Part shown: positions 1-64,000 of the stretch, one piece after another
How the letters are laid out: the number at the start of each line of letters is the position of its first letter
How positions within the stretch are numbered: the stretch's first letter is position 1
NCBI RefSeq assembly: GCF_011440375.1
Contig: NZ_JAAOIR010000003.1
Coordinates: forward strand, 248,001-312,000
Direction of reading: 5' to 3'
Length of the DNA stretch: 64,000 nucleotides
Source of the DNA: Halorubellus sp. JP-L1
Lineage (GTDB): Archaea; Halobacteriota; Halobacteria; Halobacteriales; Natrialbaceae
Translations under genes and position numbers: made by a program
The notes under the pieces: model-generated
Told to the model about the DNA's origin: nothing
What the model saw: the letters and a program-made list of their open reading frames with translations, nothing else
Databases searched by the model: none

Positions 1-617
1 TTCACGGACTGCCCCCACGCGTAGTCGGCCATGATGGCGCCGACCTTCTCGAACCCCTTCTCCGCGATGAGGTCCACTTGGTTCTGGATGTCCATCATCG
101 CCGTGAGGCTCCCGACGCGGAACGTGTACCGCGAGCTCTTCCGGAGTGCCTCGTGGCTGCCGGCCATGTGGAAGACGATGGGGACTTCCATCTCTTCGGC
201 CGTCTGTGCCGTTCGGATGCCGAGGTCGCTCGACACCGGCCCTGTCAGCGCAACGGCGCCGTCCTGTTCCACGAAGTTTCGGAAGAGCGAATCACCCTCC
301 GAGGGGTTGCTCTCCGTGTCCGCTTCGACGATCTCGAGCTCTCTATCCAGGACGCCGCCGTCGGCGTTGACCTCGTCGATCGCGTACTGGAGTCCCGCGG
401 AGTGGGCCGCCCCCCATGGGGCGAAGTTCCCCGAGAGCGGCTGTAGCGACCCGATCGTGATCGGGCCGTCGTCGCCACCGCCGCCGCCGAGCGAGCTGCC
501 GATGCAGCCCGCGAGCAGTCCGAGACTCGATCCGCCGGCCGCCTGGAGCAGCCGTCGCCGTCTGGGTGAGCTGGTACCGGAATCCGAATACCCGTCACTC
601 TGATTGTCGCGTGCCAT
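1..617 (-). CDS. ABC transporter substrate-binding protein, branched-chain amino acid type (partial)
   Basis: This is the N-terminal 205 residues of a binding protein that runs off the left edge. The protein begins MARDNQSDGYS. A twin-arginine stretch (SPRRRRLLQAAGG) and a lipobox (GLLAGCIG) follow, so it should be Tat-exported and lipid-anchored outside the membrane. The mature part starts with GPITIGSLQPLSG, then has the Peripla_BP_6 (LivK/receptor-type) features GLQYAIDEVNADGG and ALTGPVSSDLGIRTA. Family knowledge says such proteins bind amino acids, amides or aromatic acids for an importer whose other subunits would lie outside this window. The start at 617 is supported by a TATA-like box centred about 29 bases upstream, giving an essentially leaderless mRNA. 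The ligand is not known. Confidence 0.9.
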   Translation of the reverse strand, partial: MARDNQSDGYSDSGTSSPRRRRLLQAAGGSSLGLLAGCIGSSLGGGGGDDGPITIGSLQPLSGNFAPWGAAHSAGLQYAIDEVNADGGVLDRELEIVEADTESNPSEGDSLFRNFVEQDGAVALTGPVSSDLGIRTAQTAEEMEVPIVFHMAGSHEALRKSSRYTFRVGSLTAMMDIQNQVDLIAEKGFEKVGAIMADYAWGQSV

Positions 618-641
618 CAAATAACACAATCTACGATTATG

Positions 642-650
642 GATAAAAAC
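642..650 (-). promoter_or_regulatory. TATA-like box of the binding-protein gene
   Basis: On the minus strand the box reads GTTTTTATC. Its centre lies about 29 bases before the ATG at 617, the usual spacing for a leaderless haloarchaeal transcript. Confidence 0.55.
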
Positions 651-1040
651 GTTCCGGCGAGATGCGAGGTCGGTTTCGCCGAAAGATCGACCCAGAGCGC
701 GCAAAGTGGACCGGAATATCAACCCGAACGAGCCCCACATCTTGGTTCGTTCGCGTCTTCTCCCCACGAGACCGACGCCCGACGAGCGACGAGACCATCG
801 CATCCGACGTCTCCTCCAACGTCGTCGACTCATAACTCCCGCCCCGATTGACCACCTCGAAATATTAACTATGTATCTATAACCCGCAGCTTACATATTC
901 GCCGTTACGCAGGGGAACCAGGTGAACGACCGAGGTGGTTTCCGAGACGAATCGACCGCGGGTCGATCCGGGCATCGAGATGGTCACGAACTCGAGGACG
1001 CGATAGGTGGAGTCCAGCCGAACCGCCCGTCGTACCGTCG
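651..1040. other. Intergenic stretch without a convincing gene
   Basis: I see no well-supported gene here. A 72-codon minus-strand frame opens with GTG at 855 and has a TATA-like ATAGATAC about 27 bases upstream (around 880). However, its product is basic and arginine/serine-rich, unlike the acidic proteins nearby, so I do not call it. The A/T-rich patch at 860-900 may be a promoter remnant. Confidence 0.4.
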
Positions 1041-1377
1041 CTATCTCTCGTGGCCGGTCCCGTGAACGGGATGGATTACCGCTCTCTCCTCCGGCAGGAG
1101 CGCGAGGCCGCCGCACTGGACGATGTCGTCGGTCTCGACCACCTCGGAGACGGAGAAGCGGTCACGGGCGACGCTGCTACCGTCGACGGGTTCGATGCGT
1201 TCGTCGACGAGCGACGCGTCGAACGCGCGCGAACGACCCGACGCTCGTCTCGTCCTGCCAGTCGACGACGAGCGTCACGTCGTCCGAGTCGTGGTCGTAA
1301 CCTCGAACACTCACGATCCGCAGCGAATCGCCGACCTCTTCGAACTGGAATCCTCTTTTCGAGCCCATGTTCGTCAC
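1041..1377 (-). pseudogene. Frameshifted small acidic protein gene of unknown function
   Basis: Two minus-strand frames join into one plausible acidic protein of about 110 residues. The first begins at GTG 1377 (or ATG 1368) and reads MGSKRGFQFEEVGDSLRIVS up to DWQDETSVGSFAR. It then loses haloarchaeal character and stops. One base further on, at a GCGCGCG run near 1219-1226, the acidic character continues in the next frame as AFDASLVDERIEPVDG to GTGHER, ending at TAG 1041-1043. A good TATA-like box sits at 1396-1405. I infer a single-base frameshift that inactivates the gene, or a sequencing error in the GC run. I do not recognise the family. Confidence 0.5.
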
Positions 1378-1395
1378 CGCGCCCCATAACTATAA

Positions 1396-1405
1396 CTATA
1401 AATAT
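1396..1405 (-). promoter_or_regulatory. TATA-like box upstream of the frameshifted gene
   Basis: The minus-strand sequence is ATATTTATAG. It is centred near 1400, about 23-32 bases before the two candidate starts at 1377 and 1368. A clean promoter in front of a broken frame suggests the inactivation is recent. Confidence 0.5.
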
Positions 1406-1588
1406 ACTGTTATTATAGGGGTTGTATGCGAACTCTGTCTACTTCGAGCAGATGCTTCGCTGCCGGTCGTCCCGGTTGGAGGCCGGACCTAAACAGCCCG
1501 CGAGAAGGAACGTTACGCTGGCGTGTCGACTCGTCTCTCTCGATCCGTGAAGGACAATGCTTTCAGTTGGCGAACCCGATACGAGGAC

Positions 1589-2773
1589 GTGACCGCGGAG
1601 TCGTCGGAGCAACCGGACAGTCGTCGTAGCTGGCTCGTCGCAGGTGTTGGCGCGTTCGCGATGGTGTTCACCTTCGGTACGACCATCTCGTACGGCATCC
1701 TCCGCGAGCCGTTCAGCGCCGCGTTCGACGTCGCGCCGATCGAACTCTCCAGCGCGTTCGCGCTCATGCTGTTCGCGTTCTTCATCGGCTCCGGGCTCGT
1801 CGGCGTCTTCGGCGTCCGGTTCCCGGCTAGAGGAGTGCTGTTGGTGTGTACGGTCGTCACTGGTGTATTGGCTCCCTCCCTGTACTTCGTGGACTCGATC
1901 GTCGGACTGGCGGTCGTCTTCGTCGCCCTCGGCGTCGCACTCGGGACCGTCGTCGTGATGGTAGCCTCGGTCGTGCCACGGTGGTTCGAGACCCGTCGGG
2001 GGGCTGCGACGGGGCTCATCTTCACCGGGAACGGCGTCGGACTGTTCGTCCTCCCGCCCGTCTGGCAGCACGCCATCGCGGAATACGGTGTTCGACGGGG
2101 ATTCCTGATTGTCGTCGCGGTCACCGCTACCGCGTTCCTCCTCGTCGCGCTCGTCTGTCGACGACCACCGTGGGCCGAACAGTCGTCAGCGTCGACCGGA
2201 GACATCGTCGGATGGCTCGCTCGGTTGGGTCGAACCCGGACGTTCCAGTTACTGTTCGTCGGCATCGCGCTCTCGTTCGCGTGGTACCAGCTGCTCGCCG
2301 GATACGCCGTCGACCTGTTCGTCGCTCGTGGATTCACCGACTCCGGCGCCTCCACCGCGTTCGGATTGATCGGCGGGTTCAGCATCATCTCGCGAGTTGG
2401 CGGCGGCTACCTGAGCGACCGAATGGGCTCCAGGCGAGCGTTCCTCGCCTCGCTCGTCTGCGTCGTCCTCGGCACCTGCCTCCTGTTCCTCTCCGCCGTC
2501 CCCGGGCTCCTGGTCGCGATTTTCCTGCTCGGCCTCGGCCTCGGTGGCACCGCAACAATCTATCTCCCGCTCATCATGAGCACGTTCAGCCCGGAGAAAG
2601 ACACCGCCATCGTCGGCGTGTTCAACGTCGGCGGTGGAATCGCGGCACTCGCAATGCCACCCCTCGGAACCGCGAGCATCACCTACACAGGTGGGTTCAC
2701 GCTCGCGATCCTCCTCACCCTCGTCGTGACTCTCGGTGGCCTCTGGACGGTCGCGGCGGGAACGACCCCGTGA
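1589..2773 (+). CDS. MFS transporter, monocarboxylate/oxalate-formate antiporter-like
   Basis: An integral membrane carrier of about 394 residues with a twelve-helix MFS pattern. The first helix (WLVAGVGAFAMVFTFGTT) is followed by alternating hydrophobic segments. Between helices 2 and 5 there is a glycine-rich stretch and RWFETRRGAATGLIFTGNGVG, which resembles the RRGxAxG region of the monocarboxylate/oxalate-formate antiporter group. The cytoplasmic loop contains the GGYLSDRMGSRRA motif (D-R-x-G-[RS]-R-R), which repeats the MFS loop signature. I chose the GTG at 1589, which leaves 14 residues before the first helix. A GTG at 1523 adds 22 basic residues and cannot be excluded. The substrate is unknown; organic acids are likely from the family. 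Confidence 0.8.
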   Translation: MTAESSEQPDSRRSWLVAGVGAFAMVFTFGTTISYGILREPFSAAFDVAPIELSSAFALMLFAFFIGSGLVGVFGVRFPARGVLLVCTVVTGVLAPSLYFVDSIVGLAVVFVALGVALGTVVVMVASVVPRWFETRRGAATGLIFTGNGVGLFVLPPVWQHAIAEYGVRRGFLIVVAVTATAFLLVALVCRRPPWAEQSSASTGDIVGWLARLGRTRTFQLLFVGIALSFAWYQLLAGYAVDLFVARGFTDSGASTAFGLIGGFSIISRVGGGYLSDRMGSRRAFLASLVCVVLGTCLLFLSAVPGLLVAIFLLGLGLGGTATIYLPLIMSTFSPEKDTAIVGVFNVGGGIAALAMPPLGTASITYTGGFTLAILLTLVVTLGGLWTVAAGTTP

Positions 2774-2865
2774 GACAGAGCGCTCGAAGTACGGCATCAG
2801 CAAATCCAACCACGACCTCGACGGCGAGCACAACGCATACGTAACTGGGGGGTATGTGGTGAGGT

Positions 2866-3546
2866 ATGCGTACGCCGCTGACCGTAGAGTCGCTGGTAGA
2901 CGCCGACGTTCTGGTTCCGGCCGAGGCCGGCGAGTTCTCGCTCGCCCCTGCGTTCCGGCAGACGGTCGAATCGTATCGAGACCAGTGCACTCGTAGGGTG
3001 CTCGACGCACTCGAGACGCGATTCGACCGATCTATCGACGATTCGTCGATAGATTCTGTGGACGATAGCGCGGCCCGATTCGCGGCCCAGCTGTGCGCGC
3101 TCGGCGATCACCTCGAGGACGTCTCGTTCGAACAAGCGGTCTCTGCAGGTTTCGTCGTCAATCAGGTCGTCGAGGGCCCGTTTCGCGAAGATGGCGTTCC
3201 CGACGGGTTCGTTCCGATAGCTGGCCGTCAACTCGGGGTCGTCGAAGCGGTCTGTGATCGAGCGATCGTCTACGTGTGGCGGCACGACTGCGATCCGTGC
3301 GACACGATGCGCGAGACCCTGGAATCGCTACTGAGCGGGTTCACGGACGACGTCGCGCGATTCGCAATCTACGGGCCGGACGCCGCCAGGTACCTGCACG
3401 ACACGTACGACGTCCAGGGGGGACCGGCGACGTTGTTCGTCGCCGATGGCGGGATCGAGTCCCGGCTCTATGGAGCGCACTACGAGGACGTGGTCGAGTC
3501 GGAATTGATCGCGCTCGCCGAGAAGCCGAACGCGAAGCCGAACTGA
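2866..3546 (+). CDS. Thioredoxin-like protein with CDPC active-site motif
   Basis: A soluble acidic protein of 226 residues. The N-terminal half (about residues 1-125) is a haloarchaeal extension without recognised motifs. The C-terminal half is thioredoxin-like: strand IVYVWRHD runs into CDPC (near residues 143-146), and later DVQGGPATLFVADGG stands where thioredoxins have the cis-Pro strand. Family knowledge supports a dithiol-disulfide exchange role in the cytoplasm; the partner protein is not evident. The ATG at 2866 lies about 27 bases after an A/T-containing patch (CATACGTAAC). The gene stands alone between the MFS gene and the convergent ABC operon. Confidence 0.75.
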   Translation: MRTPLTVESLVDADVLVPAEAGEFSLAPAFRQTVESYRDQCTRRVLDALETRFDRSIDDSSIDSVDDSAARFAAQLCALGDHLEDVSFEQAVSAGFVVNQVVEGPFREDGVPDGFVPIAGRQLGVVEAVCDRAIVYVWRHDCDPCDTMRETLESLLSGFTDDVARFAIYGPDAARYLHDTYDVQGGPATLFVADGGIESRLYGAHYEDVVESELIALAEKPNAKPN

Positions 3547-3611
3547 GGAACGGTCGCCGTCGGTCACAGCCTGTGGTACTGTACTCGCAGTGACGAGAGG
3601 GAGAGACGTCC

Positions 3612-4595
3612 CTACTCGTCCACTGAAACGCGGGGATCGATCATCCCATAGACGATGTCGACGGCGAAGTTCGAGAGGATGACGAACGCGGCGACCAGGA
3701 AGAAGACGAACTGGACGACCGGGAAGTCCCGTGCGAGCACCGCCTGGATGAGCGTAAAGCCGATCCCCGGCCAGTTGAACACGGTCTCGATGAGGACGAG
3801 TCCACCGATCGCTCGCGTCATCGACACGGGATAGAGCGTGATGACGGGGAGGCTCGCGTGACGAGCGAGGTGGAGGTTCCGCTTCACCTTCGGAATACCA
3901 GTCATGCGGTAGTAGTAGGAGAAGTCCTGACCGAGCACCTCGACGATGCTCGTCCGCATGATGAGCGTCGGGAGATAGAGATATCGGAGTACGACCGCGA
4001 CGAACGGTAGGACGTAGTGATAGCCGAAGTCGGCGGAGAGGTACTGCTCGTACCAGACGTCGGCAGCGTCGGTCGTCCCGGTGGTCGTCATCCCGCCGGT
4101 CGGGAAGAAATCGAACCAGCCGGCGAACACGATGACGAGGACGATGGCGATGAAGAACGCGGGGAAGGACCCGACGAAGATGACGGGGATGATCCCGAAC
4201 TTCTCGGTGAGGGAGCCTCGATTGGTACCCGCGAGCGTGCCGATCGTACTACCAAGGAGGTAGGCGACCGTGATGGCGGGCGCGATGAGGATGATCGAGT
4301 TGAACAGTTTCATCCGGACGTACTCAACGACCGGAACCCGGAACTGGAGGGACGTCCCGGCGTCGAGCGTGACGAAGTTCACCAGGTACCGCCAGTACTG
4401 GACGTGTAGTGGGTCGTCGAGTCCCCAATTGGCCCTGAAATTCTCGACAGCGCTCGTGCTGGCGCCCTGTGCGAGCATGATGTCAGTGTAGTCCCCCGGC
4501 ATCAACCGGAAGAACACGAACAGGAGCGTCAGCATCGCCCAGAGCAGGAAGACGGTCTGGACGCTTCTGAACGCGATGTATCTGACTCTGCTCAT
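3612..4595 (-). CDS. ABC transporter permease, DppB/OppB type
   Basis: A 327-residue inner-membrane permease of the dipeptide/oligopeptide family. It opens with an N-terminal helix (VQTVFLLWAMLTLLFVFF) followed by MPGDYTD, as in DppB proteins. The conserved BPD_transp_1 core follows, including DFSYYYRMTGIPK, which is the EAA-like cytoplasmic loop contacting the ATPases, and ends near DIVYGMIDPRVSVDE. It is the last gene of the five-gene operon. Its ATG abuts the stop codon of the preceding ATPase, indicating translational coupling. In haloarchaea this family moves peptides but also sugars and nickel, so the substrate is open. Confidence 0.9.
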   Translation of the reverse strand: MSRVRYIAFRSVQTVFLLWAMLTLLFVFFRLMPGDYTDIMLAQGASTSAVENFRANWGLDDPLHVQYWRYLVNFVTLDAGTSLQFRVPVVEYVRMKLFNSIILIAPAITVAYLLGSTIGTLAGTNRGSLTEKFGIIPVIFVGSFPAFFIAIVLVIVFAGWFDFFPTGGMTTTGTTDAADVWYEQYLSADFGYHYVLPFVAVVLRYLYLPTLIMRTSIVEVLGQDFSYYYRMTGIPKVKRNLHLARHASLPVITLYPVSMTRAIGGLVLIETVFNWPGIGFTLIQAVLARDFPVVQFVFFLVAAFVILSNFAVDIVYGMIDPRVSVDE

Positions 4596-5636
4596 TTAAA
4601 GCACCTCCGGCGTGGAGTCGGCAGCGTCCGGTGAGGCGTTCGAATCGTCGTCGTCCCCGTGCTCGTAGTACAGGTGGCACGCTGTCTCCAGACCGTCCCC
4701 CGCGTCGACCATCCGCGGCGTCTTCTCGCAGACTTCCATCCGTTTCGGGCACCGGTCGCGGAACCGACAGCCGTCGCCGAGGTCGACCGGGTTCGGTGGC
4801 GTCCCGTCGATCGTCGTCCGTTCTCGATGATGGTTCGGATCCGGGATCGGGATCGCGCGGATGAGACTCCTCGCGTACGGATGCTTCGGATCGTCCAGCA
4901 ACTGCTTCGTCGGGCCTTGCTCGACGACTCGACCGAGGTACATCACCTTGATCTCGTCGCAAACGTAGGAGACCGTCGAGAGGTCGTGCGAGATGTACAG
5001 CATCGCGACGCCGAGTTCCTCCCGGAGGTCGCCGAGGAGGTTGAGTACCGACGCTTGCGTCGACACGTCGAGCATCGAGACCGGCTCGTCCGCGAGGAGG
5101 ACGTCGGGTTCGACGATCAGCGCACGAGCGATCGAGACGCGTTGCTTCTCCCCGCCGCTCAACTGCTTCGGGAGCCGGTCGAGGTACTGGTCCGGCGGGT
5201 TCAGTTCCACTCGCTCGCAGACGTCCCAGATGCGTTCGTCCTGCCGGTCCATGTCGTGGACGAGCAGCGGCTCCCTGAGCGTCTCCTCGACTGTGAGTTT
5301 GGGGTCGAGCGAGTTGAACGGGTCCTGGAAGATGATCTGGACGTCGTTCCGGAAATCCTTCCAGTCCTGCTTGTCGAACTCCGAGACGTCACGCCCACGG
5401 AAGCGAAGCTCGCCGGCGGTCGGCTCGTAGAGGCCGACGAGCGTCCGGAGTAACGTCGTCTTCCCGCAGCCGCTCTCGCCGATGACGGCCTTCGATTCGT
5501 TCTCCGAGAGCGAGAACGTGACGCCGTCGACGGCCTGAACGGTCTGGTTCTCGCGGCCGAGGAGGCGGTCGACGAGCCCGGTATCCTCCTCGAAGTACTT
5601 CTCGAGACCGCGGACCTCGAGCAGCGGGTCGCTCAT
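4596..5636 (-). CDS. ABC transporter ATP-binding protein, DppF/OppF type
   Basis: A 346-residue cytoplasmic ATPase. Walker A is GESGCGKTTLLRT, the signature is LSGGEKQRVSIARAL and Walker B is DVLLADEPVSMLDV. Near the C-terminus there is the oligopeptide-type cysteine segment (GCRFRDRCPKRMEVC) of the oligo_HPY extension. It pairs with the upstream DppD-type ATPase, overlapping it by four bases (ATGA), to energise the importer. An acidic tail (HGDDDDSNASPDAADS) is typical of haloarchaeal adaptation. Confidence 0.92.
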   Translation of the reverse strand: MSDPLLEVRGLEKYFEEDTGLVDRLLGRENQTVQAVDGVTFSLSENESKAVIGESGCGKTTLLRTLVGLYEPTAGELRFRGRDVSEFDKQDWKDFRNDVQIIFQDPFNSLDPKLTVEETLREPLLVHDMDRQDERIWDVCERVELNPPDQYLDRLPKQLSGGEKQRVSIARALIVEPDVLLADEPVSMLDVSTQASVLNLLGDLREELGVAMLYISHDLSTVSYVCDEIKVMYLGRVVEQGPTKQLLDDPKHPYARSLIRAIPIPDPNHHRERTTIDGTPPNPVDLGDGCRFRDRCPKRMEVCEKTPRMVDAGDGLETACHLYYEHGDDDDSNASPDAADSTPEVL

Positions 5637-6673
5637 TGTCGCTGCCCTCCGTGGGCCTGCCCGGCCTCTGCATCGTACTCTTCGTACGCTTCGTCGCTAC
5701 GGACGCAAGCCGCGAGGTGTGATTTCCCGTCGGCGCGTTCGGGGTCGTCAATCCGTTCTAGGGGCGGTGCGCCGTTTCGGCACTCGTCGACCGCGTACGG
5801 GCACCGGTCGGCGAACGTGCACTCAGTGACCGCTCCGTAACTCTGCGGTGGTTCGCCCGGGATCTCCTGGAGCGTGCGATCCGTGTCTCTGATGTCGGGG
5901 AAGGCGTCCTGGAGCATGAACGCGTAGGGATGTCGTGGATTGTTGTAGACTGCGTCCACGGACCCGGACTCCGCGACTTGTCCGCCGTGCATCACGGCCA
6001 TGCTATCGCACGACTCGAAGACGAGACTGATGTCGTGCGTGATCATGAGCATACTCGCGTCGATTTCGTCGCGGATCCGGTCAAGATACTTGAATATCTG
6101 GTCCTGCATGATGACGTCGAGCGCGGTCGTCGGCTCGTCGGCGACGATGAGCGACGGTTCGAGGAAGAGCGCGAGCGCGATGAGTGCTCGTTGTTGCATG
6201 CCGCCGGAGAACTGGTGCGCGTAGTCGTCGATCCGCTCGGTCGGCAGGCCAACGACTTCGAACATCTCGCTGAACTTCTCCGTGATGGCCGCTTCCGTCA
6301 TGTCCGTGTGCGTTTGCCCGATCTCGACCGCCTGCGAGCGGATGGTCCGCATCGGATCGAGGCTACTCATCGATCCCTGGGGGATCCACGAGATGCCCTG
6401 CCAGCGGACGTCCTCGCTGAGCTCTCGGTCGGACAGGTCCTGGATCTCCCGGCCCTGGAACCGGATGGTGCCGTCCGCGATCCGGCCGTTGCTATCGAGC
6501 CCGCCGAGGATGGCCTTGGCGATGGTGCTCTTCCCGCACCCGGATTCGCCGACGAGCCCGAAGTATTCGCCAGGCTCGATACTGAAGGACACGTTTGACG
6601 CCGCAGTGAGGTAGCCGTCGGGGGTCTCGTACTGTACCGTCAGGTCGTCGACTTCGAGTAGTGCGTCAGCCAT
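5633..6673 (-). CDS. ABC transporter ATP-binding protein, DppD/OppD type
   Basis: A 346-residue ATPase beginning MADALLEVDDLTVQY. Walker A (GESGCGKSTIAKA) is near residue 43, the signature is FSGGMQQRALIALAL and Walker B is LIVADEPTTALDV. The C-terminal oligo_HPY cysteine cluster (CTFADRCPYAVDEC) is present. I chose the ATG at 6673 because it overlaps the stop of the upstream permease by one base (TAATG). The open frame continues upstream to 6850 but without family homology. It works with the DppF-type subunit encoded next. Confidence 0.92.
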   Translation of the reverse strand: MADALLEVDDLTVQYETPDGYLTAASNVSFSIEPGEYFGLVGESGCGKSTIAKAILGGLDSNGRIADGTIRFQGREIQDLSDRELSEDVRWQGISWIPQGSMSSLDPMRTIRSQAVEIGQTHTDMTEAAITEKFSEMFEVVGLPTERIDDYAHQFSGGMQQRALIALALFLEPSLIVADEPTTALDVIMQDQIFKYLDRIRDEIDASMLMITHDISLVFESCDSMAVMHGGQVAESGSVDAVYNNPRHPYAFMLQDAFPDIRDTDRTLQEIPGEPPQSYGAVTECTFADRCPYAVDECRNGAPPLERIDDPERADGKSHLAACVRSDEAYEEYDAEAGQAHGGQRQ

Positions 6674-7614
6674 TATCCCATCTCCGCGAGAGCTTCGTCC
6701 TGGGCCTGTCCAGAGAGCGTTTCGTACCCGCGACCGAACATGAACGTCGAGAGGACGGTCAGGGAGATCAGGACGCCGGGGACGACGGACCACCACCAAG
6801 CTGTCGCCATGTACCCCGAGTCGTACGCGTTCCGAACCATGATCCCCCACGACGGGACGTACGGGTTCGAGACGCCGATGAACGCGAGCCCTGCCTGGAT
6901 GATGATCGAGTACCCGACGCCGAGCGCGAAGAACAGCACCGCCATCGATGCGACGTTCGGGAAGATGTGCTTGAAGATGATCCGGGACCTGCTCGCGCCG
7001 GTCGTCCGCGCTGCGAGGACGAACGGTCGTTCCTTGATTTGTAGGACCTGCGAGCGAAGCACGCGCGCGTTCCCGCGCCAGAGGACGAGGCCGATCACGA
7101 CGATGGATTCGATGAAGCCGACCCCGAAGAACGCAACGAGGACGATCGCGAAGGGGATGAGCGGAACCCCGTACATTACGTCGGTAAAGCGCATCAAGAC
7201 GTTCTCGACGCGCCCGCCGACGTAGCCCGCCGTGATGCCGATAGTCATGCCGATCCCGATTATCAGTCCGCCACCGAGTAGTCCAGTAATGACGGTCGGC
7301 TGTGCGCCGTTGAGGACGCGGGAGAGGACGTCCTGGCCGACGTCGTTCGTCCCGAGCGGATGCTCGAGAGAGGGCTCGGCGAGGCGATTGACCTCTCCGT
7401 CGTCGGTGTAGAGCGTTTCGTCGTACTCGTAGGGTGCGATGTGTGGTCCAACGAGTCCGAGGACCAATACGGTGACGAGGAACAGGAAGTAGACCGTCGT
7501 CATCCTGTCCTCAAGCATCTTGCTGATGCCGTTCGTGACGTTCCTGAGCAGGTAGTGGTCCCTGACGTTCGCCAGGAGGTTCGGGAGTGGTATGGGGGAG
7601 TCTTGACGTGTCAT
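6673..7614 (-). CDS. ABC transporter permease, DppC/OppC type
   Basis: A 313-residue membrane permease. An N-terminal helix (TTVYFLFLVTVLVLGLVG) is followed by HIAPYEYDETLYTDDG and PLGTNDVGQDVLSRVLNGA, the well-conserved periplasmic DppC signature HxLGTDxxGRDxLSR in a slightly divergent form. The BPD_transp_1 domain follows, with the coupling-loop region VLAARTTGASRSRIIFKHI. It lies between the binding-protein gene (60-base gap) and the DppD-type ATPase (1-base overlap) and partners the DppB-type permease at the operon end. Confidence 0.9.
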   Translation of the reverse strand: MTRQDSPIPLPNLLANVRDHYLLRNVTNGISKMLEDRMTTVYFLFLVTVLVLGLVGPHIAPYEYDETLYTDDGEVNRLAEPSLEHPLGTNDVGQDVLSRVLNGAQPTVITGLLGGGLIIGIGMTIGITAGYVGGRVENVLMRFTDVMYGVPLIPFAIVLVAFFGVGFIESIVVIGLVLWRGNARVLRSQVLQIKERPFVLAARTTGASRSRIIFKHIFPNVASMAVLFFALGVGYSIIIQAGLAFIGVSNPYVPSWGIMVRNAYDSGYMATAWWWSVVPGVLISLTVLSTFMFGRGYETLSGQAQDEALAEMG

Positions 7615-7674
7615 TCGGAGTGAAGCAAATGCGTTTGCGGTATGATTCGAGTCGAAATGTCGTCGCCCGGCCGA

Positions 7675-9471
7675 CTACCCCTCCAGACAGGGGAAGTCCT
7701 CGGGATCCGGCGTCTCCTCCGCGGGCCATCGCGGCGACAGGTCCTTGTCCGGCGGATAGTGCAGTTGCTCGTCGCCGTCCGTGGTGTATCCGGCGTCCTC
7801 GAGGAGCTGCTTCGCACCTTCGACGTCACCAGTCGGGTCGTCAGTGTACTTCGTCAGGCTATCCTCGGACGGACGGTTCGGGTGGTTCTTCGTGAACAGC
7901 GTACCGGCGAGTTCCGGCTCGGACTCGCCGAGGAACCCGACGGCGTTCATCTTCTTCCGGTCCAGCGCCTTCCCGAGCGCGTGCCGGAGTTCCTCAAACT
8001 TCATCGGCGGCTTCGGGAACTGGGGGAACAGACTGAACGGCGTATGGTAGTTCGCGCCCACCTGTTCGCCATTGTCCATGTCAGAGACTTGGTCGTAGAC
8101 GCCGGGGGAGAGCTGCGAGACCATGTCGACCTCGTTCGCTTTGAACGCCTGGAACATCGACTGTACGTCCCGGTAGACCGTGAAGACTATACGATGGTCG
8201 ACGTCGTACACCGGATTGCCGTCGTGAGGCTCGAGTTCCAGCTCGGAGTCCGTTTCGAAGTTAGCGACCTTGAACGGGCCGGAGCCGACGATCGGATCTA
8301 GTTCGACGTTCTCCGGATCGTCCTCCGCGCCGGCCTCCACCCATGAGTCTTTGTGGAAGATACCCCATCGGGGCCAGACGCGACTGACGATCGGGAGGAA
8401 CGACTCGGTGAAGTTGAACTCCGCCGTCTTCTCGTTGAGCACCTCGATGGAGTCGTACGGTGGTTCGCTGGCCTGCGTGTAGACGCCGGTATTCGCCGCG
8501 AGCTGCTCGAACGTGAACTTGACGTCCTCGGCCGTGATCGGGTCGCCGTTGTGGAACGTGGCGTCCTTCAGTTCGACCGTGACCGTCTTCCCGTCGTTGG
8601 TGACCTCGTAGTTCTTCGCCAGTCGATTCTCGAGGTTGAACTCCGAGTCGTAGCCGACCAACGGCGAATGGACGAGCTGATTCCACACGCCCTGGGACGC
8701 GGAACTCGATATTACGGCGAAGTTGGACGTCTGCACCATCTCCGGGGAGGTGTACGCGATGATCTCGTCCCCATTCGTCGGGGTGGACTTCGCGTAGACG
8801 TCGGGGTTCGTGCGTGCGATGCCGAGACTGCCGGCTCCGTCGAGGTCGACCTCGTCGGTCCGATACGCGGAGTATCCGACCTTCGCGGCGACCGGCATCG
8901 CGGCGAAGTTCTCCGTGAGTCGCTCCTGGGAGGTCGATACGAGCTCCTGTCGTTCTTCCTGACTGCTCGCGGAGGCCTGCGCGAGCGACGGCTCCGTTAC
9001 GTCGCAGTTCACGAAGTTCGAGGGGTTGTGCTTGCCGTTCCCACCAGCCCATCCCGCAGTGAATCGGCGACAGAACTCGTCCGGATCGAGCCGGTCCGGG
9101 ACCGGAGAGAACTGCCAGTACGAGATGTCGTGCGTCCGCATGTCGCCGGACGTGTGCCCGATCTGGGTCGTGAACTCGACCGGCTTGATCTCGAGTTCCA
9201 TCCCGAGTTCCTCGGCAGCGTCCTGCACCATCGGCGCGGTGTCCTCGAAGATCTTCGACGTCCCGCCGCGCCCGGCCCAGTACTCGAGGACCAGCTTCGG
9301 TACTCGTTCGCCAGACTCACCATCCTCGCCCCCACCGAGCATCCCTTGACAGCCAGCCAGTCCAGCGGCGGCCGAAGCGGAGAGCGATTGCACGATCCGG
9401 CGACGGCTTATCGAAGGACTCCCGTCGCCAGAGTCCCCCATCTCTACCTTTCGGTTGTCGGTGTCACTCAT
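7675..9471 (-). CDS. ABC transporter substrate-binding protein, peptide/nickel family (SBP_bac_5)
   Basis: A 598-residue extracellular lipoprotein and the first gene of the ABC operon. The Tat motif ISRRRIVQSLSASAAAG is followed by the lipobox GLAGCQG. The mature protein shows the SBP_bac_5 features YEVTNDGKTVTVELKDATFH, NGDPITAEDVKFTFEQL and VGSGPFKVANFE. Start choice: an ATG at 9471 (MSDTDNRKVEMG) lies about 27 bases after an A/T box at 9495-9508, so the transcript is leaderless; the frame extends further upstream but that part is not protein-like. The ligand may be a peptide or a carbohydrate. Confidence 0.9.
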   Translation of the reverse strand: MSDTDNRKVEMGDSGDGSPSISRRRIVQSLSASAAAGLAGCQGMLGGGEDGESGERVPKLVLEYWAGRGGTSKIFEDTAPMVQDAAEELGMELEIKPVEFTTQIGHTSGDMRTHDISYWQFSPVPDRLDPDEFCRRFTAGWAGGNGKHNPSNFVNCDVTEPSLAQASASSQEERQELVSTSQERLTENFAAMPVAAKVGYSAYRTDEVDLDGAGSLGIARTNPDVYAKSTPTNGDEIIAYTSPEMVQTSNFAVISSSASQGVWNQLVHSPLVGYDSEFNLENRLAKNYEVTNDGKTVTVELKDATFHNGDPITAEDVKFTFEQLAANTGVYTQASEPPYDSIEVLNEKTAEFNFTESFLPIVSRVWPRWGIFHKDSWVEAGAEDDPENVELDPIVGSGPFKVANFETDSELELEPHDGNPVYDVDHRIVFTVYRDVQSMFQAFKANEVDMVSQLSPGVYDQVSDMDNGEQVGANYHTPFSLFPQFPKPPMKFEELRHALGKALDRKKMNAVGFLGESEPELAGTLFTKNHPNRPSEDSLTKYTDDPTGDVEGAKQLLEDAGYTTDGDEQLHYPPDKDLSPRWPAEETPDPEDFPCLEG

Positions 9472-9494
9472 GCCAACGCAATGCAAACATAGGG

Positions 9495-9508
9495 AATTAT
9501 TAAGTATA
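9495..9508 (-). promoter_or_regulatory. TATA-like promoter of the first ABC operon
   Basis: An A/T-rich box (TATACTTAATAATT on the minus strand) ends about 24 bases before the ATG at 9471. It lies in the region shared with the divergent prephenate dehydratase gene. Confidence 0.5.
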
Positions 9509-9722
9509 CCGGAATTCACAATCATCACCGTAATAGCAGAACTATTATCTGACTACTCGTACGTAAGGTGAAGTAGCGACTCGCCGCAGGCAGACCATCG
9601 CCAACCAGTATCAACCTACGCATGGCACCACTCAGAGACTCACTATCGCGCGTCGTCGTTCGAACCACCACTCAGCTCGGATGGCGATACCCGTCTCGGT
9701 GCTGCAGACGGGAACTCGAAGA

Positions 9723-10544
9723 ATGAACGGACAGTCACCGATCGTAACTCTTGGTCCCGAAGGCACGTACTCGTCTCGCGTGGCTCGCGCGATCGACGAC
9801 CGTGTTCGGTTTCAAGATACCGTCACGGAGATCATCGCCTCGCTCGATGATGGTGCGTTCGAACGGGCTGTGATCCCGATCGAGACCGGCATCGAGGGGA
9901 GTGTCACAGAAAGCCTCGACGCCCTCTCGGAGGCTTCGGTAGCGGTGACCAGGGAACTCGTCGCGCCGATCGACTACGCTATACTCGGCCAGCACGACCA
10001 ATTGGAAACGATCGCCAGCCACCCCAAGGCAATCGCACACTTTGAATCGACCATCCAGGACGGATACCCCGACGTCAACACAACTGCAGTCTCCAGTACC
10101 GTACGGGGTGTCGAACGGGCGATAGAAGACTCCGACGTCGGTGCGGTTGCTCACCCGAGCACCGCGAGCAAAGACCCATCAATCAGGATCCTCGACGAGG
10201 TCCAAGCACGCGAGACCGACGTCACCAGGTTCTTCGTTCTCGGACCCGTGAAAGAACGATCGGACGTCGGAACGAAGTCCTCACTGATCGTGTATCCCTC
10301 CAGAGACGGACCCGGAATTCTCGTCGACCTCCTTCGCTGCTTCGCCACCCATGACATCAACATCGCGCGCGTCGACGCACGACCCAGCGGCAAACGCCTC
10401 GGCGACTACGTCATCCACGTCGATTTCGAGGCCGGCTACTACGAGCAACGGACGAAAGACGCGATCGCGGAGTTGAACGAGCAGATCCGAACCGAGTGGG
10501 TGCAGTCGCTCGGTTCGTACGACGTCGATGAGATCGCGATCTGA
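9723..10544 (+). CDS. pheA: Prephenate dehydratase with C-terminal ACT domain
   Basis: A 273-residue cytoplasmic enzyme that should convert prephenate to phenylpyruvate in phenylalanine synthesis. The catalytic domain begins at IVTLGPEGTYS (PDT signature GPxGTYS), continues with VIPIETGIEGSVTESLD and contains the conserved TRF of the active site (DVTRFFVLG, about residue 178). The ACT regulatory domain occupies roughly residues 190-265, with GILVDLLRCFATHDIN and DARPSGKRLGDYV in place of the classical ESRP. This suggests possible but altered phenylalanine feedback. I chose ATG 9723 because it leaves a standard N-terminus; a start at 9681 is possible. Its TGA directly touches the stop of the convergent E1-alpha gene. 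Confidence 0.85.
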   Translation: MNGQSPIVTLGPEGTYSSRVARAIDDRVRFQDTVTEIIASLDDGAFERAVIPIETGIEGSVTESLDALSEASVAVTRELVAPIDYAILGQHDQLETIASHPKAIAHFESTIQDGYPDVNTTAVSSTVRGVERAIEDSDVGAVAHPSTASKDPSIRILDEVQARETDVTRFFVLGPVKERSDVGTKSSLIVYPSRDGPGILVDLLRCFATHDINIARVDARPSGKRLGDYVIHVDFEAGYYEQRTKDAIAELNEQIRTEWVQSLGSYDVDEIAI

Positions 10545-11645
10545 TCAGTGGTCCGTGTCCGGGAAGTCCAACTGCTCCAGTAAGTCAGACAATTCCGTGG
10601 ACTGCGCCTCCAGTCTCGACGTCAGTTCCTCGTATACCTCCTCGAATATCTCGTCGGGAGTCGATTCGAACGCTTCGGCGACGTCGATCGCGTCGTCGAT
10701 CCGGCGTCGGTTCTTCGCCTCGATGGCATCGATGGCCTCATCGTCGATCCGGCCAGTTCGCCGCAGGAACGACTCGAGTCGCGACAGAGGGTCCTTCTCC
10801 TTCCACGCTTCGGTCTGAGATTCGTCGCGATAGACGCCGGGGTCGTCGGACGTCGAGTGCGCACCCAGACGATACAGCTCGGCCTCGATCAACGTGGGTC
10901 GGGGCTCCGTGCCGTCCGATCGCTTGGCCTTCGCGAGTGCGTCGTGCGTGACGACGTAGACCGCGAGCGGATCCATTCCATCGACGCGCACGCCGTCGAA
11001 GCCGTACGCTGCCGCCTTCTGGGCGATCGTTGCCGACGCCGTCTGTCGTTCGCGCGGGACGGAGATGGCCCACTGGTTGTTGTTGCAGAAGAAGACTGCA
11101 GGCACGTCGAAGACGCCAGCGAAGTTCATCGCCTCGTGGAAGTCGCCCTCGCTCGTCGCCCCATCGCCGAAGTGGCACAGGGCCGCCAGTTCGTCACCGG
11201 CCAGCTTCGACGCCCAGGCGACGCCGGTGGCGTGCGGGAGTTGCGTCGCGATCGGGTTCGCGAGCGGGAAGACGTTCTCCACCTCGGAGTACGATTTTCC
11301 GGCGGGATGGCCCATCCAGTTCATGAGGTTTCGGCTGATGTCGACGCCTCTCGTGATGACCGCCCCGTTCTCTCGGTAGCTCGGGAAGAGCCAGTCGGAG
11401 TCGTCGAGAGCGTGCGTGCTCGCCACCTGCGCTCCCTCGTGTCCGTACATCGGTGGGTACGTTCCCATCCGACCCTGTCGCTGGAGGGACACCGCCCGGC
11501 GGTCGTACTGTCGCGCGAGTTTGACGTCCTCGTATAGTTCTCGGAGAAGATCGTCCGAGAAGTACGACATCGCGGCTTCGTCTTCGAGGCGGCCGTCGGC
11601 GTCGAGAACGCTATACGGGTCGCTTTCGCCGTTACGTTTTGCCAA
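10545..11645 (-). CDS. TPP-dependent 2-oxoacid dehydrogenase E1 component, alpha subunit
   Basis: A 366-residue protein of the pyruvate/branched-chain 2-oxoacid dehydrogenase E1-alpha family. The substrate-site segment RAVSLQRQGRMGTYPP is present. The thiamine diphosphate motif runs from GDGATSEGDFHEAMNFAG to NNNQWAIS (about residues 158-188). Phosphorylation-loop-like YRLGAHSTSDDPGVYR lies near residue 255. No E1-beta, E2 or E3 gene is next to it, so it must pair with subunits encoded elsewhere or have another role. The start is TTG: a stop codon lies two codons upstream in frame, and AGGTGAT, matching the 16S anti-Shine-Dalgarno, sits 6 bases before it. The N-terminal residues before the first ATG (11570) resemble the usual family N-terminus. 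Confidence 0.85.
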   Translation of the reverse strand: MAKRNGESDPYSVLDADGRLEDEAAMSYFSDDLLRELYEDVKLARQYDRRAVSLQRQGRMGTYPPMYGHEGAQVASTHALDDSDWLFPSYRENGAVITRGVDISRNLMNWMGHPAGKSYSEVENVFPLANPIATQLPHATGVAWASKLAGDELAALCHFGDGATSEGDFHEAMNFAGVFDVPAVFFCNNNQWAISVPRERQTASATIAQKAAAYGFDGVRVDGMDPLAVYVVTHDALAKAKRSDGTEPRPTLIEAELYRLGAHSTSDDPGVYRDESQTEAWKEKDPLSRLESFLRRTGRIDDEAIDAIEAKNRRRIDDAIDVAEAFESTPDEIFEEVYEELTSRLEAQSTELSDLLEQLDFPDTDH

Positions 11646-11650
11646 GCCAC

Positions 11651-11692
11651 ATCACCTGGTCTGCTATCACGGACCGAGTACGGGCTTATATG
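11651..11692 (-). promoter_or_regulatory. Promoter and Shine-Dalgarno site of the E1-alpha gene
   Basis: On the minus strand a TATA-like CATATAAGC (11684-11692) predicts a start of transcription near 11661. An AGGTGAT Shine-Dalgarno site follows at about 11652-11658 and decides for the TTG start at 11645. This gene therefore has a short leader, unlike most promoters in this window. Confidence 0.55.
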
Positions 11693-11954
11693 TGTTCGGG
11701 TTACGGAGGGGGGATTCTGGGCCTCCCGACCGAACTACCGCAACGCTATCTTGCGGTTCGGATACGTTCGTCGTGTAGCGTCGCTAGCAAGAATCCGGCG
11801 ATACCGGACGGGTATTTACCAGGGGTTCGGGGCGGGCCGAACCCGCACGAGGCAGAAACCATGAGGCGAGAGGGCCATCCCGCTGTCGAGATATGTGACA
11901 GATGCATCCGGTCAGGCCGGAAACCCTAAGTAAAAATGTGCAAATGGTTATCGT

Positions 11955-12725
11955 ATGGAACGGGCTGTCGACGGGGACGTACCCGTCAAGTCACTGCAGA
12001 CGACGTTCGAGATCATCACCGTCCTCCGAGAACAGGATGGAGCCGGGATCTCGACACTCAGCGACCTGACGGGACTACCCGTGAGCACAGTCCACGACCA
12101 CGTTCGCACGCTGGAACGGCTGGGGTACGTCGTCAGTCGCGAAGACGAGTACTGCCTCGGCATTCGATTCCTCGAGCTAGGGGGCTACGCGAGGAGTACG
12201 AGGAGGGTATACGACGTCTCGGTCACCGAAGTCGAGAAGCTCGCCTACGATACTGGAGAGCACGCCAATCTTCTCGTCGAGGAGAACGGCTTCGGGCACT
12301 TCCTCTATCAGGCGAAGGGCGACGACGCAGTCCGGCTCGAAACCGTCACCGGCGAACGCGTTCACCTCCACGCGACTGCACTGGGCAAAGCGATCCTCGC
12401 GCATCTACCGCAGGACCGCGTCGCGGAGATCATCGACCGGCGCGGACTACCTGCGCGGACGAATACGACGATCACCGAGCGGGAAGCCCTCTTCGAGGAA
12501 CTGGACGTCGTTCGAGAGCAGGGATACGCGACGGAGGACGAGGAGTACGTCAGGGGAATGCGGTGCGTTGCAGCACCGATACGCGACGAGGACGGCGAGG
12601 TGCTCGGGGCGATCAGCAGTTCCGGGCCGGTGAGTCGGATGCAGGGACAGCGATTCACGGAGGAGATCCCGGACACTGTACGGAGGACCACGAACATCGT
12701 CGAAGTCAACATCAACCACTCCTGA
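11955..12725 (+). CDS. IclR family transcriptional regulator
   Basis: A 256-residue regulator divergent from the E1-alpha gene across about 310 bases. The N-terminal winged helix-turn-helix covers about residues 10-70, with ISTLSDLTGLPVSTVHDHVRT as the recognition region. The C-terminal IclR effector domain follows (VHLHATALGKAILAHLP, then REQGYATEDEEYVRGMRCVA and AAPIRDEDGEVLGAISSSGP). A TATA-like patch at 11927-11938 fits a leaderless mRNA at ATG 11955. By position it may control the E1-alpha gene or a neighbouring ABC operon. The effector, usually a small organic acid in this family, is unknown. Confidence 0.9.
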   Translation: MERAVDGDVPVKSLQTTFEIITVLREQDGAGISTLSDLTGLPVSTVHDHVRTLERLGYVVSREDEYCLGIRFLELGGYARSTRRVYDVSVTEVEKLAYDTGEHANLLVEENGFGHFLYQAKGDDAVRLETVTGERVHLHATALGKAILAHLPQDRVAEIIDRRGLPARTNTTITEREALFEELDVVREQGYATEDEEYVRGMRCVAAPIRDEDGEVLGAISSSGPVSRMQGQRFTEEIPDTVRRTTNIVEVNINHS

Positions 12726-14064
12726 GTCCATCTGACTTCCGGCATCGCCGGACGAATATCCGGTCTTGAGGCATCACGGTCCCACTGACGCTGTAATGGT
12801 ATCAAGACGACGAGCGACAACTGCGCCGATCGCCGCCTCAATTTTACACCTATAGTGCTGTAATGATTCTGCGACCTGTTGCTGATTAACCTCGTCGAGT
12901 GTTCTGCGACTGAACGTGCGTGGTGTTCGAAGACTCGTCGAGTAACGAAACGGTGCGTAATCTCGGCCTCGATATAGAGGACCGGCCACCTCGATGAAGG
13001 CGGTGGCCGCTTTGCTCCCGATTCCCTGAAACGAGCGGAGACACCGAAACGCTCGATGGAACTTGATTTCCACAAAAGAGGAGACCGCGACCGAATCCAT
13101 CCTTGAGGTAGCAGCAGTCTTCGCAGAGGCGACTCTGAGTGGCCTTCCAGAGCGAGACTGACCGACTGGCCATTACTGAACGGCTCGGGAGTCAACTATG
13201 AACGATCTCTATAAAAGCTACCCGTGTTGTCGCCCGCCAGGGCGAGCGACAGGTCCTCCCTCCGAAGCGTGGTTCTCTCGCTCGTTGAACTTCGACAAAA
13301 CAGTTCGAAGAAACGGGCGGAGCCAGCTGACGATCCACGAGTCGCCCGGAGAACGTCATCGAGTCGGCGATGGTATCCGCCGACCCCGCTATGGGTACTC
13401 GACCGTGAAACTCGTGAGTGCAGGGACTCGGCAATCAAGTTCGTACGGGGCCCACATTCATCGGTTTTCTAAAGCCACCAGTCCAAGCGCTATATGACAG
13501 ATCCTAATATATGATAGAGCCATACTATATCATTAATATATTGAAGACATATATATCCCAGCTTACACTCGGGGAGGACCCTGTGTCCTTCTATGATGCA
13601 TCCTCCACACACGATAGATCGGGTCCACAGGAAAAATGCTAACTCCGAATCCAATGGAGAGACGCAGATTGAAGACGACGGATAACGCCACCAGACGCCC
13701 TCTATCGCTAGTACCACAGAACCGTTTGATAGTGCGCTCAGAAGCGGACGAGAACTATGCGCAACGGGATGCCTGTTACCGTGTAATCCACAGACGAGGT
13801 GCTTAGATTAGAATTGACACTTCCCAAGACCAATAACTAAACACACAATTCTTTCGGTGGTCGTGGCATGTCGATGTCGAAGGGGGTGTGTGCGTGTACC
13901 ACACAGGGCGTCGTCCTCACAGACCACGTCCAACTGCGTCCTGTACTCGACGGACCGGCATTGCGAAGCGTCACGTGGAAAGCAAGATACGCGAACCGAC
14001 GAGGCCTCCCCATCGAAGCGATCCGTGTGACATCGAGAATTTGCGATACGCCAGTCGATTCAAT
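12726..14064. other. Gene-poor, partly A/T-rich stretch with probable gene remnants
   Basis: About 1.3 kb without a confident gene. From 12774 to 13440 the minus strand has several short, mutually overlapping frames whose protein-like parts switch frame (for example YIEAEITHRFVTR followed by VFEHHARSVAEHS). They look like one or two decayed genes, perhaps of mobile-element origin, but I cannot name the family. From about 13490 to 13560 the sequence becomes very A/T-rich with repeated TATAT motifs. From 13560 to 14064 I see nothing coding. Confidence 0.35.
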
Positions 14065-15096
14065 TCACCACCGGATCTTGGTGGCTCGATGACGGCTATC
14101 GAACGCCCCGATCTCGTCCGAGAACGGGAGTGAGAGCACCCCTTCGTCGAAGAGGACTGCGTTTCGATAATCAAGGAAGGTCATTGGGACGTGCAGTCCG
14201 TCCTCGTCTCGAACGACGCTCGCGATTGCGGTATAGACGTGGCCGTGGCGGGTATCGTCGACTCGCGCTGCGACGATCGGTATCGTCTGCTGGAAGGGGG
14301 AAACGGCGTGGAGGGCTTCGATCGAACGTTCTGTGAAGTCCCAGCACAGCAGCGGTGACGTCCCGTCTTCTAACATGGCTTCGAACGTCGTCGGCTGGCG
14401 GAACGGTTCGTCCAACGAAACCGTATCGAGAAGCAGATTGAACTGGATCGTTCGCGCAAGATACCGTTCGGTGTTGTATCGCGCGTGCTGCTGGAATCCA
14501 GCAGCTAATCCCGATATCAGTTCGGGAGTTCGAGACGGTTCGGAGCCGGTGAATTCGCGAATCGTCTCGACGGCGGGTTCGTCCTCGGTTCGTCCCCGAA
14601 CGGCGAGTGTGGAGTATGGACGCGGTGTCGCATTCGATGTTGCCGAAAGGAACTCCGGGAGGGAGTGAAACGAGAACGAGACGTCGCCAGTTTTCAGGAG
14701 GGGCACGTCTGCGTGAAGTTCCGTGACTGGTCGCCCCGGCAACTGGTGGGCAGCGTCGATCCGGCTCGCCGGCGGTGCATCTGCCGTCAGGCGAAAACGC
14801 TGTGATTGCTCGGGCCCCGTCACCGTGATCGCCTCGTCCTCGTAGCGGAGCGTCGTTTCGCGATGGGTGAGTCGGAAGGGCGACGGTCCGAACTCGTCCG
14901 ACGCCAGCGGTTCGAGGTCCTGAGCCAGCAGGTTCGTGCCACTGAGCCGTCCGTATCCGACGAGAATATTGTCTACCGCCTTCGCCCCGCCGACTGCAGC
15001 GGCACCGCCGGCCACCCGTCCAAGCAACCCCCGGCGACTGTACTCGGGCAAACTGGCTCCCCCGTCGTCATCAGATACCCGGTCCGCTGGTTTCAT
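14065..15096 (-). CDS. Tat-exported protein of unknown function
   Basis: A 343-residue protein with the twin-arginine motif YSRRGLLGRVAGGAAAVGG near residue 20 and no lipobox cysteine, so it is likely secreted or membrane-anchored by its signal. The rest is acidic and soluble, with segments such as LLCWDFTERSIEALHAVSPF and IPIVAARVDDTRHGHVY. I do not recognise a family. The start at 15096 is supported by an AGGTGA Shine-Dalgarno site eight bases upstream, which suggests an internal position in a transcript that may begin before the 37-residue membrane peptide gene at 15331. Confidence 0.65.
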   Translation of the reverse strand: MKPADRVSDDDGGASLPEYSRRGLLGRVAGGAAAVGGAKAVDNILVGYGRLSGTNLLAQDLEPLASDEFGPSPFRLTHRETTLRYEDEAITVTGPEQSQRFRLTADAPPASRIDAAHQLPGRPVTELHADVPLLKTGDVSFSFHSLPEFLSATSNATPRPYSTLAVRGRTEDEPAVETIREFTGSEPSRTPELISGLAAGFQQHARYNTERYLARTIQFNLLLDTVSLDEPFRQPTTFEAMLEDGTSPLLCWDFTERSIEALHAVSPFQQTIPIVAARVDDTRHGHVYTAIASVVRDEDGLHVPMTFLDYRNAVLFDEGVLSLPFSDEIGAFDSRHRATKIRW

Positions 15097-15217
15097 GTCC
15101 TCTCACCTTCGCGCGCATTCTCGGTTCACTCCCCTCTCGGATATCCACATTACTCATTGGGACAGAGACTCGGTTCCGGTAAACGCTTTCTGTCGACTGC
15201 TTCGAGCAGTGTCCCGC

Positions 15218-15331
15218 TCACCGGAAGATCTCGCTATTGAGGCCAGGGTCGTCGATCCAGTACGAGCGGAGGTAGAGGTACCCGAGTCCGATCAGGACGC
15301 CGAGCGTCACGGAGAGTACGATCCAGTCCAT
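15218..15331 (-). CDS. 37-residue single-helix membrane peptide
   Basis: A short minus-strand gene starting ATG 15331 and ending TGA 15218-15220. The product begins MDWIVLSVTLGVLIGLGYLY, a clear transmembrane helix, followed by LRSYWIDDPGLNSEIFR as an acidic tail. It lies about 120 bases upstream of the Tat-exported protein gene and in the same direction, so the two may be co-transcribed and the peptide might help anchor or export its neighbour. This is inference; no family is recognised. Confidence 0.5.
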   Translation of the reverse strand: MDWIVLSVTLGVLIGLGYLYLRSYWIDDPGLNSEIFR

Positions 15332-15436
15332 GGTGTGTCGTCCAGCCCAGCTTACAAGTCGTTTCTGGTCAGTTCCCACGATATCGTCGCCCGACACCGG
15401 AGTCGTCCACCAGTTCGGGAAGGTGGTGCGTCCCGG

Positions 15437-15723
15437 TCAGTCCAGCCAGTCCACACTCCAGTCGTCCAGCGCGTTGAAGGCGGGACAGCGGTCGGCTCCC
15501 GTCTCGGTCAACGCGTCTTAGCTGGCGACTGGCGACGCGAGCTCCCTGCGGTTGTCGACGATCCCGTCGTCCTCCAGGGAGTCGAGGACGACGAGACTCC
15601 ACTTCGTCCCCACCACTTCGACCCCACCACTTCGACCGCGCAAACGACGGTGCAGACGTCGGCGTTGCACCGCTGGACGTCGGACTCGTCCGCCGCATCT
15701 CCCGCCGGAGGTTGGGCCGACAT
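15437..15723 (-). pseudogene. Degenerate HxlR-family transcriptional regulator
   Basis: The start MSAQPPAGDAADESDV is followed by CNADVCTVVCAVEVVG, which matches the Cys-containing N-terminus of HxlR winged-helix regulators. A 14-base unit (GTCGAAGTGGTGGG) is then repeated in tandem and shifts the frame. In the next frame the protein resumes as GTKWSLVVL, then jumps to DSLEDDGIVDNRRELASPVAS and a TAA. After that stop, in the same frame, a normal HxlR C-terminus continues (DALTETGADRCPAFNALDDW, then SVDWLD and TGA). The gene therefore has a duplication frameshift, an apparent internal deletion of the wing/recognition region and a nonsense codon. It is divergent from the glyoxalase/dioxygenase gene it may once have regulated. 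Confidence 0.65.
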
Positions 15724-15844
15724 AACCTGGTTACGCCCGTGTTGCCGGAGCTATAAGTGGGTTTGGCGCCAAACGAGGTACTGTAATGGAACGACAGAAC
15801 GCAGCGACGGGCGCGACCGGTGGCCCGCCGGAGTCGAGAGCCTG

Positions 15845-16735
15845 ATGGAGGAGACCGACTCCGGGTCGAACGCGGACACTCGATCGACCGTGCACGAAGA
15901 CCGGGAGACGTTGCCGTCGGAGGTTCGCATCGGACGGACGGCACTCGTGGTGTCCGAGCTCGCGGAGATGACCGACTTCTATCGAGACGTTGTTGGACTC
16001 ACCGTCCTCGAACGCTCCGATGCGACCGCCGTCCTCGGCGTCGACGAGACGCCGCTCCTCGTGCTGGAGCACGACCCGGACGCACTCGCTCGGCACCAGT
16101 CGGGAGCGGGCCTCTTCCACAACGCGTTCAGAGTCCCTTCGCGTGCGGCGCTGGGGGACGCACTGGCTCGCATTCGGTCGGACTGGCACCTCGGTGGCGC
16201 GTCCGACCACGGCGTGAGCGAGGCGCTGTACTGTACCGACCCGGAAGGGAACGGCATCGAGATCTATCGCGACTACCCGCGCGAGGAGTGGCCGCGCAGC
16301 GACGACGGGACCGTCCGCATGGGCACGTATCCGCTCGATCTCGAACCGCTGAAGGCTGCTGCCGCAGGCGAAGCGGGCCTGCCCGCCGGTACGGACGTCG
16401 GGCACGTCCACCTCGAGGTATCATCGCTCGAAGCGTTCGGCGACTTCTACGTAGACGTCATCGGGTTCGACGTACAGGTATCGATGCCAGCCGCGCGTTT
16501 CGTCTCCGCCGGGGGCTACCACCACCATCTCGGGGCGAACACGTGGAATCAGCGGTCCAAGCCGGTCGACGGCAGCGGGCTGTCCTGGTTCGAAGTGGTC
16601 CTTCCAGACGAGGCGGCACTCGACGCAGTTCGCGACCGAATCGCGGACAGCCAGTACGCCATCACCGAAGTGGACGACGGCATCGCCGTCACCGGACCTG
16701 ACGAGATCGAGGTGCGATTCCGCATTCGCGTCTAA
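15845..16735 (+). CDS. Two-domain VOC family protein (catechol 2,3-dioxygenase/CatE-like)
   Basis: A 296-residue cytoplasmic protein with two vicinal-oxygen-chelate modules. Module one begins at RIGRTALVVSELAEMTDFYR and ends at EALYCTDPEGNGIEIYRDYP. Module two begins at VGHVHLEVSSLEAFGDFYVD and has GGYHHHLGANTW, which gives the metal-binding histidines, and a C-terminal DEIEVRFRI strand. The H/E arrangement resembles extradiol dioxygenases of the CatE type, but glyoxalase-like activity is also possible. It sits opposite the broken HxlR regulator gene, so its expression may now be constitutive. Confidence 0.8.
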   Translation: MEETDSGSNADTRSTVHEDRETLPSEVRIGRTALVVSELAEMTDFYRDVVGLTVLERSDATAVLGVDETPLLVLEHDPDALARHQSGAGLFHNAFRVPSRAALGDALARIRSDWHLGGASDHGVSEALYCTDPEGNGIEIYRDYPREEWPRSDDGTVRMGTYPLDLEPLKAAAAGEAGLPAGTDVGHVHLEVSSLEAFGDFYVDVIGFDVQVSMPAARFVSAGGYHHHLGANTWNQRSKPVDGSGLSWFEVVLPDEAALDAVRDRIADSQYAITEVDDGIAVTGPDEIEVRFRIRV

Positions 16736-16903
16736 CGCGAGTCTCTAGCGCATTCTACTCTCGATTCCGTCATCCAGGATCACCTGCAGAGATTATAGTG
16801 CTCGAGCATCGAGGTCCCGTATGCAGTGGTGCGACGACCCACATAGAGCAGTCGGGAGCGATGGAAGGACGAGTCGGAGGCGAAGTTCGGCGCAGAGGCT
16901 ATC

Positions 16904-17557
16904 GTGACCGACGAACGCCTGCCGGCCGAACACCTCTCGCCAGTCGCCGCGCTCGTCGACGAGGTCCTCGCGGGCGTCGGCTACGAGGTGCCTGCTGCGA
17001 TCGACGCCATCGACGACGCCGTCCCCGGTCACGGTGGTCTGTTCGACCCGACGACGACTCCGGCCGAGTTGCGTCGCGCGCTCGAGCGCCTGTTGACCTC
17101 CGAACTCGCCGGGCCGCCCGTCCCCGAGGCGACGAGCGACGCGTTCGTCCTCTACGTCGACGGGAGTTCGCGTGGCAACCCCGGGCCCGCAGGAGCGGGC
17201 GCCGTCATCGTGGACGCTTCGGAGGAGCAACTCGCCCGCCTGGGTCGCCCCGTCGGCGCTCGAACCGGGAACAACGTCGCCGAGTACGCCGCCCTCCAGC
17301 TCGGCCTCTCTGAACTGCTGGCTCGCTACGAGCCGCGCCGGCTGGAGGTCCGCATCGACTCGATGACGGTCATCCGGGACGTCTGGGGCGGCGACGACCC
17401 GACGGAACCAGGCGTCGAGACGTACAGCGAGTCGATCACGGCGGCGCTGTCGAGGATACCGGATCACGAGTACACGCATCTCGCCGACAGCGACCCGAAT
17501 CCCGCCGACGCCCTCGCGACGGTCGGCGCCGACGTCGCGGCCATCGGACCAGGGTAG
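16904..17557 (+). CDS. rnhA: Ribonuclease HI family protein
   Basis: A 217-residue protein. The first 80 residues are a halophile-type extension and the RNase HI fold follows. Catalytic Asp is in FVLYVDGSSRGNPGPAGAGA (about residue 87), Glu in NNVAEYAALQLG, Asp in VRIDSMTVIRDVWGG and the last acidic residue in DSDPNPADALATVG. These fit the D-E-D-D set that cuts RNA in RNA-DNA hybrids using two metal ions. The start is GTG 16904. A TATA-like GATTATAG near 16790-16797 predicts an untranslated leader of about 80 bases. The normal HxxN/H loop is replaced by an acidic segment, as in archaeal type 1 enzymes. Confidence 0.85.
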   Translation: MTDERLPAEHLSPVAALVDEVLAGVGYEVPAAIDAIDDAVPGHGGLFDPTTTPAELRRALERLLTSELAGPPVPEATSDAFVLYVDGSSRGNPGPAGAGAVIVDASEEQLARLGRPVGARTGNNVAEYAALQLGLSELLARYEPRRLEVRIDSMTVIRDVWGGDDPTEPGVETYSESITAALSRIPDHEYTHLADSDPNPADALATVGADVAAIGPG

Positions 17558-17584
17558 GGCTCGAAGGGACGTCACGCATCGGTC

Positions 17585-19069
17585 TCAGTCGTCGCCAGCC
17601 GTCGCCTCGACGCTCGGATCGTCGACGTCGACCCTGGATTCGGTCAGGTCACTATCGCGCCACGTGCCGCGACGGTACCACGCGTAGGCGATGATCGCTC
17701 CGGCGACGTTCGAGATCGCGAACGAGAGCCAGATGCCCGTCTCGCCGAGCGGGCCCGGAGTGAGCCACGCGATCGGGAAGCGGACGACGCCGAGCGTCAC
17801 CACGGAGATGGCCGCTGCAGTGAGCGTCTTCCCGGCACCGCGGAAGCTCCCCGTGTACGCCCGCATGATGCCCATGAATCCGAACGTCAACGCGACGTAC
17901 CGGATGAATTCGCCGCCGACGGCGACGACTTGGGCGCCGTTCGGCTGGTCGGCACCGACGAACACGGACACGATCGGTTCCGGGAACAGGAACGCGACGA
18001 TTCCGACGACCGTGAGGACGCCGAAGAGGACTTTCGCCGCCAGTCCTGCGGCTCGTGCGGCGCGGTCGGGTTTGTCGGCCCCGACGTTCTGGCCGGTCAT
18101 CGTCTCGACGCCGCGAGCGACGGCGAGAGCGGGGAGGAACGCGACGGAGAAGACGCGCGTCCCGATGCCGTACGCGGCAACGACCGCGTCCGGGAACATC
18201 GCAACGACGACCAGGAGGAGGTTCATCGATAGCGCACGGCCGGTTCCTTCGATGGACGCCGGCAGGCCGATGCGGACGAGTCGGCGGAGATACGAGAGAT
18301 CGGGAACCATGTCACGGAGGTGGATCTGGACGCCGCGGTTCCCGCGGAACATGATCGCCAGCCCGACGACGAGCGCGAGCGCTCGCGAGAACACGGTGGC
18401 GATGGCCGCGCCCCGGATCCCGAGTTCGGGAAACGAGAGCGTGCCGACGAGGGGCGCGTTCTCGACGACCGTCCAGCCGAAGATGAGGAACGGGTCAAGA
18501 ATGATGTTGAGAACGACCGATCCGAACATGACGAGCATCGGGGTGATGGTGTCGCCGTAGCCGCGCATGAGTGCGACGAAGACCGCGAACCCGAACATGA
18601 ACAGGAGGCCGAGCGAGATGACCTCCATGTAGCTCGTCGCGAGTGGCAGCACGTCCTGTGACGCACCAAGCAGACCCAGGAACGTGTCGACGCCGACGTA
18701 CCCGATGGCACCGAGGACGACCGAGGCGATGACGGCAAACGTCACCGTCTGGGAGGCGGCGTACTCGGCTTCGCGTTCCTCGCTCGCGCCGGTGTACTGT
18801 GCGACGAGGACGCTCCCCGCGACGGAGATGCCCATGCCGAGGGAGATGAGCAAGAACACCATCGGGAACGCGAAGCTGATCGCGGCGAGCGCGTCGGTGT
18901 CGTACTGGCCGAGCCAGAACGTGTCCGCGAGGTTGTACGCGGTCTGGAAGAGGTTCGTGACGACGATCGGCATCGAGAGGAAGAACAGCGGCTTCCCGAT
19001 GCTGCCAGACGTCAGGTCGAACGCTTCGGGGCCCTTGAAGAGCGAACGGAGACGGCTTGGCAGTTTCAT
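17585..19069 (-). CDS. MATE family multidrug efflux transporter
   Basis: A 494-residue inner-membrane protein with about 12 helices arranged as two MATE halves. The N-terminal half starts ITSGSIGKPLFFLSMPIVV-like (TSGSIGKPLFFLSMPIVV) and contains NLADTFWLGQYDTDALAAIS, the typical MATE motif. The second half starts near RRLVRIGLPASIEGTGRALS. Family members export cationic drugs or toxic metabolites using a sodium or proton gradient. The ATG overlaps by one base the stop of a 70-residue ORF that begins next to a perfect operator-like palindrome, and a TetR gene is divergent, so expression is probably TetR-controlled. Confidence 0.92.
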   Translation of the reverse strand: MKLPSRLRSLFKGPEAFDLTSGSIGKPLFFLSMPIVVTNLFQTAYNLADTFWLGQYDTDALAAISFAFPMVFLLISLGMGISVAGSVLVAQYTGASEEREAEYAASQTVTFAVIASVVLGAIGYVGVDTFLGLLGASQDVLPLATSYMEVISLGLLFMFGFAVFVALMRGYGDTITPMLVMFGSVVLNIILDPFLIFGWTVVENAPLVGTLSFPELGIRGAAIATVFSRALALVVGLAIMFRGNRGVQIHLRDMVPDLSYLRRLVRIGLPASIEGTGRALSMNLLLVVVAMFPDAVVAAYGIGTRVFSVAFLPALAVARGVETMTGQNVGADKPDRAARAAGLAAKVLFGVLTVVGIVAFLFPEPIVSVFVGADQPNGAQVVAVGGEFIRYVALTFGFMGIMRAYTGSFRGAGKTLTAAAISVVTLGVVRFPIAWLTPGPLGETGIWLSFAISNVAGAIIAYAWYRRGTWRDSDLTESRVDVDDPSVEATAGDD

Positions 19070-19281
19070 TACGTCGCGGCCTCCGCGTGCTCGTCTCCGA
19101 CACGCTGCTGCTCGTTGTCTCTGGCCGTGGTGTCGTAGCGTCGGTCAGACGGATGGTTGCTGGTCGCCGGATGTGCTGGATCCGCGTCGCGGTGCACGCT
19201 GCAGGCTGGACCCACAGTTCGGTGCACGCTGCAGGGAAGATACGCCGCATTCGGGGCCTGGGTGGATAGATCGTCCGCCAT
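19069..19281 (-). CDS. 70-residue ORF leading the MATE gene, function unknown
   Basis: A small frame starting ATG 19281 (MADDLSTQAPNAAYLP) whose TAA shares one base with the MATE start codon. The ATG lies 19 bases after the palindrome at 19300-19313, so the mRNA would begin almost at this codon. The product has two nearby copies of CSVHR, encoded by a direct repeat of about 15 bases (GGTGCACGCTGCAGG), and no membrane helix. It may be a real small protein or a translated leader that couples ribosomes to the MATE gene. Composition is less acidic than its neighbours, so confidence is moderate. Confidence 0.4.
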   Translation of the reverse strand: MADDLSTQAPNAAYLPCSVHRTVGPACSVHRDADPAHPATSNHPSDRRYDTTARDNEQQRVGDEHAEAAT

Positions 19282-19299
19282 GTGATCGATACGCTACTT

Positions 19300-19313
19300 A
19301 CTAACTAGTTAGT
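19300..19313. promoter_or_regulatory. Probable TetR operator, perfect palindrome
   Basis: ACTAACTAGTTAGT is a perfect 14-base palindrome. Its flanks extend the dyad loosely (TT on the left, CAA on the right). It lies between divergent MATE and TetR genes, and just where the TATA box for a transcript starting at 19281 would lie. TetR-family regulators often bind such palindromes containing ACTAGT, so repression by occlusion is expected. Confidence 0.75.
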
Positions 19314-19448
19314 CAAAAGGGTTGGGAATTGACGTATATAGATGCCTCCGACGATCCAGCCGTGGGACGACGAAAGGGTGGCGCAGGTATCGCCGGCGCT
19401 GATTGGAAGGTCAAAACAATTATCTGACGGGAGACGAATGGGAGACCA

Positions 19449-20060
19449 ATGAGCGACTCCCCGGAAGGGGCCGCTTCCGATCCCGACGCGGAGATCATGC
19501 GCGCCACCTACCGCGCACTCCAGGAGCACGGTTACGCCGACCTCACCATCAAGCGGATCGCCGACGAGTACGGAAAGTCGACGGCTGCCATCCATTACCA
19601 CTACGACACGAAAGACGACCTGCTCGTCGCGTTCCTCGACTACATCCTCGACCGGTTCGTCGAGACGATACACGAGGTCGAGACGACCGATCCCGAACAA
19701 CGGTTGAACCTACTGCTCGACAAATTACTCGTCGCTCCGGAAGACCACCACGACCTGTTGATCGCCGTCCTCGAGATGCGAAGCCAGGCACCGTACAAGG
19801 ACGCCTTCGGCGAGCGCTTCCAGCAGAACGACGAGTACGTCCGCTACATGCTCGAGACCGTGATCGATCGCGGCATCCAGGAAGACGTCTTCGTCGACGC
19901 CGACACCGAACACGTGGCACGGGCATTGATGACGATCGTCGACGGCGCTCGGGCTCGCGCTGTCGTCCTCGACGAGTCAGATACGCTCGCGACGGCCAGA
20001 CGAACCGCGGACGAATACGTGAGCGCCGTCCTCAAACACGAGACGAGCGAACGGGAATAG
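19449..20060 (+). CDS. TetR family transcriptional regulator
   Basis: A 203-residue repressor-type protein. The N-terminal helix-turn-helix is clear: EIMRATYRALQEHGYADLTI, then KRIADEYGKSTAAIHYHYDT, which is the TetR recognition region, then KDDLLVAFLDYILDRF. The C-terminal part (about residues 70-200) is the ligand-binding and dimerisation domain and is not specific enough to name a ligand. A TATA-like CAATTATC (19418-19424) is centred 27 bases before the ATG. The gene is divergent from the MATE exporter with the palindrome between them, so it probably represses the exporter until the exported compound binds. Confidence 0.9.
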   Translation: MSDSPEGAASDPDAEIMRATYRALQEHGYADLTIKRIADEYGKSTAAIHYHYDTKDDLLVAFLDYILDRFVETIHEVETTDPEQRLNLLLDKLLVAPEDHHDLLIAVLEMRSQAPYKDAFGERFQQNDEYVRYMLETVIDRGIQEDVFVDADTEHVARALMTIVDGARARAVVLDESDTLATARRTADEYVSAVLKHETSERE

Positions 20061-20259
20061 CTGTACGTGGCGATGATCGGGTCGTCGGCGAGCGCGGATT
20101 CGTAGGCCCCGAAGTCGTCGCCCGACGCCCAATAGAGGACTCGCCACTGTCCGTCCGGAGCGAACGGAACGTCTCCGCCTGGAGAACCATGTCTGGGACG
20201 GTCTGGAACGCGTCTTGGCCTATCGGATGGCCGACGTTTATGCGGCCGATGTATGACAT
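20061..20259 (-). pseudogene. N-terminal fragment of an HTH-10 (bacterio-opsin activator-like) regulator
   Basis: The fragment begins MSYIGRINVGHPIGQDAFQT and continues VPDMVLQAE, a typical start of the haloarchaeal HTH-10 family. A frameshift follows. The neighbouring frame then reads GDVPFAPDGQWRVLYWASGD and DFGAYESALADDPIIATYS, matching the rest of the family's N-terminal domain. The homology stops at the 3' end of the TetR gene, so the whole helix-turn-helix part is missing. I infer a deletion junction at about 20061. Confidence 0.55.
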
Positions 20260-21414
20260 TGAGCACCACACCCCGCGCTACGTAAGTAAGCGGGTTGCTG
20301 TGAACCGATCCGCCCACACCACCGGTCCGGAACCGAGGGAGGCACGGAGCCACCACACATTCCCTTTGTGAAGCTTATGAATACGGTGTTAAAACAGATA
20401 GTTGATGGTTATCGGTTCACCGAGACCGAACGTCGAAGGAAGACGATCCTGGCAGTTCTCGAAAGTCCACCCCGACCCCATCGCTTCACCAACGAGGCCA
20501 CACGTTCATCTTTCGACCCCCTCGACTGCTCGAGAACCGTCAACCGAACCGTACCAGCGAAAGCGCACCGATTCTGAAGCAGTACTCGAGCGGGATCTCC
20601 AGCGTACAATCGCGTTGCCGCCCAATGAGGGCAATCGACGGGTCATCCACGATTCGACGTTCCACCCCTGCGAGTTGTCACGTGACCGCGTACGCTACTA
20701 CGGAGAGAACAGTACTATCAGTTCTATAGCTATTCAGTTAGGCTATATGTTTTGTATGTAAGCGCGATGGGGCGGGTATCGAGGGTCCTCTTGGTTGCAT
20801 CGTTCTCGACACCTCATCCCTTCCTGTAAACTCTCGATAACTCCTAGGCGTGCTCCAGCGCTGCATCGACTTTGTCATTCGAGTGCTCGTTGCTGGCGCA
20901 AGGAGGTCGTCGAAGACGTCCGGATCTGTACCTCGGGATGCTGATCAAGCGAGCGTCGTCGCCGCCGTCGGCAGCACATCGAAGACAGAACCTGTTACAA
21001 TCTTATCGGTGTAACTGGATCGATCCCTCGGATCCGCTCATCTACGTGATGACTGGCCACCGTGTCGCTATCGAGAAGAGCACATCGAAATCGCCTCTCC
21101 CTCCAACCGTCGTCGCCGTCCTGGGACCGTCGACGCGGTACCCAGGGACGGCAGAACACTCCACTAGTGATAATTATTGGAAATAGACAAAACGGACCGT
21201 CGACCTCACGCACTCCAAGCAGACTACTCGCCTAATACTACGTTCTCGTCCCCGGTATTGACGCAATCTCGTAACATTCTGTCGGCGCTCGCTGGTTGCT
21301 CGCATCGCCACCCCGTTCAATGCGTCGACGAACGTCGGTAACGCGTTCGGCCAGAATCTTTCCAGGCTCGGACCACCGGCCAAGACTACCTTTATTACTT
21401 GCCAGTGATAATCC
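20260..21414. other. Gene-poor stretch before the RdfA gene
   Basis: About 1.15 kb with only short, non-acidic frames on both strands. The DNA is more A/T-rich than its surroundings between about 20660 and 20760 and again near 21170-21240. I see no tRNA, no repeat array and no convincing protein. It is probably eroded DNA from former insertions, consistent with the truncated regulator on its left and the insertion sequence a few kilobases to the right. Confidence 0.4.
21391..21400 (+). promoter_or_regulatory. TATA-like box of the rdfA-family gene
   Basis: TTTATTACTT is centred about 27 bases before ATG 21421, which favours this start over the ATG six bases upstream. Confidence 0.5.
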
Positions 21415-21420
21415 ATGTGC

Positions 21421-22041
21421 ATGACATCGAACTCCGCCGGTGGGGCACCCAGTACGCCGAAGATCGAGCGTGTCATGGACGAACACGGGCTGGTCGATAT
21501 GGGCGAGCGATTGGAGGAACGATGGCTGGGAACTGGAGAGACAGACCAGTACAGTACGCGGCAGCTCGCCGATTACGTCAACAAGGAGATCCTTCGATCC
21601 GCCATCGATGCGAGTGATACGTTCACCCTGAGTGGGGACGTGGAGGAGGTCTACAGCGCACTCACCGACGACGAGGACACGGGCGCGACGCTCGTGAAGT
21701 CCCGGCTCGAACAGAGCGGCATCGACGTCGAGGCAGTCACGGACGACTTCATCTCCCACCAAACGGTGCACCGGTACCTGAAACGGAATCGCGGCGTGGA
21801 ACGACCCCAGCAGAGTCCGGAAGAGAAACTCGAGAGCGCCGCCGAAACGATCCAGCAGCTTCGAGGCCGAACCACTGCCGTAACCGAACAGAAGATCCGA
21901 GACCTCGAGAACTCCGGCGCCATCTCCGTCGGCGATTTCAGTGTCCTCAACGACATCCAGATCATCTGCGAGCGCTGCGGCCGGAGTCACGACGCCCCCT
22001 CGTTCTTCGAACAGGGCGGCTGTGACTGCAGTGCCGAATGA
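21421..22041 (+). CDS. RdfA family protein (rod-determining factor-like)
   Basis: A 206-residue haloarchaea-specific protein. It matches what I know of the RdfA family: an N-terminal part with KIERVMDEHGLVDMGERLEE and STRQLADYVNKEILRSAID, a central ATLVKSRLEQSGIDVEAVTD and DDFISHQTVHRYLKR, and a C-terminal zinc-binding element (ICERCGRS, then QGGCDC). In Haloferax one member is needed for rod-shaped cells; many haloarchaea carry several paralogs, often in variable regions, whose roles are unclear. It is followed after 95 bases by an archaea-specific SMC-related gene, a pairing seen repeatedly in this group. Confidence 0.8.
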   Translation: MTSNSAGGAPSTPKIERVMDEHGLVDMGERLEERWLGTGETDQYSTRQLADYVNKEILRSAIDASDTFTLSGDVEEVYSALTDDEDTGATLVKSRLEQSGIDVEAVTDDFISHQTVHRYLKRNRGVERPQQSPEEKLESAAETIQQLRGRTTAVTEQKIRDLENSGAISVGDFSVLNDIQIICERCGRSHDAPSFFEQGGCDCSAE

Positions 22042-22104
22042 CGTCCCGTCACCGACTCGCTCGTGCCGCGGCCGTCTCGTCGACGGCCGTCTCTGAAAGG
22101 AGAA

Positions 22105-22113
22105 GGTTTTTCT
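22105..22113 (+). promoter_or_regulatory. TATA-like box of the SMC-related gene
   Basis: GGTTTTTCT is centred about 28 bases before ATG 22137 and suggests that the SMC-related gene has its own leaderless transcript. Confidence 0.4.
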
Positions 22114-22136
22114 GAGACAGTTCCGTGATTGATACT

Positions 22137-24095
22137 ATGGCTCAGGCGACTCGAGAACGACAGTCGGTCCAGCTTACCGTCCGAAACATCGGTGGGATCT
22201 CGGACACGTCAGTGGAATTCGAACCGGGAGTGAACGTTCTATCCGGACGAAACGCGACGAACCGAACGTCGCTCTTGCGCTCGATCATGACCGTCCTGGG
22301 GAGCGACGACGCGTCCCTGAAGAGCGACGCCGAAGAGGGATTCGTCGAGTTGCAGTTCGACGACGAGACGTACACGCGTCGATTCACCCGAGAGAACGGG
22401 ACGGTCACCAGCGACGGGGAGCCGTACCTCGACGACCCGGAACTGGGAGACCTCTACGCGTTCCTGCTCGCGACGAACGAATCCCGGCAGGCAGTGCTCA
22501 CGGACCAGAACCTCCGTGACCTCATCATGCGACCGGTCGACACCGCGGCAATCAAATCCGAGATCGATACCCTCGAGCAAGAAAAGTCCCGCATCGACGA
22601 CGAACTGGACGAACTCTCCCAACTCGAGCAACGGCTCCCCGCTCTCGAAGACGACCGGGCGGATCTCTCGACCAGGATCGAGGAGAAAGAGGCCGCCCTG
22701 GAGGCGAAGCGAGAAGAGATCGAGACGGCCGACGCATCGGTCGACGAATCACGAGAGGAGGAACGAGAGCTCGACGAACGGATGTCGGAGCTGGGTGACG
22801 TTCGATCCGAGATCGACAGCGTTCGACAGGAGTTACGCGCGCAACGAGAGAGCCTCGAGACGTTGCGGGCCGAACGCGAGGAGTTGGAACGCGACGCCGA
22901 AGAGCTCCCGGACGCGCCCGCGGGCGAGATCGAGGAGATCAACCGGAAGATCGACGACCTCCGCGATCGGAAGCAGTCGATCCAGTCGGAGATGAACACC
23001 CTCCAGCGAATCATCCAGTTCAACGAGGACAATCTGGAGGGCACCAGCTCGGACATCCTGGACGCACTGACCGAGGACGGCGGCCACGACCACGAACGGG
23101 ACGTCACGGAACAGCTCGTCGACGACTCGGAGACCGTCGTTTGCTGGACGTGTGGCCACGGCGTCGAACAGGAAGCCATCGAGGAGACGCTCGAGGAACT
23201 GCGTGAGCTCCGAACGTCGAAACTGAGCGAGAGCCGCGACCTCGACGAGCAGATCGACGACCTGAAAGAGGAACGGATCACCTACGAGGAGAAGGAACGG
23301 CAGCGGAATCAAGTGCAGGACCGACTCGAGCGCACGGCGTCACAGATCGAGGAGCGCGAGGGTCGCATCGACGACCTCGAGGACCGACGTGACTCCCTCG
23401 AAGCAGAGATCGACGACATCGAGGCGGAGATCGACGAACTACAGACCCAGCAGGACGAGACGATCCTCTCGCTCCACAAGGAAGCGAACCAGCTGGAGGT
23501 CGACCTCAACCGACTGGAGACCGAGAGAGAGGAAGTCAGCCGAGAGATCGAGGACATCGAAACGACGCTCGAAGAGCGTGCGGAACTGGAACAGCGTCGA
23601 GAAGAGCTCACCGAAGAACTGGAGGATCTACGGACCCGAATCGACCAGATCGAGGCGGAAGCCGTCGAGTCGTTCAACGACCAGATGGAAGCAGTCCTCG
23701 ATGCGCTGGCGTACGACAATATCGCCCGCATCTGGATCGAGCGGACGGTCCAGGAGGTCAAGAAGGGTCGAAGGAAGGTCTCGGAGAACCAGTTCACGCT
23801 CCACATCGTGCGCGAGTCCGAGAGCGGCGCCGCATACGAGGACGAGCTCCGGCATCTCTCGGAGAGCGAACGCGAGGTGACCGGGCTCGTCTTCGCACTG
23901 GCTGGCTACCTCGTCCACGACGTCCACGAGGAGGTCCCGTTCATGCTACTGGACTCCCTCGAGGCGATCGATTCCGACCGGATCGCACGGCTCGTCGAAC
24001 ACTTCGAACCGTATCCGCAGTACCTCGTTGCAGCGTTGCTCCCCGAGGACGCAGCCGCCACGTCCGACTCGTACAACTTGCTCACGGAGATCTGA
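22137..24095 (+). CDS. Archaea-specific SMC-related protein
   Basis: A 652-residue coiled-coil ATPase related to SMC/Rad50. The N-terminal head has GVNVLSGRNATNRTSLLRSI, the Walker A variant typical of this archaeal group (GRNATNRTS). Two long coiled coils (about residues 140-300 and 350-530) flank a zinc-hook-like CWTCGH near residue 336. The C-terminal head has LSESEREVTGLVFALAGYL as an ABC-signature-like helix and VPFMLLDSLEAID as Walker B. Known relatives were described as haloarchaeal SMC-like proteins; a chromosome or cytoskeletal role is assumed. ATG 22137 (MAQATRERQ) is preferred over the GTG at 22125. It follows an RdfA-type gene, so the pair may act together. Confidence 0.85.
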   Translation: MAQATRERQSVQLTVRNIGGISDTSVEFEPGVNVLSGRNATNRTSLLRSIMTVLGSDDASLKSDAEEGFVELQFDDETYTRRFTRENGTVTSDGEPYLDDPELGDLYAFLLATNESRQAVLTDQNLRDLIMRPVDTAAIKSEIDTLEQEKSRIDDELDELSQLEQRLPALEDDRADLSTRIEEKEAALEAKREEIETADASVDESREEERELDERMSELGDVRSEIDSVRQELRAQRESLETLRAEREELERDAEELPDAPAGEIEEINRKIDDLRDRKQSIQSEMNTLQRIIQFNEDNLEGTSSDILDALTEDGGHDHERDVTEQLVDDSETVVCWTCGHGVEQEAIEETLEELRELRTSKLSESRDLDEQIDDLKEERITYEEKERQRNQVQDRLERTASQIEEREGRIDDLEDRRDSLEAEIDDIEAEIDELQTQQDETILSLHKEANQLEVDLNRLETEREEVSREIEDIETTLEERAELEQRREELTEELEDLRTRIDQIEAEAVESFNDQMEAVLDALAYDNIARIWIERTVQEVKKGRRKVSENQFTLHIVRESESGAAYEDELRHLSESEREVTGLVFALAGYLVHDVHEEVPFMLLDSLEAIDSDRIARLVEHFEPYPQYLVAALLPEDAAATSDSYNLLTEI

Positions 24096-24271
24096 CGGAC
24101 GAAGCGGCGTGTATCTTTCGCGGTGACGCACGAAGCCACTCGCATCGGCGTTCGTCGCCGAGACTGCGAGTCACGATTTGCTGACGGAGAGTCGGTTACG
24201 CTGCACGCGATACGGCTCGGTATCCGTCTCCACTTCCAGAGGACTCATCTGTCCAGAAACTTATAAAGATG

Positions 24272-25015
24272 AGGCACCGTCTAGTTTAGCACCTCGGCTG
24301 GCGTTCGTCCGTCGAGCGCCTGATTCGGCCGATGTTGGTTGTAATAGCGTTTGAACCGCTGGCACCATTCGGCGACGGCCGGCCGACTGCCCACCCAACT
24401 CGTGTGGAAGCGGTCAGTTCGCATTTTGAACGTGTGAAACCACTTCTCGACGTGGTTTCGGTCGCTATACTCGACCTGACCGCTCAGCCCTAATCGAGCG
24501 AGGACAGTCCGATAGCCGTAGGAGTCGACCAGGAATTCAGCCGCAGAGACGTCGTATTTCTCGGTGGGTTTGTGCAGGAACGTCGCCGCTGAATCGGTGC
24601 CATGACGACTGAAGACGCCGATATCCAGCAAATAGAGCGAGTCGAGATCGACCGCCGCATACAGCCAGTACCACTCCGGCCCGATCTGGACAGCGGTCTC
24701 GTCGACGGCGACTCGCGACGGCCAGGCCGTCGGCGGGTCAGGCTCGCTGTCGGCCAGCCGATGCTTCCACTGCCAGACCACGTCATGCGAGGGGTGGACT
24801 CCCAGCAGTTCTAAGATGGCGACCATCTCCCGGATCGACAGCCCCGCCGTGTGGAGGCGCACCCCGACCCGTCGGACGGGAGTCGGCGTGCGCTCGTTCT
24901 CCCAAACGTCATGGTGGCTCTCTTCCAACGTTTTCATGAGGAGGCCTGCGAGTTGCATGCACACTTCTCGCTACGACCTCCTCGCTTCTCAAACTCGCTC
25001 AACTAGACAGTGCCT
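24272..25015 (-). mobile_element. IS6-type insertion sequence of about 744 bp
   Basis: The element is bounded by imperfect inverted repeats. The left end reads AGGCACCGTCTAGTTTAGC from 24272. The right end, read inward on the other strand from 25015, is AGGCACTGTCTAGTTGAGC. They differ at two of 19 positions. The only gene inside is a DDE transposase on the minus strand, starting about 50 bases from the right end and ending inside the left repeat. The ends GGCACTGT match the IS6 family. I do not see a convincing 8-base target duplication in the flanks, so the element may be old or have recombined. Confidence 0.75.
24281..24964 (-). CDS. IS6 family transposase (DDE)
   Basis: A 227-residue transposase. 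The N-terminal part has RRVGVRLHTAGLSIREMVAI and LLGVHPSHDVVWQWKHRL, a helix-turn-helix region. The catalytic DDE residues are in RVAVDETAVQIGPEWYWLYA (D), AEFLVDSYGYR (D) and YSDRNHVEKWFHTFK (E). The end FKRYYNQHRPNQALDGRTPA is typical of rve-type integrase cores. It appears full-length, so the copy may still be active. Start may be ATG 24964 or 24958. Its stop lies within the left inverted repeat. Confidence 0.88.
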   Translation of the reverse strand: MCMQLAGLLMKTLEESHHDVWENERTPTPVRRVGVRLHTAGLSIREMVAILELLGVHPSHDVVWQWKHRLADSEPDPPTAWPSRVAVDETAVQIGPEWYWLYAAVDLDSLYLLDIGVFSRHGTDSAATFLHKPTEKYDVSAAEFLVDSYGYRTVLARLGLSGQVEYSDRNHVEKWFHTFKMRTDRFHTSWVGSRPAVAEWCQRFKRYYNQHRPNQALDGRTPAEVLN

Positions 25016-25502
25016 TTACGAGCATCTAACCAATTACCAAATACAATTAGAGTCTGTCAAGAACGTCGAAGTGTCGAACTTAATATGAAATGAAGCGGGA
25101 AGGCGGGCTTAATCCTAGTAAACTCGCCTGCTTCGCTAATTCGCCGTGATATGACGAGATGACGATAGTGGTTACTTTGGGTGGGTGACTCCAAGGCGGT
25201 CGTGGAACCGGTCACGCATCGATGAGAGACGTGGGTGATACGCCTGATATGGAGGGGTGTGTCAGTAGTCGGTTGGCCGGAACGGCCAGCGCCTCCGGTC
25301 GGAACGGTAGAGCTGGGGTGGTTCTCTGCTGGCGACCAACGTTCGCGGAACGGGACCGTGGTCCGAATCGGAACACTCTCGCCCACGATACACCGGCGGC
25401 ACTCTGTTACAACGTTATGTCTGTGACAATAGCTGCTTACGGGGGCCGGTGAGGACAAAGTGGACGACGCGACAAACGGAACCGAACGCCCTGGCAATCG
25501 AA
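25016..25502. other. Intergenic stretch between the insertion sequence and the IclR gene
   Basis: No convincing gene. The first 80 bases are A/T-rich, as is common next to insertion sequences. The remainder is GC-rich, but all frames are short or basic. Confidence 0.4.
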
Positions 25503-26294
25503 TTAGCGGTCGACCGCTGCCGCACCGTTGTACTTGATGCGGATGATGTCGGCCGTCTCCATGACGCGTCGCGGCATCTCCTCGTGGAAATATTCGCTCT
25601 TTATACGGCTAGCGGGGCCGGAGAGGGAGACGGTGCCGATAACGCCGTCCAGTCCACGCACTGGAGCGGCGACGCCGCGAATCCCGATCGCTGCCTCTTC
25701 TTGGTCGCTGGCATATCCCTGCTCGCGAATCGTTTCCAGCTCCGACGCGAGCTCCTCCCGGTCGGTAATCGTATTCGGCGTCATCGAAGGGAGGCCGTGC
25801 GCGTCGATGACCTCGTTCAGCGTTTCGTCGTCCATGTGGGCGAGCACCACCTTCCCGCTGGCGGTCGCGTTAAGATGCCATCGGCTGCCCGTAGTGTAGG
25901 CCCCGCTCTCGACGGCGTCGCTGCCGCCAGTCTTGTACAGATAGTATCCCCAGCCGTGTTCGGCGACCATCAGCCAGACGAACTCCCCGGTCTCGGCGGC
26001 GAGGTCGTCCGCAGGTTCAGTACCATGCTCGTAGAGTGGGTAGTTCTCCTTGATGCTATTTCCCACTTCGTAGTAACGAAGCCCGGGCCGATAGCGGTTG
26101 TCTTCTTTGACAGCGAATCCCCGGCGCTCAAGCGTTCGCAGGTGTGCCAGGACGTTGCTGGGCGACCGGTCCAGCGTCTCTGCCAGCTCCGTAATCGTCA
26201 TCGGGTCCGCTCCCACGAGCGTCTCGATGATGTCCAGGGATGTGTCGACCGATTTGATCACCGCTTGGTCGTCGTCCATCGGTGGCGTGGTCAT
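25503..26294 (-). CDS. IclR family transcriptional regulator
   Basis: A regulator of about 263 residues. The helix-turn-helix covers roughly residues 20-75 (MTITELAETLDRSPSNVLAH, then LRTLERRGFAVKEDNRYRPG). The effector domain has RWHLNATASGKVVLAHMDDE, YASDQEEAAIGIRGVAAPVR and VIGTVSLSGPASR. The start could be ATG 26294 (MTTPPMDDDQ) or ATG 26279 (MDDDQAV); an ATATTG box near 26304 would suit the shorter one. It stands at the edge of the carbohydrate-acid gene cluster and reads away from it, so it is the likely pathway regulator. Confidence 0.88.
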   Translation of the reverse strand: MTTPPMDDDQAVIKSVDTSLDIIETLVGADPMTITELAETLDRSPSNVLAHLRTLERRGFAVKEDNRYRPGLRYYEVGNSIKENYPLYEHGTEPADDLAAETGEFVWLMVAEHGWGYYLYKTGGSDAVESGAYTTGSRWHLNATASGKVVLAHMDDETLNEVIDAHGLPSMTPNTITDREELASELETIREQGYASDQEEAAIGIRGVAAPVRGLDGVIGTVSLSGPASRIKSEYFHEEMPRRVMETADIIRIKYNGAAAVDR

Positions 26295-26794
26295 GTCCGT
26301 ACAATATCTGCCCTGCGTCTTTAGCATACCGCCGCACGTGACCGTATCTGGCGACCTCGCGGATGTGCTTGGCGTCGGATGCAGTGGTCGCATAGACGGT
26401 TCTCTCATACCGAATCGAGGGGTTTCGGCGAACTCGCTGCAGCGTCGGGAGCCCAGAGAGGGCCGGGACGCCTCGGCAACGGTAATCGCGGAGGAGCGGC
26501 TGTCGTTCGGCCGGTTCGAGACGAGGTCGGTCAGCAACTCGAAGCGACCGAGCCAGTGTTTCGAATTCCTGCAAGGGCGGCCAGCTGGGCGTTGCGGATC
26601 GTCGGCTGCCCGATTTGTCACTGGTTCGAGCGTGAGCGTGGATGACTCACCATGAGAGAAACCCCTGGTTCACGCAGTCCTTCGTCCGTTCTTCCTTCCG
26701 AGGGTCGGTCATTGTGAGGGGTCGAGGTCTCAGGCCCTGATGCAGCCGATATCGTCTCACGGCCAGGAGAAACAATAATAGAGCCTACAAAACA
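26295..26794. other. Regulatory and non-coding stretch before the SAF oxidoreductase gene
   Basis: About 500 bases between the divergent IclR and oxidoreductase genes. The frames here are basic and overlapping, and I support none. It should contain IclR binding sites, but I did not find a clear palindrome. Confidence 0.35.
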
Positions 26795-26804
26795 CTTAAT
26801 TACC
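26795..26804 (+). promoter_or_regulatory. TATA-like box of the SAF oxidoreductase gene
   Basis: CTTAATTACC is centred 28 bases before ATG 26828, giving a leaderless transcript. Confidence 0.55.
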
Positions 26805-26827
26805 GGGTCGAACAGTACCAACCACGG

Positions 26828-28135
26828 ATGAACGTACTGCACGACCTAGAGGCCCGAGTAGGGAACCCGCTCTCGGTGGCCCTCATCGGCCCCGGCGTAT
26901 ACGGCTCGCATGTCGCGATTCAACTCGAGGAAACACCCGGCGTCGAGCCGACGATCCTCGCAGACCTAGAACGACGAAAAGCGGAGGAGACGTATCGACG
27001 GGCAGGCGTTCCGGACGACGCAGTCGCCATCGAAGAGACCGCCTCCGGCATCGAAAACGCGCTCGCGGCAGACCAGCGGGTCGCGACGAGCGACGGAGCC
27101 CTAGCGGCTGGTGCGCCAGTCGACGTCGTCATCGAGACGACCGGGAACGCGGAAGCGGCCGCCGTCCACGCCTGGGAAGCAATCGACGCCGGCAACGACG
27201 TCGTGATGGTCAGCGTCGAAGTCGACGTGACTATCGGCCCGCTCCTCGCACGGTTCGCAGAGCGCCAGGGCGTCACCTACTCGATGGCGTACGGCGACGA
27301 ACCTGCACAGGTCGTCGAACTCTACAACTGGGCGCGCACGCAGGGGCTTGACATCATCGCCGCCGGCCAGGGCACCGAACTGACGTTCAAGCCTCACGCG
27401 ACCCACGAAGACTCGCTCGACCGCTACGACCTCCCGGAGTCGTTCATCGAGAACTGCGAGCCCGACGCCCGGATGTACAACACGTTCCTTGACGGGACCA
27501 AGGTGGCCGTCGAGCTGTGTGCCGCCGCGAACGCGCTCGGCCTGCCGACGGACACCGACGGCATCCACATGCCAGAGACCGACAAGGACGGACTGCTGGA
27601 GACGCTCAGGCCCACCGAAGCTGGCGGTGTCCTCGACCAGACGGGGGTGATCGACTCCGTCACCCCGACGGACGACAACCCCAGTGCATTCGTCGTGACG
27701 GAGGCAACGAACGAGGCGACGCAGGCGTACCTGAGCCAGCGGTACAACATCCGTACGACGTCGGAGGGACGCTACCAGCTGTTCCACCGACCGTACCACC
27801 TCCCCCAGGAGACCATCGTCAGCGTCGCACTGGCCGGCCTCCACGACCGGCCGACAGGCGTCGTGACCGAGCAGACGACCGAGGTCGTCGCCGCGGCGAA
27901 GCGAGACCTCGAACCCGGCGAGACCATCGCCGGTGGCGGTGGCGACACGATCTACGGACGAATTCAGAACGCCGACGTCGCGACGGATGCGGAACTCGTC
28001 CCCTTCGAACTCCTCCGCGGGGCGACCGTCGAACGACCGGTAAATACCGACCAGCCACTCTCCGCCGCCGACGTCAGCCTGAATACCGACTCACCGCTCT
28101 ACCACCTCCGGCAACTGCAGGAATCGTTCTTCTGA
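26828..28135 (+). CDS. NAD(P)-dependent oxidoreductase with SAF domain (homoserine-dehydrogenase-like)
   Basis: A 435-residue cytoplasmic protein. The N-terminal Rossmann region has SVALIGPGVYGSHVAIQL (G-x-G-x-x-G near residue 22) and the dinucleotide-domain continuation VDVVIETTGNAEAAAVHAWE. A central catalytic-like domain follows. The C-terminal part is SAF-like: VVAAAKRDLEPGETIAGGGG, then GRIQNADVATDAELVPFELL. Members of this family are often found in gene clusters for breakdown of sugars and polyols, where they may act on a phosphorylated or acid intermediate; the exact reaction is not known to me. It is the first of a set of plus-strand catabolic genes. Confidence 0.75.
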   Translation: MNVLHDLEARVGNPLSVALIGPGVYGSHVAIQLEETPGVEPTILADLERRKAEETYRRAGVPDDAVAIEETASGIENALAADQRVATSDGALAAGAPVDVVIETTGNAEAAAVHAWEAIDAGNDVVMVSVEVDVTIGPLLARFAERQGVTYSMAYGDEPAQVVELYNWARTQGLDIIAAGQGTELTFKPHATHEDSLDRYDLPESFIENCEPDARMYNTFLDGTKVAVELCAAANALGLPTDTDGIHMPETDKDGLLETLRPTEAGGVLDQTGVIDSVTPTDDNPSAFVVTEATNEATQAYLSQRYNIRTTSEGRYQLFHRPYHLPQETIVSVALAGLHDRPTGVVTEQTTEVVAAAKRDLEPGETIAGGGGDTIYGRIQNADVATDAELVPFELLRGATVERPVNTDQPLSAADVSLNTDSPLYHLRQLQESFF

Positions 28136-28359
28136 CGACGAGGGGACTACGTGCCCCCAAATATACTCCGGGTCATGTTCACGTCTCTCTTTGAGTCCAA
28201 TACACGCACATGTCCAGTCGACGTAGTTCTACGCGTCGCCACGCGGCACAACCCGCATCGCTGGCAAGGGCATCGCGATTGAGCATATCGCCGACGATAG
28301 CGTCGGTGCTGGTGTCGCTCGCGATCGAAAGCCGACGGCGAGGGCACGTCGCCCCGAAG

Positions 28360-28367
28360 TATTATAC
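28360..28367 (+). promoter_or_regulatory. TATA-like box of the first aldehyde dehydrogenase gene
   Basis: TATTATAC is centred about 27 bases before ATG 28390, which decides for this start although the frame is open further upstream. Confidence 0.6.
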
Positions 28368-28389
28368 CTGCTCTCCCGGAAACCGAGGT

Positions 28390-29832
28390 ATGGTGGAGAC
28401 AGTCCGCACCAGTCACTACATCGACGGCACGTGGCGAACAGGCACGCCAACGATCGACGTCTCGAACCCGGCGACCGAGGAGACAATCGCGACGATTCCA
28501 AGTGCGGACGAGGCACTCGTCGAGGAAGCGCTCTCGGCCGCACAGTCCGCACAGGACGAGTGGGGGGCGATGCCTGGCGTCGAGCGCGCGGAGGTCATCC
28601 GCGACATCGGCGCAGTCATCGAGGACCACGTCGAGGACGTCGGCGACGTCCTGATGGCCGAACAGGGCAAGCCGAGAAGCGCGGCCCACGGCGAGGTCAC
28701 GGGAACGCTCACGCTCGCGGACTACACCGCGGGCTGGGGTCGCCGCATCGAGGGCGACATCGTCCCGAGCGACAACCGCGACGAGCAGATCCAACTCCAG
28801 CGCCACCCGATGGGCGTCGTCGCCGCCATCATCCCGTGGAACTACCCCATCGCAGTGCTGATGCGGAAGATACTCCCCGCGCTCATCGCCGGGAACGCCG
28901 TCGTCGTCAAGCCCAGTTCGACCACGCCGCTGGCGACGATACGCGTCTTCGAACTCCTCGACGAGGAACTCGACCTGCCGGACGGCCTAGTGAACCTCGT
29001 CCTCGGTGGGAGCACGGTCGGCGATGCGTTGGTCACCGCCCCCGACACGGACATGGTGACGATGACGGGGTCCACGAGCGTTGGCAAGAAAATCATGGAG
29101 GCCGCCGCGCAGAACCTCACGCCCGTCTCGCTGGAGCTCGGCGGAAAAGCGCCCGCTATCGTCGCCGCGGACGCCGACGTCGACGCCGCCGTCGAAGACA
29201 TCCTCACGGCTCGCATCACGAACGCCGGTCAGGTCTGTACGTGCGCCGAACGCGTCTTCGTCCACGAGGACGTCGCCGAGGAGTTCACCGACAAGTACGT
29301 CGCGGCGACGGACGCGCTCGAACTCGGGCCGCCGGAGAGCGACCCCGAAATGGGGCCGCAGGTGACACAGGGCGAACTGGACTGGACGCACCAGTCAGTC
29401 GAGGCAGCCGTCGAGAGCGGGGCGGCACTCCTCGCCGGCGGCGAGCCGCTCTCGGGTGGCGACTTCGAGCGCGGATTCTGGTATCCGCCGACGGTGCTCG
29501 GCGACGTCGACCCGTCGATGGACGTCGTCGAGCAGGAGGTCTTCGGTCCGGTGACGCCGATAGTAACCGTCGAGTCCGTCGAGCAGGCCGTCGTGTACGC
29601 GAACCGGTCCCGGTACGGGCTCTCGTCGTACGTGTTCACCGAGGACTACCAGACGGCGATGCGGACGGTTGAGGACCTCGACTACGGCGAGACCTACGTG
29701 AATCGGACGCTCGGCGAGGCGTGGCAGGGCCACCACATCGGGTGGAACGACTCCGGGATGGGCGGCGACGACGGCAAGTACGGCGTCCTGAAGTACACGC
29801 AAATTAAGAGCGTCTACCACGACTACAGCTAA
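28390..29832 (+). CDS. Aldehyde dehydrogenase, lactaldehyde dehydrogenase (AldA)-like
   Basis: A 480-residue NAD(P)-dependent enzyme. The cofactor region has IIPWNYPIAVLMRKILPALI and GNAVVVKPSSTTPL. The catalytic Glu is in LELGGKAPAIV and the catalytic Cys in NAGQVCTCAERVFVH (about residue 282). The C-terminal tail GMGGDDGKYGVLKYTQIKSV resembles lactaldehyde/glycolaldehyde dehydrogenases of the AldA type. In this cluster it likely oxidises a C2-C3 aldehyde produced from a sugar acid to the corresponding hydroxy acid; this is inference. A separate promoter precedes it, so it need not depend on the oxidoreductase transcript. Confidence 0.88.
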   Translation: MVETVRTSHYIDGTWRTGTPTIDVSNPATEETIATIPSADEALVEEALSAAQSAQDEWGAMPGVERAEVIRDIGAVIEDHVEDVGDVLMAEQGKPRSAAHGEVTGTLTLADYTAGWGRRIEGDIVPSDNRDEQIQLQRHPMGVVAAIIPWNYPIAVLMRKILPALIAGNAVVVKPSSTTPLATIRVFELLDEELDLPDGLVNLVLGGSTVGDALVTAPDTDMVTMTGSTSVGKKIMEAAAQNLTPVSLELGGKAPAIVAADADVDAAVEDILTARITNAGQVCTCAERVFVHEDVAEEFTDKYVAATDALELGPPESDPEMGPQVTQGELDWTHQSVEAAVESGAALLAGGEPLSGGDFERGFWYPPTVLGDVDPSMDVVEQEVFGPVTPIVTVESVEQAVVYANRSRYGLSSYVFTEDYQTAMRTVEDLDYGETYVNRTLGEAWQGHHIGWNDSGMGGDDGKYGVLKYTQIKSVYHDYS

Positions 29833-30006
29833 CCCTCCAGCCTCTCGGGGCAGAATCCCGGGAGCGGCCGGCTGGGCGAAGTTCCACTGGAATGCACATG
29901 TTCACGTCGCGCGCGCTCGCTCCGGACTCGTTGGCCGGACTGGCCGGCAAAGACTGAAGTGGGGCTGTGCCGTGTGTCGAATCTGTTGGAGCAACCGACA
30001 GATAGC

Positions 30007-31131
30007 ATGGAGATCACGGACATCAACTCCTACCACATCGACTACGAGATGGACGCGCCGTTCGAACCGTCGTGGTATCCCGGGTTCGAACAACACGTCC
30101 ACAAAGTACAGCTCTACGAGGTCGAGACCGACGCTGGAATCAGCGGCATCACGTCCGTCACCGGCGACGCGGCGCGCGTCGATTCCCTCGACCTCGCTCG
30201 GGAGTATCTCGTCGGGGAGGACCCTCGACACATCGAGCAACGACTCGACGACCTCGACTCGCTGAACTCGTACGGCCCGCGCCCGTGGCACTTCGAGATC
30301 GCGTTCTGGGACATCAAGGGCAAGGAGGTCGGAAAGCCCATCCACGAACTGCTCGGTGGGGACAGCGAGCCGATTCCCGCGTACGCGTCCAGCGGCGAAC
30401 TCCGCCCCGTCGACGAACGCCTCGAGTGGGTCGCCGACCGCGTCGACGAGGGGTTCGAGGCGATCAAGCTACGATTCCACTCAGACGACATGGGCGACGA
30501 CCTCGCCGTCGCCCGCGCCGTCAGGGACGAGTATCCAGATCTGACGATTATGGTCGACCTCAACATGGGCTGGAGTTTCGCCCATCCCGGCGGTGGCACG
30601 TGGACGTTCGACGACGCGCTCTCGGTCGCGCGCGAACTCGAGGACGTCGGGAACATCGGGTGGCTCGAAGAGCCGTTCAATCAACTGAACTACGAGGCAC
30701 TCGCTCGCCTCCGCGAGAAGACCGACATTCCGATCGCGGGCGGCGAGTTCAACAACGGCGTCCACCAGTTCCGGGAGTTCGTCGACCACGACGCACTCGA
30801 CGTCCTGCAGCCTGACGTGATGCTCAGTGCAGGCATCTCGAAGACGAAGCTCATCGCGGGGGTCGCGGAGATGCACGGGCTCCAGTTTGCGCCGCACACG
30901 TGGAACGACGGCATCGGGTTCGCCGCGAACGTGCAGTTGCTCGCCTGCACGAACCCGAGCTGGTGCGAGTACCCGATCGAGCCGCCGGGCTGGTCGCTGG
31001 ACACGCGTGACTTCCTGCTCGAAGAACCGCTCACCGCGGAGGATGGCGCCGTGGTCCCGCCGACCGACCCGGGACTCGGCATCGACCTCGACTGGGACCT
31101 CGTCGACGAACTGGCAGAATCGACGGCCTGA
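30007..31131 (+). CDS. Mandelate racemase/muconate lactonizing enzyme family, acid-sugar dehydratase-like
   Basis: A 374-residue enolase-superfamily enzyme. The capping domain is residues 1-120 and the barrel follows. Candidate active-site residues: Lys in GFEAIKLRFHSDD, metal ligands Asp in IMVDLNMGWS, Glu in IGWLEEPFN and Glu in IAGGEFNNGVHQF, with the His-Asp dyad formed by HTWNDGIGF and DVLQPDV. These support abstraction of a proton alpha to a carboxylate and loss of water from a sugar acid such as a hexonate or pentonate. The specific substrate cannot be assigned. A paralog lies at 39829-40947. Its stop is close to that of the convergent zinc alcohol dehydrogenase gene. Confidence 0.88.
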   Translation: MEITDINSYHIDYEMDAPFEPSWYPGFEQHVHKVQLYEVETDAGISGITSVTGDAARVDSLDLAREYLVGEDPRHIEQRLDDLDSLNSYGPRPWHFEIAFWDIKGKEVGKPIHELLGGDSEPIPAYASSGELRPVDERLEWVADRVDEGFEAIKLRFHSDDMGDDLAVARAVRDEYPDLTIMVDLNMGWSFAHPGGGTWTFDDALSVARELEDVGNIGWLEEPFNQLNYEALARLREKTDIPIAGGEFNNGVHQFREFVDHDALDVLQPDVMLSAGISKTKLIAGVAEMHGLQFAPHTWNDGIGFAANVQLLACTNPSWCEYPIEPPGWSLDTRDFLLEEPLTAEDGAVVPPTDPGLGIDLDWDLVDELAESTA

Positions 31132-31134
31132 CCG

Positions 31135-32187
31135 TCAGAACTCGGTGACGACTTCCATCCCGAGCGTGCCGTAGTCGTCCATCGACGCGAGCCGGTCCGA
31201 GACATCCGAGAGACCCACCTCGTTCGTGACGAGGTCCGCGGGCGCGAGCTTGTCGCCGGCGATCATCCGGAACAGTTCCGGGTAGCGATTCGGTGGCATG
31301 CCCTTGACGCCGACGAACTCCAGTTCCGCGCCGACCATCGCGTCCACTGGGAGCGCTATCTCGCCGGCTTCGTCGTCGGTCGTCATCCCCACCTGTACGT
31401 GCTGGCCCTGCTCTCCGAGGGAGTCGACGGAGTTCCGGCACGTCTCCGCGATGCCGAGTGCGTCGACGGAGACGTCCGCCCCGCCGTCCGTGACGTCCTG
31501 TACTGCCTTCGGTACGTCCGTCTCGTCGGCCGTCACCGTCGCCGTCGCACCGACCTGCTTGGCGAGGTCGAGAGCGTCTTCGTCCAGGTCCACGGCAACG
31601 ACATTCGCGCCGAGTGCGGCGCCGATGTTGACCGCGGAGAGGCCGATACCGCCGCAGCCGTGTACGGCGAGCCAGTCGCCCGCGTGTACGTCCGCCTTGT
31701 GCGCGAGCCCGTGGAACGCCGTCGCGAAGCGACAGCCGAGACCGGCCATCTCGACGGCGGTCATGCCGTCCGGGAGGTGGACGGCGTTGAAGTCCGCGTT
31801 GGGGATGGCGAACTCGGAGGCGAACGCACCGGGGAGCTCGCCCGTGAAGCCGAGGCTCAGCCCGTCCGAGCAGAGGTGCGAGTCGCCCGACCAACAGTTA
31901 CCGCAGTGCCCGCACGCGACGTTGAACGGGATGCCGACGTCGTCGCCGACCGAAAAGTTCTCGACGTCGTCGCCGACGGCGGTTACGGTTCCCGCGGGCT
32001 CGTGGCCGAGGATGTGATCGTCGGTCGGGACGGACGGCCAGTGTCCCTTCCAGGCGTGCCAGTCGCTGCGACAGATACCGCAGGCGTCGGTTTCGACGAC
32101 GATGCCGTTCGCGCTCGGGGTCACGGATTCGACGTCCGTCACCGTCAGTGGTTCGTCGTACGCAGTGAGGACTGCTGCTGTTCGCAT
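31135..32187 (-). CDS. Zinc-dependent alcohol dehydrogenase
   Basis: A 350-residue MDR-type dehydrogenase. The catalytic zinc site is in DACGICRSDWHAWKGHWP and HILGHEPAGTVTAVG. The structural zinc lobe has four cysteines in VACGHCGNCWSGDSHLC. The cofactor site is VHGCGGIGLSAVNIGAALGA followed by VVAVDLDEDALDLAK, where Asp after the second strand favours NAD. ATG 32187 is chosen because a TATA-like CTATAAAC (32211-32218) is centred 27 bases upstream. It probably oxidises a hydroxyl group of a sugar or polyol intermediate in the cluster. Confidence 0.88.
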   Translation of the reverse strand: MRTAAVLTAYDEPLTVTDVESVTPSANGIVVETDACGICRSDWHAWKGHWPSVPTDDHILGHEPAGTVTAVGDDVENFSVGDDVGIPFNVACGHCGNCWSGDSHLCSDGLSLGFTGELPGAFASEFAIPNADFNAVHLPDGMTAVEMAGLGCRFATAFHGLAHKADVHAGDWLAVHGCGGIGLSAVNIGAALGANVVAVDLDEDALDLAKQVGATATVTADETDVPKAVQDVTDGGADVSVDALGIAETCRNSVDSLGEQGQHVQVGMTTDDEAGEIALPVDAMVGAELEFVGVKGMPPNRYPELFRMIAGDKLAPADLVTNEVGLSDVSDRLASMDDYGTLGMEVVTEF

Positions 32188-32531
32188 ACCACACATCACC
32201 GGAGGGTGCCCTATAAACTTTCGCGAGGTAGCCGTGGACTCCGCTTCCGGAGGCCGGGGGTCCGATTCCGTGAGCCGCGGGTCCTGGTCCGTCGCTTCGC
32301 GCTTGTACACCTGTGGCTTTGCGCTCCTGCAAGGTGGCTTCTTGGTCGCGTGCCCGTGAGCGTGCCGGCGGTGTCGTGTAGCTTGCGGTCCCAGCGTGAA
32401 CTATCGGTCGGGGGGTCGCCGTTTGCGGGCGTGTGGACCGCCGATGCCGGGAGGTTCGGGCTCGGGACAAGACCCAACCACTTCACCACATGGTTAAATG
32501 ATATATACATAGTTTTATTGCATAGGATTCC
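32188..32531. promoter_or_regulatory. Divergent promoter region of alcohol dehydrogenase and ABC importer
   Basis: This 344-base region carries a TATA box for each side: 32211-32218 for the minus-strand alcohol dehydrogenase (ATG 32187) and ATATATAC at 32501-32508 for the plus-strand binding protein (ATG 32532). Both are at the 27-base distance expected of leaderless transcripts. The middle part is GC-rich and non-coding as far as I can tell. It is the natural target for the cluster's IclR regulator. Confidence 0.6.
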
Positions 32532-34238
32532 ATGGGTGGTAATCGTATGCCACAGGGAGACACGGATACGACTATCGGGACGGACAGGCGGTCGGTACTC
32601 AAGCTCGGCGCCACCCTCGGGACACTCGGCGTCACCGGACTCGCCGGCTGCATGGGTAACAACGACGGGGGCGGCGACGGCGGCGATGGTGGCGACGGCG
32701 ACGCCACCATTCAGGACGCCGACGAGGACGGTACCGATACGGAGGAGCCATCGTCGCTGCCGCGCGGCGGCACGTTCGTCGTCGGCGCCGCACAGGGCGT
32801 CCAGACGATGTCGCCCTTCCGCGGCTTCCTCGCGGACTACCTCATCGCCGAGACGATGTACGACCGCCTCACTCGCGTCGACCAATCGTTGGAGGTGCAC
32901 CCGAACCTCGCGACGGACTGGGAGGTCAACGACGACTACACCGTCTGGACGTTCAACCTGCGGGAGGACGCGACGTTCAGCAACACGGACGGCACGACGA
33001 TGACCGCCGAAGACGTGAAAGCCTCGTACGACTACCTCACGTCCGAGGACTACTCCGGGTCGGCGTCGAGCCTGAGCGGCGTGAAATCCCTCTCCGTCGT
33101 CGACGAAACGACGGTCGAAATCACGCTCAACAACCCCGACCTGGACTTCACGAAGCGCATCTCCGAGACCGGCGGGGCGTTCTTCATTGTACCGAAAGAG
33201 GTGCTCGAAGACGACCCGTCCAGGCTCGAGGACACCGACCACGGGACGGGACCGCTCGAACTGGACACCTGGAACCAGAAGAACGACATCACGTTCACCG
33301 CGAACGACGACTACCACCTCGAGGGCGTCGACGGCGACCCACTCCCGTACTTCGACAAACTGGAGTGGAACATCCTCTCGGACAACATCCAGCGCGCGAA
33401 CTCGCTGTCCGACGGGAGCATCGACGCGATGAGTCGTACCTCCCCGAACGTCGCCGGGCGAGTGTCGGGGAACGCAACCCTCGTCAAGAAGACGTCGGGG
33501 CTCCAGTACCCGATCATCCTGAACACGACGGTCGAACCGCTCGACAACCCGAAGGTCCGCAAGGCCATCAAGTACGCGCTGGACCGGGAAGAGATCCTGG
33601 AGGCGGTCTCCCCGGAGGGCGTCCTCGGCCACCACTCGGGGGTCACGCCAGTCCACACGGAGTACAACGACGACCTGGACGTCGGCGACACCTTCGGCAA
33701 GACCGCGAACGTCGAGAAAGCGAATGAACTCCTGTCCGAGGCCGGATACGGAGACGGCCTCGAGATGAAGACCTTCCACTACGACGACGGCGTGCCCGCG
33801 AAGGAGGTCATCGCACAGCTCTTCCAGCAGCAGATGCAGCAGATCGGCATCGAGTTCGAAATCAACCGGCTCACCGAGGAGAAGTGGCTGTCCGACTACT
33901 GGAACCAGGATGACGTCTGGTACATCTCGAACTACTCGACGCGCGTCCTCGGTATCACGGTTCCGCAGCTCGCCCTCCGGTCCGAAGGCCCGTGGAACGA
34001 AGCGAACTGGAGCAACGACGCCTACGACGAAGCGTACGAACGGGCGGCGAACGCGACCAGCGAAGAAGCGAAGTTGGAAGCGATGAACGAGATGCAGCGC
34101 ATCAACCACCAGGAGGGCGCGTGGGTTGGCACGTTCCACCCCAAGCTCTACGGTGGATACAAGGACTACGTGAAGAACTACGACATGTACCCGACGTACA
34201 TCAAGGACTTCATCAGCCAGTGCGCGGTGGATAAATAA
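32532..34238 (+). CDS. ABC transporter substrate-binding protein, peptide/sugar type (SBP_bac_5)
   Basis: A 568-residue secreted lipoprotein. The Tat motif (TDRRSVLKLGATLGTLG) and lipobox (GLAGCMG) are followed by a long Gly/Asp linker. The SBP_bac_5 domain has RGGTFVVGAAQGVQTMSPF, DDYTVWTFNLREDATFSNTD and MTAEDVKASYDYL, and ends with FHPKLYGGYKDYVKNYDMYP. It is the first gene of an operon with two permeases and a fused double ATPase. Many haloarchaeal and Thermotoga SBP_bac_5 systems carry sugars, and the neighbouring dehydratases and dehydrogenases suggest a sugar or sugar acid here. ATG 32547 is an alternative start. Confidence 0.9.
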   Translation: MGGNRMPQGDTDTTIGTDRRSVLKLGATLGTLGVTGLAGCMGNNDGGGDGGDGGDGDATIQDADEDGTDTEEPSSLPRGGTFVVGAAQGVQTMSPFRGFLADYLIAETMYDRLTRVDQSLEVHPNLATDWEVNDDYTVWTFNLREDATFSNTDGTTMTAEDVKASYDYLTSEDYSGSASSLSGVKSLSVVDETTVEITLNNPDLDFTKRISETGGAFFIVPKEVLEDDPSRLEDTDHGTGPLELDTWNQKNDITFTANDDYHLEGVDGDPLPYFDKLEWNILSDNIQRANSLSDGSIDAMSRTSPNVAGRVSGNATLVKKTSGLQYPIILNTTVEPLDNPKVRKAIKYALDREEILEAVSPEGVLGHHSGVTPVHTEYNDDLDVGDTFGKTANVEKANELLSEAGYGDGLEMKTFHYDDGVPAKEVIAQLFQQQMQQIGIEFEINRLTEEKWLSDYWNQDDVWYISNYSTRVLGITVPQLALRSEGPWNEANWSNDAYDEAYERAANATSEEAKLEAMNEMQRINHQEGAWVGTFHPKLYGGYKDYVKNYDMYPTYIKDFISQCAVDK

Positions 34239-34259
34239 CGAGACCCAGCAAGACCCGTT

Positions 34260-35216
34260 ATGAACTACCTCTACCTGGTGAAGCGAACGGCAATCGCGCT
34301 CCTCTCGGTGTTCATCGTCGTGTCCGTCGTCTTCGGCATCACGACCCTCCTTCCCGGGAGCGCCGCGAACATCGTGCTCGGGACGGAAGCAACCGAGCAA
34401 TCGATACAACAAGTCAACGAGGAACTCGGACTGGACCGGCCGCTCCCAGTCCAGTACGTCGACTTCGTCGGTGGCGTCATGACCGGGGACTTCGGAGAGA
34501 GCCTCATCTCCGGGCAACCCGTCATGGAGATGGTGTGGCCGCGGCTCCTGCGGACGCTCCAGCTCGCCGCCGTCGCGATGCTCATCTCGGTCGTCGTCGC
34601 AATCCCGCTCGGCATCCTCGCCGCGTCGGAGCGTGACACCATCGTCGACCACGTGGTAACCAGCGGGTCGTACGTCGGACTGAGCATCCCGTCGTTCGTC
34701 AGCGCGACGTTGCTGTTGTTGTTCCTGACGACGCCACCATTGGAGCTGTTCCCCAAGGGCGGGTTCGTCCCGATCAGCGAAGGGATGATACCGTGGCTCC
34801 ATCACCTCCTCTTGCCAGCGATCGCGATGAACACCATCATCCTCGCGTACATCCTGCGGCAGACGCGGTCGTCGATGGTGGAGACGCTCGAATCGGACTA
34901 CATCCGGACGGCGCGACTCAAGGGCGTCGCCGAACGGAACGTCCTCTTCAAGCACGGCCTCCGGAACGGACTGTTGCCGACCGTCACCGTACTCGCGTTG
35001 AACTTCGGATGGATGATGGGGAGCGTCGTGATCATCGAACAGATCTTCGCGTTCCCGGGCATGGGCGAACTCATCGTGCAAGCGATCGACAACCGGGACC
35101 TGCCGGTCATCCAGGCCGGAATCCTCGTGCCGACGATCGCGTTCATCTTCGCGAACTTCGCCGCGGACGTGATATACACAATGCTCGACCCACGCATCAG
35201 TCTGGGGGACGAATAG
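34260..35216 (+). CDS. ABC transporter permease, DppB/OppB type
   Basis: A 318-residue membrane protein following the binding-protein gene by 21 bases. It has the N-terminal helix TAIALLSVFIVVSVVFGITT, then LPGSAANIVLGTEATEQ as in DppB proteins, and the coupling-loop region SDYIRTARLKGVAERNVLFK. The end ADVIYTMLDPRISLGDE is diagnostic for the family (Y-x-x-x-DPR). It forms the channel with the next gene product. Confidence 0.92.
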   Translation: MNYLYLVKRTAIALLSVFIVVSVVFGITTLLPGSAANIVLGTEATEQSIQQVNEELGLDRPLPVQYVDFVGGVMTGDFGESLISGQPVMEMVWPRLLRTLQLAAVAMLISVVVAIPLGILAASERDTIVDHVVTSGSYVGLSIPSFVSATLLLLFLTTPPLELFPKGGFVPISEGMIPWLHHLLLPAIAMNTIILAYILRQTRSSMVETLESDYIRTARLKGVAERNVLFKHGLRNGLLPTVTVLALNFGWMMGSVVIIEQIFAFPGMGELIVQAIDNRDLPVIQAGILVPTIAFIFANFAADVIYTMLDPRISLGDE

Positions 35217-36101
35217 ATGGCGACGGATACCTCTAGCACAACCGACTCGAGCGGGTTCGAACTCCCGCCGATAGTCGAGGCACTCCTGGAGAACCGCCGT
35301 ATCCTCGTCGGACTGTCGATCCTGCTCCCGATCGTCGCCGTCGCCATCCTCGGGGATATCATCACCCCGTACGACCCGACGCAGACGCACGTGGCCGACC
35401 GGTACGCGGGTCCCGGCGGGAAGTTCCTCCTCGGAACCGACCATCTCGGCCGCGACCTGCTGTCGCGAGTTATCCTCGGCGGTCGAACCAGCCTCCTGCT
35501 CGGATTCGGCGCGACGGCGCTCGCGCTCGTCTTGGGCGTCCCGATCGGGCTGACTGCTGGATACGCGAAGGGTCGGGTCGACGAGGTCCTGATGCGGAGC
35601 ATGGACATCATCATGAGCGTGCCGACGCTCTTGCTCGGCCTGCTCATCCTCGTCGTCCTCCCCTCGAACATCCTGAACGTCGTGATGGCCATCGGCGTCG
35701 TATACGCGCCACGCATCGCTCGCGTGACGCGCTCGGCGACGCTCTCGGTCAGCGAAGAGGAGTACGTCATGGCCGCGAAGGCGCGCGGCGAATCGAGTCC
35801 GTACATCCTCTTCCGGGAGATCCTCCCGAACGTCACCAGCCCCATCGTCGTCGAGGGGTCGGTGCGCGTCGGGTACGCGATCATGATCGGGACGTCGCTG
35901 TCCTTCCTCGGTCTCGGTGCTGGACCGCCGAACCCGGACTGGGGGTTCATGATCTCGACGGCACGAGACCACATCTATCAGACGCCGTGGTTCCTCATCT
36001 GGCCCAGCGTTGCGCTGTTACTGACTGTGATGTCGACGAACCTCATCGGCGACGGCTTGCGTGACGTCCTCGACCCGCGCGAAACGGGTGATCACTCATG
36101 A
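35217..36101 (+). CDS. ABC transporter permease, DppC/OppC type
   Basis: A 294-residue permease whose ATG immediately follows the stop of the DppB-type gene. The segment GTDHLGRDLLSRVILGGRTS is the classical DppC signature. Also present are DEVLMRSMDIIMSVPTLLLG and the coupling loop EEYVMAAKARGESSPYILFR. The end NLIGDGLRDVLDPRETGDHS is typical of DppC. It overlaps the ATPase gene by four bases. Confidence 0.92.
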   Translation: MATDTSSTTDSSGFELPPIVEALLENRRILVGLSILLPIVAVAILGDIITPYDPTQTHVADRYAGPGGKFLLGTDHLGRDLLSRVILGGRTSLLLGFGATALALVLGVPIGLTAGYAKGRVDEVLMRSMDIIMSVPTLLLGLLILVVLPSNILNVVMAIGVVYAPRIARVTRSATLSVSEEEYVMAAKARGESSPYILFREILPNVTSPIVVEGSVRVGYAIMIGTSLSFLGLGAGPPNPDWGFMISTARDHIYQTPWFLIWPSVALLLTVMSTNLIGDGLRDVLDPRETGDHS

Positions 36102-38170
36102 GTATGGAGACTCCGACCCGACGCAACGAGCAGGAAACGCTCCTCAGTGTCGACTCCCTCGACGTGAAGTTCGAGGTCACTGACGGTATCATTCACGCGC
36201 TCCGCGACGTGTCACTCGCCGTCGAGAAAGGCGAGACAGTCGGGCTGGCCGGTGAGAGCGGGAGCGGGAAGAGTACGCTCGCGCTCGCTATCGTCCGATA
36301 CCTCGATGGGAACGGGTGGGTCGACGACGGCTCGATCACGTTCGAGGACACTGACCTGCTCTCGGCGTCGAAGCGCGAACTGCGCTCGATTCGAGGGAAG
36401 CGGATCGCGCACGTCGCGCAGAACCCTGCGCGGTCGCTGAACCCGAGCATGACCATTGGCGCGCAGATCCGCGAGACCATTGAGCTCCACCAGGATGTCG
36501 AGAGCGACGAGGAGGGTACGCGTCGCGTCCACGAGGTACTGGAGCAGGTGAATCTGCCGAACCCCGAGGGCATCGCCGATCGGTACCCACACGAGCTCTC
36601 GGGCGGCCAACAACAGCGGGCGCTACTGGCGATCGGCCTCTCGTGTAACCCGGACCTGCTCATCCTCGACGAGCCGACGACCGGTCTGGACGTGACGACA
36701 CAAGCGAAGTTTCTCGACCTCGTCGAGGACCTCAAGGCCGAATACGACGCTGGCATCCTCCTGATCACGCACAACCTGGGCGTCATCTCGGAGATCGCAG
36801 ACCGCGTGAACATCCTCTACGCGGGCGAGATGGTCGAGAAGGGCCCGGTCGAGGAGGTGTTTCGGTCGCCCGCGAACCCATACACGCAGGCGTTGCTGGC
36901 GACGACGCCAGAGATAGGCAAGGACAAGGAAGTGAAGCCGATTCCGGGTCGAATTCCCGAACTGGACGCGGTCCCGGACGGGTGTATCTTCGCCGACCGA
37001 TGCGAGTTCGCGACCGATTCCTGTCGGTCGGGCAAGATCGGGATGGAAACCGTGGACGCCGAACGCGAGCACGAATCTCGGTGTCTCCACTGGCAGGATG
37101 TCCTGGACAATCCGATCGACGTGCCTGAGAAGACGGCGTCGAAGCGTTCTCGCGGCGAGCCGATACTCCAGATCGACGACCTCAGCAAGTACTACGACGA
37201 AGGGGGCTTCGTCAAGAACCTCTTCGGCGACCACGATCCGGTCAAAGCCGTCAACGGCGTGTCGCTCGACGTCCACGAGAGCGAAGCCGTTGGACTGGTC
37301 GGCGAGAGTGGCTGCGGGAAGAGCACGCTCGGCCGCACGATATTGAAGCTCCACGAGGTGACGAACGGCCGCATCGAGTACGAGGGGAAGGACATCGATT
37401 CGCTCTCGAAGCAGGAACTCAACGAGTTCCGGTCGGCGTGCCAGATCATCTTCCAGGATCCCGAAGCGAGTCTGAACCCCAACCGGACGGTCCTGCAGAT
37501 ACTGGAACGACCACTCAAGCTGTTCACCGACAAGTCGGCCGAGGAGCGCCGGGCTCGCTCGGAGGAACTGCTTACGCAGGTGAACCTCGGGAGCGACATC
37601 GTCGACAAGAAGCCCCACGAGCTCTCCGGCGGGCAACAGCAGCGCGTGGCGATCGCGCGTGCGTTCGCTGCCGACCCGGAGCTGATCGTGCTGGACGAAC
37701 CGGTGTCGTCGCTGGACGTCAGCGTGCAGGCGAGCATCCTCAATCTGCTCGAGGACCTCTGTGAGGAGTACGGGACGTCGTATCTGCTCATCAGTCACGA
37801 CCTGAGCGTCATCGAGGCGATCTGCGACCGCGTGGCGGTGATGTACCTCGGTGAAATCATCGAATCGGGGTCGACCGAGCAGATATTCAAGCCGCCGTAC
37901 CATCCGTACACGCGTGCGTTGCTCTCGAGCATTCCGACGCTCGACCCGTACGAGGAGAAGTCTCGCGTTCGACTCGAGGGCGACGTGCCGAACGCGCGGA
38001 ACCCGCCGAGTGGGTGCTCGTTCAACACGCGCTGTCCGCAGAAGATCGGCGAGGTGTGCGAGACCGACGACCCCGAGCTCGAAGACATGGACGGCGGTCA
38101 CTGCGTGAGTTGTCACCTCAGCGAGGAGGAGATGAGCGACCCGCTCGACGCCGACCTCGACGAGGCGTAG
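36098..38170 (+). CDS. Fused double ATP-binding protein of the ABC importer (DppD-DppF type)
   Basis: A 690-residue protein in which both ATPases are joined. First half: Walker A GESGSGKSTLALAIV (about residue 52), signature LSGGQQQRALLAIGL, Walker B LLILDEPTTGLDV, and the oligo_HPY cysteine segment CIFADRCEFATDSC. Second half: Walker A GESGCGKSTLGRTIL (about residue 409), signature LSGGQQQRVAIARAFA, Walker B LIVLDEPVSSLDV, and its own CSFNTRCPQKIGEVC. The other peptide-type ABC operon in this window (3.6-9.5 kb) keeps the two ATPases separate. A short basic linker joins the halves near residue 345. Confidence 0.93.
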   Translation: MSMETPTRRNEQETLLSVDSLDVKFEVTDGIIHALRDVSLAVEKGETVGLAGESGSGKSTLALAIVRYLDGNGWVDDGSITFEDTDLLSASKRELRSIRGKRIAHVAQNPARSLNPSMTIGAQIRETIELHQDVESDEEGTRRVHEVLEQVNLPNPEGIADRYPHELSGGQQQRALLAIGLSCNPDLLILDEPTTGLDVTTQAKFLDLVEDLKAEYDAGILLITHNLGVISEIADRVNILYAGEMVEKGPVEEVFRSPANPYTQALLATTPEIGKDKEVKPIPGRIPELDAVPDGCIFADRCEFATDSCRSGKIGMETVDAEREHESRCLHWQDVLDNPIDVPEKTASKRSRGEPILQIDDLSKYYDEGGFVKNLFGDHDPVKAVNGVSLDVHESEAVGLVGESGCGKSTLGRTILKLHEVTNGRIEYEGKDIDSLSKQELNEFRSACQIIFQDPEASLNPNRTVLQILERPLKLFTDKSAEERRARSEELLTQVNLGSDIVDKKPHELSGGQQQRVAIARAFAADPELIVLDEPVSSLDVSVQASILNLLEDLCEEYGTSYLLISHDLSVIEAICDRVAVMYLGEIIESGSTEQIFKPPYHPYTRALLSSIPTLDPYEEKSRVRLEGDVPNARNPPSGCSFNTRCPQKIGEVCETDDPELEDMDGGHCVSCHLSEEEMSDPLDADLDEA

Positions 38171-38310
38171 GGCGCCGCCCCACTTTCGCCGCCGAACGAC
38201 GTGCGATTCGCACCTGCGACGACCTGCCGGTCTATCGGACGAGCGTCCAATAATACTCGCGTGCTGCTCCAAACACGATAGAAAAAACCAGCCATTATAC
38301 AGCATTCCAA

Positions 38311-38320
38311 ATCTTTATAC
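38311..38320 (+). promoter_or_regulatory. TATA-like box of the MmsA-like gene
   Basis: ATCTTTATAC is centred about 32 bases before the GTG start at 38348, so the mRNA would begin a few bases before the start codon. This implies a separate transcript from the ABC operon. Confidence 0.5.
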
Positions 38321-38347
38321 GATTACGCGCGCCTGTTCTTCCTACGA

Positions 38348-39826
38348 GTGATACCTAAGACACTAGGCGAGAACAGCGAGGTACAGAACTACGTAGACGG
38401 TGCGTGGCAGACGCCGTCGAGCGCGGAGGGACAACCGGTCGTCAACCCGGCTACAAGGGAGGAACTGGCGTATCTCCGGTATAGTAGAAGGGACGACCTC
38501 GACGCTGCGGTGGCGGCGAGCAACGAGGCCTTCGAGAGTTGGCGGTCGACCGCCGTCGAGGAGCGTGTCCAGCCGCTGTTCCGCCTGAAGCAATTGCTCG
38601 ACGAGAACATCGAGGAGCTCACGGAGCTGCTCGTGATGGAACACGGCAAGACGCGCGCCGAGGCGCGCGGCGAGATCCGCCGGGGCATCCAGAACGTCGA
38701 GACGGCCTGTGGCATCCCGACGATGATGCAAGCCGGGAACCTCCCGCACGCCGCCCCGAACATCGACGAGACGGCCGTCCGCGAGCCGCTCGGGACGTTC
38801 GTCGGCATCACGCCGTTCAACTTCCCCGTGATGATCTCGTTGTGGTTCCTGCCCCACGCCGTCGCCACCGGGAACAGCTTCATCCTGAAGCCCAGCGAGC
38901 AGGACCCGCTCGTCACCCAGCGCATCTACGAACTCGTCGACGAAGCCGGGTTCCCGGACGGCGTCGTCCAGCTCGTCCACGGCGGCCCCGACACCGTCAA
39001 CGCGATGCTCGAACACGACGGCATCGAGGGCGTCTCGTTCGTCGGGAGCACGCCGATTGCGCGCCACATCTACGAGACGGCCGCCGAACACGGCAAGCGC
39101 GTGCAGGCCCAGGGTGGCGCGAAGAACCACATCATCGTCACCGAGAGCGCCGACATCGACTACGCTGCGGAGAAGACCGTGACGTCGGCGTGTGCGTGCG
39201 CCGGCGAGCGCTGTCTCTCGAACGACGTGATGGTCATCGAGGAAAGCGTCTACGACGAGTTCGCCGACGCGCTAGAGGCGAAGACCCGCGAGCAGACCGT
39301 CGGCTACGGGCTGGACGACGGGGTCGACATCGGCGCTATCATCAGCGACGATCACCTGGAGACCGTCCGCGGGTACATCGAGTCCGGCGTCGAAGAAGGC
39401 GCGGAACTGCTCGTCGACGGCCGCGAGGTCACCGTCGACGACTACGACGGGACGTTCATCGGGCCGACCCTGTTCGGCGAGGTCACGCCCGACATGACGA
39501 TCGCTCGCGAGGAACACTTCGGCCCCATCATGGGTCTCGTTCGCGTCGCGGACTTCGACGAGGCCGTGGACGTCGTGAACCGGAGCGAGTTCGGGAACGC
39601 CGCGAGCCTGTTCACGGACAGCGGCCACAAGGCCAACCGCTTCAAGCACGAGGTCGAGGCCGGGAACCTCGGCGTCAACCTCGGGACCGCCGCCCCGATG
39701 GCGTACTTCTCGTTCGGCGGCCGGAAGGACTCGTTCTTCGGCGACCTGCACGCGCAGGGCCAGGACATGGTCAACTTCTACACCGACAAGATGAGCTACA
39801 TCGAGCGGTGGCCCGACCAGTCCTAG
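38348..39826 (+). CDS. Methylmalonate/malonate-semialdehyde dehydrogenase-like aldehyde dehydrogenase
   Basis: A 492-residue enzyme with GTG start. It carries features of the CoA-acylating MmsA group: GTFVGITPFNFPVMISLWFL, PHAVATGNSFILKPSEQD, QAQGGAKNHIIVTESAD, in which the usual catalytic Glu region is replaced as in MmsA, and CACAGERCLSNDV with the active-site cysteine (about residue 286). MmsA enzymes turn malonate or methylmalonate semialdehyde into acetyl- or propionyl-CoA with loss of CO2. In this cluster a related semialdehyde could be the end product of sugar-acid oxidation. The substrate is inferred only. Confidence 0.82.
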   Translation: MIPKTLGENSEVQNYVDGAWQTPSSAEGQPVVNPATREELAYLRYSRRDDLDAAVAASNEAFESWRSTAVEERVQPLFRLKQLLDENIEELTELLVMEHGKTRAEARGEIRRGIQNVETACGIPTMMQAGNLPHAAPNIDETAVREPLGTFVGITPFNFPVMISLWFLPHAVATGNSFILKPSEQDPLVTQRIYELVDEAGFPDGVVQLVHGGPDTVNAMLEHDGIEGVSFVGSTPIARHIYETAAEHGKRVQAQGGAKNHIIVTESADIDYAAEKTVTSACACAGERCLSNDVMVIEESVYDEFADALEAKTREQTVGYGLDDGVDIGAIISDDHLETVRGYIESGVEEGAELLVDGREVTVDDYDGTFIGPTLFGEVTPDMTIAREEHFGPIMGLVRVADFDEAVDVVNRSEFGNAASLFTDSGHKANRFKHEVEAGNLGVNLGTAAPMAYFSFGGRKDSFFGDLHAQGQDMVNFYTDKMSYIERWPDQS

Positions 39827-39828
39827 CG

Positions 39829-40947
39829 TCAGGACTCGTCGAGTTCCTCGATCAGATCCCAGTCGAGGTCGACGCCGAGCCCGGGGCCGTCCGGCGGGGC
39901 GACAGCGCCGTCCTCGGCAACGACCGGTTCCTCCAGCAGGAAGTCCCGCGATTCGGGCGTCCAGCCGGGCTGGTCGATGGGGTACTCGCACCAAGACGCG
40001 TCAGTCGCGGCGAGCATGTGGAGGTTCGCGACGAACCCGAGGCCGTCGTTCCACGTATGCGGTGCGAAATCCAAGCCGTGCGTGTCGGCCATCGCGGCGA
40101 CCTTCGTTCCGCCACTGATACCCGTCGCCAGCACTGCGTCCGGTTGCAGGACGTCGAGCGACCCCTGCTTGATGAACTCTCTGAAGTGGTGGACGCCGTT
40201 GTTGAACTCGCCGCCCGCGATCGGAATGTCGGTCTTCTCGCGGAGGCGAGCGAGTCCCTCGTAGTTACGGCGGTCGAGGGGTTCTTCGAGCCACCCGATA
40301 TTCCCGATGTCCTCGAGTTCGCGTGCGACCGAAAGCGCGTCCTTGAACGACCACGGTTCGACGTCCACCATCGGGACGCTCCAGCCCATGTTGGCGTCCA
40401 TCATCAGCGTCAGGGCCGGATACGCCTCGCGGATACGTCGCGCGACCTCGAGGTCCGGGGCCGGGTCGTCGCCGTGACAGCGGAGCTTCACCGCCTCGAA
40501 TCCCTCGTCGACGCGGTCGTGGACGTACTCGAGGCGTTCCTCGGGGCCCTGGCGTTCGCCGGTCGACGCGTACGCGGGGATAGGGTCGGCGCTCCCGCCG
40601 AGCAGTTCGTAGATCGGTTTCCCGGCGTCTTTGCCGACGATGTCCCAGAGTGCGACCTCGAAGTGCCACGGGCGCGGCCCCCAGAGGTTGAGCGGGTCCA
40701 GCTTCTCGACGAGCGATTCGATTTCACGTGGGTCTTCGCCCACCAGGAACATCTCGGCGAGCTCGAGGTAGTCCATCCGGCCCGCGAACCCGGAGGCCGT
40801 CGTGACGCCCGAGATGCCGGCGTCGGTCTCGAGTTCGAACAGGAGGACCTCGTGTTCAGACTGCTCGAATCCCGGCTTCCACGCCGGATGGAAACTGTCC
40901 GGCATGTCGTAGCGAAGGTGATACTGGTTGACGTCAGTTATCTCCAT
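39829..40947 (-). CDS. Mandelate racemase/muconate lactonizing enzyme family, second acid-sugar dehydratase paralog
   Basis: A 372-residue enolase-superfamily protein clearly paralogous to the one at 30007-31131: both start MEITD and share GPRPWHFE, ALSVARELED and GGEFNNGVH. Active-site candidates are Lys in GFEAVKLRCHGDD, Asp in LMMDANMGWSV, Glu in IGWLEEPLD, Glu in IAGGEFNNG, His in HTWNDGLGF and Asp in DVLQPDAVL. Metal ligands and the His-Asp dyad are thus preserved, while SGGTKVAAM differs from the paralog. ATG 40947 has a TATA-like box at 40974-40982. It is convergent with the MmsA-like gene, the two stop codons being two bases apart. Confidence 0.87.
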   Translation of the reverse strand: MEITDVNQYHLRYDMPDSFHPAWKPGFEQSEHEVLLFELETDAGISGVTTASGFAGRMDYLELAEMFLVGEDPREIESLVEKLDPLNLWGPRPWHFEVALWDIVGKDAGKPIYELLGGSADPIPAYASTGERQGPEERLEYVHDRVDEGFEAVKLRCHGDDPAPDLEVARRIREAYPALTLMMDANMGWSVPMVDVEPWSFKDALSVARELEDIGNIGWLEEPLDRRNYEGLARLREKTDIPIAGGEFNNGVHHFREFIKQGSLDVLQPDAVLATGISGGTKVAAMADTHGLDFAPHTWNDGLGFVANLHMLAATDASWCEYPIDQPGWTPESRDFLLEEPVVAEDGAVAPPDGPGLGVDLDWDLIEELDES

Positions 40948-41086
40948 GCGTACGAGAACGTGCAGGGCGCGATGTGTTAAGCATTCACCTGCACATGTCC
41001 TATCGCGTGCAGTCCCGGGAGCCGGGTTTGTACGAGTGGACATGTTCAGCAGAACAGGATTACCTGTGGCGTCACTCTCCCTGTCC

Positions 41087-42535
41087 ATGGAACACCAGTC
41101 AGAACTGAGTACGTACGACCTCGTCATCGACGGAGAGTCCGTCACCGCAGCGGCCGACGAGCGGTTCGAGACGCTGAACCCCGCCACCGGGAAGCCATTC
41201 GCGTCCGTCGCCCGCGCACGTGAAGCCGATGTCAACCAGGCTGTCGCCGCCGCGAAGGACGCCTTCGACGACTGGTCGTCCACCCCACCCCAGGAGCGTG
41301 GGCGTCTCCTCAACGAACTCGCCGACGAGATTCGCGCCCAACAGGAGAGCCTCGCTCTGCTCGAGACGCGGGACAACGGCAAGCCGCTGTCGCACGCCCG
41401 CGCCGACGTCGAGACTTGCGCACGCTACTTCGAGTACTACGCGGGCGCCGCGGACAAGGTACACGGCGACTCGATTCCGCTGACGGACGAGTACGTCGAC
41501 TACACCGTCCGCGAGCCGCTCGGCGTGACCGCACAGATAATCCCGTGGAACCTCCCGACGAACATCTTCGGTCGGAGCGTCGCGCCCGCGCTGGCGACGG
41601 GGAACACCGCCGTCGTCAAACCCGCCGAGCAGACGCCGCTGACGGCCGTCGAGATCGGTCGGCTCGCGACCGAGGTCGGCATCCCCGACGGCGTCCTCAA
41701 CGTCGTCCCCGGGTTCGGCGCGGAAGCGGGCGCGCCGCTCTCTGCACATCCCGACATCGACGGCGTGAGCTTCACGGGGTCCGTCCCGACGGGCATTGAA
41801 GTCGGGAAGACCGCGATCGAGAACGTCACAAACGTCCACCTGGAACTCGGCGGGAAGAGCCCGAACGTCGTCTGGCCGGACGCCGACATCGACAGCGCGG
41901 TCGACAGCACGATGACGGGCATCTTCGCGAACGCCGGCCAGGTCTGCTCGGCCGGGTCCCGACTCATCATCCACGAGGATGTCAAGGAAGAGTTCCTCGA
42001 CGTCCTCACCGACCGCATCGAGGAGATGGACGTCGATAGCGGCGAGGTTGACCCCGACATGGGGCCGCTCGTCTCTGAAGAACACTTCGAGAAGGTCACC
42101 GACTATCTCGAAATTGGCCGCGAGGAGGCGGGCGAGCCGCTCGTCGGTGGCGAAGCACTCGACCGCGACGGCTACTTCGTCGAGCCGACGGTGTTCACGG
42201 GCGTCGACAACGACATGCGCATCGCCCAGGAGGAAATCTTCGGCCCGGTCCTCTCCGTCATCGAGTTCAGCACCGAAGAAGAGGCGATGGACCTCGCGAA
42301 CGGCGTCGACTACGGGCTCGTCGCTGGCATCCACACTCAGAACATGGGGCGCGCGCATCGCTTCGCTCGCGACGTACTCGCTGGCCAGGTGTACATCAAC
42401 GAGTGGTTCGCCGGCGGCGAGGAGACGCCGTTCGGGGGATTCAAGGAGAGCGGGTTCGGGCGCGAGAAGGGTCTCGCGGCCATCGACTCGTACACGCAGG
42501 TCAAGAACGTCTGCGCCGACATCACGCCGAAGTAG
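41087..42535 (+). CDS. NAD(P)-dependent aldehyde dehydrogenase
   Basis: A 482-residue member of the broad ALDH family. Cofactor-site segments are QIIPWNLPTNIFGRSVAPAL and GNTAVVKPAEQTPL. The catalytic Glu is in LELGGKSPNVV and the catalytic Cys in NAGQVCSAGSRLI (about residue 287). The end ETPFGGFKESGFGREKGLAA is typical of betaine/semialdehyde-type enzymes. I chose ATG 41087 (MEHQSELST), since the upstream alternative at 41042 adds a non-acidic stretch. In sugar-acid pathways such enzymes oxidise 2-oxoglutarate semialdehyde or similar, which would fit here, but the sequence does not fix the substrate. Confidence 0.87.
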   Translation: MEHQSELSTYDLVIDGESVTAAADERFETLNPATGKPFASVARAREADVNQAVAAAKDAFDDWSSTPPQERGRLLNELADEIRAQQESLALLETRDNGKPLSHARADVETCARYFEYYAGAADKVHGDSIPLTDEYVDYTVREPLGVTAQIIPWNLPTNIFGRSVAPALATGNTAVVKPAEQTPLTAVEIGRLATEVGIPDGVLNVVPGFGAEAGAPLSAHPDIDGVSFTGSVPTGIEVGKTAIENVTNVHLELGGKSPNVVWPDADIDSAVDSTMTGIFANAGQVCSAGSRLIIHEDVKEEFLDVLTDRIEEMDVDSGEVDPDMGPLVSEEHFEKVTDYLEIGREEAGEPLVGGEALDRDGYFVEPTVFTGVDNDMRIAQEEIFGPVLSVIEFSTEEEAMDLANGVDYGLVAGIHTQNMGRAHRFARDVLAGQVYINEWFAGGEETPFGGFKESGFGREKGLAAIDSYTQVKNVCADITPK

Positions 42536-42761
42536 CTCCACTGCGTCGACAGGTCTCCGAACATCCCGTCTCCGCTGATAGTACTCCGACGTACCCTTTT
42601 TCGCCATCAGCACGCCATAGCGGCCCTGTTCCATCCGGTCGGGCGCCGCCGCCTCCGACTTTTCTCTCCCGTCGACCGGGTCATTCCAAACGGTGTCCGT
42701 AAAAAGGAGGAACCATGTTCACCTCAAAGCGTATGCGAAACCTCCGCATAGCCCTTGGCAG

Positions 42762-43172
42762 ATGAGCGTTCAAGTCGCTAGACGATACTTCGAACTGATG
42801 GATAGCGCGGACGCAGGGACCGACGACGTGATGGAACTGTACGGCGACGACCCCGTCGTACACTCCTCGCGAGCGGGTGTCGTCCGCGGACGGGCGGACA
42901 TCCGGCAGTTCTACGAGGACAACTCGGAGTTCTTCACCGGCGGCGAACACCACATGACGAACTTCCACCAGGATGGCAACACCGTCATCTGCGAGGGCTA
43001 CCTCGACGGCGAGACCACCGTCGGCCGCGAAGCCAACGGGGTCCCGCTCTGTGACGTCATGGAGTTCAACGAAGACGACAAGATCGTCGCGTTCCGCGCG
43101 TACCTCGACTACCGTGGCTACGTCGACGAGGTCCCCGAGGACGTCCCGAACGTCCGCGCAGAGGCAGAATGA
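42762..43172 (+). CDS. SnoaL-like/NTF2-fold protein
   Basis: A small 136-residue protein with the SnoaL-like alpha-beta cone pattern: RYFELMDSADAGTDDVMELY, then GDDPVVHSS, GRADIRQFYEDNSEFF and the strands TNFHQDGNTVICEGYLDGET, ending FRAYLDYRG. Such folds may be isomerases, hydratases or ligand-binding proteins; no catalytic residue can be named. The gene overlaps the next (alcohol dehydrogenase) gene by four bases, so the two are co-translated and probably act on the same compound. Confidence 0.7.
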   Translation: MSVQVARRYFELMDSADAGTDDVMELYGDDPVVHSSRAGVVRGRADIRQFYEDNSEFFTGGEHHMTNFHQDGNTVICEGYLDGETTVGREANGVPLCDVMEFNEDDKIVAFRAYLDYRGYVDEVPEDVPNVRAEAE

Positions 43173-44296
43173 ACGGCGACCCTGACGCGGCCGGCTCCGA
43201 TCGCGAGACAGGGCAGCTCGTCTACCTCAACGGCCCGAGGGATATCGAATTCCGGGAGTATCCCGTTCCCGACCCCGACCCACACGCCGTCGTGACGGAG
43301 GTCGTTCGGTCGAACGTCTGCGGGTCCGAACTCCACGTCTGGAAGGGCGACCACCCCCTCAAGGACTGCGTGCTCGGCCACGAGGCGCTCTGCCGGATCA
43401 GCGACCTCGGCGACGCCGTCGAGACCGACAGCGCCGGCAACCCAGTGAGTGAAGGCGACCTCGTCGCACCGGTGTACTTCCAGACGTGCCAGGCTTGCGA
43501 CTTCTGTCGGCGCGGCGAGTTCTACGCGTGCGACAACGACTACGAACATACTGGGAAATCCCCAGACATCTGGCCGCACTTCCACGCGCCCTGGGGCACC
43601 CACTACTACATCTACCCGGACAACCACTTCTACAAGGTCCCCGAGGCGCTCGAAGACCACCTCAACGTCACCGCGGCCGCGAACTGCGCGCTCTCGCAGG
43701 TCCTCTTCGGCATCCAGGAGGTAGGCGTCAACTACAACGATACCGTCGTCGTCCAGGGCGCCGGCGGCCTCGGCCTCAACGCGACGGTCGTCGCCAACGA
43801 GTTCGGCGCGGAGACCATCGTCATCGACGGCGTCGACGAACGCCTCGACCAGGCCGAGGCGTTCGGTGCCGATCACGTCATCGACTTCCGCGAGCTCGAC
43901 ACCGTCGACGCCCGCAAAGAACGCGTCGAAGAAATCACGGACGGCGCCGGCGCCGACGTCGGCATCGAAGTCGCAGGCGTCCCCGAGGCGTTCGTCGAAG
44001 GCATCGAGCTACTCCGCAAAGGCGGGCGCTACCTGGAGATGGGGAACGTCAGACCAGGTCACGAGGTCGACTTCGACCCGGGCCGACTCACACGGAAGTC
44101 CATCGACATCACGACCGCCGTCGAATACGACCCGTGGGTACTCCACGACGCACTCGAATTCCTCGCCGCCACCGTCGACGACTACCCCTACGACCAACTC
44201 ATCGACGCGTCGTTCCCGCTCGAAGACATCGAGGACGCTCTCGAAGCCTCGGAACGCCGCGACGTGACCAGAGCGACACTTGTTCCCCCGACGTGA
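43169..44296 (+). CDS. Zinc-dependent alcohol dehydrogenase (MDR family)
   Basis: A 375-residue dehydrogenase. The zinc-site segments are VRSNVCGSELHVWKGDHP and CVLGHEALCRISDLG. The structural zinc loop is FQTCQACDFCRRGEFYAC. The dinucleotide site is VVQGAGGLGLNATVVANEFG followed by ETIVIDGVDERLDQAE, with the acidic Asp favouring NAD. It differs from the alcohol dehydrogenase at 31135-32187, with a longer insert containing HTGKSPDIWPHFHAP. Its ATG overlaps the SnoaL-like gene stop (ATGA). Confidence 0.87.
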   Translation: MNGDPDAAGSDRETGQLVYLNGPRDIEFREYPVPDPDPHAVVTEVVRSNVCGSELHVWKGDHPLKDCVLGHEALCRISDLGDAVETDSAGNPVSEGDLVAPVYFQTCQACDFCRRGEFYACDNDYEHTGKSPDIWPHFHAPWGTHYYIYPDNHFYKVPEALEDHLNVTAAANCALSQVLFGIQEVGVNYNDTVVVQGAGGLGLNATVVANEFGAETIVIDGVDERLDQAEAFGADHVIDFRELDTVDARKERVEEITDGAGADVGIEVAGVPEAFVEGIELLRKGGRYLEMGNVRPGHEVDFDPGRLTRKSIDITTAVEYDPWVLHDALEFLAATVDDYPYDQLIDASFPLEDIEDALEASERRDVTRATLVPPT

Positions 44297-44347
44297 CCAG
44301 TACTCCCGCATGATTGATTTGGTCGGGGCATCTCGGTAGGGGTATTC

Positions 44348-45058
44348 ATGTTAACTGCCAAACTCAGCGTCCAGTACGAGAACGACTGGACGAGCAGTCT
44401 GGTCGAGTACGACGTCTCCGGGGAGTTCCTCGCCTCGACGTTCCGCGACCGCCGGTACTTCGGGCTGCTTGCGCTCGAAGTCGCGGAGGACGACTACGAC
44501 GACGTCATCGAGACCATCCGCAGTCACGAGTCGACGACGTCCATCGACGTCCTCGAAAAGTACTCCATTGGCGGCGTCGAACGACTCTCTGCGACCCTGT
44601 TCATCCGCAGTCAACACTTCGAGTACACGCCACTACAGGTGCTGCTCCACGAGGGATTCATCCCACTCGGCGGGTTCGGAGAGTTACGTAATGGAGCCGA
44701 GAGCTTCGACCTCCTATTGACAAGCCGAGAAGACCTGTCGGTGGCCGTCGACCTCCTCGAACGGTTCGGGCAGGTAAAGATCGAGTACGTCTCCTCGGAG
44801 TTCCAGCGACAGACGACGCCGAGCGTCACCGAGTGGAGCGAGCTGTTCGAAACCATCACGCCCCGACGTCGTAAGGTCCTCAATAAGGCACTGGAAGCCG
44901 GGTACTTCGACATCCCCCGCGGGAGTACGCTCCAAGAGATCGCGGACGACCTCGGGATTGCCAAGACGACGGCGTCACAGCACCTCCGGAAGGCCGAGAA
45001 GAGCATCATGGAGTTCTTCATCCAGTACGTGAACATCTCCGCGCAGAACACCGAGTGA
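44348..45058 (+). CDS. HTH-10 (bacterio-opsin activator-type) transcriptional regulator
   Basis: A 236-residue haloarchaeal regulator. The N-terminal two-thirds is the variable sensor part (ending about residue 160). The C-terminal HTH_10 domain has TPRRRKVLNKALEAGYFDIP, then RGSTLQEIADDLGIAKTTAS and QHLRKAEKSIMEFF. This is the diagnostic pattern ALxxGYFxxPR..L.ElA..LGIS. It follows the zinc alcohol dehydrogenase gene by 51 bases in the same direction and closes the catabolic cluster, so it probably regulates nearby genes together with the IclR protein. Confidence 0.88.
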   Translation: MLTAKLSVQYENDWTSSLVEYDVSGEFLASTFRDRRYFGLLALEVAEDDYDDVIETIRSHESTTSIDVLEKYSIGGVERLSATLFIRSQHFEYTPLQVLLHEGFIPLGGFGELRNGAESFDLLLTSREDLSVAVDLLERFGQVKIEYVSSEFQRQTTPSVTEWSELFETITPRRRKVLNKALEAGYFDIPRGSTLQEIADDLGIAKTTASQHLRKAEKSIMEFFIQYVNISAQNTE

Positions 45059-45319
45059 CCGACACGCACTCCCCGCCTGGAACTGGCGAATCCATCTCTC
45101 ATTCCCATTCTGGCCGGACTCAGTTCCAGGGTATCCTTGGAGTACGTCCGAGCGAACAGCCGCATTCTACGTCTCCAATTCAGGATAACCCCCTAATTGA
45201 CAGTTAGGATTAATAATTTGAAGAGTGATGGTATCGAACAGCGGGTGCTGTCCAGGTGAGACAATTCGAGCGACGGGCAAGTCGTTGAGTCACCGAAAAT
45301 CGAGGAGAAAGCCCGGGCA

Positions 45320-46450
45320 TTAGGGCGGCGATGAGTCCTCTGAAGACCCTGAATTATCGAAGAGTGCCCCTTCGGCGGCCTCTTTTCGCTCGGCCGCTCG
45401 TACCTCGCGGTAGCTTTCGTGGGTGGTGCCGATGTTCTGGTGGCAGAGCATCTCCTGGGCGAGTTCCGCCTGTTCGGCGTAGAGTTCGTGGCCGAGGCCG
45501 CGACGGCCGCCGTGGGGCTTCAGGTACTCGCCGTCGATGTCGATGCCGGCGGTCTTGCAGTGCTTCTGCATCAGATTCCGCGTCGCCTGCACGGAGATCG
45601 CGCGTGGACCAATACCCTGGTCGCGCATGACCGTCAACGGTCCCTCCGTCTCGAGTGCAGTGTCCAGATCCCCATCAGCCGCCTCGCGCACGTGTGAGTA
45701 GAGGTTCGGCGGGTGGAAGGTCATGAAGACCGGCCACGATTCCGGCGGGTCCAGCAGTCGCTTGTAGCGCTCCAGGCGCGTCCGTGCGGGCTCGAGTATC
45801 GACACCTCCTGTCGTTCGCGCGTCTTTCCGAGGACGCCCACGACGCCAGCATCGACGTCGACGTCACTCCAACAGATTCCGTTGCGGTCGTCATCGTCAG
45901 GGTCACGCACGATCTCTGCACCACGGGCTCCGCTGTACGCGAGCATGTAGACGAGCGCCCGATTTCGGTGCGCCTCCAGCTGGGCACGGCGGTCATTGGC
46001 TTCGTTCGCCTCGTCGACGACCTTGTCCATATGCGCGAGCAATCGGTCGCGGACGTCCGCACTCCAATACTGGCGGTCGCTATCGCCCTGGTCCTCGGGG
46101 AGTTCCTCGGTGGCGCGTAGCTTCTCGGCTGGGTTCTCGGGGATGCGTGCGTCGCGGACACACCACGCAAGCCATGCCCGGACAATGTTGTAGTACGTGT
46201 TGGCACTGCTGGCCGCGAGTTCGTCTGCGTCGACGCGGTCAGCGAGGTCCTGGGCGTAACGACGGCAGTCCGTTTCGGTGACGTTCTCGAGTTCGCGGAT
46301 GCCTCGATCGCGGACGAACTCGGCGAAGTCTGTGAGCACGAATTTTGAGTTGCGTGCGTAGTTGCCGGAGTCGACGCGCTTGAGGCGTGCGCGAATGGCG
46401 TCTTCGAGCGTGCCACCGCCGGGGTTAGGCCCATTAGGTTGCCGTTCCAT
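45320..46450 (-). CDS. Tyrosine recombinase/integrase (XerC/D-like)
   Basis: A 376-residue site-specific recombinase. The N-terminal SAM-like core-binding domain (about residues 12-110) has FVLTDFAEFVRDRGIRELEN and ANTYYNIVRAWLAWCVRD. The catalytic domain has the first Arg in AYSGARGAEIVRDPDDDDRN (about residue 172), the HxxR box as HGGRRGLGHELY (about residue 313), the second His in CHQNIGTTHESYREV and the nucleophilic Tyr within that same segment. It looks intact. No tRNA or obvious direct-repeat attachment site was found nearby. It marks the likely edge of an island that may include the VWA-to-PIN operon. ATG 46450 gives MERQPNGPN. Confidence 0.87.
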   Translation of the reverse strand: MERQPNGPNPGGGTLEDAIRARLKRVDSGNYARNSKFVLTDFAEFVRDRGIRELENVTETDCRRYAQDLADRVDADELAASSANTYYNIVRAWLAWCVRDARIPENPAEKLRATEELPEDQGDSDRQYWSADVRDRLLAHMDKVVDEANEANDRRAQLEAHRNRALVYMLAYSGARGAEIVRDPDDDDRNGICWSDVDVDAGVVGVLGKTRERQEVSILEPARTRLERYKRLLDPPESWPVFMTFHPPNLYSHVREAADGDLDTALETEGPLTVMRDQGIGPRAISVQATRNLMQKHCKTAGIDIDGEYLKPHGGRRGLGHELYAEQAELAQEMLCHQNIGTTHESYREVRAAERKEAAEGALFDNSGSSEDSSPP

Positions 46451-46746
46451 CTTTCGTGCTTCCCTTACAGCGTAGGGGTACCAGTGTCTGGTTGATCTTT
46501 GTATTCTAAGCGAAACCAAGCATTCATCTCGCAATTCATGCGACTCTGTGCCTCTACCACCTGTGTGTGGCGAATGGATCCTCGCGCTCCATCTAGACAC
46601 GTTTGGTGTGGTTCGTGTCTGTTTTGAAGGCGTGATCGAGTCCCTGTGGTTGGTGAGGTGCCGTTTTAGTCATTGAGAACTGATGGCAGTGCGGTGGGTC
46701 AGGACTGACGTCAACAGCTTTCGGGATACTCCTGTGCAGGTAACAC
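46451..46746. other. Non-coding stretch between the recombinase and the PIN gene
   Basis: About 300 bases without a supported gene. All frames are short. It should hold the promoter of the recombinase gene; I did not find a clear repeat that could be an attachment site. Confidence 0.35.
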
Positions 46747-47790
46747 TCAGGTGGACTGCTCGTATGCGTTGACGATTGCGGTGCGGCGTTCGAGTCCTTC
46801 GCGATAGGTCGGGCTTCGGGAGTCGATGTACAGTTGTTCTCGTTGCCAGTCCTGGCCGTCTTTCTCGGGCCAGACGCCGTACAGGGTGACTTTCGGAAGT
46901 TCGAGCACGCCGAACACGACGGTCAGTAGGTATAGCGCTCGCTCGATCTCGCTCCAGCCGACAGTCGTTTTCCGGGGGGTGTCGATGGGGAAGCTGACGT
47001 GCGAGGAGCGGAGGCCGCGGTCTCGTGCACGGTCGACGAAGCCGTGGTCGTTGCTGAAGAGGAGGAGTTCCTGTCGGTTCCGCTCGCGGAATTCGTCGTA
47101 GGCGTCGACGATGGCTTCGTCGCCGGTGTCGCTCCGGACTTCTTCGACGCGGCGTTCGGCCATCAGGCGACGGTACTCGTAGAGGCCGAGGATGCCCTGT
47201 CGGTTGTCGCTGACGGGTTGGCCCTCGACGCGCTCGTACTCGGCGCCGAACGCCGCTGGAAGCCGGGAGGTGGCCGGGTTCCGGTAGTGGAAGTCGAGTT
47301 CGGACTTCACGCCCGACGCGAGCGCGAACCCATCGACCGGCGGGCGGTCGGCGTCGTCGCGACGCCAGGGCTCGATTGCGAGGAGTGATTCCGGATACCA
47401 CGGCAGCAGGTTCGTGTCGAACCCGACGAACAGGGGGTGGTGTCCGGCGGCGAGGTCGCGGTAGCCGTGGCGGTCCACGAGCTCGGCGACGTCGCTGGCG
47501 TTCTCGAACGGGAGGAGGCCAGCGCCGGCGAGCGCTCGCACGTAGTGTCCCTCGTCCGGGAGGTCGGCAGCGACGTCAGGCCCGTGGGCGCGCTCGACGT
47601 CTTCGAGCGCCGTCTCGTAGGAGAGCGGGCCCGTCGTGAACCGGACCGTCGTGTCGTCATGGTCGCCGAGGTCGATCCGGAGGAGTTCGCCGATCTCGTC
47701 GCTCGGGTGAGAGACCGTGATCGAGCGGACGTCGTCGTCCGCATAGTACGCGTTGAGGAGGACCGTGAGGTGGTCGCGAGTGAGATTCAC
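46747..47790 (-). CDS. PIN-like domain protein, putative nuclease partner of the CARF protein
   Basis: A 347-residue acidic protein. The N-terminal 115 residues are not recognised. From about residue 120 the pattern of a PIN ribonuclease appears: first acidic residue in LFVGFDTNLLPW, second in ALASGVKSELDFH (about residue 165) and third in ELLLFSNDHGFVDRARDRGL (about residue 245), where PIN domains carry the [ST]xD near the end of the fold. A C-terminal part (VFGVLELPKVTLYGVWPEKD) follows. Its ATG overlaps the stop of the CARF gene by four bases, so both are made together; a CARF sensor with a PIN nuclease recalls CRISPR ancillary effectors. The assignment is from motif reading only. Confidence 0.55.
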   Translation of the reverse strand: MNLTRDHLTVLLNAYYADDDVRSITVSHPSDEIGELLRIDLGDHDDTTVRFTTGPLSYETALEDVERAHGPDVAADLPDEGHYVRALAGAGLLPFENASDVAELVDRHGYRDLAAGHHPLFVGFDTNLLPWYPESLLAIEPWRRDDADRPPVDGFALASGVKSELDFHYRNPATSRLPAAFGAEYERVEGQPVSDNRQGILGLYEYRRLMAERRVEEVRSDTGDEAIVDAYDEFRERNRQELLLFSNDHGFVDRARDRGLRSSHVSFPIDTPRKTTVGWSEIERALYLLTVVFGVLELPKVTLYGVWPEKDGQDWQREQLYIDSRSPTYREGLERRTAIVNAYEQST

Positions 47791-48251
47791 GGCAGGGCCT
47801 CCGTGAAGTCGATGAGGTCGACGGCCGTGGCAGGGATGTCGTCGTAAATGCGGCCGTAGTACGCGTCGGAGTCGAGGAACAGATAGAAGACGTGGTCGGC
47901 GTCGTACTGGAACCCCGCCTGGAACGCAATCGCGGACATGAACTTCCGCCCGGGCGTGACGTCCACCGCAACCTCGACGTCACCGGTCGTCCCGACGTGC
48001 TCGCGGAAGTACGAGACGATCGCCTCGAAGTCTCGCTCCGCGTCGAGCGACTCGACCGTCGTCTCCAGAGAGCCACCGTACTCGTCGACGATGGCCTCGG
48101 CGAGTGTCACGGCTCGCCCGACGGTTCCCTCGATCTCGTCGTTCGAGAGGACGACGTACTCGTCGGGGACGAATCCCGCCGAGCACGCGGCTGCGAGGGG
48201 ATTGACCATGGCCTCGAACGTCGTGCTCCCGCACGTGACCCACCGGCGCAT
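47787..48251 (-). CDS. CARF-like sensor protein (stand-alone)
   Basis: A 154-residue protein made almost entirely of one Rossmann-like domain. It starts RRWVTCGSTTFEAMVNPLAA, then AGFVPDEYVVLSND. The diagnostic segment is VAVDVTPGRKFMSAIAFQAG near residue 97, which corresponds to the DxTGGxKxM motif of CARF domains of Csx/Csm6 proteins. It lacks a fused nuclease or HTH. The start ATG 48251 is supported by a TATA-like GGCTTATCAG (48274-48283) about 27 bases upstream; ATG 48257 is an alternative. CARF domains bind cyclic oligonucleotides made by type III CRISPR or related systems; no cas gene is in this window, so the ligand source is unknown. The PIN gene follows with a 4-base overlap. Confidence 0.6.
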   Translation of the reverse strand: MRRWVTCGSTTFEAMVNPLAAACSAGFVPDEYVVLSNDEIEGTVGRAVTLAEAIVDEYGGSLETTVESLDAERDFEAIVSYFREHVGTTGDVEVAVDVTPGRKFMSAIAFQAGFQYDADHVFYLFLDSDAYYGRIYDDIPATAVDLIDFTEALP

Positions 48252-48273
48252 AGCCATCACGACACCGACAAGT

Positions 48274-48283
48274 CTGATAAGCC
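48274..48283 (-). promoter_or_regulatory. Possible internal promoter for the CARF-PIN pair
   Basis: GGCTTATCAG on the minus strand is centred 27 bases before ATG 48251, within the 73-base gap after the ADP-ribosylglycohydrolase gene. It would allow the CARF-PIN pair to be expressed without the upstream three genes. Confidence 0.45.
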
Positions 48284-48324
48284 TGTGGGCAGCCAACCGG
48301 TCCATCGCGTCGGATTCGAGTCCG

Positions 48325-49296
48325 TCACTCTCGACGACCGTCCCCGTCAGCTGACTCGAATCCGACGTCGAGAAGCGCTTCGGCGAGTGAATCGAGGCGG
48401 TCGCGTTCGTCGATCTCGTCGAGCCAGCGCTCCGGGAGCGAGTCCGTGTCCGGGCGGGCGCCGGCGATGGCGCCGGTGACGGCGCCGACGGTGTCGGTAT
48501 CGCCGCCCCGGTTCACGGCGTCGACGATGGCGTCTTCGGCGCAATCCGCAGTGAGGCCACAGTAGAGGCCGGTCTGGAGGGTGTCGACGACGTAGCCGGT
48601 CGTGGCGAGGTCGCGCTCGAGTGCGTCGGCGTGCGCAGGGGAGTCGAGTGCGTCGTGGACGCGCTCTATCGCCGAGAGGAGCGCTGTCGGCGCGTCGGTC
48701 GAAGCGTCGAGCGCGGCTCCGAGCGGGTCGGGGTCGTTCCGAAGGAGGCCGCCGATGGTGTGGTTGAGGACGACGCAGCCCCACGTGCAGCGCGGGTCGG
48801 CGTGCGTGATCGCCGAGGACGCCCGACTTACGCGCTCGAGTTCGGCGGCGTCGTTCCGGAACGCGATCGCGTACGGCGCACACCGCATCACGCTCCCGTT
48901 CCCCGCGTTCGAGCCCTCTGGTCGCGACTCCCAGACGATCTGGCCGGCGTCCGCAGGGGAGGTTCCGTCGCGGAGTTTCGCGATGGCGTCGCGGGTCATG
49001 AGCCCGATGTCGAACGGGCCAGCGTCGAGCCAGTCGACGAACCGCGCGGCGACGTCGTCGGGGTCGAAGCCGTCAGACGCGACGAGGCTTTCCGCGACGC
49101 AGAGCGCGAGGTCCGTGTCGTCCGTGATCGTGCCAGCGGGCCGTCCGTGCGTGCCGTACGCGAGCATTTCCGTCACGGTGCCGTGCGAGCGCTCGATCTG
49201 CTCGCTGGTCTTGAACTCGACCGGGCGGCCGAGCGCGTCGCCGCAGGCGAGTCCGCGCAGACAGCCCCGGGCGCGGTCGCGTTCTGGGCTGGTCAT
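48325..49296 (-). CDS. ADP-ribosylglycohydrolase family protein (ARH/DraG-type)
   Basis: A 323-residue metal-dependent hydrolase expected to remove ADP-ribose from proteins, nucleic acids or small molecules. All family motifs are visible: CLRGLACGDALGRPVEF, then GTITDDTDLALCVAESLVAS with the T-D-D magnesium ligands, EGSNAGNGSVMRCAPYAI and the C-terminal NRGGDTDTVGAVTGAIAGA, whose Asp residues complete the dinuclear magnesium site. So the enzyme looks active. Its start overlaps the stop of the HEAT-repeat gene by four bases. No ADP-ribosyltransferase is evident in the window. Confidence 0.87.
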   Translation of the reverse strand: MTSPERDRARGCLRGLACGDALGRPVEFKTSEQIERSHGTVTEMLAYGTHGRPAGTITDDTDLALCVAESLVASDGFDPDDVAARFVDWLDAGPFDIGLMTRDAIAKLRDGTSPADAGQIVWESRPEGSNAGNGSVMRCAPYAIAFRNDAAELERVSRASSAITHADPRCTWGCVVLNHTIGGLLRNDPDPLGAALDASTDAPTALLSAIERVHDALDSPAHADALERDLATTGYVVDTLQTGLYCGLTADCAEDAIVDAVNRGGDTDTVGAVTGAIAGARPDTDSLPERWLDEIDERDRLDSLAEALLDVGFESADGDGRRE

Positions 49297-51110
49297 GTGG
49301 ACGACTCCGGTTCGAGTTCCGCGTCGTTGGCGTCGAGCTGGTCGAGCGCTCGGGCAGCGCGGGACCGGACCTCCGGGTTCTCGTCCTCTCTGGCACGCGT
49401 CTCGAGTAGCGGCGTGACGAACGAGGCTCCCGCGTGCCCCAGGACCTCGCAGGCGTTCTGGCGGACGAGCGGGTTCTCGTCGGTGAGGCGGTCGATGAAC
49501 ACCGGAACCTTCCCGACGGCCGCATCCGGGTCGTCCTCGGCAACTCGCGCGATGGCGCCGCTGGCGTTGACGCGCGTCACGTCGTCGTCGGCGCTGGCCA
49601 GTCGAGCGAGCTCGTCGACGTACGGTTCGACGACGTCGCCGTGGTGCTTGGCGACGTCGCCGAGGAACCCCAGGGCGTTGTTGCGGAGCATGTCGTGGTC
49701 GGCGTCGAGCAACCCGGCGACGTCGTCGACGAGGTCGACGCCGCGGCTCGGGTCGTCGCCGACGAGTCGGCCGAGCGCCGACAGCGCGTTCGCCCGCACG
49801 CCTGGTTCGAGTGCGTCGTCGGCAAGGGCGCCCGCGAGCGTCTCGCGATGTGGAGCGAGGGCGTCTAGGTCGACCTTGCTCACCGCCGTGAGCGCGTAGA
49901 CGGCGTGCGCCAGCCCGCGCCCGCGGGCTCCGACGAGCCCCACGAGCGCCGGTACCGCGTCGACGATGTCGCGGCCGTCGGCTTCGGCGACGTGACTGAC
50001 GACGCTCGCAGCTCGACCCCGGGCGGCGTCGTCTTCGCCGTCGAGGTACTCGACCACGGTCTCGAGACAGGGCGCGACGCTCTCCGGGGCGACCTCGGCG
50101 ACGCGGTCGAGTATCAACAATTCGTCCCGCGCCGACACGGGATCGTCGAGCGCGAGTTCGCTCCGGACGGCCGGCACCGCGACCTCGCAGGCCACCGGCT
50201 GGACGCCGGCGGCCTCGCGGAGCGCCACGAGCGCGTCCCGGCGAGCCGCGCGCGTGTTCGCAGTGTCGAGGTGGACGGTCACCTCCTCGACCGGGACGGC
50301 CTCCGGGCTAGCGGTCGCGAGCCGTCGGAGGCCACGGAGCTTCTCTCGCTTCGTCCGGGCGCTCGCGGTGTACAGCTCGCGGGGCGGGTCGGCGACGGTC
50401 AGCGACCGCACGTCGTCGACGCGGAGCGTGAACGCCTCCATCGTCGGTGCGACCGGCACGCACTCGATGGCTGGGGCCGCCGCGGGCCGGTTCATCGATC
50501 GGTCGCGGATCGAGACGTCGTGGAGGAGCTGGGTCGTGCCGCTCTCGCACTCGGGTGACGCCAGTTCGAACTGGGCGTCGTCCTCGCGTGCGTCCAGCCA
50601 CTGGGCGAGCACCTCCGCGTCCGGGGACGCGATGCGAGCGGGAGCGTCGGTGCCGCCGTCGGTCCGGACGTCCCGCGGTGCGTCGACCCAGGGGAGGTCG
50701 CGGTCGAACTCGCCGCGTTCGAGCGCGGGGACGAACTCCCACGCGTGGTAGTGCTGCCAGCCGTCGACGTCGCCGAGGTCGAGGTCGTCCACGACGACGT
50801 ACCCCTCGGCGTCCGGGTGGATGTCCTCGATGAGTGCGAGGCGCTCGCGGCGCTTCGGGAAGCGCTCGTAGCGGCCGTCGGGTTGCTTGTCACCGAGCCA
50901 GTCGTCCCAGTCGTCGTCGTACCGGCCGACGACGTCGACGCCGCCGGGGATGGCGGCCTCGTCGGCGAGGTCCTGGTTCCCGATGGCGTACACCGCGTGC
51001 TCGGTGTCGTGCGCGAGGTAACGCACCCACTCGAGCGGAACCGCCTCGTGACGCGGGTGCGGGTTCACGTCGACCGTCCAGTCGCGGTCGAACGCGAACA
51101 CGTACGTCAT
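49293..51110 (-). CDS. HAD-like N-terminal domain plus HEAT-repeat protein
   Basis: A 605-residue protein. Residues 1-130 begin VFAFDRDWTVDVNPHPRHEA, where D-R-D-W-T-V matches motif I (DxDxTV) of HAD hydrolases, followed by VYAIGNQDLADEA and, at the end, VVVDDLDLGDVDG. I cannot see a full set of HAD motifs, so it may be degenerate. From about residue 260 to 600 the sequence is built of HEAT-like helical repeats, for example RANALSALGRLVGDDPSRGV, LRNNALGFLGDVAKHHGDVV and VRQNACEVLGHAGASFVTPL. These usually form a protein-binding scaffold. It overlaps both neighbouring genes by four bases and probably bridges the VWA protein and the hydrolase. Confidence 0.75.
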   Translation of the reverse strand: MTYVFAFDRDWTVDVNPHPRHEAVPLEWVRYLAHDTEHAVYAIGNQDLADEAAIPGGVDVVGRYDDDWDDWLGDKQPDGRYERFPKRRERLALIEDIHPDAEGYVVVDDLDLGDVDGWQHYHAWEFVPALERGEFDRDLPWVDAPRDVRTDGGTDAPARIASPDAEVLAQWLDAREDDAQFELASPECESGTTQLLHDVSIRDRSMNRPAAAPAIECVPVAPTMEAFTLRVDDVRSLTVADPPRELYTASARTKREKLRGLRRLATASPEAVPVEEVTVHLDTANTRAARRDALVALREAAGVQPVACEVAVPAVRSELALDDPVSARDELLILDRVAEVAPESVAPCLETVVEYLDGEDDAARGRAASVVSHVAEADGRDIVDAVPALVGLVGARGRGLAHAVYALTAVSKVDLDALAPHRETLAGALADDALEPGVRANALSALGRLVGDDPSRGVDLVDDVAGLLDADHDMLRNNALGFLGDVAKHHGDVVEPYVDELARLASADDDVTRVNASGAIARVAEDDPDAAVGKVPVFIDRLTDENPLVRQNACEVLGHAGASFVTPLLETRAREDENPEVRSRAARALDQLDANDAELEPESST

Positions 51111-53320
51111 TCGGACACCCCACGGTCGGAGCGAGCGCCGGGGACCGCCTCCTGGAGGGTCGCGAGGAGGTCGCGTTCCTGCTGGAGCGTCTCGTCACCG
51201 ATCCCAGCCTGCTCGCGTTCGAGGTACGAGTCCAGTTCCGCGAAGCGGGCGGCGTGCGCCGAGGAGACGTGGAGCGAGACGGACTCGCGTTCGTGCTCGC
51301 CTCCTTGGTCGGCGACGAGCCAGTCGTCGACGCCGCGGTCGTCGGCGTGGTGGACGTCTCGCGCCCACGTCCGGAGCTCGCGCGCGTACCGGGAGAGCCC
51401 GACCGCCTTCCGGACCCCGTCGTGACCGTACCACGGCGTCTCCTCGGGGAGCGTGATCGTCACGCGTTCGGCGTGCTCGGTGCCGTCGCGCTCGGTCCAC
51501 GACGCTTCGAGCGCGAGGGGCTCGCGCTCGCGCTCGTTCGGGGTCGTTGCGTTCTGGGGCGTTGCGTTCGGGGTCGTTGCATCCTCGGGGTCGAGGCGGA
51601 CGAGGACGACGCCGCCGCGGGCCTCGCCCTCTGTCTTCGCGGACGGGAACAGCGTCCCGACGGAGAGGAGTCGGCCGCTTTCTGGGTCGGCGTCGGGGGC
51701 GCCGTGGACGGCGGCGACGTCGTGGGCGCCGGCGTCGAGGTCGAGCGCGAGGTCGTAGACGAGCGGCGTCACCATGTAGTCGAACTCGTCCCCGAGGCGA
51801 CGCTCGAACTCCGCGGTCGAGTGGACGAAGTAGTGGTTCGCGCCACGGACGCCCGAGAGGGCGTCGGCGAGTTCGGCGTTCTCGTCGAGCCCCATCCCGA
51901 CGAACGTCGTGTGAATGCCGTGCTCGGCGGCGCGCTCGAAGCGCTCGGTGAGCGCGCCCTCGCCAGTCCGGCCGGTGTTCGGCATCATGTCCGTCATGAA
52001 CACGACGCGTCGCTCCACGCTCGCTTCCGCGGGCGCGTCCTGGAGGAGGTCGACGGCGGCCTCGAAGCCGTCCTCGAGGTTCGTCCCGCCGCCGGCCTGG
52101 ACGTCGCGGATGTGCCGTCGGATCGCGTCCATGTTCGTGCTCCCGACGTCACGGAGCGGCTTCGCGAGGTGCGCGCGACTGTTGTAGAGGACGACGCCGA
52201 GCCGGTCGTCGGCGTCGAGCTGTTCGGTGAGCGCACAGAGCGCGTCCGCCGCGGCCTCCATCTTCGTCCCCGCGTCGTCGACCTCGTGACGGCGGTCGTG
52301 TTCGTCGTAGTAGTACGCGTCGAACGGACTATCCATCGACCCGGAGACGTCGAGCACCGCGACCAGGTCCAGGCGCGGGCGCTCGAACTCGGCCATCGAG
52401 AGCGTCGAGTCCAATCCGACCGAGACGAAATACTCGCGCTCGCCGGAGACGGGGTGCTCGCTCGCGCCCGTCGCGTACCGCGGCGAGAACGCGGCCGCAG
52501 AGTCGGTTGCGTCCCGCTCGCCGGTCTCGAAGTGGTAGTCGTAGAACAGGCCCTCGTCGCTGATCGCCTCCGGCTGGGGCGTGTACCCCTCGGCGACGTT
52601 CTCGCGGAAGTTCCCCACGTCCTTCGCACCGCCGGCCGCCATCCCGAGCGTTTCCTCCGACGGCGCGGCCGCCGCGGAATCAACGGCGGAGTTCAGGATC
52701 TCCGTGGGGGCGGCGTCCGCAACGGCTTCGGTCTCGGTTCTGCTGCGGGTCCGTTCGCGCTCGTCCGCCGGCCGCTGGACCTCGTACGAGGACAGCTCGC
52801 GGCCGCAGTCGGTGCAGACGTACGCTGGCGGACTCGGCGGTCGCGCGTCTCGCATCGGCTGCCAGTCGTCCACCGCGTCAGCGTCTGTTCCATCGGCCTC
52901 CTCCTGGATGAGCGAGAACGTGGTTCGGTCGTCGACGACGCCAAACGCACCCGTGACTTCGCCCGCATCGGTGGCGCCGCCGTCGCGTGCAGCGGTCGAG
53001 ATCGCGGTGTCCGCGACGTCAGCGTGACAACCGGGCCTGATGGTGCCCGAACAGTCCGGACACCACGCCTCGTCGTCCGCGAGCGGGTCCCGGGACGTGC
53101 TCGCGAGCACGTCCGCGACCGCGTACGAGCGTCCGGTCTCGACCGCGAGGTCGGACTCGGGGTTACGACGGCCGAACAGGTGCAGTACCTCCCCTTCGGT
53201 CGTCTCCACCGTCAGGCGATGGACGGTCCGGTCCCGGATCGCGTGCGTCTGGTGGTCGCGTACAGTGACCGTAATCGCGCATCGGTCCCCGCCGTCGAGT
53301 TCGGTGAGTGCAGTATCCAT
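51107..53320 (-). CDS. VWA domain protein with zinc ribbons
   Basis: A 737-residue cytoplasmic protein and the first gene of the five-gene operon. The N-terminal part (1-75) looks like a small beta domain. Two zinc ribbons follow: CPDCSGTIRPGC near residue 87 and CTDCGREL near residue 170. A conserved segment FRENVAEGYTPQPEAISDEG precedes a von Willebrand A domain with an intact MIDAS (LDVSGSMDS, about residues 320-328; later GGGTNLEDGF and FMTDMMPNTG). The C-terminal 250 residues have no known motif. VWA proteins of this build often act with ATPases or as regulated scaffolds. The ATG at 53320 lies about 50 bases from a strong inverted repeat. Confidence 0.83.
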   Translation of the reverse strand: MDTALTELDGGDRCAITVTVRDHQTHAIRDRTVHRLTVETTEGEVLHLFGRRNPESDLAVETGRSYAVADVLASTSRDPLADDEAWCPDCSGTIRPGCHADVADTAISTAARDGGATDAGEVTGAFGVVDDRTTFSLIQEEADGTDADAVDDWQPMRDARPPSPPAYVCTDCGRELSSYEVQRPADERERTRSRTETEAVADAAPTEILNSAVDSAAAAPSEETLGMAAGGAKDVGNFRENVAEGYTPQPEAISDEGLFYDYHFETGERDATDSAAAFSPRYATGASEHPVSGEREYFVSVGLDSTLSMAEFERPRLDLVAVLDVSGSMDSPFDAYYYDEHDRRHEVDDAGTKMEAAADALCALTEQLDADDRLGVVLYNSRAHLAKPLRDVGSTNMDAIRRHIRDVQAGGGTNLEDGFEAAVDLLQDAPAEASVERRVVFMTDMMPNTGRTGEGALTERFERAAEHGIHTTFVGMGLDENAELADALSGVRGANHYFVHSTAEFERRLGDEFDYMVTPLVYDLALDLDAGAHDVAAVHGAPDADPESGRLLSVGTLFPSAKTEGEARGGVVLVRLDPEDATTPNATPQNATTPNEREREPLALEASWTERDGTEHAERVTITLPEETPWYGHDGVRKAVGLSRYARELRTWARDVHHADDRGVDDWLVADQGGEHERESVSLHVSSAHAARFAELDSYLEREQAGIGDETLQQERDLLATLQEAVPGARSDRGVSE

Positions 53321-53368
53321 GAATCGTAGTAGTGAGCCGCAAGCGCGCGGTCTGAGCCGCCGCCGGGC

Positions 53369-53433
53369 GCGCTGTCCCAGTCCCAGTTCCCCCCTTTCGG
53401 GCCGACGACCCCCTGTCGTCGCTGGGACAGCGC
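53369..53433. repeat. 12-base inverted repeat in the VWA operon leader
   Basis: GCGCTGTCCCAG at 53369-53380 is perfectly repeated in inverted orientation (CTGGGACAGCGC) at 53422-53433, with a 41-base spacer. The spacer ends with a small nested hairpin, GACGAC-CCCCT-GTCGTC. On the minus strand this lies 49-113 bases before the VWA start. It may be a protein-binding site or an RNA structure of the leader. Confidence 0.6.
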
Positions 53434-53649
53434 ACTCAATACTACGCTCCCCAATGGTATAGTTCTAACGACTACGAACATTTTAGGGACGTTTTTGTGA
53501 CCAGAAAGCTCATCGTGATGTCTTTATCGGGCGCAGAGGGGTTGCTATCGTCGCGCCGACAGGGATAACGTCGCGGGAACCGTCGCCGAGACGGGGCGAA
53601 TACTGACCAAAGACCCATTGTGGTGAGGGTCATAGAGCACGACAGTACG
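53434..53649. promoter_or_regulatory. Divergent intergenic region of the VWA operon and the AAA ATPase gene
   Basis: A/T-richer patches near 53440-53500 and 53518-53527 (GTCTTTATCG) may be promoters, but none lies at the standard distance from either start codon. No gene is visible here. Confidence 0.35.
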
Positions 53650-55215
53650 ATGGTCGACGACGTCGACGACGCACTCCTGCGGGCCCTCCACGACCACAAT
53701 CCGTGGTGGGAGGACGGCACCGCGGCGTTCTCGCTGCCGGCCCGCCAGAAGAGCGACTTCTATCATCTCGTTCGCCCCGACGACCCCGACACCCAGTTCG
53801 AGGACCAGAGCGTCCTCGGCCTCGTCGGCCGCCGCGGCGCCGGCAAGACCACGCTCCTCCACCAGTTCGTCCACCACCAGATCGAGGCCGGCTACGCACC
53901 CGAGCAGTTCTGCTACCTCCCCTTCGCCGCCGACCCGCTCTATCAGCTCAACTCCGACGACCAGCTCACGCGAGCAGTCCGTCACTACGAAACCCGGATT
54001 CTCGGTCGCGTAGACGAACCCGACTCGCACTTCCTCCTGCTCGACGACGTCCACCGCATCGAACACCAGAACAAACCCACCATCAACGGCTGGGGAACCC
54101 CACTCAAGCAGCTCCTCGCCGACGACGACGCGCGTCACGTCGCCGTCACCGCAAGCGCGAGCCTACAGGTCGAACGCGAACTCGACCGCGTCGGCCTCCC
54201 CAAAGAGGACTACGACACCCAGCCCATCCTCCCCGAGAAGTTCCGGGACTACCTCTACTCCATCCAACCGGAACTCGAAGAACCAGACCGACGCGTCAGT
54301 CCCACCTCGATCCGAGACGGCCCGAACAGCCTCCCCGCAGCCATCGACTCCAAGTCGGTCGACGCGCTCGTTGACGAACTCCGCGCCAAACACGAGCAAG
54401 TCGAGGACCAGGCGCGACTCGTCCGTTCGAAACTCGTCCGCTACCTCGCGACCGGCGGCATCGTCGCGTACGACCGCGACGACGACCTGGCCGACGAGAC
54501 CGACGTCACCGACGCCGACTTCGAACGCCTCCGCCAAGAGACGCGCCACGCCCTCTACCAGGAAGTCCCCGGGTTCGAGACCATCAAGACCATCGACGAC
54601 CTCGAACGTCTCTGCGCGCTCGCCGCACGCAACCGCGCCCGCGACGCCATCCGGTTCCAGGGCCTCGTGGAGCTGTTCGACGTCGACCGCCGCACCATCA
54701 CCGACAGCTACCTCCCCGCGCTCGACGAACTCTACCTCCTCTCCGGCATCACCGAGTACGACAACCGCCGCCCGCGCTCGGTGCGCCTCTACCTCCGCGA
54801 CACCGGCCTCGTGAACGCACTCACCGGCGACGACTGGGCGACGATGCGCGACGACTTCGACCGCGAAGCCGACCTCGCCAGGATCGCCGCCTTCGACCAC
54901 ACCATGCGCTTCGCCTACGGCATCAACGCAGCCCAGGGACAGGACGTCACCCCGAGCGTCGAGTACTGGCAGACCCGCCACGGCGAAGTCGACTACGTCT
55001 TCGAGATCGACGACACCCCCGTCCCGATTGGCCTCGCCTACAAACCTCGCGACCGCGAAGACGCCCTGACCGCGCTCGAAGCCTTCAGAGCCGAGTACGA
55101 CGCCCCCGTCGCCTTCCTCCTCCGCGGCGACGCCTCCCGTCGCCCCGAACCCATCGAAGACGTACAGGACGGCATCGTCGAACTCCCCTACTGGCTCTAC
55201 CTCCTCCTCTGCTGA
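53650..55215 (+). CDS. AAA ATPase with DUF4143-like C-terminal domain
   Basis: A 521-residue protein. Walker A is LVGRRGAGKTTLLHQF (about residue 60) and Walker B is HFLLLDDVHRIEHQNK (about residue 128). An arginine-finger-like TASASLQVERELDR follows, then helical segments. The C-terminal region (LYLRDTGLVNALTGDD, then YWQTRHGEVDYVFEIDD and PVPIGLAYK) resembles the DUF4143 nuclease-like end, with E-D and K in a reduced PD-(D/E)XK-type pattern. The family is widespread and its function is unclear; members are often found with toxin or defence genes. A GTG at 53620 in frame could be the start instead. It is divergent from the VWA operon and convergent with the AddA-like gene (20-base gap). Confidence 0.75.
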   Translation: MVDDVDDALLRALHDHNPWWEDGTAAFSLPARQKSDFYHLVRPDDPDTQFEDQSVLGLVGRRGAGKTTLLHQFVHHQIEAGYAPEQFCYLPFAADPLYQLNSDDQLTRAVRHYETRILGRVDEPDSHFLLLDDVHRIEHQNKPTINGWGTPLKQLLADDDARHVAVTASASLQVERELDRVGLPKEDYDTQPILPEKFRDYLYSIQPELEEPDRRVSPTSIRDGPNSLPAAIDSKSVDALVDELRAKHEQVEDQARLVRSKLVRYLATGGIVAYDRDDDLADETDVTDADFERLRQETRHALYQEVPGFETIKTIDDLERLCALAARNRARDAIRFQGLVELFDVDRRTITDSYLPALDELYLLSGITEYDNRRPRSVRLYLRDTGLVNALTGDDWATMRDDFDREADLARIAAFDHTMRFAYGINAAQGQDVTPSVEYWQTRHGEVDYVFEIDDTPVPIGLAYKPRDREDALTALEAFRAEYDAPVAFLLRGDASRRPEPIEDVQDGIVELPYWLYLLLC

Positions 55216-55235
55216 AGCTCGCGGACCAATCTACA

Positions 55236-58200
55236 TTATCTCGCATCTCGACGCCCGGCCTCGACGTCCGCCGCCGCGAGCAGGTCGTCGATGCGACGCT
55301 CCATCTCAGCCGCGCCGATACCATTACTGTACGTCTTGCTGTGGGACTGGTCGAGCGCGGTGTAGTAGAGCGTCGTCGTGACGGTGTCCACGTCGGCCGT
55401 CGCCGAGAGCATCGCCGCGTACGCGTCCAACTGTGGCTGGTAGTACGCGGTCTTCTCCGGGAGGTCCTCGAGGGCGTGGTCGCCGGTCTTGTAGTCGACG
55501 ACGTGGTAGTCGCCGTCGTCGACGAGCAGGCAGTCGATGAACCCGTAGAGTTCACCGCCGGGGAAGTCGGCGGTCAACTCCAGTTCGTCGTAGCGACGCG
55601 TCTCAGCGTTCATCTGGGTCTCGACGAACTCGATGGCGCGCTCGGCGTGCTCGTACACGGCCTGTTCGTCCACGGCCGTGACCTCGTGGTCGGCGTCCAT
55701 CTCGAGGAGCGTATCGTCGACGACCGCTCGCCACTCCGACCGCGGCGGGCGAAGCTCGCAGATGCGATGCACCGCCTCGCCGAACACCCGCCCGTAGAAC
55801 GTCCGCTCGTCACCGCGAAATTCGTCCTCTGATGCGTTTTCCGATGCGATGTCGTCGGGGTCGTCGTCGTCGGGGTCATCGTCGTCAGACTCGTTCTCGT
55901 ACCGGATCGCGTTCGCGGACTCGTCGTACGTCAACCAGCCTTCTGCGCGGTCGCTCTCGAGGTCGGCGAGCTGCGACGGCGAGAGCCGATAGCTCGGCAC
56001 ACCCTGCGTGGGCTGGTCGAGTTCCGCCCGAATCGTGTCACCCGTCGTCGAAGTCTCGTCGTCGACCGACACGGCTCTCGGCGGAAGTCTGACCGTGTAT
56101 CGTGGCTCCAGCGTCGCACCGGGTCGGTGGTACTCCGCTGGGAGAACGCGGTCGAGTACCGTCGTTTCGTCGTCGACGAGCGCCGAGAGGTCGCCGTCGA
56201 GGAGGAGCGGCTGGAGGAGATCACCCCAGGAGCTCGGCTCCTCGGGGTCGGCGTCGTCCAGTCTGAGGTCGCCTGCATCGGTGACTTCGCCTCCGTGAGT
56301 ACCCGCGAGAATCAGATGGTCACGAGCACGCGTACACGCGACGTACAGCACGCGCTTCTCTTCTGCGCGCTGTCGCCGGGTTCGCGCGTCCCTGATCCCC
56401 TCGCGTGCGACCGTCGTGACCGAGTCGAAGGGGTTCTCCGGGTCCGGGACCGTCATGCCCAGTTCCGGGCGACCGTCGACGACCTCGAACTCGATGCTGT
56501 TGTTGATCGGACTCTGCGCGTTGTAGGGGTCCGTGATGCCCGGGACGACGACGACGGGGAACTCGTCGCCCTTCGCGGCGTGGACGGTCATGACCTGCAC
56601 GCCCGAACTACCCTCTGGGATGGCCGCTTCCGGGCTGTAGCTGGCGTGCTCTCGCTCGGCCTCGATGCGTTCGAGAACGCCGGCCAGCGACGGCAGGTCG
56701 TCGTGGCTCGCGACGAGATCCAGGAATCGGTCGACGTTCGCGACCGCCTGCCGCGGGCGTGCATCCGCGCTCACGCTCGCCCGGAACCCTGTCCGATCCA
56801 GCACCCACTCCAGGAGCGCACTCCACGAGTCGGCGCTCGGCGGCGTGCCGTCGCAGCCAGCTCGGTCGCGGGCTTCCTCGATGGTCGCGACCGCACGCTC
56901 GATGACTGGTTCGTCGGCGTTCACGATGCACTCCCAGACGCTCGCGTCAGCGTCCCGCCCGACGCAGCTCGCGAGGGAGTCGTCGTCGACGCCGAACAGC
57001 GGCGATCGGAGTACGCCGTACAGCGGAACGTCCTCCGTCGGGTCGACGACCGCCTGGAGGAGGTTGCTGAGCGTCCGGACCTCTGGCGTCTCGAAGAACC
57101 CGTCGCCCTTGACGACCGTATACGGCACGTCCGCTTCCTCGAAGGCGTGCTTGAACGCGTGGAGGTGCGTTCGCTTCCGGAGGATCACCGCAACGTCGTC
57201 GAAGGACACGGGCTCGATTTCTCCGGGGTCGTCCTCGCGGTAGATCGGCGTCTCGTCGTCGACGAGGGTCGTGATGCGGGCGGCGACGGCGCGGGCCTCG
57301 TCGGACCGCGAGTGATAGCTCGGCCGCTCCCGGATCGGATGCCCGTCCCCGAGGAGTCGAGGTGCGAGGTCCTCGCCGGGAACGAGGAGGTACTCCGCGG
57401 TCGCGTCGATACCGCGGGGATTCTCCCTGGCGGCTTCGAGCGCCTGTGGCGGAGCCTCGAACGCCTCCCGTTCCGCGTTGTCGTCCTGGAAGACGCCGTC
57501 GAACACGCCGTTGACGAACTCGAGGACGCCCGGGAGGGTCCGGAAGTTCTCCGCGAGCTCGAATCCCGGCCGGCTCCCCGTTCGGACCGTCACCGCGAGG
57601 TCGTCGTCGACGAGCGACCGCAGCGAGCGCGCGTTCGCACCGACCAAGTCGCCTCTGGTCGCCTCGAAGACGGCAACGTCGGCGCCCCGGAAGCGATAGA
57701 TCGACTGCTTCTCGTCGCCGACGACGAACACGTTCTCGCCGCTGTAGTAGCCAGCGTCACGCCCCAGGCGAGTGAGTTCGCCGACGATGTCCCACTGCGA
57801 GGGGTCGGTGTCCTGGACCTCGTCGATCATGACGTACTCGAACTGCTCCTGGAGGGCCGCTCGCACCGCACCACTGCCCTCCTCGTCCGCGAGGAGGTGG
57901 CGGGTGGTCTGGACGAGGTCCGTGTAGTCGACGAGGTTGCGTGCTCGCTTCTGGGCCTGATAGCGGTCGGCGGCCGTCTCGAACGCGTCCGCGAGTGCGA
58001 ACACGAGGTGGGCGCTCTGGCGGTCGATCGCGATGTCGATATCGCCGAGTGCGTCCTGCCAGCGTTCGGCGTCGATGGCGTCCACGACCAGTTCGACGGT
58101 CTCGCCGATCCGTTCCCGTGCCTCGCCAGAGCCGTTCCACCCGGTCTTCTTCGGGCTGTAGCTCGCGTACCGGTCGCCGTCGCCCTTCGTCAGGACGTCG

Positions 58201-59084
58201 CTGAGATCGGCGATCAGTCGCCGCCGCCCCGCGGGCGTCCCGGCGCCATCGAACCCGCCACTCGCATCGGATCCGCCGGCCGCGTCGAGTCCGCCGGCCG
58301 CGTCGACTCGCTCGACCAAGGCCTCGATCCGCTCGATACTGGTACCGGGGTCGCTCGTCGGCGGATCGGCGACGAACGCCCGGAGCCGATCGATGGCGTC
58401 GCGCAGTTCGTCGTCGTCGAGGATGGCCCGAGCCTCGTCGTCCGGAAGCGGGTGGAACGCGGCTTCGACGTGGTCGACGTACTCGTCGACCGACCGGTCG
58501 GGGTCGGCCCAGCGAGCGGCCCACTCGCGGCTGTCGGGGCGCTTCGAGAACAGGTCCGCGAGGACGTTCCGGAGGCCGTGCTCGCTCGTGACGTTCGCGT
58601 CGAGGAGCGTCTCGACGGGCGCGGGCCGATTCGCGACGAGTGTCTCGACGATCTCGGTCTGGAGTTCGCTCCCCTCGACGTCGTCGACGAGGTCGAACCC
58701 CGGCTGGATGCCAGGCGCGTCGAGCGCGTGCTCCTGGAGGACGCGCTGACAGAACGCGTGGAGCGTGTGCACGTAGGCGTCGTCGAGTTCCTCGAGGACG
58801 CGCCGCCACCGCGCGATGTCGGTCTCGTCGTCGGGGTCGGCCGTGGCGATGCGATCGAGGACGCGTTCGCGGATCGACCCGACGAGGTCGCGCGCCGCGC
58901 GCTTCGTGAACGTCGTCACGAGAATCTCGCGCGGCCGCAGGTCGGGATTCGCGTCGAGAAGTTCGACGTACCGGAAGGCGAGCTTCGTCGTCTTCCCGGT
59001 GCCGGCACCCGCAATGAGCGGGTAGTTCGCGCGAGTCGTCCCGACCGCGTGGCGCTGTTCGTCCGTCAGATCGCGGCGCTCCAT
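55236..59084 (-). CDS. AddA-like UvrD-type helicase/nuclease
   Basis: A 1282-residue superfamily 1A helicase fused to a nuclease. Helicase motifs: Q-motif and Walker A near residues 7-34 (LTDEQRHAV, then IAGAGTGKTTKLAFR), motif Ia ILVTTFTKRAARDL, motif II VMIDEVQDTDPSQWD (about residue 418), motif III VVGDEKQSIYRFRGADV, motif V VQVMTVHAAKGDEFPVVVV and motif VI EEKRVLYVACTRARDHLI. The C-terminal nuclease has FGEAVHRI, then IDCLLVDDGDYHVVDYKTGD (about residue 1190) and YQPQLDAYA, a complete D-[DE]xK set. It should unwind and resect double-strand breaks with the AddB-like partner, whose stop codon it overlaps by one base. A tandem hexapeptide (GGLDAA-GGSDAS-GGFDGA) lies near residue 263. Confidence 0.88.
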   Translation of the reverse strand: MERRDLTDEQRHAVGTTRANYPLIAGAGTGKTTKLAFRYVELLDANPDLRPREILVTTFTKRAARDLVGSIRERVLDRIATADPDDETDIARWRRVLEELDDAYVHTLHAFCQRVLQEHALDAPGIQPGFDLVDDVEGSELQTEIVETLVANRPAPVETLLDANVTSEHGLRNVLADLFSKRPDSREWAARWADPDRSVDEYVDHVEAAFHPLPDDEARAILDDDELRDAIDRLRAFVADPPTSDPGTSIERIEALVERVDAAGGLDAAGGSDASGGFDGAGTPAGRRRLIADLSDVLTKGDGDRYASYSPKKTGWNGSGEARERIGETVELVVDAIDAERWQDALGDIDIAIDRQSAHLVFALADAFETAADRYQAQKRARNLVDYTDLVQTTRHLLADEEGSGAVRAALQEQFEYVMIDEVQDTDPSQWDIVGELTRLGRDAGYYSGENVFVVGDEKQSIYRFRGADVAVFEATRGDLVGANARSLRSLVDDDLAVTVRTGSRPGFELAENFRTLPGVLEFVNGVFDGVFQDDNAEREAFEAPPQALEAARENPRGIDATAEYLLVPGEDLAPRLLGDGHPIRERPSYHSRSDEARAVAARITTLVDDETPIYREDDPGEIEPVSFDDVAVILRKRTHLHAFKHAFEEADVPYTVVKGDGFFETPEVRTLSNLLQAVVDPTEDVPLYGVLRSPLFGVDDDSLASCVGRDADASVWECIVNADEPVIERAVATIEEARDRAGCDGTPPSADSWSALLEWVLDRTGFRASVSADARPRQAVANVDRFLDLVASHDDLPSLAGVLERIEAEREHASYSPEAAIPEGSSGVQVMTVHAAKGDEFPVVVVPGITDPYNAQSPINNSIEFEVVDGRPELGMTVPDPENPFDSVTTVAREGIRDARTRRQRAEEKRVLYVACTRARDHLILAGTHGGEVTDAGDLRLDDADPEEPSSWGDLLQPLLLDGDLSALVDDETTVLDRVLPAEYHRPGATLEPRYTVRLPPRAVSVDDETSTTGDTIRAELDQPTQGVPSYRLSPSQLADLESDRAEGWLTYDESANAIRYENESDDDDPDDDDPDDIASENASEDEFRGDERTFYGRVFGEAVHRICELRPPRSEWRAVVDDTLLEMDADHEVTAVDEQAVYEHAERAIEFVETQMNAETRRYDELELTADFPGGELYGFIDCLLVDDGDYHVVDYKTGDHALEDLPEKTAYYQPQLDAYAAMLSATADVDTVTTTLYYTALDQSHSKTYSNGIGAAEMERRIDDLLAAADVEAGRRDAR
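58254..58318. repeat. Short tandem repeat inside the AddA-like gene
   Basis: About three in-frame copies of an 18- to 21-base unit containing TCCGCCGGCCGCGTCGA encode the hexapeptide repeat GGxDxx. Copy number could vary between strains because it stays in frame. Confidence 0.5.
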
Positions 59085-62000
59085 CAGGCGTCACCTCCGT
59101 CCGGCCCATCGGCGCCCGCGCCCGGGGCTTCGCCCGGAGCGTCGGTGGCCGGATCGTACTCCTCGCCGCGCGCGGCGAGTGGTACGTAGACGTCCGCGTC
59201 CGATCGCTCGTCGATGGCTTCGACGAACGTCCGACGGCGATCCGAGCGCACGTCACAGATCTCGCTGTACTCGCAGTACGAACAGCCGGCGTCGTCGGGG
59301 TCGTTGACCGCGGGATGGAAGTACCCCTGTTCGACGCCGTCGACGATCCGCGAGATGCGGTCCGGAACGACCTCGTCGAGGAACGTCTCGAACTGGGTCC
59401 TGGTATCGAACCGGGGATGGCTGAAGCGGCGGAGTGCGCTCCCGCCGTGGGCGTGCCAGCCCGCGTCCTCGCCGCTGGCGAGCACCGTCGCGAAGCTCGA
59501 GACGTCGTTCGGGCCCGCGATCTGGTAGTACGTGCCACCGATCGGGTCGTGGTCCGTCTCCACCGCCGCGAGATGGAGGTACACCGGGAGCTGGAACGCC
59601 AGACCGTCGAGGACGTCGCCTTCGCGTGGCGTCCACCCGGTCTTGTAGTCCCGGACGACGAACTCGCCGTCCGCGTCGACGTCGACGCGGTCGACCTTCC
59701 CGTGGAGGTCGACGCCGTCGACGGTCGCCCGGAGGTACCGTTCGAAGTACGCCGGGCGCGTGGTGAGCGGATCGCCGGACTCCTCGGTCGTTCCCTGGAG
59801 CGTGCACTCTTCCTCGACGAACGCCGCGAGCGTCCCGGTAACGGGCTCCTGGAGGTCCCAGGGATTGTACTGCGGGTTCACGTCCGGACCGGCGAGTCCC
59901 GCGAGGAGGTCGCGCTCCCAGGAGTCCGTGACGACGTCGTCCGCGTCGTCGTCCACCTCGGACAGGACGGATTCGGCGACCTCGAACAGGTGCGACTCGA
60001 GTACGTCGCGATCCCGCAGACTGACATCGACCGGATCGCCCGCTGCCGTCTGGAGGGTCGAGTAGAAGCGATCGAGGATGTCGTGGACGACGGTCCCACG
60101 GTCGGCGCTGGTGGTGTCGTCGTCGTCGCTCTCGAGGTCGAGCAGATAGCTGGCCTTGTGTTTGAACCCGCACTGGGCGTACGTCTCGAGTTCGCTCGGC
60201 GAGATCGAGCCATCGAGGGCCGCGTCGATGCCTGCGACGGTGTCGGGGTCGAGCCAGCCGTTCCGCGGACCCGGCTCGCTCGTCGCTCGCGCACTCGCAG
60301 TCGCCACGCCGTTCGCGACGGTCTCGCTCCGCGAGTCCGCATCTGCAGCGTTCAGATACGCCGCCAGGACGTCCTCGGTCGCATCCAGCGCGTCCTCGAG
60401 CGCGTCGCGGCCCGCGCCCCCGATGACGCCGAGCGCTCGCCACGCGTCCCCGGAGGAGCCGATTCGCTCGACCCGGTCGTCGTCGCTCGAGAGATGACCG
60501 TACTCGTCGATCGGCGTGGCGTCGACGGCGGTGTGGTTGCGGAGTTCCTGCAGGAACCCGGCGTCGACGTACTCGCTGCCGTCCTCTCGCGTCCGTGGCC
60601 GACTGAGGGTCGCCGTGTGGGCGTTCGCGACGAGCGTGGCGAGGCGGTGGTCCGCGCGCTGATCGGGGTTCGACCGATCGAAGTCCGCGTGTGCCTCGTT
60701 CAAGCGTCGTGTGAACGCGAGACGACGACCGCCAGAGGGATAGTGCGACTGCGTGAGACCGACGACGAAGACGTGATCGTACGTTCGCTCGCTGTCACCC
60801 AGGACGCCAGTGATCTGGACGCTCTCATCGACCGAACCGCGCGTCGTCGAGACGGTCGCGTTCCCGAACGCGCGACGGAGAGCTGGCACCCAGTCCGGTC
60901 GCGACTCGACCGTCGGCCGCTGCGTGACGACCTCGATCGTTCGCTCGATCGTCTCCCACGCCGCCGCCTCCAGTGGCGTCACGGACTCCGCATCGGGAGC
61001 CTCGAGCCCGAACGCGCTCGCGAACTCGCGGAGGTCGTCGATCGACCCACTCGAGACCGCGCGCGCTCTCGCACGGACGTCCTCGACGATCGCCGCAGCC
61101 TCGTCCTCGAGCGCCGCCGATTCGACGGAGTCGTCCGCCGCCTCGAGGGCCTCGCCGAGGTCGCTCGCTCGAATCGCCGTCTCGAATCCAGCGAGCTCCG
61201 TGCAGGGACTACTGAGGAATGCAGCAAGTGCGGAGTCGTCCGCCGGCTCAGCCAGGAGATCGAGCAGGTCGAAGAACGCCGCACCCGGTCGCGTCCCGTC
61301 GAGGTCCCGCTCTCGACTGACGCGAACCGGTACCCCTCGATCGCTCGCTGCCGCGGCGAGGTGCTCGACGTACGCGCTCTCGTCCGTAACGACCACTCCC
61401 ACGTCCGCCGGTTCGACGTCGTCCTCGGTCAGTACCGACTGCACTCGCCGCATGACGTGTCGAGCCTCGTGGGCGACGTCCATCGGAGCGACCAGGTCGA
61501 GTTCCCCACCGACCGAAACCCGCTCCTCGGGAACCGGCTGATAGAACCGCCGGAACGCAGCCTCGTCGATCGCCGTCGCGGTCTCGGCGTCGTCGTGGAC
61601 TGCGTGCGGTGTCAGGTCCAGCCCCGTGGTGTACGTCTCCCAGAGATGTCGGAGCGTGCGATCGATGCCCGCTGGCGCGCCCTCCGTGAACCGCGGAACG
61701 ATCGCGTACGTCGGAACCGCTTCGGTGAGCCACTCGAGAACGCCGATCTCCACGGGCGACAGGCGAGAGAACTGACCGACGACGACGACGTCGACGTACG
61801 AGAGATAGTCGCTGGAATCCTCGGCCACGACGCGAGCGTATCGTTCGGATCGCAGCGACCGTTCGACGCCATCGGCGAACGACGCCCGAGCGACGTCGAA
61901 CTCGGCCTTCAGCGACGCGAGATTCGTCGCCAGATCCGGAAGTGCCTCGTCCGCGAGACGATCCGCGATCTCCTCCGCAGTGTGGAGACCGGCGAATTCC

Positions 62001-62398
62001 GTCAGCGTGAGCAGGTCGTCGATCTCCCGGAGGTGACCGTTACTCATCGTCACATCTCCCGGCGCGAAGCGATGGTCGGACGCCAGCGCGTGCAGCGCCG
62101 TATCGACGACCTGGCGGTGATGCTCGCGAGTGAAGTACGTCGACCCGCTGGCGGTAACGCTACGGTCGTAGACCTGGTCCACGACGTCGTCCAGACTGCG
62201 GACCGCGAACTGGAGTCCCGTCCCGTGCTCGCACCACTGGTCTCGCAGCCATCCCGCATCCATCCCGTCCGGCGCGAGATAGAGAACGGACTCGGGCTGC
62301 GACCCAGCACGATCCATCGCACGTTCGAACGCCACTTCCCGAAGCAAGTCTGCGTTACTGCCGTAGAGAACAGCGTCAGTCGGTATGCGTGTAGTCAT
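59084..62398 (-). CDS. AddB-like PD-(D/E)XK nuclease with iron-sulfur cysteines
   Basis: A 1104-residue protein. The start ATG 62398 gives MTTRIPTDAVLYGSNADLLR. The N-terminal half resembles an inactive helicase as in AddB (LEWLTEAVPTYAIVPRF, then HVFVVGLTQSHYPSGGRR). The nuclease lies at the C-terminus: GTVVHDILDRFY, DRVDVDADGEFVVRDYKTGW (about residue 900) and LAFQLPVYLH. One cysteine stands before it (YAQCGFKHKA, about residue 742) and three follow (CSYCEYSEIC, about residues 1040-1050). This is the arrangement that holds a 4Fe-4S cluster in AddB nucleases. It is the upstream gene of the AddA-like gene. Confidence 0.85.
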   Translation of the reverse strand: MTTRIPTDAVLYGSNADLLREVAFERAMDRAGSQPESVLYLAPDGMDAGWLRDQWCEHGTGLQFAVRSLDDVVDQVYDRSVTASGSTYFTREHHRQVVDTALHALASDHRFAPGDVTMSNGHLREIDDLLTLTEFAGLHTAEEIADRLADEALPDLATNLASLKAEFDVARASFADGVERSLRSERYARVVAEDSSDYLSYVDVVVVGQFSRLSPVEIGVLEWLTEAVPTYAIVPRFTEGAPAGIDRTLRHLWETYTTGLDLTPHAVHDDAETATAIDEAAFRRFYQPVPEERVSVGGELDLVAPMDVAHEARHVMRRVQSVLTEDDVEPADVGVVVTDESAYVEHLAAAASDRGVPVRVSRERDLDGTRPGAAFFDLLDLLAEPADDSALAAFLSSPCTELAGFETAIRASDLGEALEAADDSVESAALEDEAAAIVEDVRARARAVSSGSIDDLREFASAFGLEAPDAESVTPLEAAAWETIERTIEVVTQRPTVESRPDWVPALRRAFGNATVSTTRGSVDESVQITGVLGDSERTYDHVFVVGLTQSHYPSGGRRLAFTRRLNEAHADFDRSNPDQRADHRLATLVANAHTATLSRPRTREDGSEYVDAGFLQELRNHTAVDATPIDEYGHLSSDDDRVERIGSSGDAWRALGVIGGAGRDALEDALDATEDVLAAYLNAADADSRSETVANGVATASARATSEPGPRNGWLDPDTVAGIDAALDGSISPSELETYAQCGFKHKASYLLDLESDDDDTTSADRGTVVHDILDRFYSTLQTAAGDPVDVSLRDRDVLESHLFEVAESVLSEVDDDADDVVTDSWERDLLAGLAGPDVNPQYNPWDLQEPVTGTLAAFVEEECTLQGTTEESGDPLTTRPAYFERYLRATVDGVDLHGKVDRVDVDADGEFVVRDYKTGWTPREGDVLDGLAFQLPVYLHLAAVETDHDPIGGTYYQIAGPNDVSSFATVLASGEDAGWHAHGGSALRRFSHPRFDTRTQFETFLDEVVPDRISRIVDGVEQGYFHPAVNDPDDAGCSYCEYSEICDVRSDRRRTFVEAIDERSDADVYVPLAARGEEYDPATDAPGEAPGAGADGPDGGDA

Positions 62399-62644
62399 CG
62401 TAATCGAATGCGGCTGGTCGAGTCGAAGATGCTGTACGCATCTGGCCGAGACCACTTGAGCCTACCCGCCACGAAGCGATTCGTCGAGGTCGATCGAGAT
62501 CGGTCATGTCCGACTCGATTGCTTCGCGTGAACGAACTGACCCCACCGGCATCGATCTCTCCTCGCGACGATCATGTCCTGGAAGTCTCCTTCCCCCTCG
62601 TCTCGATCGTTCCCAGAATCCTCAGTCGTCGCTCGAACTGGCGT

Positions 62645-63139
62645 TCAGATTTCGGCGTACACGCCACCGGACTTCCCGTCGTCGAGTTCGTACACGGTGA
62701 ACGAGTCGGCCTTCGTTCCGCCCATTCCCGGCGACCCGGACGGCATCCCGGGCAGCGCGATGCCGTCGATCGACGGCCGTTCGTCGAGTAGCTGTGCGAT
62801 GACCTCGAAGGGGACGTGTCCCTCGACGACGTACTCGTCGAGTACCAGCGTGTGACAGCTCTGGGCTTCCGCTGGAACGCCGTGACGGCGCTTGAGACCC
62901 GCCACGTCATCGGTCTCGGTTTCCTCGAGTGTCGTGTCGAGGTGCTCGCGCAGATACGACGCGTACCGGTGACAACAGCCACAGTCCGGTGAACTGAACT
63001 GCTGTGCGTTCGACACCGCCAGCGTCCCATCGACGTCCCACTCGTCCTCGCTCGACGAGCCCAGACAGCCAGCGATCCCGAGGGCGACCGTCGACGCACC
63101 GACACCCAGCAGTCCACGACGAGACACGTCTCGGTTCAT
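62645..63139 (-). CDS. DUF411 family metal-binding lipoprotein
   Basis: A 164-residue protein. The Tat motif and lipobox (VSRRGLLGVGASTVALGIAG, then CLGSSS) predict export and anchoring. The DUF411 domain has FSSPDCGCCHRYASYLREHL with the cysteine motif, AEAQSCHTLVLDEYVVEGHV and LPGMPSGSPGMGG, whose methionines and cysteines are thought to bind copper or related metal in this family. The start ATG 63139 is supported by GATAGATACC (63161-63170) about 26 bases upstream. The frame remains open to GTG 63355, and that stretch contains a transmembrane-like segment, but I judge it unrelated. Confidence 0.82.
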   Translation of the reverse strand: MNRDVSRRGLLGVGASTVALGIAGCLGSSSEDEWDVDGTLAVSNAQQFSSPDCGCCHRYASYLREHLDTTLEETETDDVAGLKRRHGVPAEAQSCHTLVLDEYVVEGHVPFEVIAQLLDERPSIDGIALPGMPSGSPGMGGTKADSFTVYELDDGKSGGVYAEI

Positions 63140-63611
63140 ACGTGAGACGTTCGCCCGCAGGGTATCTATCGACCCCGACCGTTCCTGCGCGCTGAGAACG
63201 GATTCGACCCCGGAGACGGGACCGGCTTTCAGCGGCGAAGTGGTGCCGGTCTTCCCGGCAGCGAGAGTGACATAGCTCGTGAGAGCGCTCGCGATGACGA
63301 CGGTCACGGTCAACAGACCGAGGCGGACGTCCCCAGTGGATACGACGCTTCGCACGGGAGCTTCAATCTGGATGCCAGCGGTCCATCTGGGTATTAGTAA
63401 CGTTCACTTACTTGATCTCTCCTTCCAGGGCGACAGGCCCGGACGTCCCGTCTGCCAGCGAGTACGAGTCCGGTTTCTCCGTCACCGTGCCGGCGATACA
63501 TATCGGGCGGCGACGCTTGCCCGTGATCTGTTTCCGAAGGGGGACTTACCGAGCAGCACCGTTCCGGTATGTGATTTATTACAATACCCCGGTCGTCCTC
63601 ACTACTGGTTC
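63140..63611. other. Intergenic stretch with divergent promoters
   Basis: It contains TATA-like boxes at 63161-63170 (minus) and 63574-63583 (plus, ATTTATTACA). Upstream of the DUF411 gene a minus-strand frame from GTG 63355 encodes RLGLLTVTVVIASALTSYV, one helix-like segment, in frame with DUF411; it may be a chance extension or a small membrane protein. Nothing else is supported. Confidence 0.4.
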
Positions 63612-63812
63612 ATGTCGACACATGCCGGACGCCGCTTCGAATATCGAACCGATATCGACCGCAACACCCGCCTCCAGGTGAGCGGAGTGCTGAACCAGCC
63701 GCTCGACGACCAATCGACGGCTCTCGGCGGGCCCGCCGCCGAGACTGTACGGCTGGCGGCGAACGAATCACAGGATCACGAATCAGGCGCGACCCACGAG
63801 GGGGACGACTGA
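63612..63812 (+). CDS. 66-residue acidic protein of unknown function
   Basis: A short gene starting MSTHAGRRFEYRTDIDRNTR and ending ESQDHESGATHEGDD. It has typical haloarchaeal acidic composition, no membrane helix and no recognised domain. A TATA-like box (centre about 63579) lies about 33 bases upstream. The next gene, an aldehyde dehydrogenase, begins three bases after its stop, so the two are almost certainly co-transcribed; a small accessory protein for that enzyme is possible but unproven. Confidence 0.6.
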   Translation: MSTHAGRRFEYRTDIDRNTRLQVSGVLNQPLDDQSTALGGPAAETVRLAANESQDHESGATHEGDD

Positions 63813-63815
63813 CCC

Positions 63816-64000
63816 ATGACATCCGAATCCGAATTCTCCATCGCCGACGACTGGAACGCGTTGTACATCGACGGCGAGTGGGTCGGCACCGAGGAGTCGA
63901 TCGCAGTCGAAGATCCGTCGACCCGTGAAACCGTCACGGAGGTACCGGCTGCGACCGAGAGCGACGTCGATGCGGCCTACGACGCCGCTGCGAGATCACA
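63816..64000 (+). CDS. Aldehyde dehydrogenase (partial, 5' end)
   Basis: Only the first 61 residues are in the window: MTSESEFSIADDWNALYIDG, then EWVGTEESIAVEDPSTRE and ATESDVDAAYDAA. The pattern YIDGEW, a short N-terminal strand and the D-x-x-x-A-Y-D-A-A helix is typical of NAD(P)-dependent aldehyde dehydrogenases. The catalytic residues lie beyond the window, so subfamily and substrate cannot be assigned. Confidence 0.82.
   Translation, partial: MTSESEFSIADDWNALYIDGEWVGTEESIAVEDPSTRETVTEVPAATESDVDAAYDAAARS

Follow-up and report, generated by a model that had tools for sequence, protein, structure and literature searches.

In Haloferax volcanii, the genes for RdfA (HVO_2174) and the SMC-like protein Sph3 (HVO_2175) lie next to each other, and both products are required for rods and motility; deletion of either rdfA or sph3 gives disk-only, non-motile cells (Schiller et al. 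2024, PMC10869688). An earlier sequence-only reading of the locus described here had stated that one RdfA paralog controls cell shape in Haloferax, and that the function of the many accessory pairs is unknown. The latter statement stands only in part: deletions have been made of each of the four H. volcanii sph genes, with shape, swarming and gene-conversion phenotypes, and gene-conversion survival is lowered by all four sph deletions and not by smc deletion (PMC11276520).

The RdfA-Sph2 pair on Halobacterium salinarum pNRC200 shares with our locus the tandem order with rdfA first, the degenerate Walker A and B motifs and the zinc hook, but its archaea-specific SMC-related protein (ASRP, or Sph) is 39.7% identical, and it lies beside kdp potassium genes with no IclR gene within the 6 kb inspected. 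The Sulfolobus coalescin ClsN, also a member of the ASRP family with a zinc hook, belongs to a separate clade (PMC9389158), and no RdfA match was found in S. acidocaldarius, the one control genome searched.

The locus under study lies in a stretch of 64,000 nucleotides from Halorubellus sp. JP-L1 (the window). It carries adjacent members of the same two families as HVO_2174/HVO_2175 and differs from that pair in its neighbours, an IclR gene and an IS6 element, and in being the sole intact RdfA-ASRP pair found in its genome, where the other RdfA match is a stop-interrupted fragment and the ASRP is single.

The locus and its two proteins

The features of the locus are as follows.

20061..21414, no strand: upstream stretch, read earlier as eroded, without recognisable gene
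21391..21397, forward: TATA-like box of rdfA, TTTATTA, at -30..-24 from ATG 21421, by eye
21421..22041, forward: rdfA, RdfA family, 206 aa, PF21811 match
21967..22029, forward: RdfA cysteines C183, C186, C201 and C203, from an alignment of 118 sequences
22107..22111, forward: TATA-like T run of the ASRP gene, TTTTT, at -30..-26 from ATG 22137, by eye
22137..24095, forward: ASRP/Sph gene, 652 aa, NF045487, frame open from GTG 22125
22245..22271, forward: degenerate Walker A GRNATNRTS, Arg for Lys, from the ASRP alignment
23142..23153, forward: zinc hook CWTC (C336, C339), from the ASRP alignment
23943..23972, forward: degenerate Walker B MLLDSLEAID, Ser for the catalytic Glu, from the ASRP alignment
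24272..25015, reverse: IS6-family element separating the pair from the IclR gene, with inverted ends and transposase
25503..26621, reverse: IclR-family regulator beside the pair, PF01614 4e-33

Both genes occupy forward open reading frames (21415-22041, preferred start ATG 21421; 22125-24095, preferred start ATG 22137), adjacent and in tandem as originally read, and separated by 95 bp. Their products belong to the RdfA family (Pfam PF21811, E 5.6e-67, 225.8 bits against a cut-off of 27) and to the ASRP family (NCBIfam NF045487, 683.4 bits against a cut-off of 300, E 2.7e-205). A TATA box for each gene had also been proposed, and TATA-like boxes judged by eye do lie near -30 of both ATGs. More generally, A+T content peaks at -25..-34 upstream of 123 RdfA genes and of the downstream ASRP genes of 48 tandem pairs with rdfA first; a stricter TATA pattern occurs in 19/123 and 9/48 of them respectively, against 3 and 0 at -100..-78, and in 1/16 before RdfA in tandems with the ASRP gene first.

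The ASRP N-terminus is Rad50-like (E 7.8e-06 to 3qkt), and the zinc hook claimed for the coiled-coil protein is present as CWTCG at residues 336-340, midway along the coiled coil, its CxxC being kept in 97/97 haloarchaeal relatives. The ATPase motif positions are retained at both ends of the protein while the residues are degenerate: where an active SMC/Rad50-type ATPase carries a Walker-A Lys and a Walker-B Glu, the window ASRP has Arg and Ser. Among the 97 haloarchaeal ASRPs the Walker-A residue is R in 76 and K in 21, and the Walker-B Glu position holds S (77), G (10), A (6), R (3) or Q (1) and never Glu; Glu is likewise absent there from another 19 rows, three or more of which come from organisms already among the 97. 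Of the 97, 82 retain a Glu three residues past the Walker-B Asp (DSLE), and this residue might, judging from the alignment, substitute for the missing one. We saw no mention of the loss of Sph catalytic residues in the open-access papers on haloarchaeal Sph that were consulted.

The RdfA model (AlphaFold2, pLDDT 91.1, pTM 0.78) comprises a helical N-domain (14-123), a long helix (133-164) and a zinc-ribbon-like C-terminal end. Across 118 aligned rows N54 is invariant, and K14, W35, R47, C183, C186 and C201 are kept at 90% or more. C183, C186, C201 and C203 probably form a zinc site, which would match the small zinc-binding protein of the sequence-only reading. Compared with PDB folds, the whole model gave nothing better than E 0.99 (best Z 3.8) and the N-domain nothing better than E 2.6 (best Z 4.3); there was no match below E 0.43 among viral structures and nothing below E 0.18 when the RdfA profile was compared with PDB sequences. 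These absent matches do not establish a new fold. In a test for a kleisin- or KITE-type partner, for which a kleisin or a tandem winged-helix fold would be expected, neither RdfA nor its N-domain matched the fold of a known structure, and since RdfA lacks such a match the adaptor role proposed for it below is a guess. Some RdfA matches sit inside long open frames.

Pairing of the two families across genomes

RdfA occurs in 125 of 145 genomes and hence in most of the class; 123 genomes hold both families, 20 neither, two RdfA only and none an over-cut-off ASRP only (the Fisher test on these counts treats genomes without correction for relatedness). In 60 genomes, 85/126 RdfA and 84/98 ASRP matches are adjacent to their partner, and 41/126 and 14/98, respectively, are without a partner inside 1 kb. 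The rare adjacency that would speak against a pair was thus not found. Adjacency of these families is already published (42/54 RdfA, 42/50 SMC-like; PMC10869688), and our count agrees with it.

Neighbourship is kept in all four gene arrangements (48/16/13/8, 48 being tandems with rdfA first and 16 tandems with the ASRP gene first), which are spread over 23 genera for the rdfA-first tandem, 7 for the ASRP-first tandem, 8 for the convergent and 4 for the divergent arrangement. Among paired rows, the RdfA tree requires at least 12 changes of arrangement and the ASRP tree at least 13, both trees being quick searches without bootstrap. Distances in the two families correlate closely (mirror-tree r 0.886 for 84 pairs, against a maximum of 0.248 in 2000 permutations), with r 0.65 within the main class of 64 pairs, and in genomes with several pairs the true assignment of partners scored highest in 19/22, in several by very small margins. 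Nearest tree neighbours agree between RdfA and ASRP for just 61/84 pairs, and the window pair is among those that disagree, its RdfA grouping with partnerless RdfAs and its ASRP with others; because of this disagreement, partners may have been exchanged. Co-inheritance, moreover, can arise from linked transfer alone.

Family membership, co-occurrence, kept neighbourship, the zinc hook and the absence of canonical catalytic residues are established here. Our main reading, to which we assign a probability of about one half, is that the window pair belongs to an RdfA-Sph partner system acting as a hook-dimerised, ATP-clamped scaffold that feeds cell shape and genome upkeep. Two Sph molecules would join through the zinc hook, and their Rad50-like heads would close around ATP with little or no hydrolysis; RdfA would bind Sph as an obligate adaptor through its helical domain, long helix and zinc-ribbon-like end, and the two together would make a clamp or scaffold that sits stably on DNA or nucleoid, and not a motor. 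By analogy with H. volcanii rdfA/sph3 and sph1-4, the output would be cell shape, motility and upkeep of genome copies, the pair presumably travelling as an exchangeable cassette of two genes, each with its own promoter. As the RdfA-Sph pair itself is known, what is useful here is a set of testable statements: that RdfA is an obligate Sph partner, that haloarchaeal Sph lacks the catalytic Glu, that IclR is a recurrent neighbour of the pair and that operons of RdfA and ASRP exist beyond the haloarchaea. An Sph that did its work with no ATP hydrolysis would be unusual among SMC-type machines, and might throw light on how an SMC-like protein comes to control cell shape.

Carrying replicons and flanking elements

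The mobile character attributed to the pair is upheld as far as accessory-like turnover goes, 126 plasmid records having an RdfA match and 129 an ASRP match, and the sister species carrying different RdfA-ASRP pairs at another location. It does not extend to a composite transposon: the neighbouring IS6 element noticed earlier is real (transposase 24281-24964 on the reverse strand, NF033587 E 8.1e-46; inverted ends 24272-24290 / 24997-25015; no target-site duplication seen by eye), but there is no second flanking IS, the genome's remaining IS copies being on different contigs or at least about 59 kb away. The upstream stretch has a G+C of 0.567 against 0.641 for the window; since it has no plasmid DNA match and its translated pieces have no hit among 1979 neighbour proteins, it looks non-coding, and no relatives of it were found.

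The many plasmid records would suit a maintenance role, which the sequence-only reading also entertained; Sph-RdfA would then compact or partition the replicon or plasmid carrying it. Some plasmid copies adjoin orc1/cdc6 or parA-type genes, the window's own contig carries an Orc1/Cdc6 gene, and both methanogen pairs described below are plasmid-borne. As a general role, however, plasmid maintenance is unlikely: contigs as long as 1.7-3.9 Mb carry pairs too, several plasmid copies have catabolic genes around them and, within the 6-8 kb inspected, lack any replication gene, and chromosomal sph3 and rdfA deletions cause no growth defect (PMC10869688).

Three genomes outside the class have an over-cut-off ASRP; one of these (G192) has no RdfA match, and the second ASRP of G165 has no RdfA beside it. 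RdfA-ASRP operons occur on two methanogen plasmids, Methanohalobium pMETEV01 and Methanomethylovorans pMETHO01, where, as in the window, an ASRP gene adjoins an RdfA homologue. Unlike the window, they have the ASRP gene first, in a tightly packed operon whose third gene is of winged-helix type, and canonical GKTS and DE motifs, the Walker-B Glu being present in 2/2 methanogen rows, the two rows on which this comparison rests. Among the matches listed, no open-access paper combined the phrase 'rod-determining factor' with the two genera.

IclR neighbours and the remaining readings

Of the 84 pairs, 21 (about a quarter) have an IclR regulator no more than 3 kb away, far above the local background, although the other 63 pair loci have none within that distance. 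Regulators of this family often govern the use of nutrients. Around RdfA/ASRP loci, with neighbour genes called by a home-made gene caller, 36/689 genes within 3 kb are IclR against 2/1015 at 3-7.5 kb, whereas eleven other frequent clusters pooled (mostly catabolic or transport, with names assigned by eye) are nearly flat over the same zones, 62 against 78. This first test was post hoc, because the association had been noticed during the neighbour-cluster scan. An explanation from gene islands alone was set aside, given that IclR decays with distance and the eleven clusters together almost not at all, though two of them also lean near (11 against 4, 6 against 2). With random placement on the same contig in ten genomes, hand-chosen for few contigs and three from one genus, IclR was near 7/17 pairs against 0.91 expected (0/5000), three of the seven being from one genus. 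It was also beside RdfA in 7/16 further plasmid records, counted by eye from gene tables; these were fetched after the IclR observation and hand-picked among the 60 listed of 126 (hits H2, H3, H7, H8, H10, H12-14, H16, H17, H19, H21, H25, H26, H28 and H33; two with short left flanks), and the count leaves out six other plasmid regions, three of them chosen for a known IclR. The IclR-neighbour label changes 18 times on the RdfA tree, and the adjacent IclRs are diverse. We found no open-access literature linking RdfA or SMC-like proteins with IclR in haloarchaea.

These results favour the idea that RdfA-ASRP organises or silences neighbouring DNA together with the IclR regulator, as a local regulator of catabolic gene islands; coalescin, likewise an ASRP, marks compartments of low transcription (PMC9389158). 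We consider it doubtful, however, in view of the many pairs lacking an IclR gene, of the 0/7 solo RdfAs with IclR nearby in the ten mapped genomes, of the varying side and strand of IclR relative to the pair and of the two near-leaning comparison clusters; transcription-linked compartments are, moreover, not reported for H. salinarum in work cited in the coalescin paper (PMC9389158). In the window, the family domain of the IclR frame begins at about residue 116. All five IclR genes of the genome are on the contig of the window, so that to find one close to the pair is in itself no rarity there. Under the clamp-like scaffold that we prefer, the adjoining regulator suggests that expression may follow carbon source. 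A fuller but less probable version would derive the pair from a methanogen-like ancestor (GKTS/DE motifs, operon with RdfA and a winged-helix gene): halophile Sph would have become hydrolysis-dead through loss of the Glu and mostly of the Walker Lys, a motor would have turned into an ATP-locked, RdfA-gated clamp, and an arrangement-free cassette would repeatedly have been paired with a substrate-sensing IclR, linking carbon supply to the state of nucleoid and cell shape.

That the two are accessory genes co-travelling by chance or hitch-hiking would suit their frequency on plasmids and the solo copies, but is very improbable against adjacency in four arrangements over so many genera, co-occurrence even when unlinked (e.g. 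G029, G052, G054 and G062) and the identical deletion phenotype of both genes (PMC10869688). Least credible of all is a role in defence against viruses as an SMC protein with its partner, in the manner of Lamassu or Wadjet; the sequence-only reading had raised defence in general terms. It would fit an accessory, exchangeable SMC-like protein with a small partner, and the ASRP has partial PADLOC hits (best LmuB, 4.5e-18 over residues 271-611), though these are largely confined to its coiled coil or P-loop. Against it, RdfA has no PADLOC (0), PHROG or Pfam nuclease family, although it may be an effector of an unrecognised type, and is present in most of the class; the commonest neighbour clusters are not defence-like as judged by eye; neither gene matches a phage record at the limits used; and the ASRP lacks the catalytic residues.

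Occurrence and context of the RdfA–ASRP pair

The pairing of an RdfA-family gene (PF21811) with a gene for an archaea-specific SMC-related protein (ASRP or Sph; NF045487) is in itself an ordinary find, already known and published: the available text of PMC10869688 reports adjacency for 42 of 54 RdfA and 42 of 50 SMC-like genes in 24 genomes. Several features around the pair were not found in the literature searched and are worth testing. Among 145 genomes of the class Halobacteria, RdfA occurred in 125 and ASRP, above its curated cut-off, in 123, with both families in 123 genomes, neither in 20, RdfA alone in two (G072 and G111) and ASRP alone in none (Fisher 1.3e-22, relatedness ignored). The two genes proved to be frequent neighbours: across 60 genomes that carry RdfA and whose match lists are complete, an ASRP lay within 1 kb of 85/126 RdfA matches and an RdfA within 1 kb of 84/98 ASRP matches. 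Among the 41 unpaired RdfA matches, two have an ASRP 1.6-1.7 kb away, and no fewer than four are fragmentary or carry stops. An adjacent pair was absent from six of the 60 genomes, five having both genes separately and G072 having no ASRP above cut-off; locus L240 of the latter (G072:C26) holds two RdfA genes separated by about 1 kb.

Features of the window locus
21421-22041, + strand: RdfA-family gene (family profile match)
22137-24095, + strand, downstream of the RdfA gene: ASRP/Sph gene (family profile match)
Downstream of the pair: IS6-family element with 19-nt inverted ends
Beyond the IS6-family element, downstream of the pair: IclR regulator gene
Upstream of the pair: 1.35 kb stretch without recognisable gene

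As the sequence-only reading had proposed, each gene appears to have its own TATA box, a TATA-like element being seen by eye at about -30 to -24 from both starts. This looks like a family trait, since A+T content reaches its maximum at -25 to -34 upstream of 123 RdfA genes and likewise ahead of the ASRP where it is the second gene of a tandem (48 pairs); a stricter TATA pattern was matched in only 19/123 and 9/48, respectively, compared with 3 and 0 when it was sought at a control distance. The window pair is the only intact one found in its genome, in which ASRP is single and the one other RdfA match is a fragment interrupted by three stops (L106, G000:C3:108444-108872, on the same contig and with no ASRP match nearby). 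That contig spans 369 kb and carries one Orc1/Cdc6 gene. No target duplication was visible at the IS6-family element, and no tRNA was found within the window.

Predicted properties of the two proteins

The ASRP N-terminus is Rad50-like, and the zinc hook is retained in all 97 haloarchaeal ASRPs aligned. The Walker-B glutamate is present in none of them, being replaced by Ser (77), Gly (10), Ala (6), Arg (3) or Gln (1), and Arg stands in for the Walker-A lysine in 76/97; a GKSS P-loop persists in 15 rows, yet again without the Walker-B glutamate. Nineteen further rows including H. salinarum Sph2 were concordant, at least three of them from organisms already among the 97. The corresponding motifs read GKTS and DE in the ASRPs of Methanohalobium evestigatum and Methanomethylovorans hollandica. 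Since a glutamate three residues past the Walker-B Asp is kept in 82/97, the loss of activity in haloarchaeal ASRPs is only predicted. The 2022 family paper (PMC9389158) mentions the Walker motifs, and its available text makes no mention of catalytic-residue loss.

The RdfA structure was modelled with confidence (pLDDT 91.1, pTM 0.78) with seven helices between residues 14 and 123, then a helix of 32 residues and a small C-terminal part that carries the conserved cysteines. Neither the whole model among solved or viral structures nor the N-domain as a separate query gave a structure match.

We consider it most likely that ASRP would dimerise via its zinc hook and be bound by RdfA, forming a scaffold that would clamp ATP, probably without hydrolysis, and act on DNA or the nucleoid as well as on cell shape. 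In the available text of studies on Haloferax volcanii, rdfA and sph3 deletions share an identical disk-only, non-motile phenotype (PMC10869688) and csmR deletion raises rdfA and sph3 transcripts (PMC13286277), while sph1-4 deletions reduce gene-conversion survival, sph2 and sph4 cannot be deleted together, and sph2 deletion leaves rod shape intact (PMC11276520). These accounts conflict over Sph3, which according to the 2026 CsmR paper (PMC13286277) is required for plate shape, its loss giving rods, whereas in the 2024 paper (PMC10869688) and in PMC11276520 the sph3 deletion forms no rods.

As a separate observation, six pair loci of the short-ASRP class (L136, L184, L194, L201, L207, L237) have in common a neighbouring gene whose product, about 280 aa long, seems by eye to begin with a ribbon-helix-helix and to contain a CxxC motif; it may be a third component.

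Mobility, IclR neighbours and alternative functions

The pair had been described as mobile, which holds in the sense of exchangeability and not of a transposon bearing it, none being visible. Exchange is indicated by plasmid copies, with RdfA matches at 178 places in 126 plasmid records and ASRP matches at 189 places in 129, and by the one sister species compared (G145), whose pairs are distant in sequence and place. This genome has two pairs side by side plus a third RdfA; the RdfAs of these pairs are about 33-34% and the ASRPs 46-49% identical to those of the window, to which Halomicrococcus, from another family, is closer (43.8% and 54.0%). The window's right-hand flank (IclR and the next gene) is present in G145 at 77-83% DNA identity; about 16 kb, holding other genes, separate it from the pairs there. 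The sister species' two different pairs stand back to back in the order R- A+ A- R- (L259 2272-8323, G145:C7). Replicon maintenance by the pair is a rival to the scaffold reading that the plasmid copies would suit. Some plasmid copies of RdfA or of the pair lie close to orc1/cdc6 or ParA-type genes (L275, L276, L277, L281, L286).

Among the 1704 genes that neighbour RdfA/ASRP loci, IclR made up 36/689 within 3 kb vs 2/1015 at 3-7.5 kb (Fisher 1.1e-12), whereas eleven further clusters that are also frequent, most of them judged by eye to be catabolic or transport genes, jointly gave 62 near and 78 far, two leaning near. An IclR lay within 3 kb at 21/84 pair loci and 7/37 solo RdfA loci, in 20/33 genera, and in 7 of 16 further plasmid records (nine genes near, two at 3-8 kb). 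When IclR genes were mapped in ten genomes, 7/17 pairs had one within 3 kb vs 0.91 expected on the same contigs (0/5000), three of the seven belonging to a single genus; solo RdfAs in these genomes gave 0/7. The adjacent IclRs are diverse with long branches, their side and strand vary, and the adjacency label requires 18 changes on the RdfA tree. The order RdfA> ASRP> <x <IclR is common to the window and its nearest paired RdfA relative (G069), but for the single window copy the IclR neighbour could be chance, since all five IclR genes of the genome are on that contig. Upstream of the pair, at a distance of about 9 kb, a second IclR-family domain lies at 12207-12689 (G000:C3:260207-260689). 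Any role of IclR in the RdfA–ASRP system is putative; local regulation of catabolic islands by the pair would be another rival to the scaffold reading. A defence function is a further, unlikely rival. Phage records matched neither family at the limits used.

Partner evolution within and beyond the class

The 85 neighbourings comprise 48 RdfA->ASRP tandems, 16 ASRP->RdfA tandems, 13 convergent and 8 divergent pairs (in 23, 7, 8 and 4 of 33 genera, respectively). For the paired rows, the arrangement must have changed at least 12 times on the RdfA tree and at least 13 times on the ASRP tree, both quick trees whose well-supported branches by themselves require fewer. RdfA and ASRP distances mirror each other (r 0.886 over 84 pairs; maximum 0.248 in 2000 permutations; r 0.65 inside the main class of 64 pairs), the true partner assignment scored highest in 19/22 multi-pair genomes, although margins were often small, and nearest neighbours agreed on both sides for 61/84 pairs. 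The varied arrangements, mirrored distances and partner matching together argue that neighbourship has been kept without one fixed transcript. The absence of any link between RdfA and ASRP is a further, unlikely rival. The window pair is a mixed case: its ASRP clusters with others, and its RdfA with partnerless RdfAs (50-54% identical) from three genomes and Haloarcula sinaiiensis pHsi540.

Two cases speak against universality of the link: G192, where an ASRP above cut-off occurs but RdfA is unmatched, and G165, whose second ASRP shares its contig with no RdfA match. Among 196 genomes of the phylum, the RdfA matches lying beyond the class numbered three, G165 above the cut-off and G293 and G240 below it. 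The first two matches adjoin ASRPs, on pMETEV01 (gene already annotated RdfA; 41.7 bits with the profile built here) and pMETHO01 (annotated 'hypothetical'; 36.1 bits), and share 27% identity with each other. Both methanogen operons continue with a third gene (L268 4919-6009, L267 7435-8641) for related winged-helix proteins (30% identical, HTH_45), in whose second half a further winged helix may lie, resembling KITE proteins by eye.
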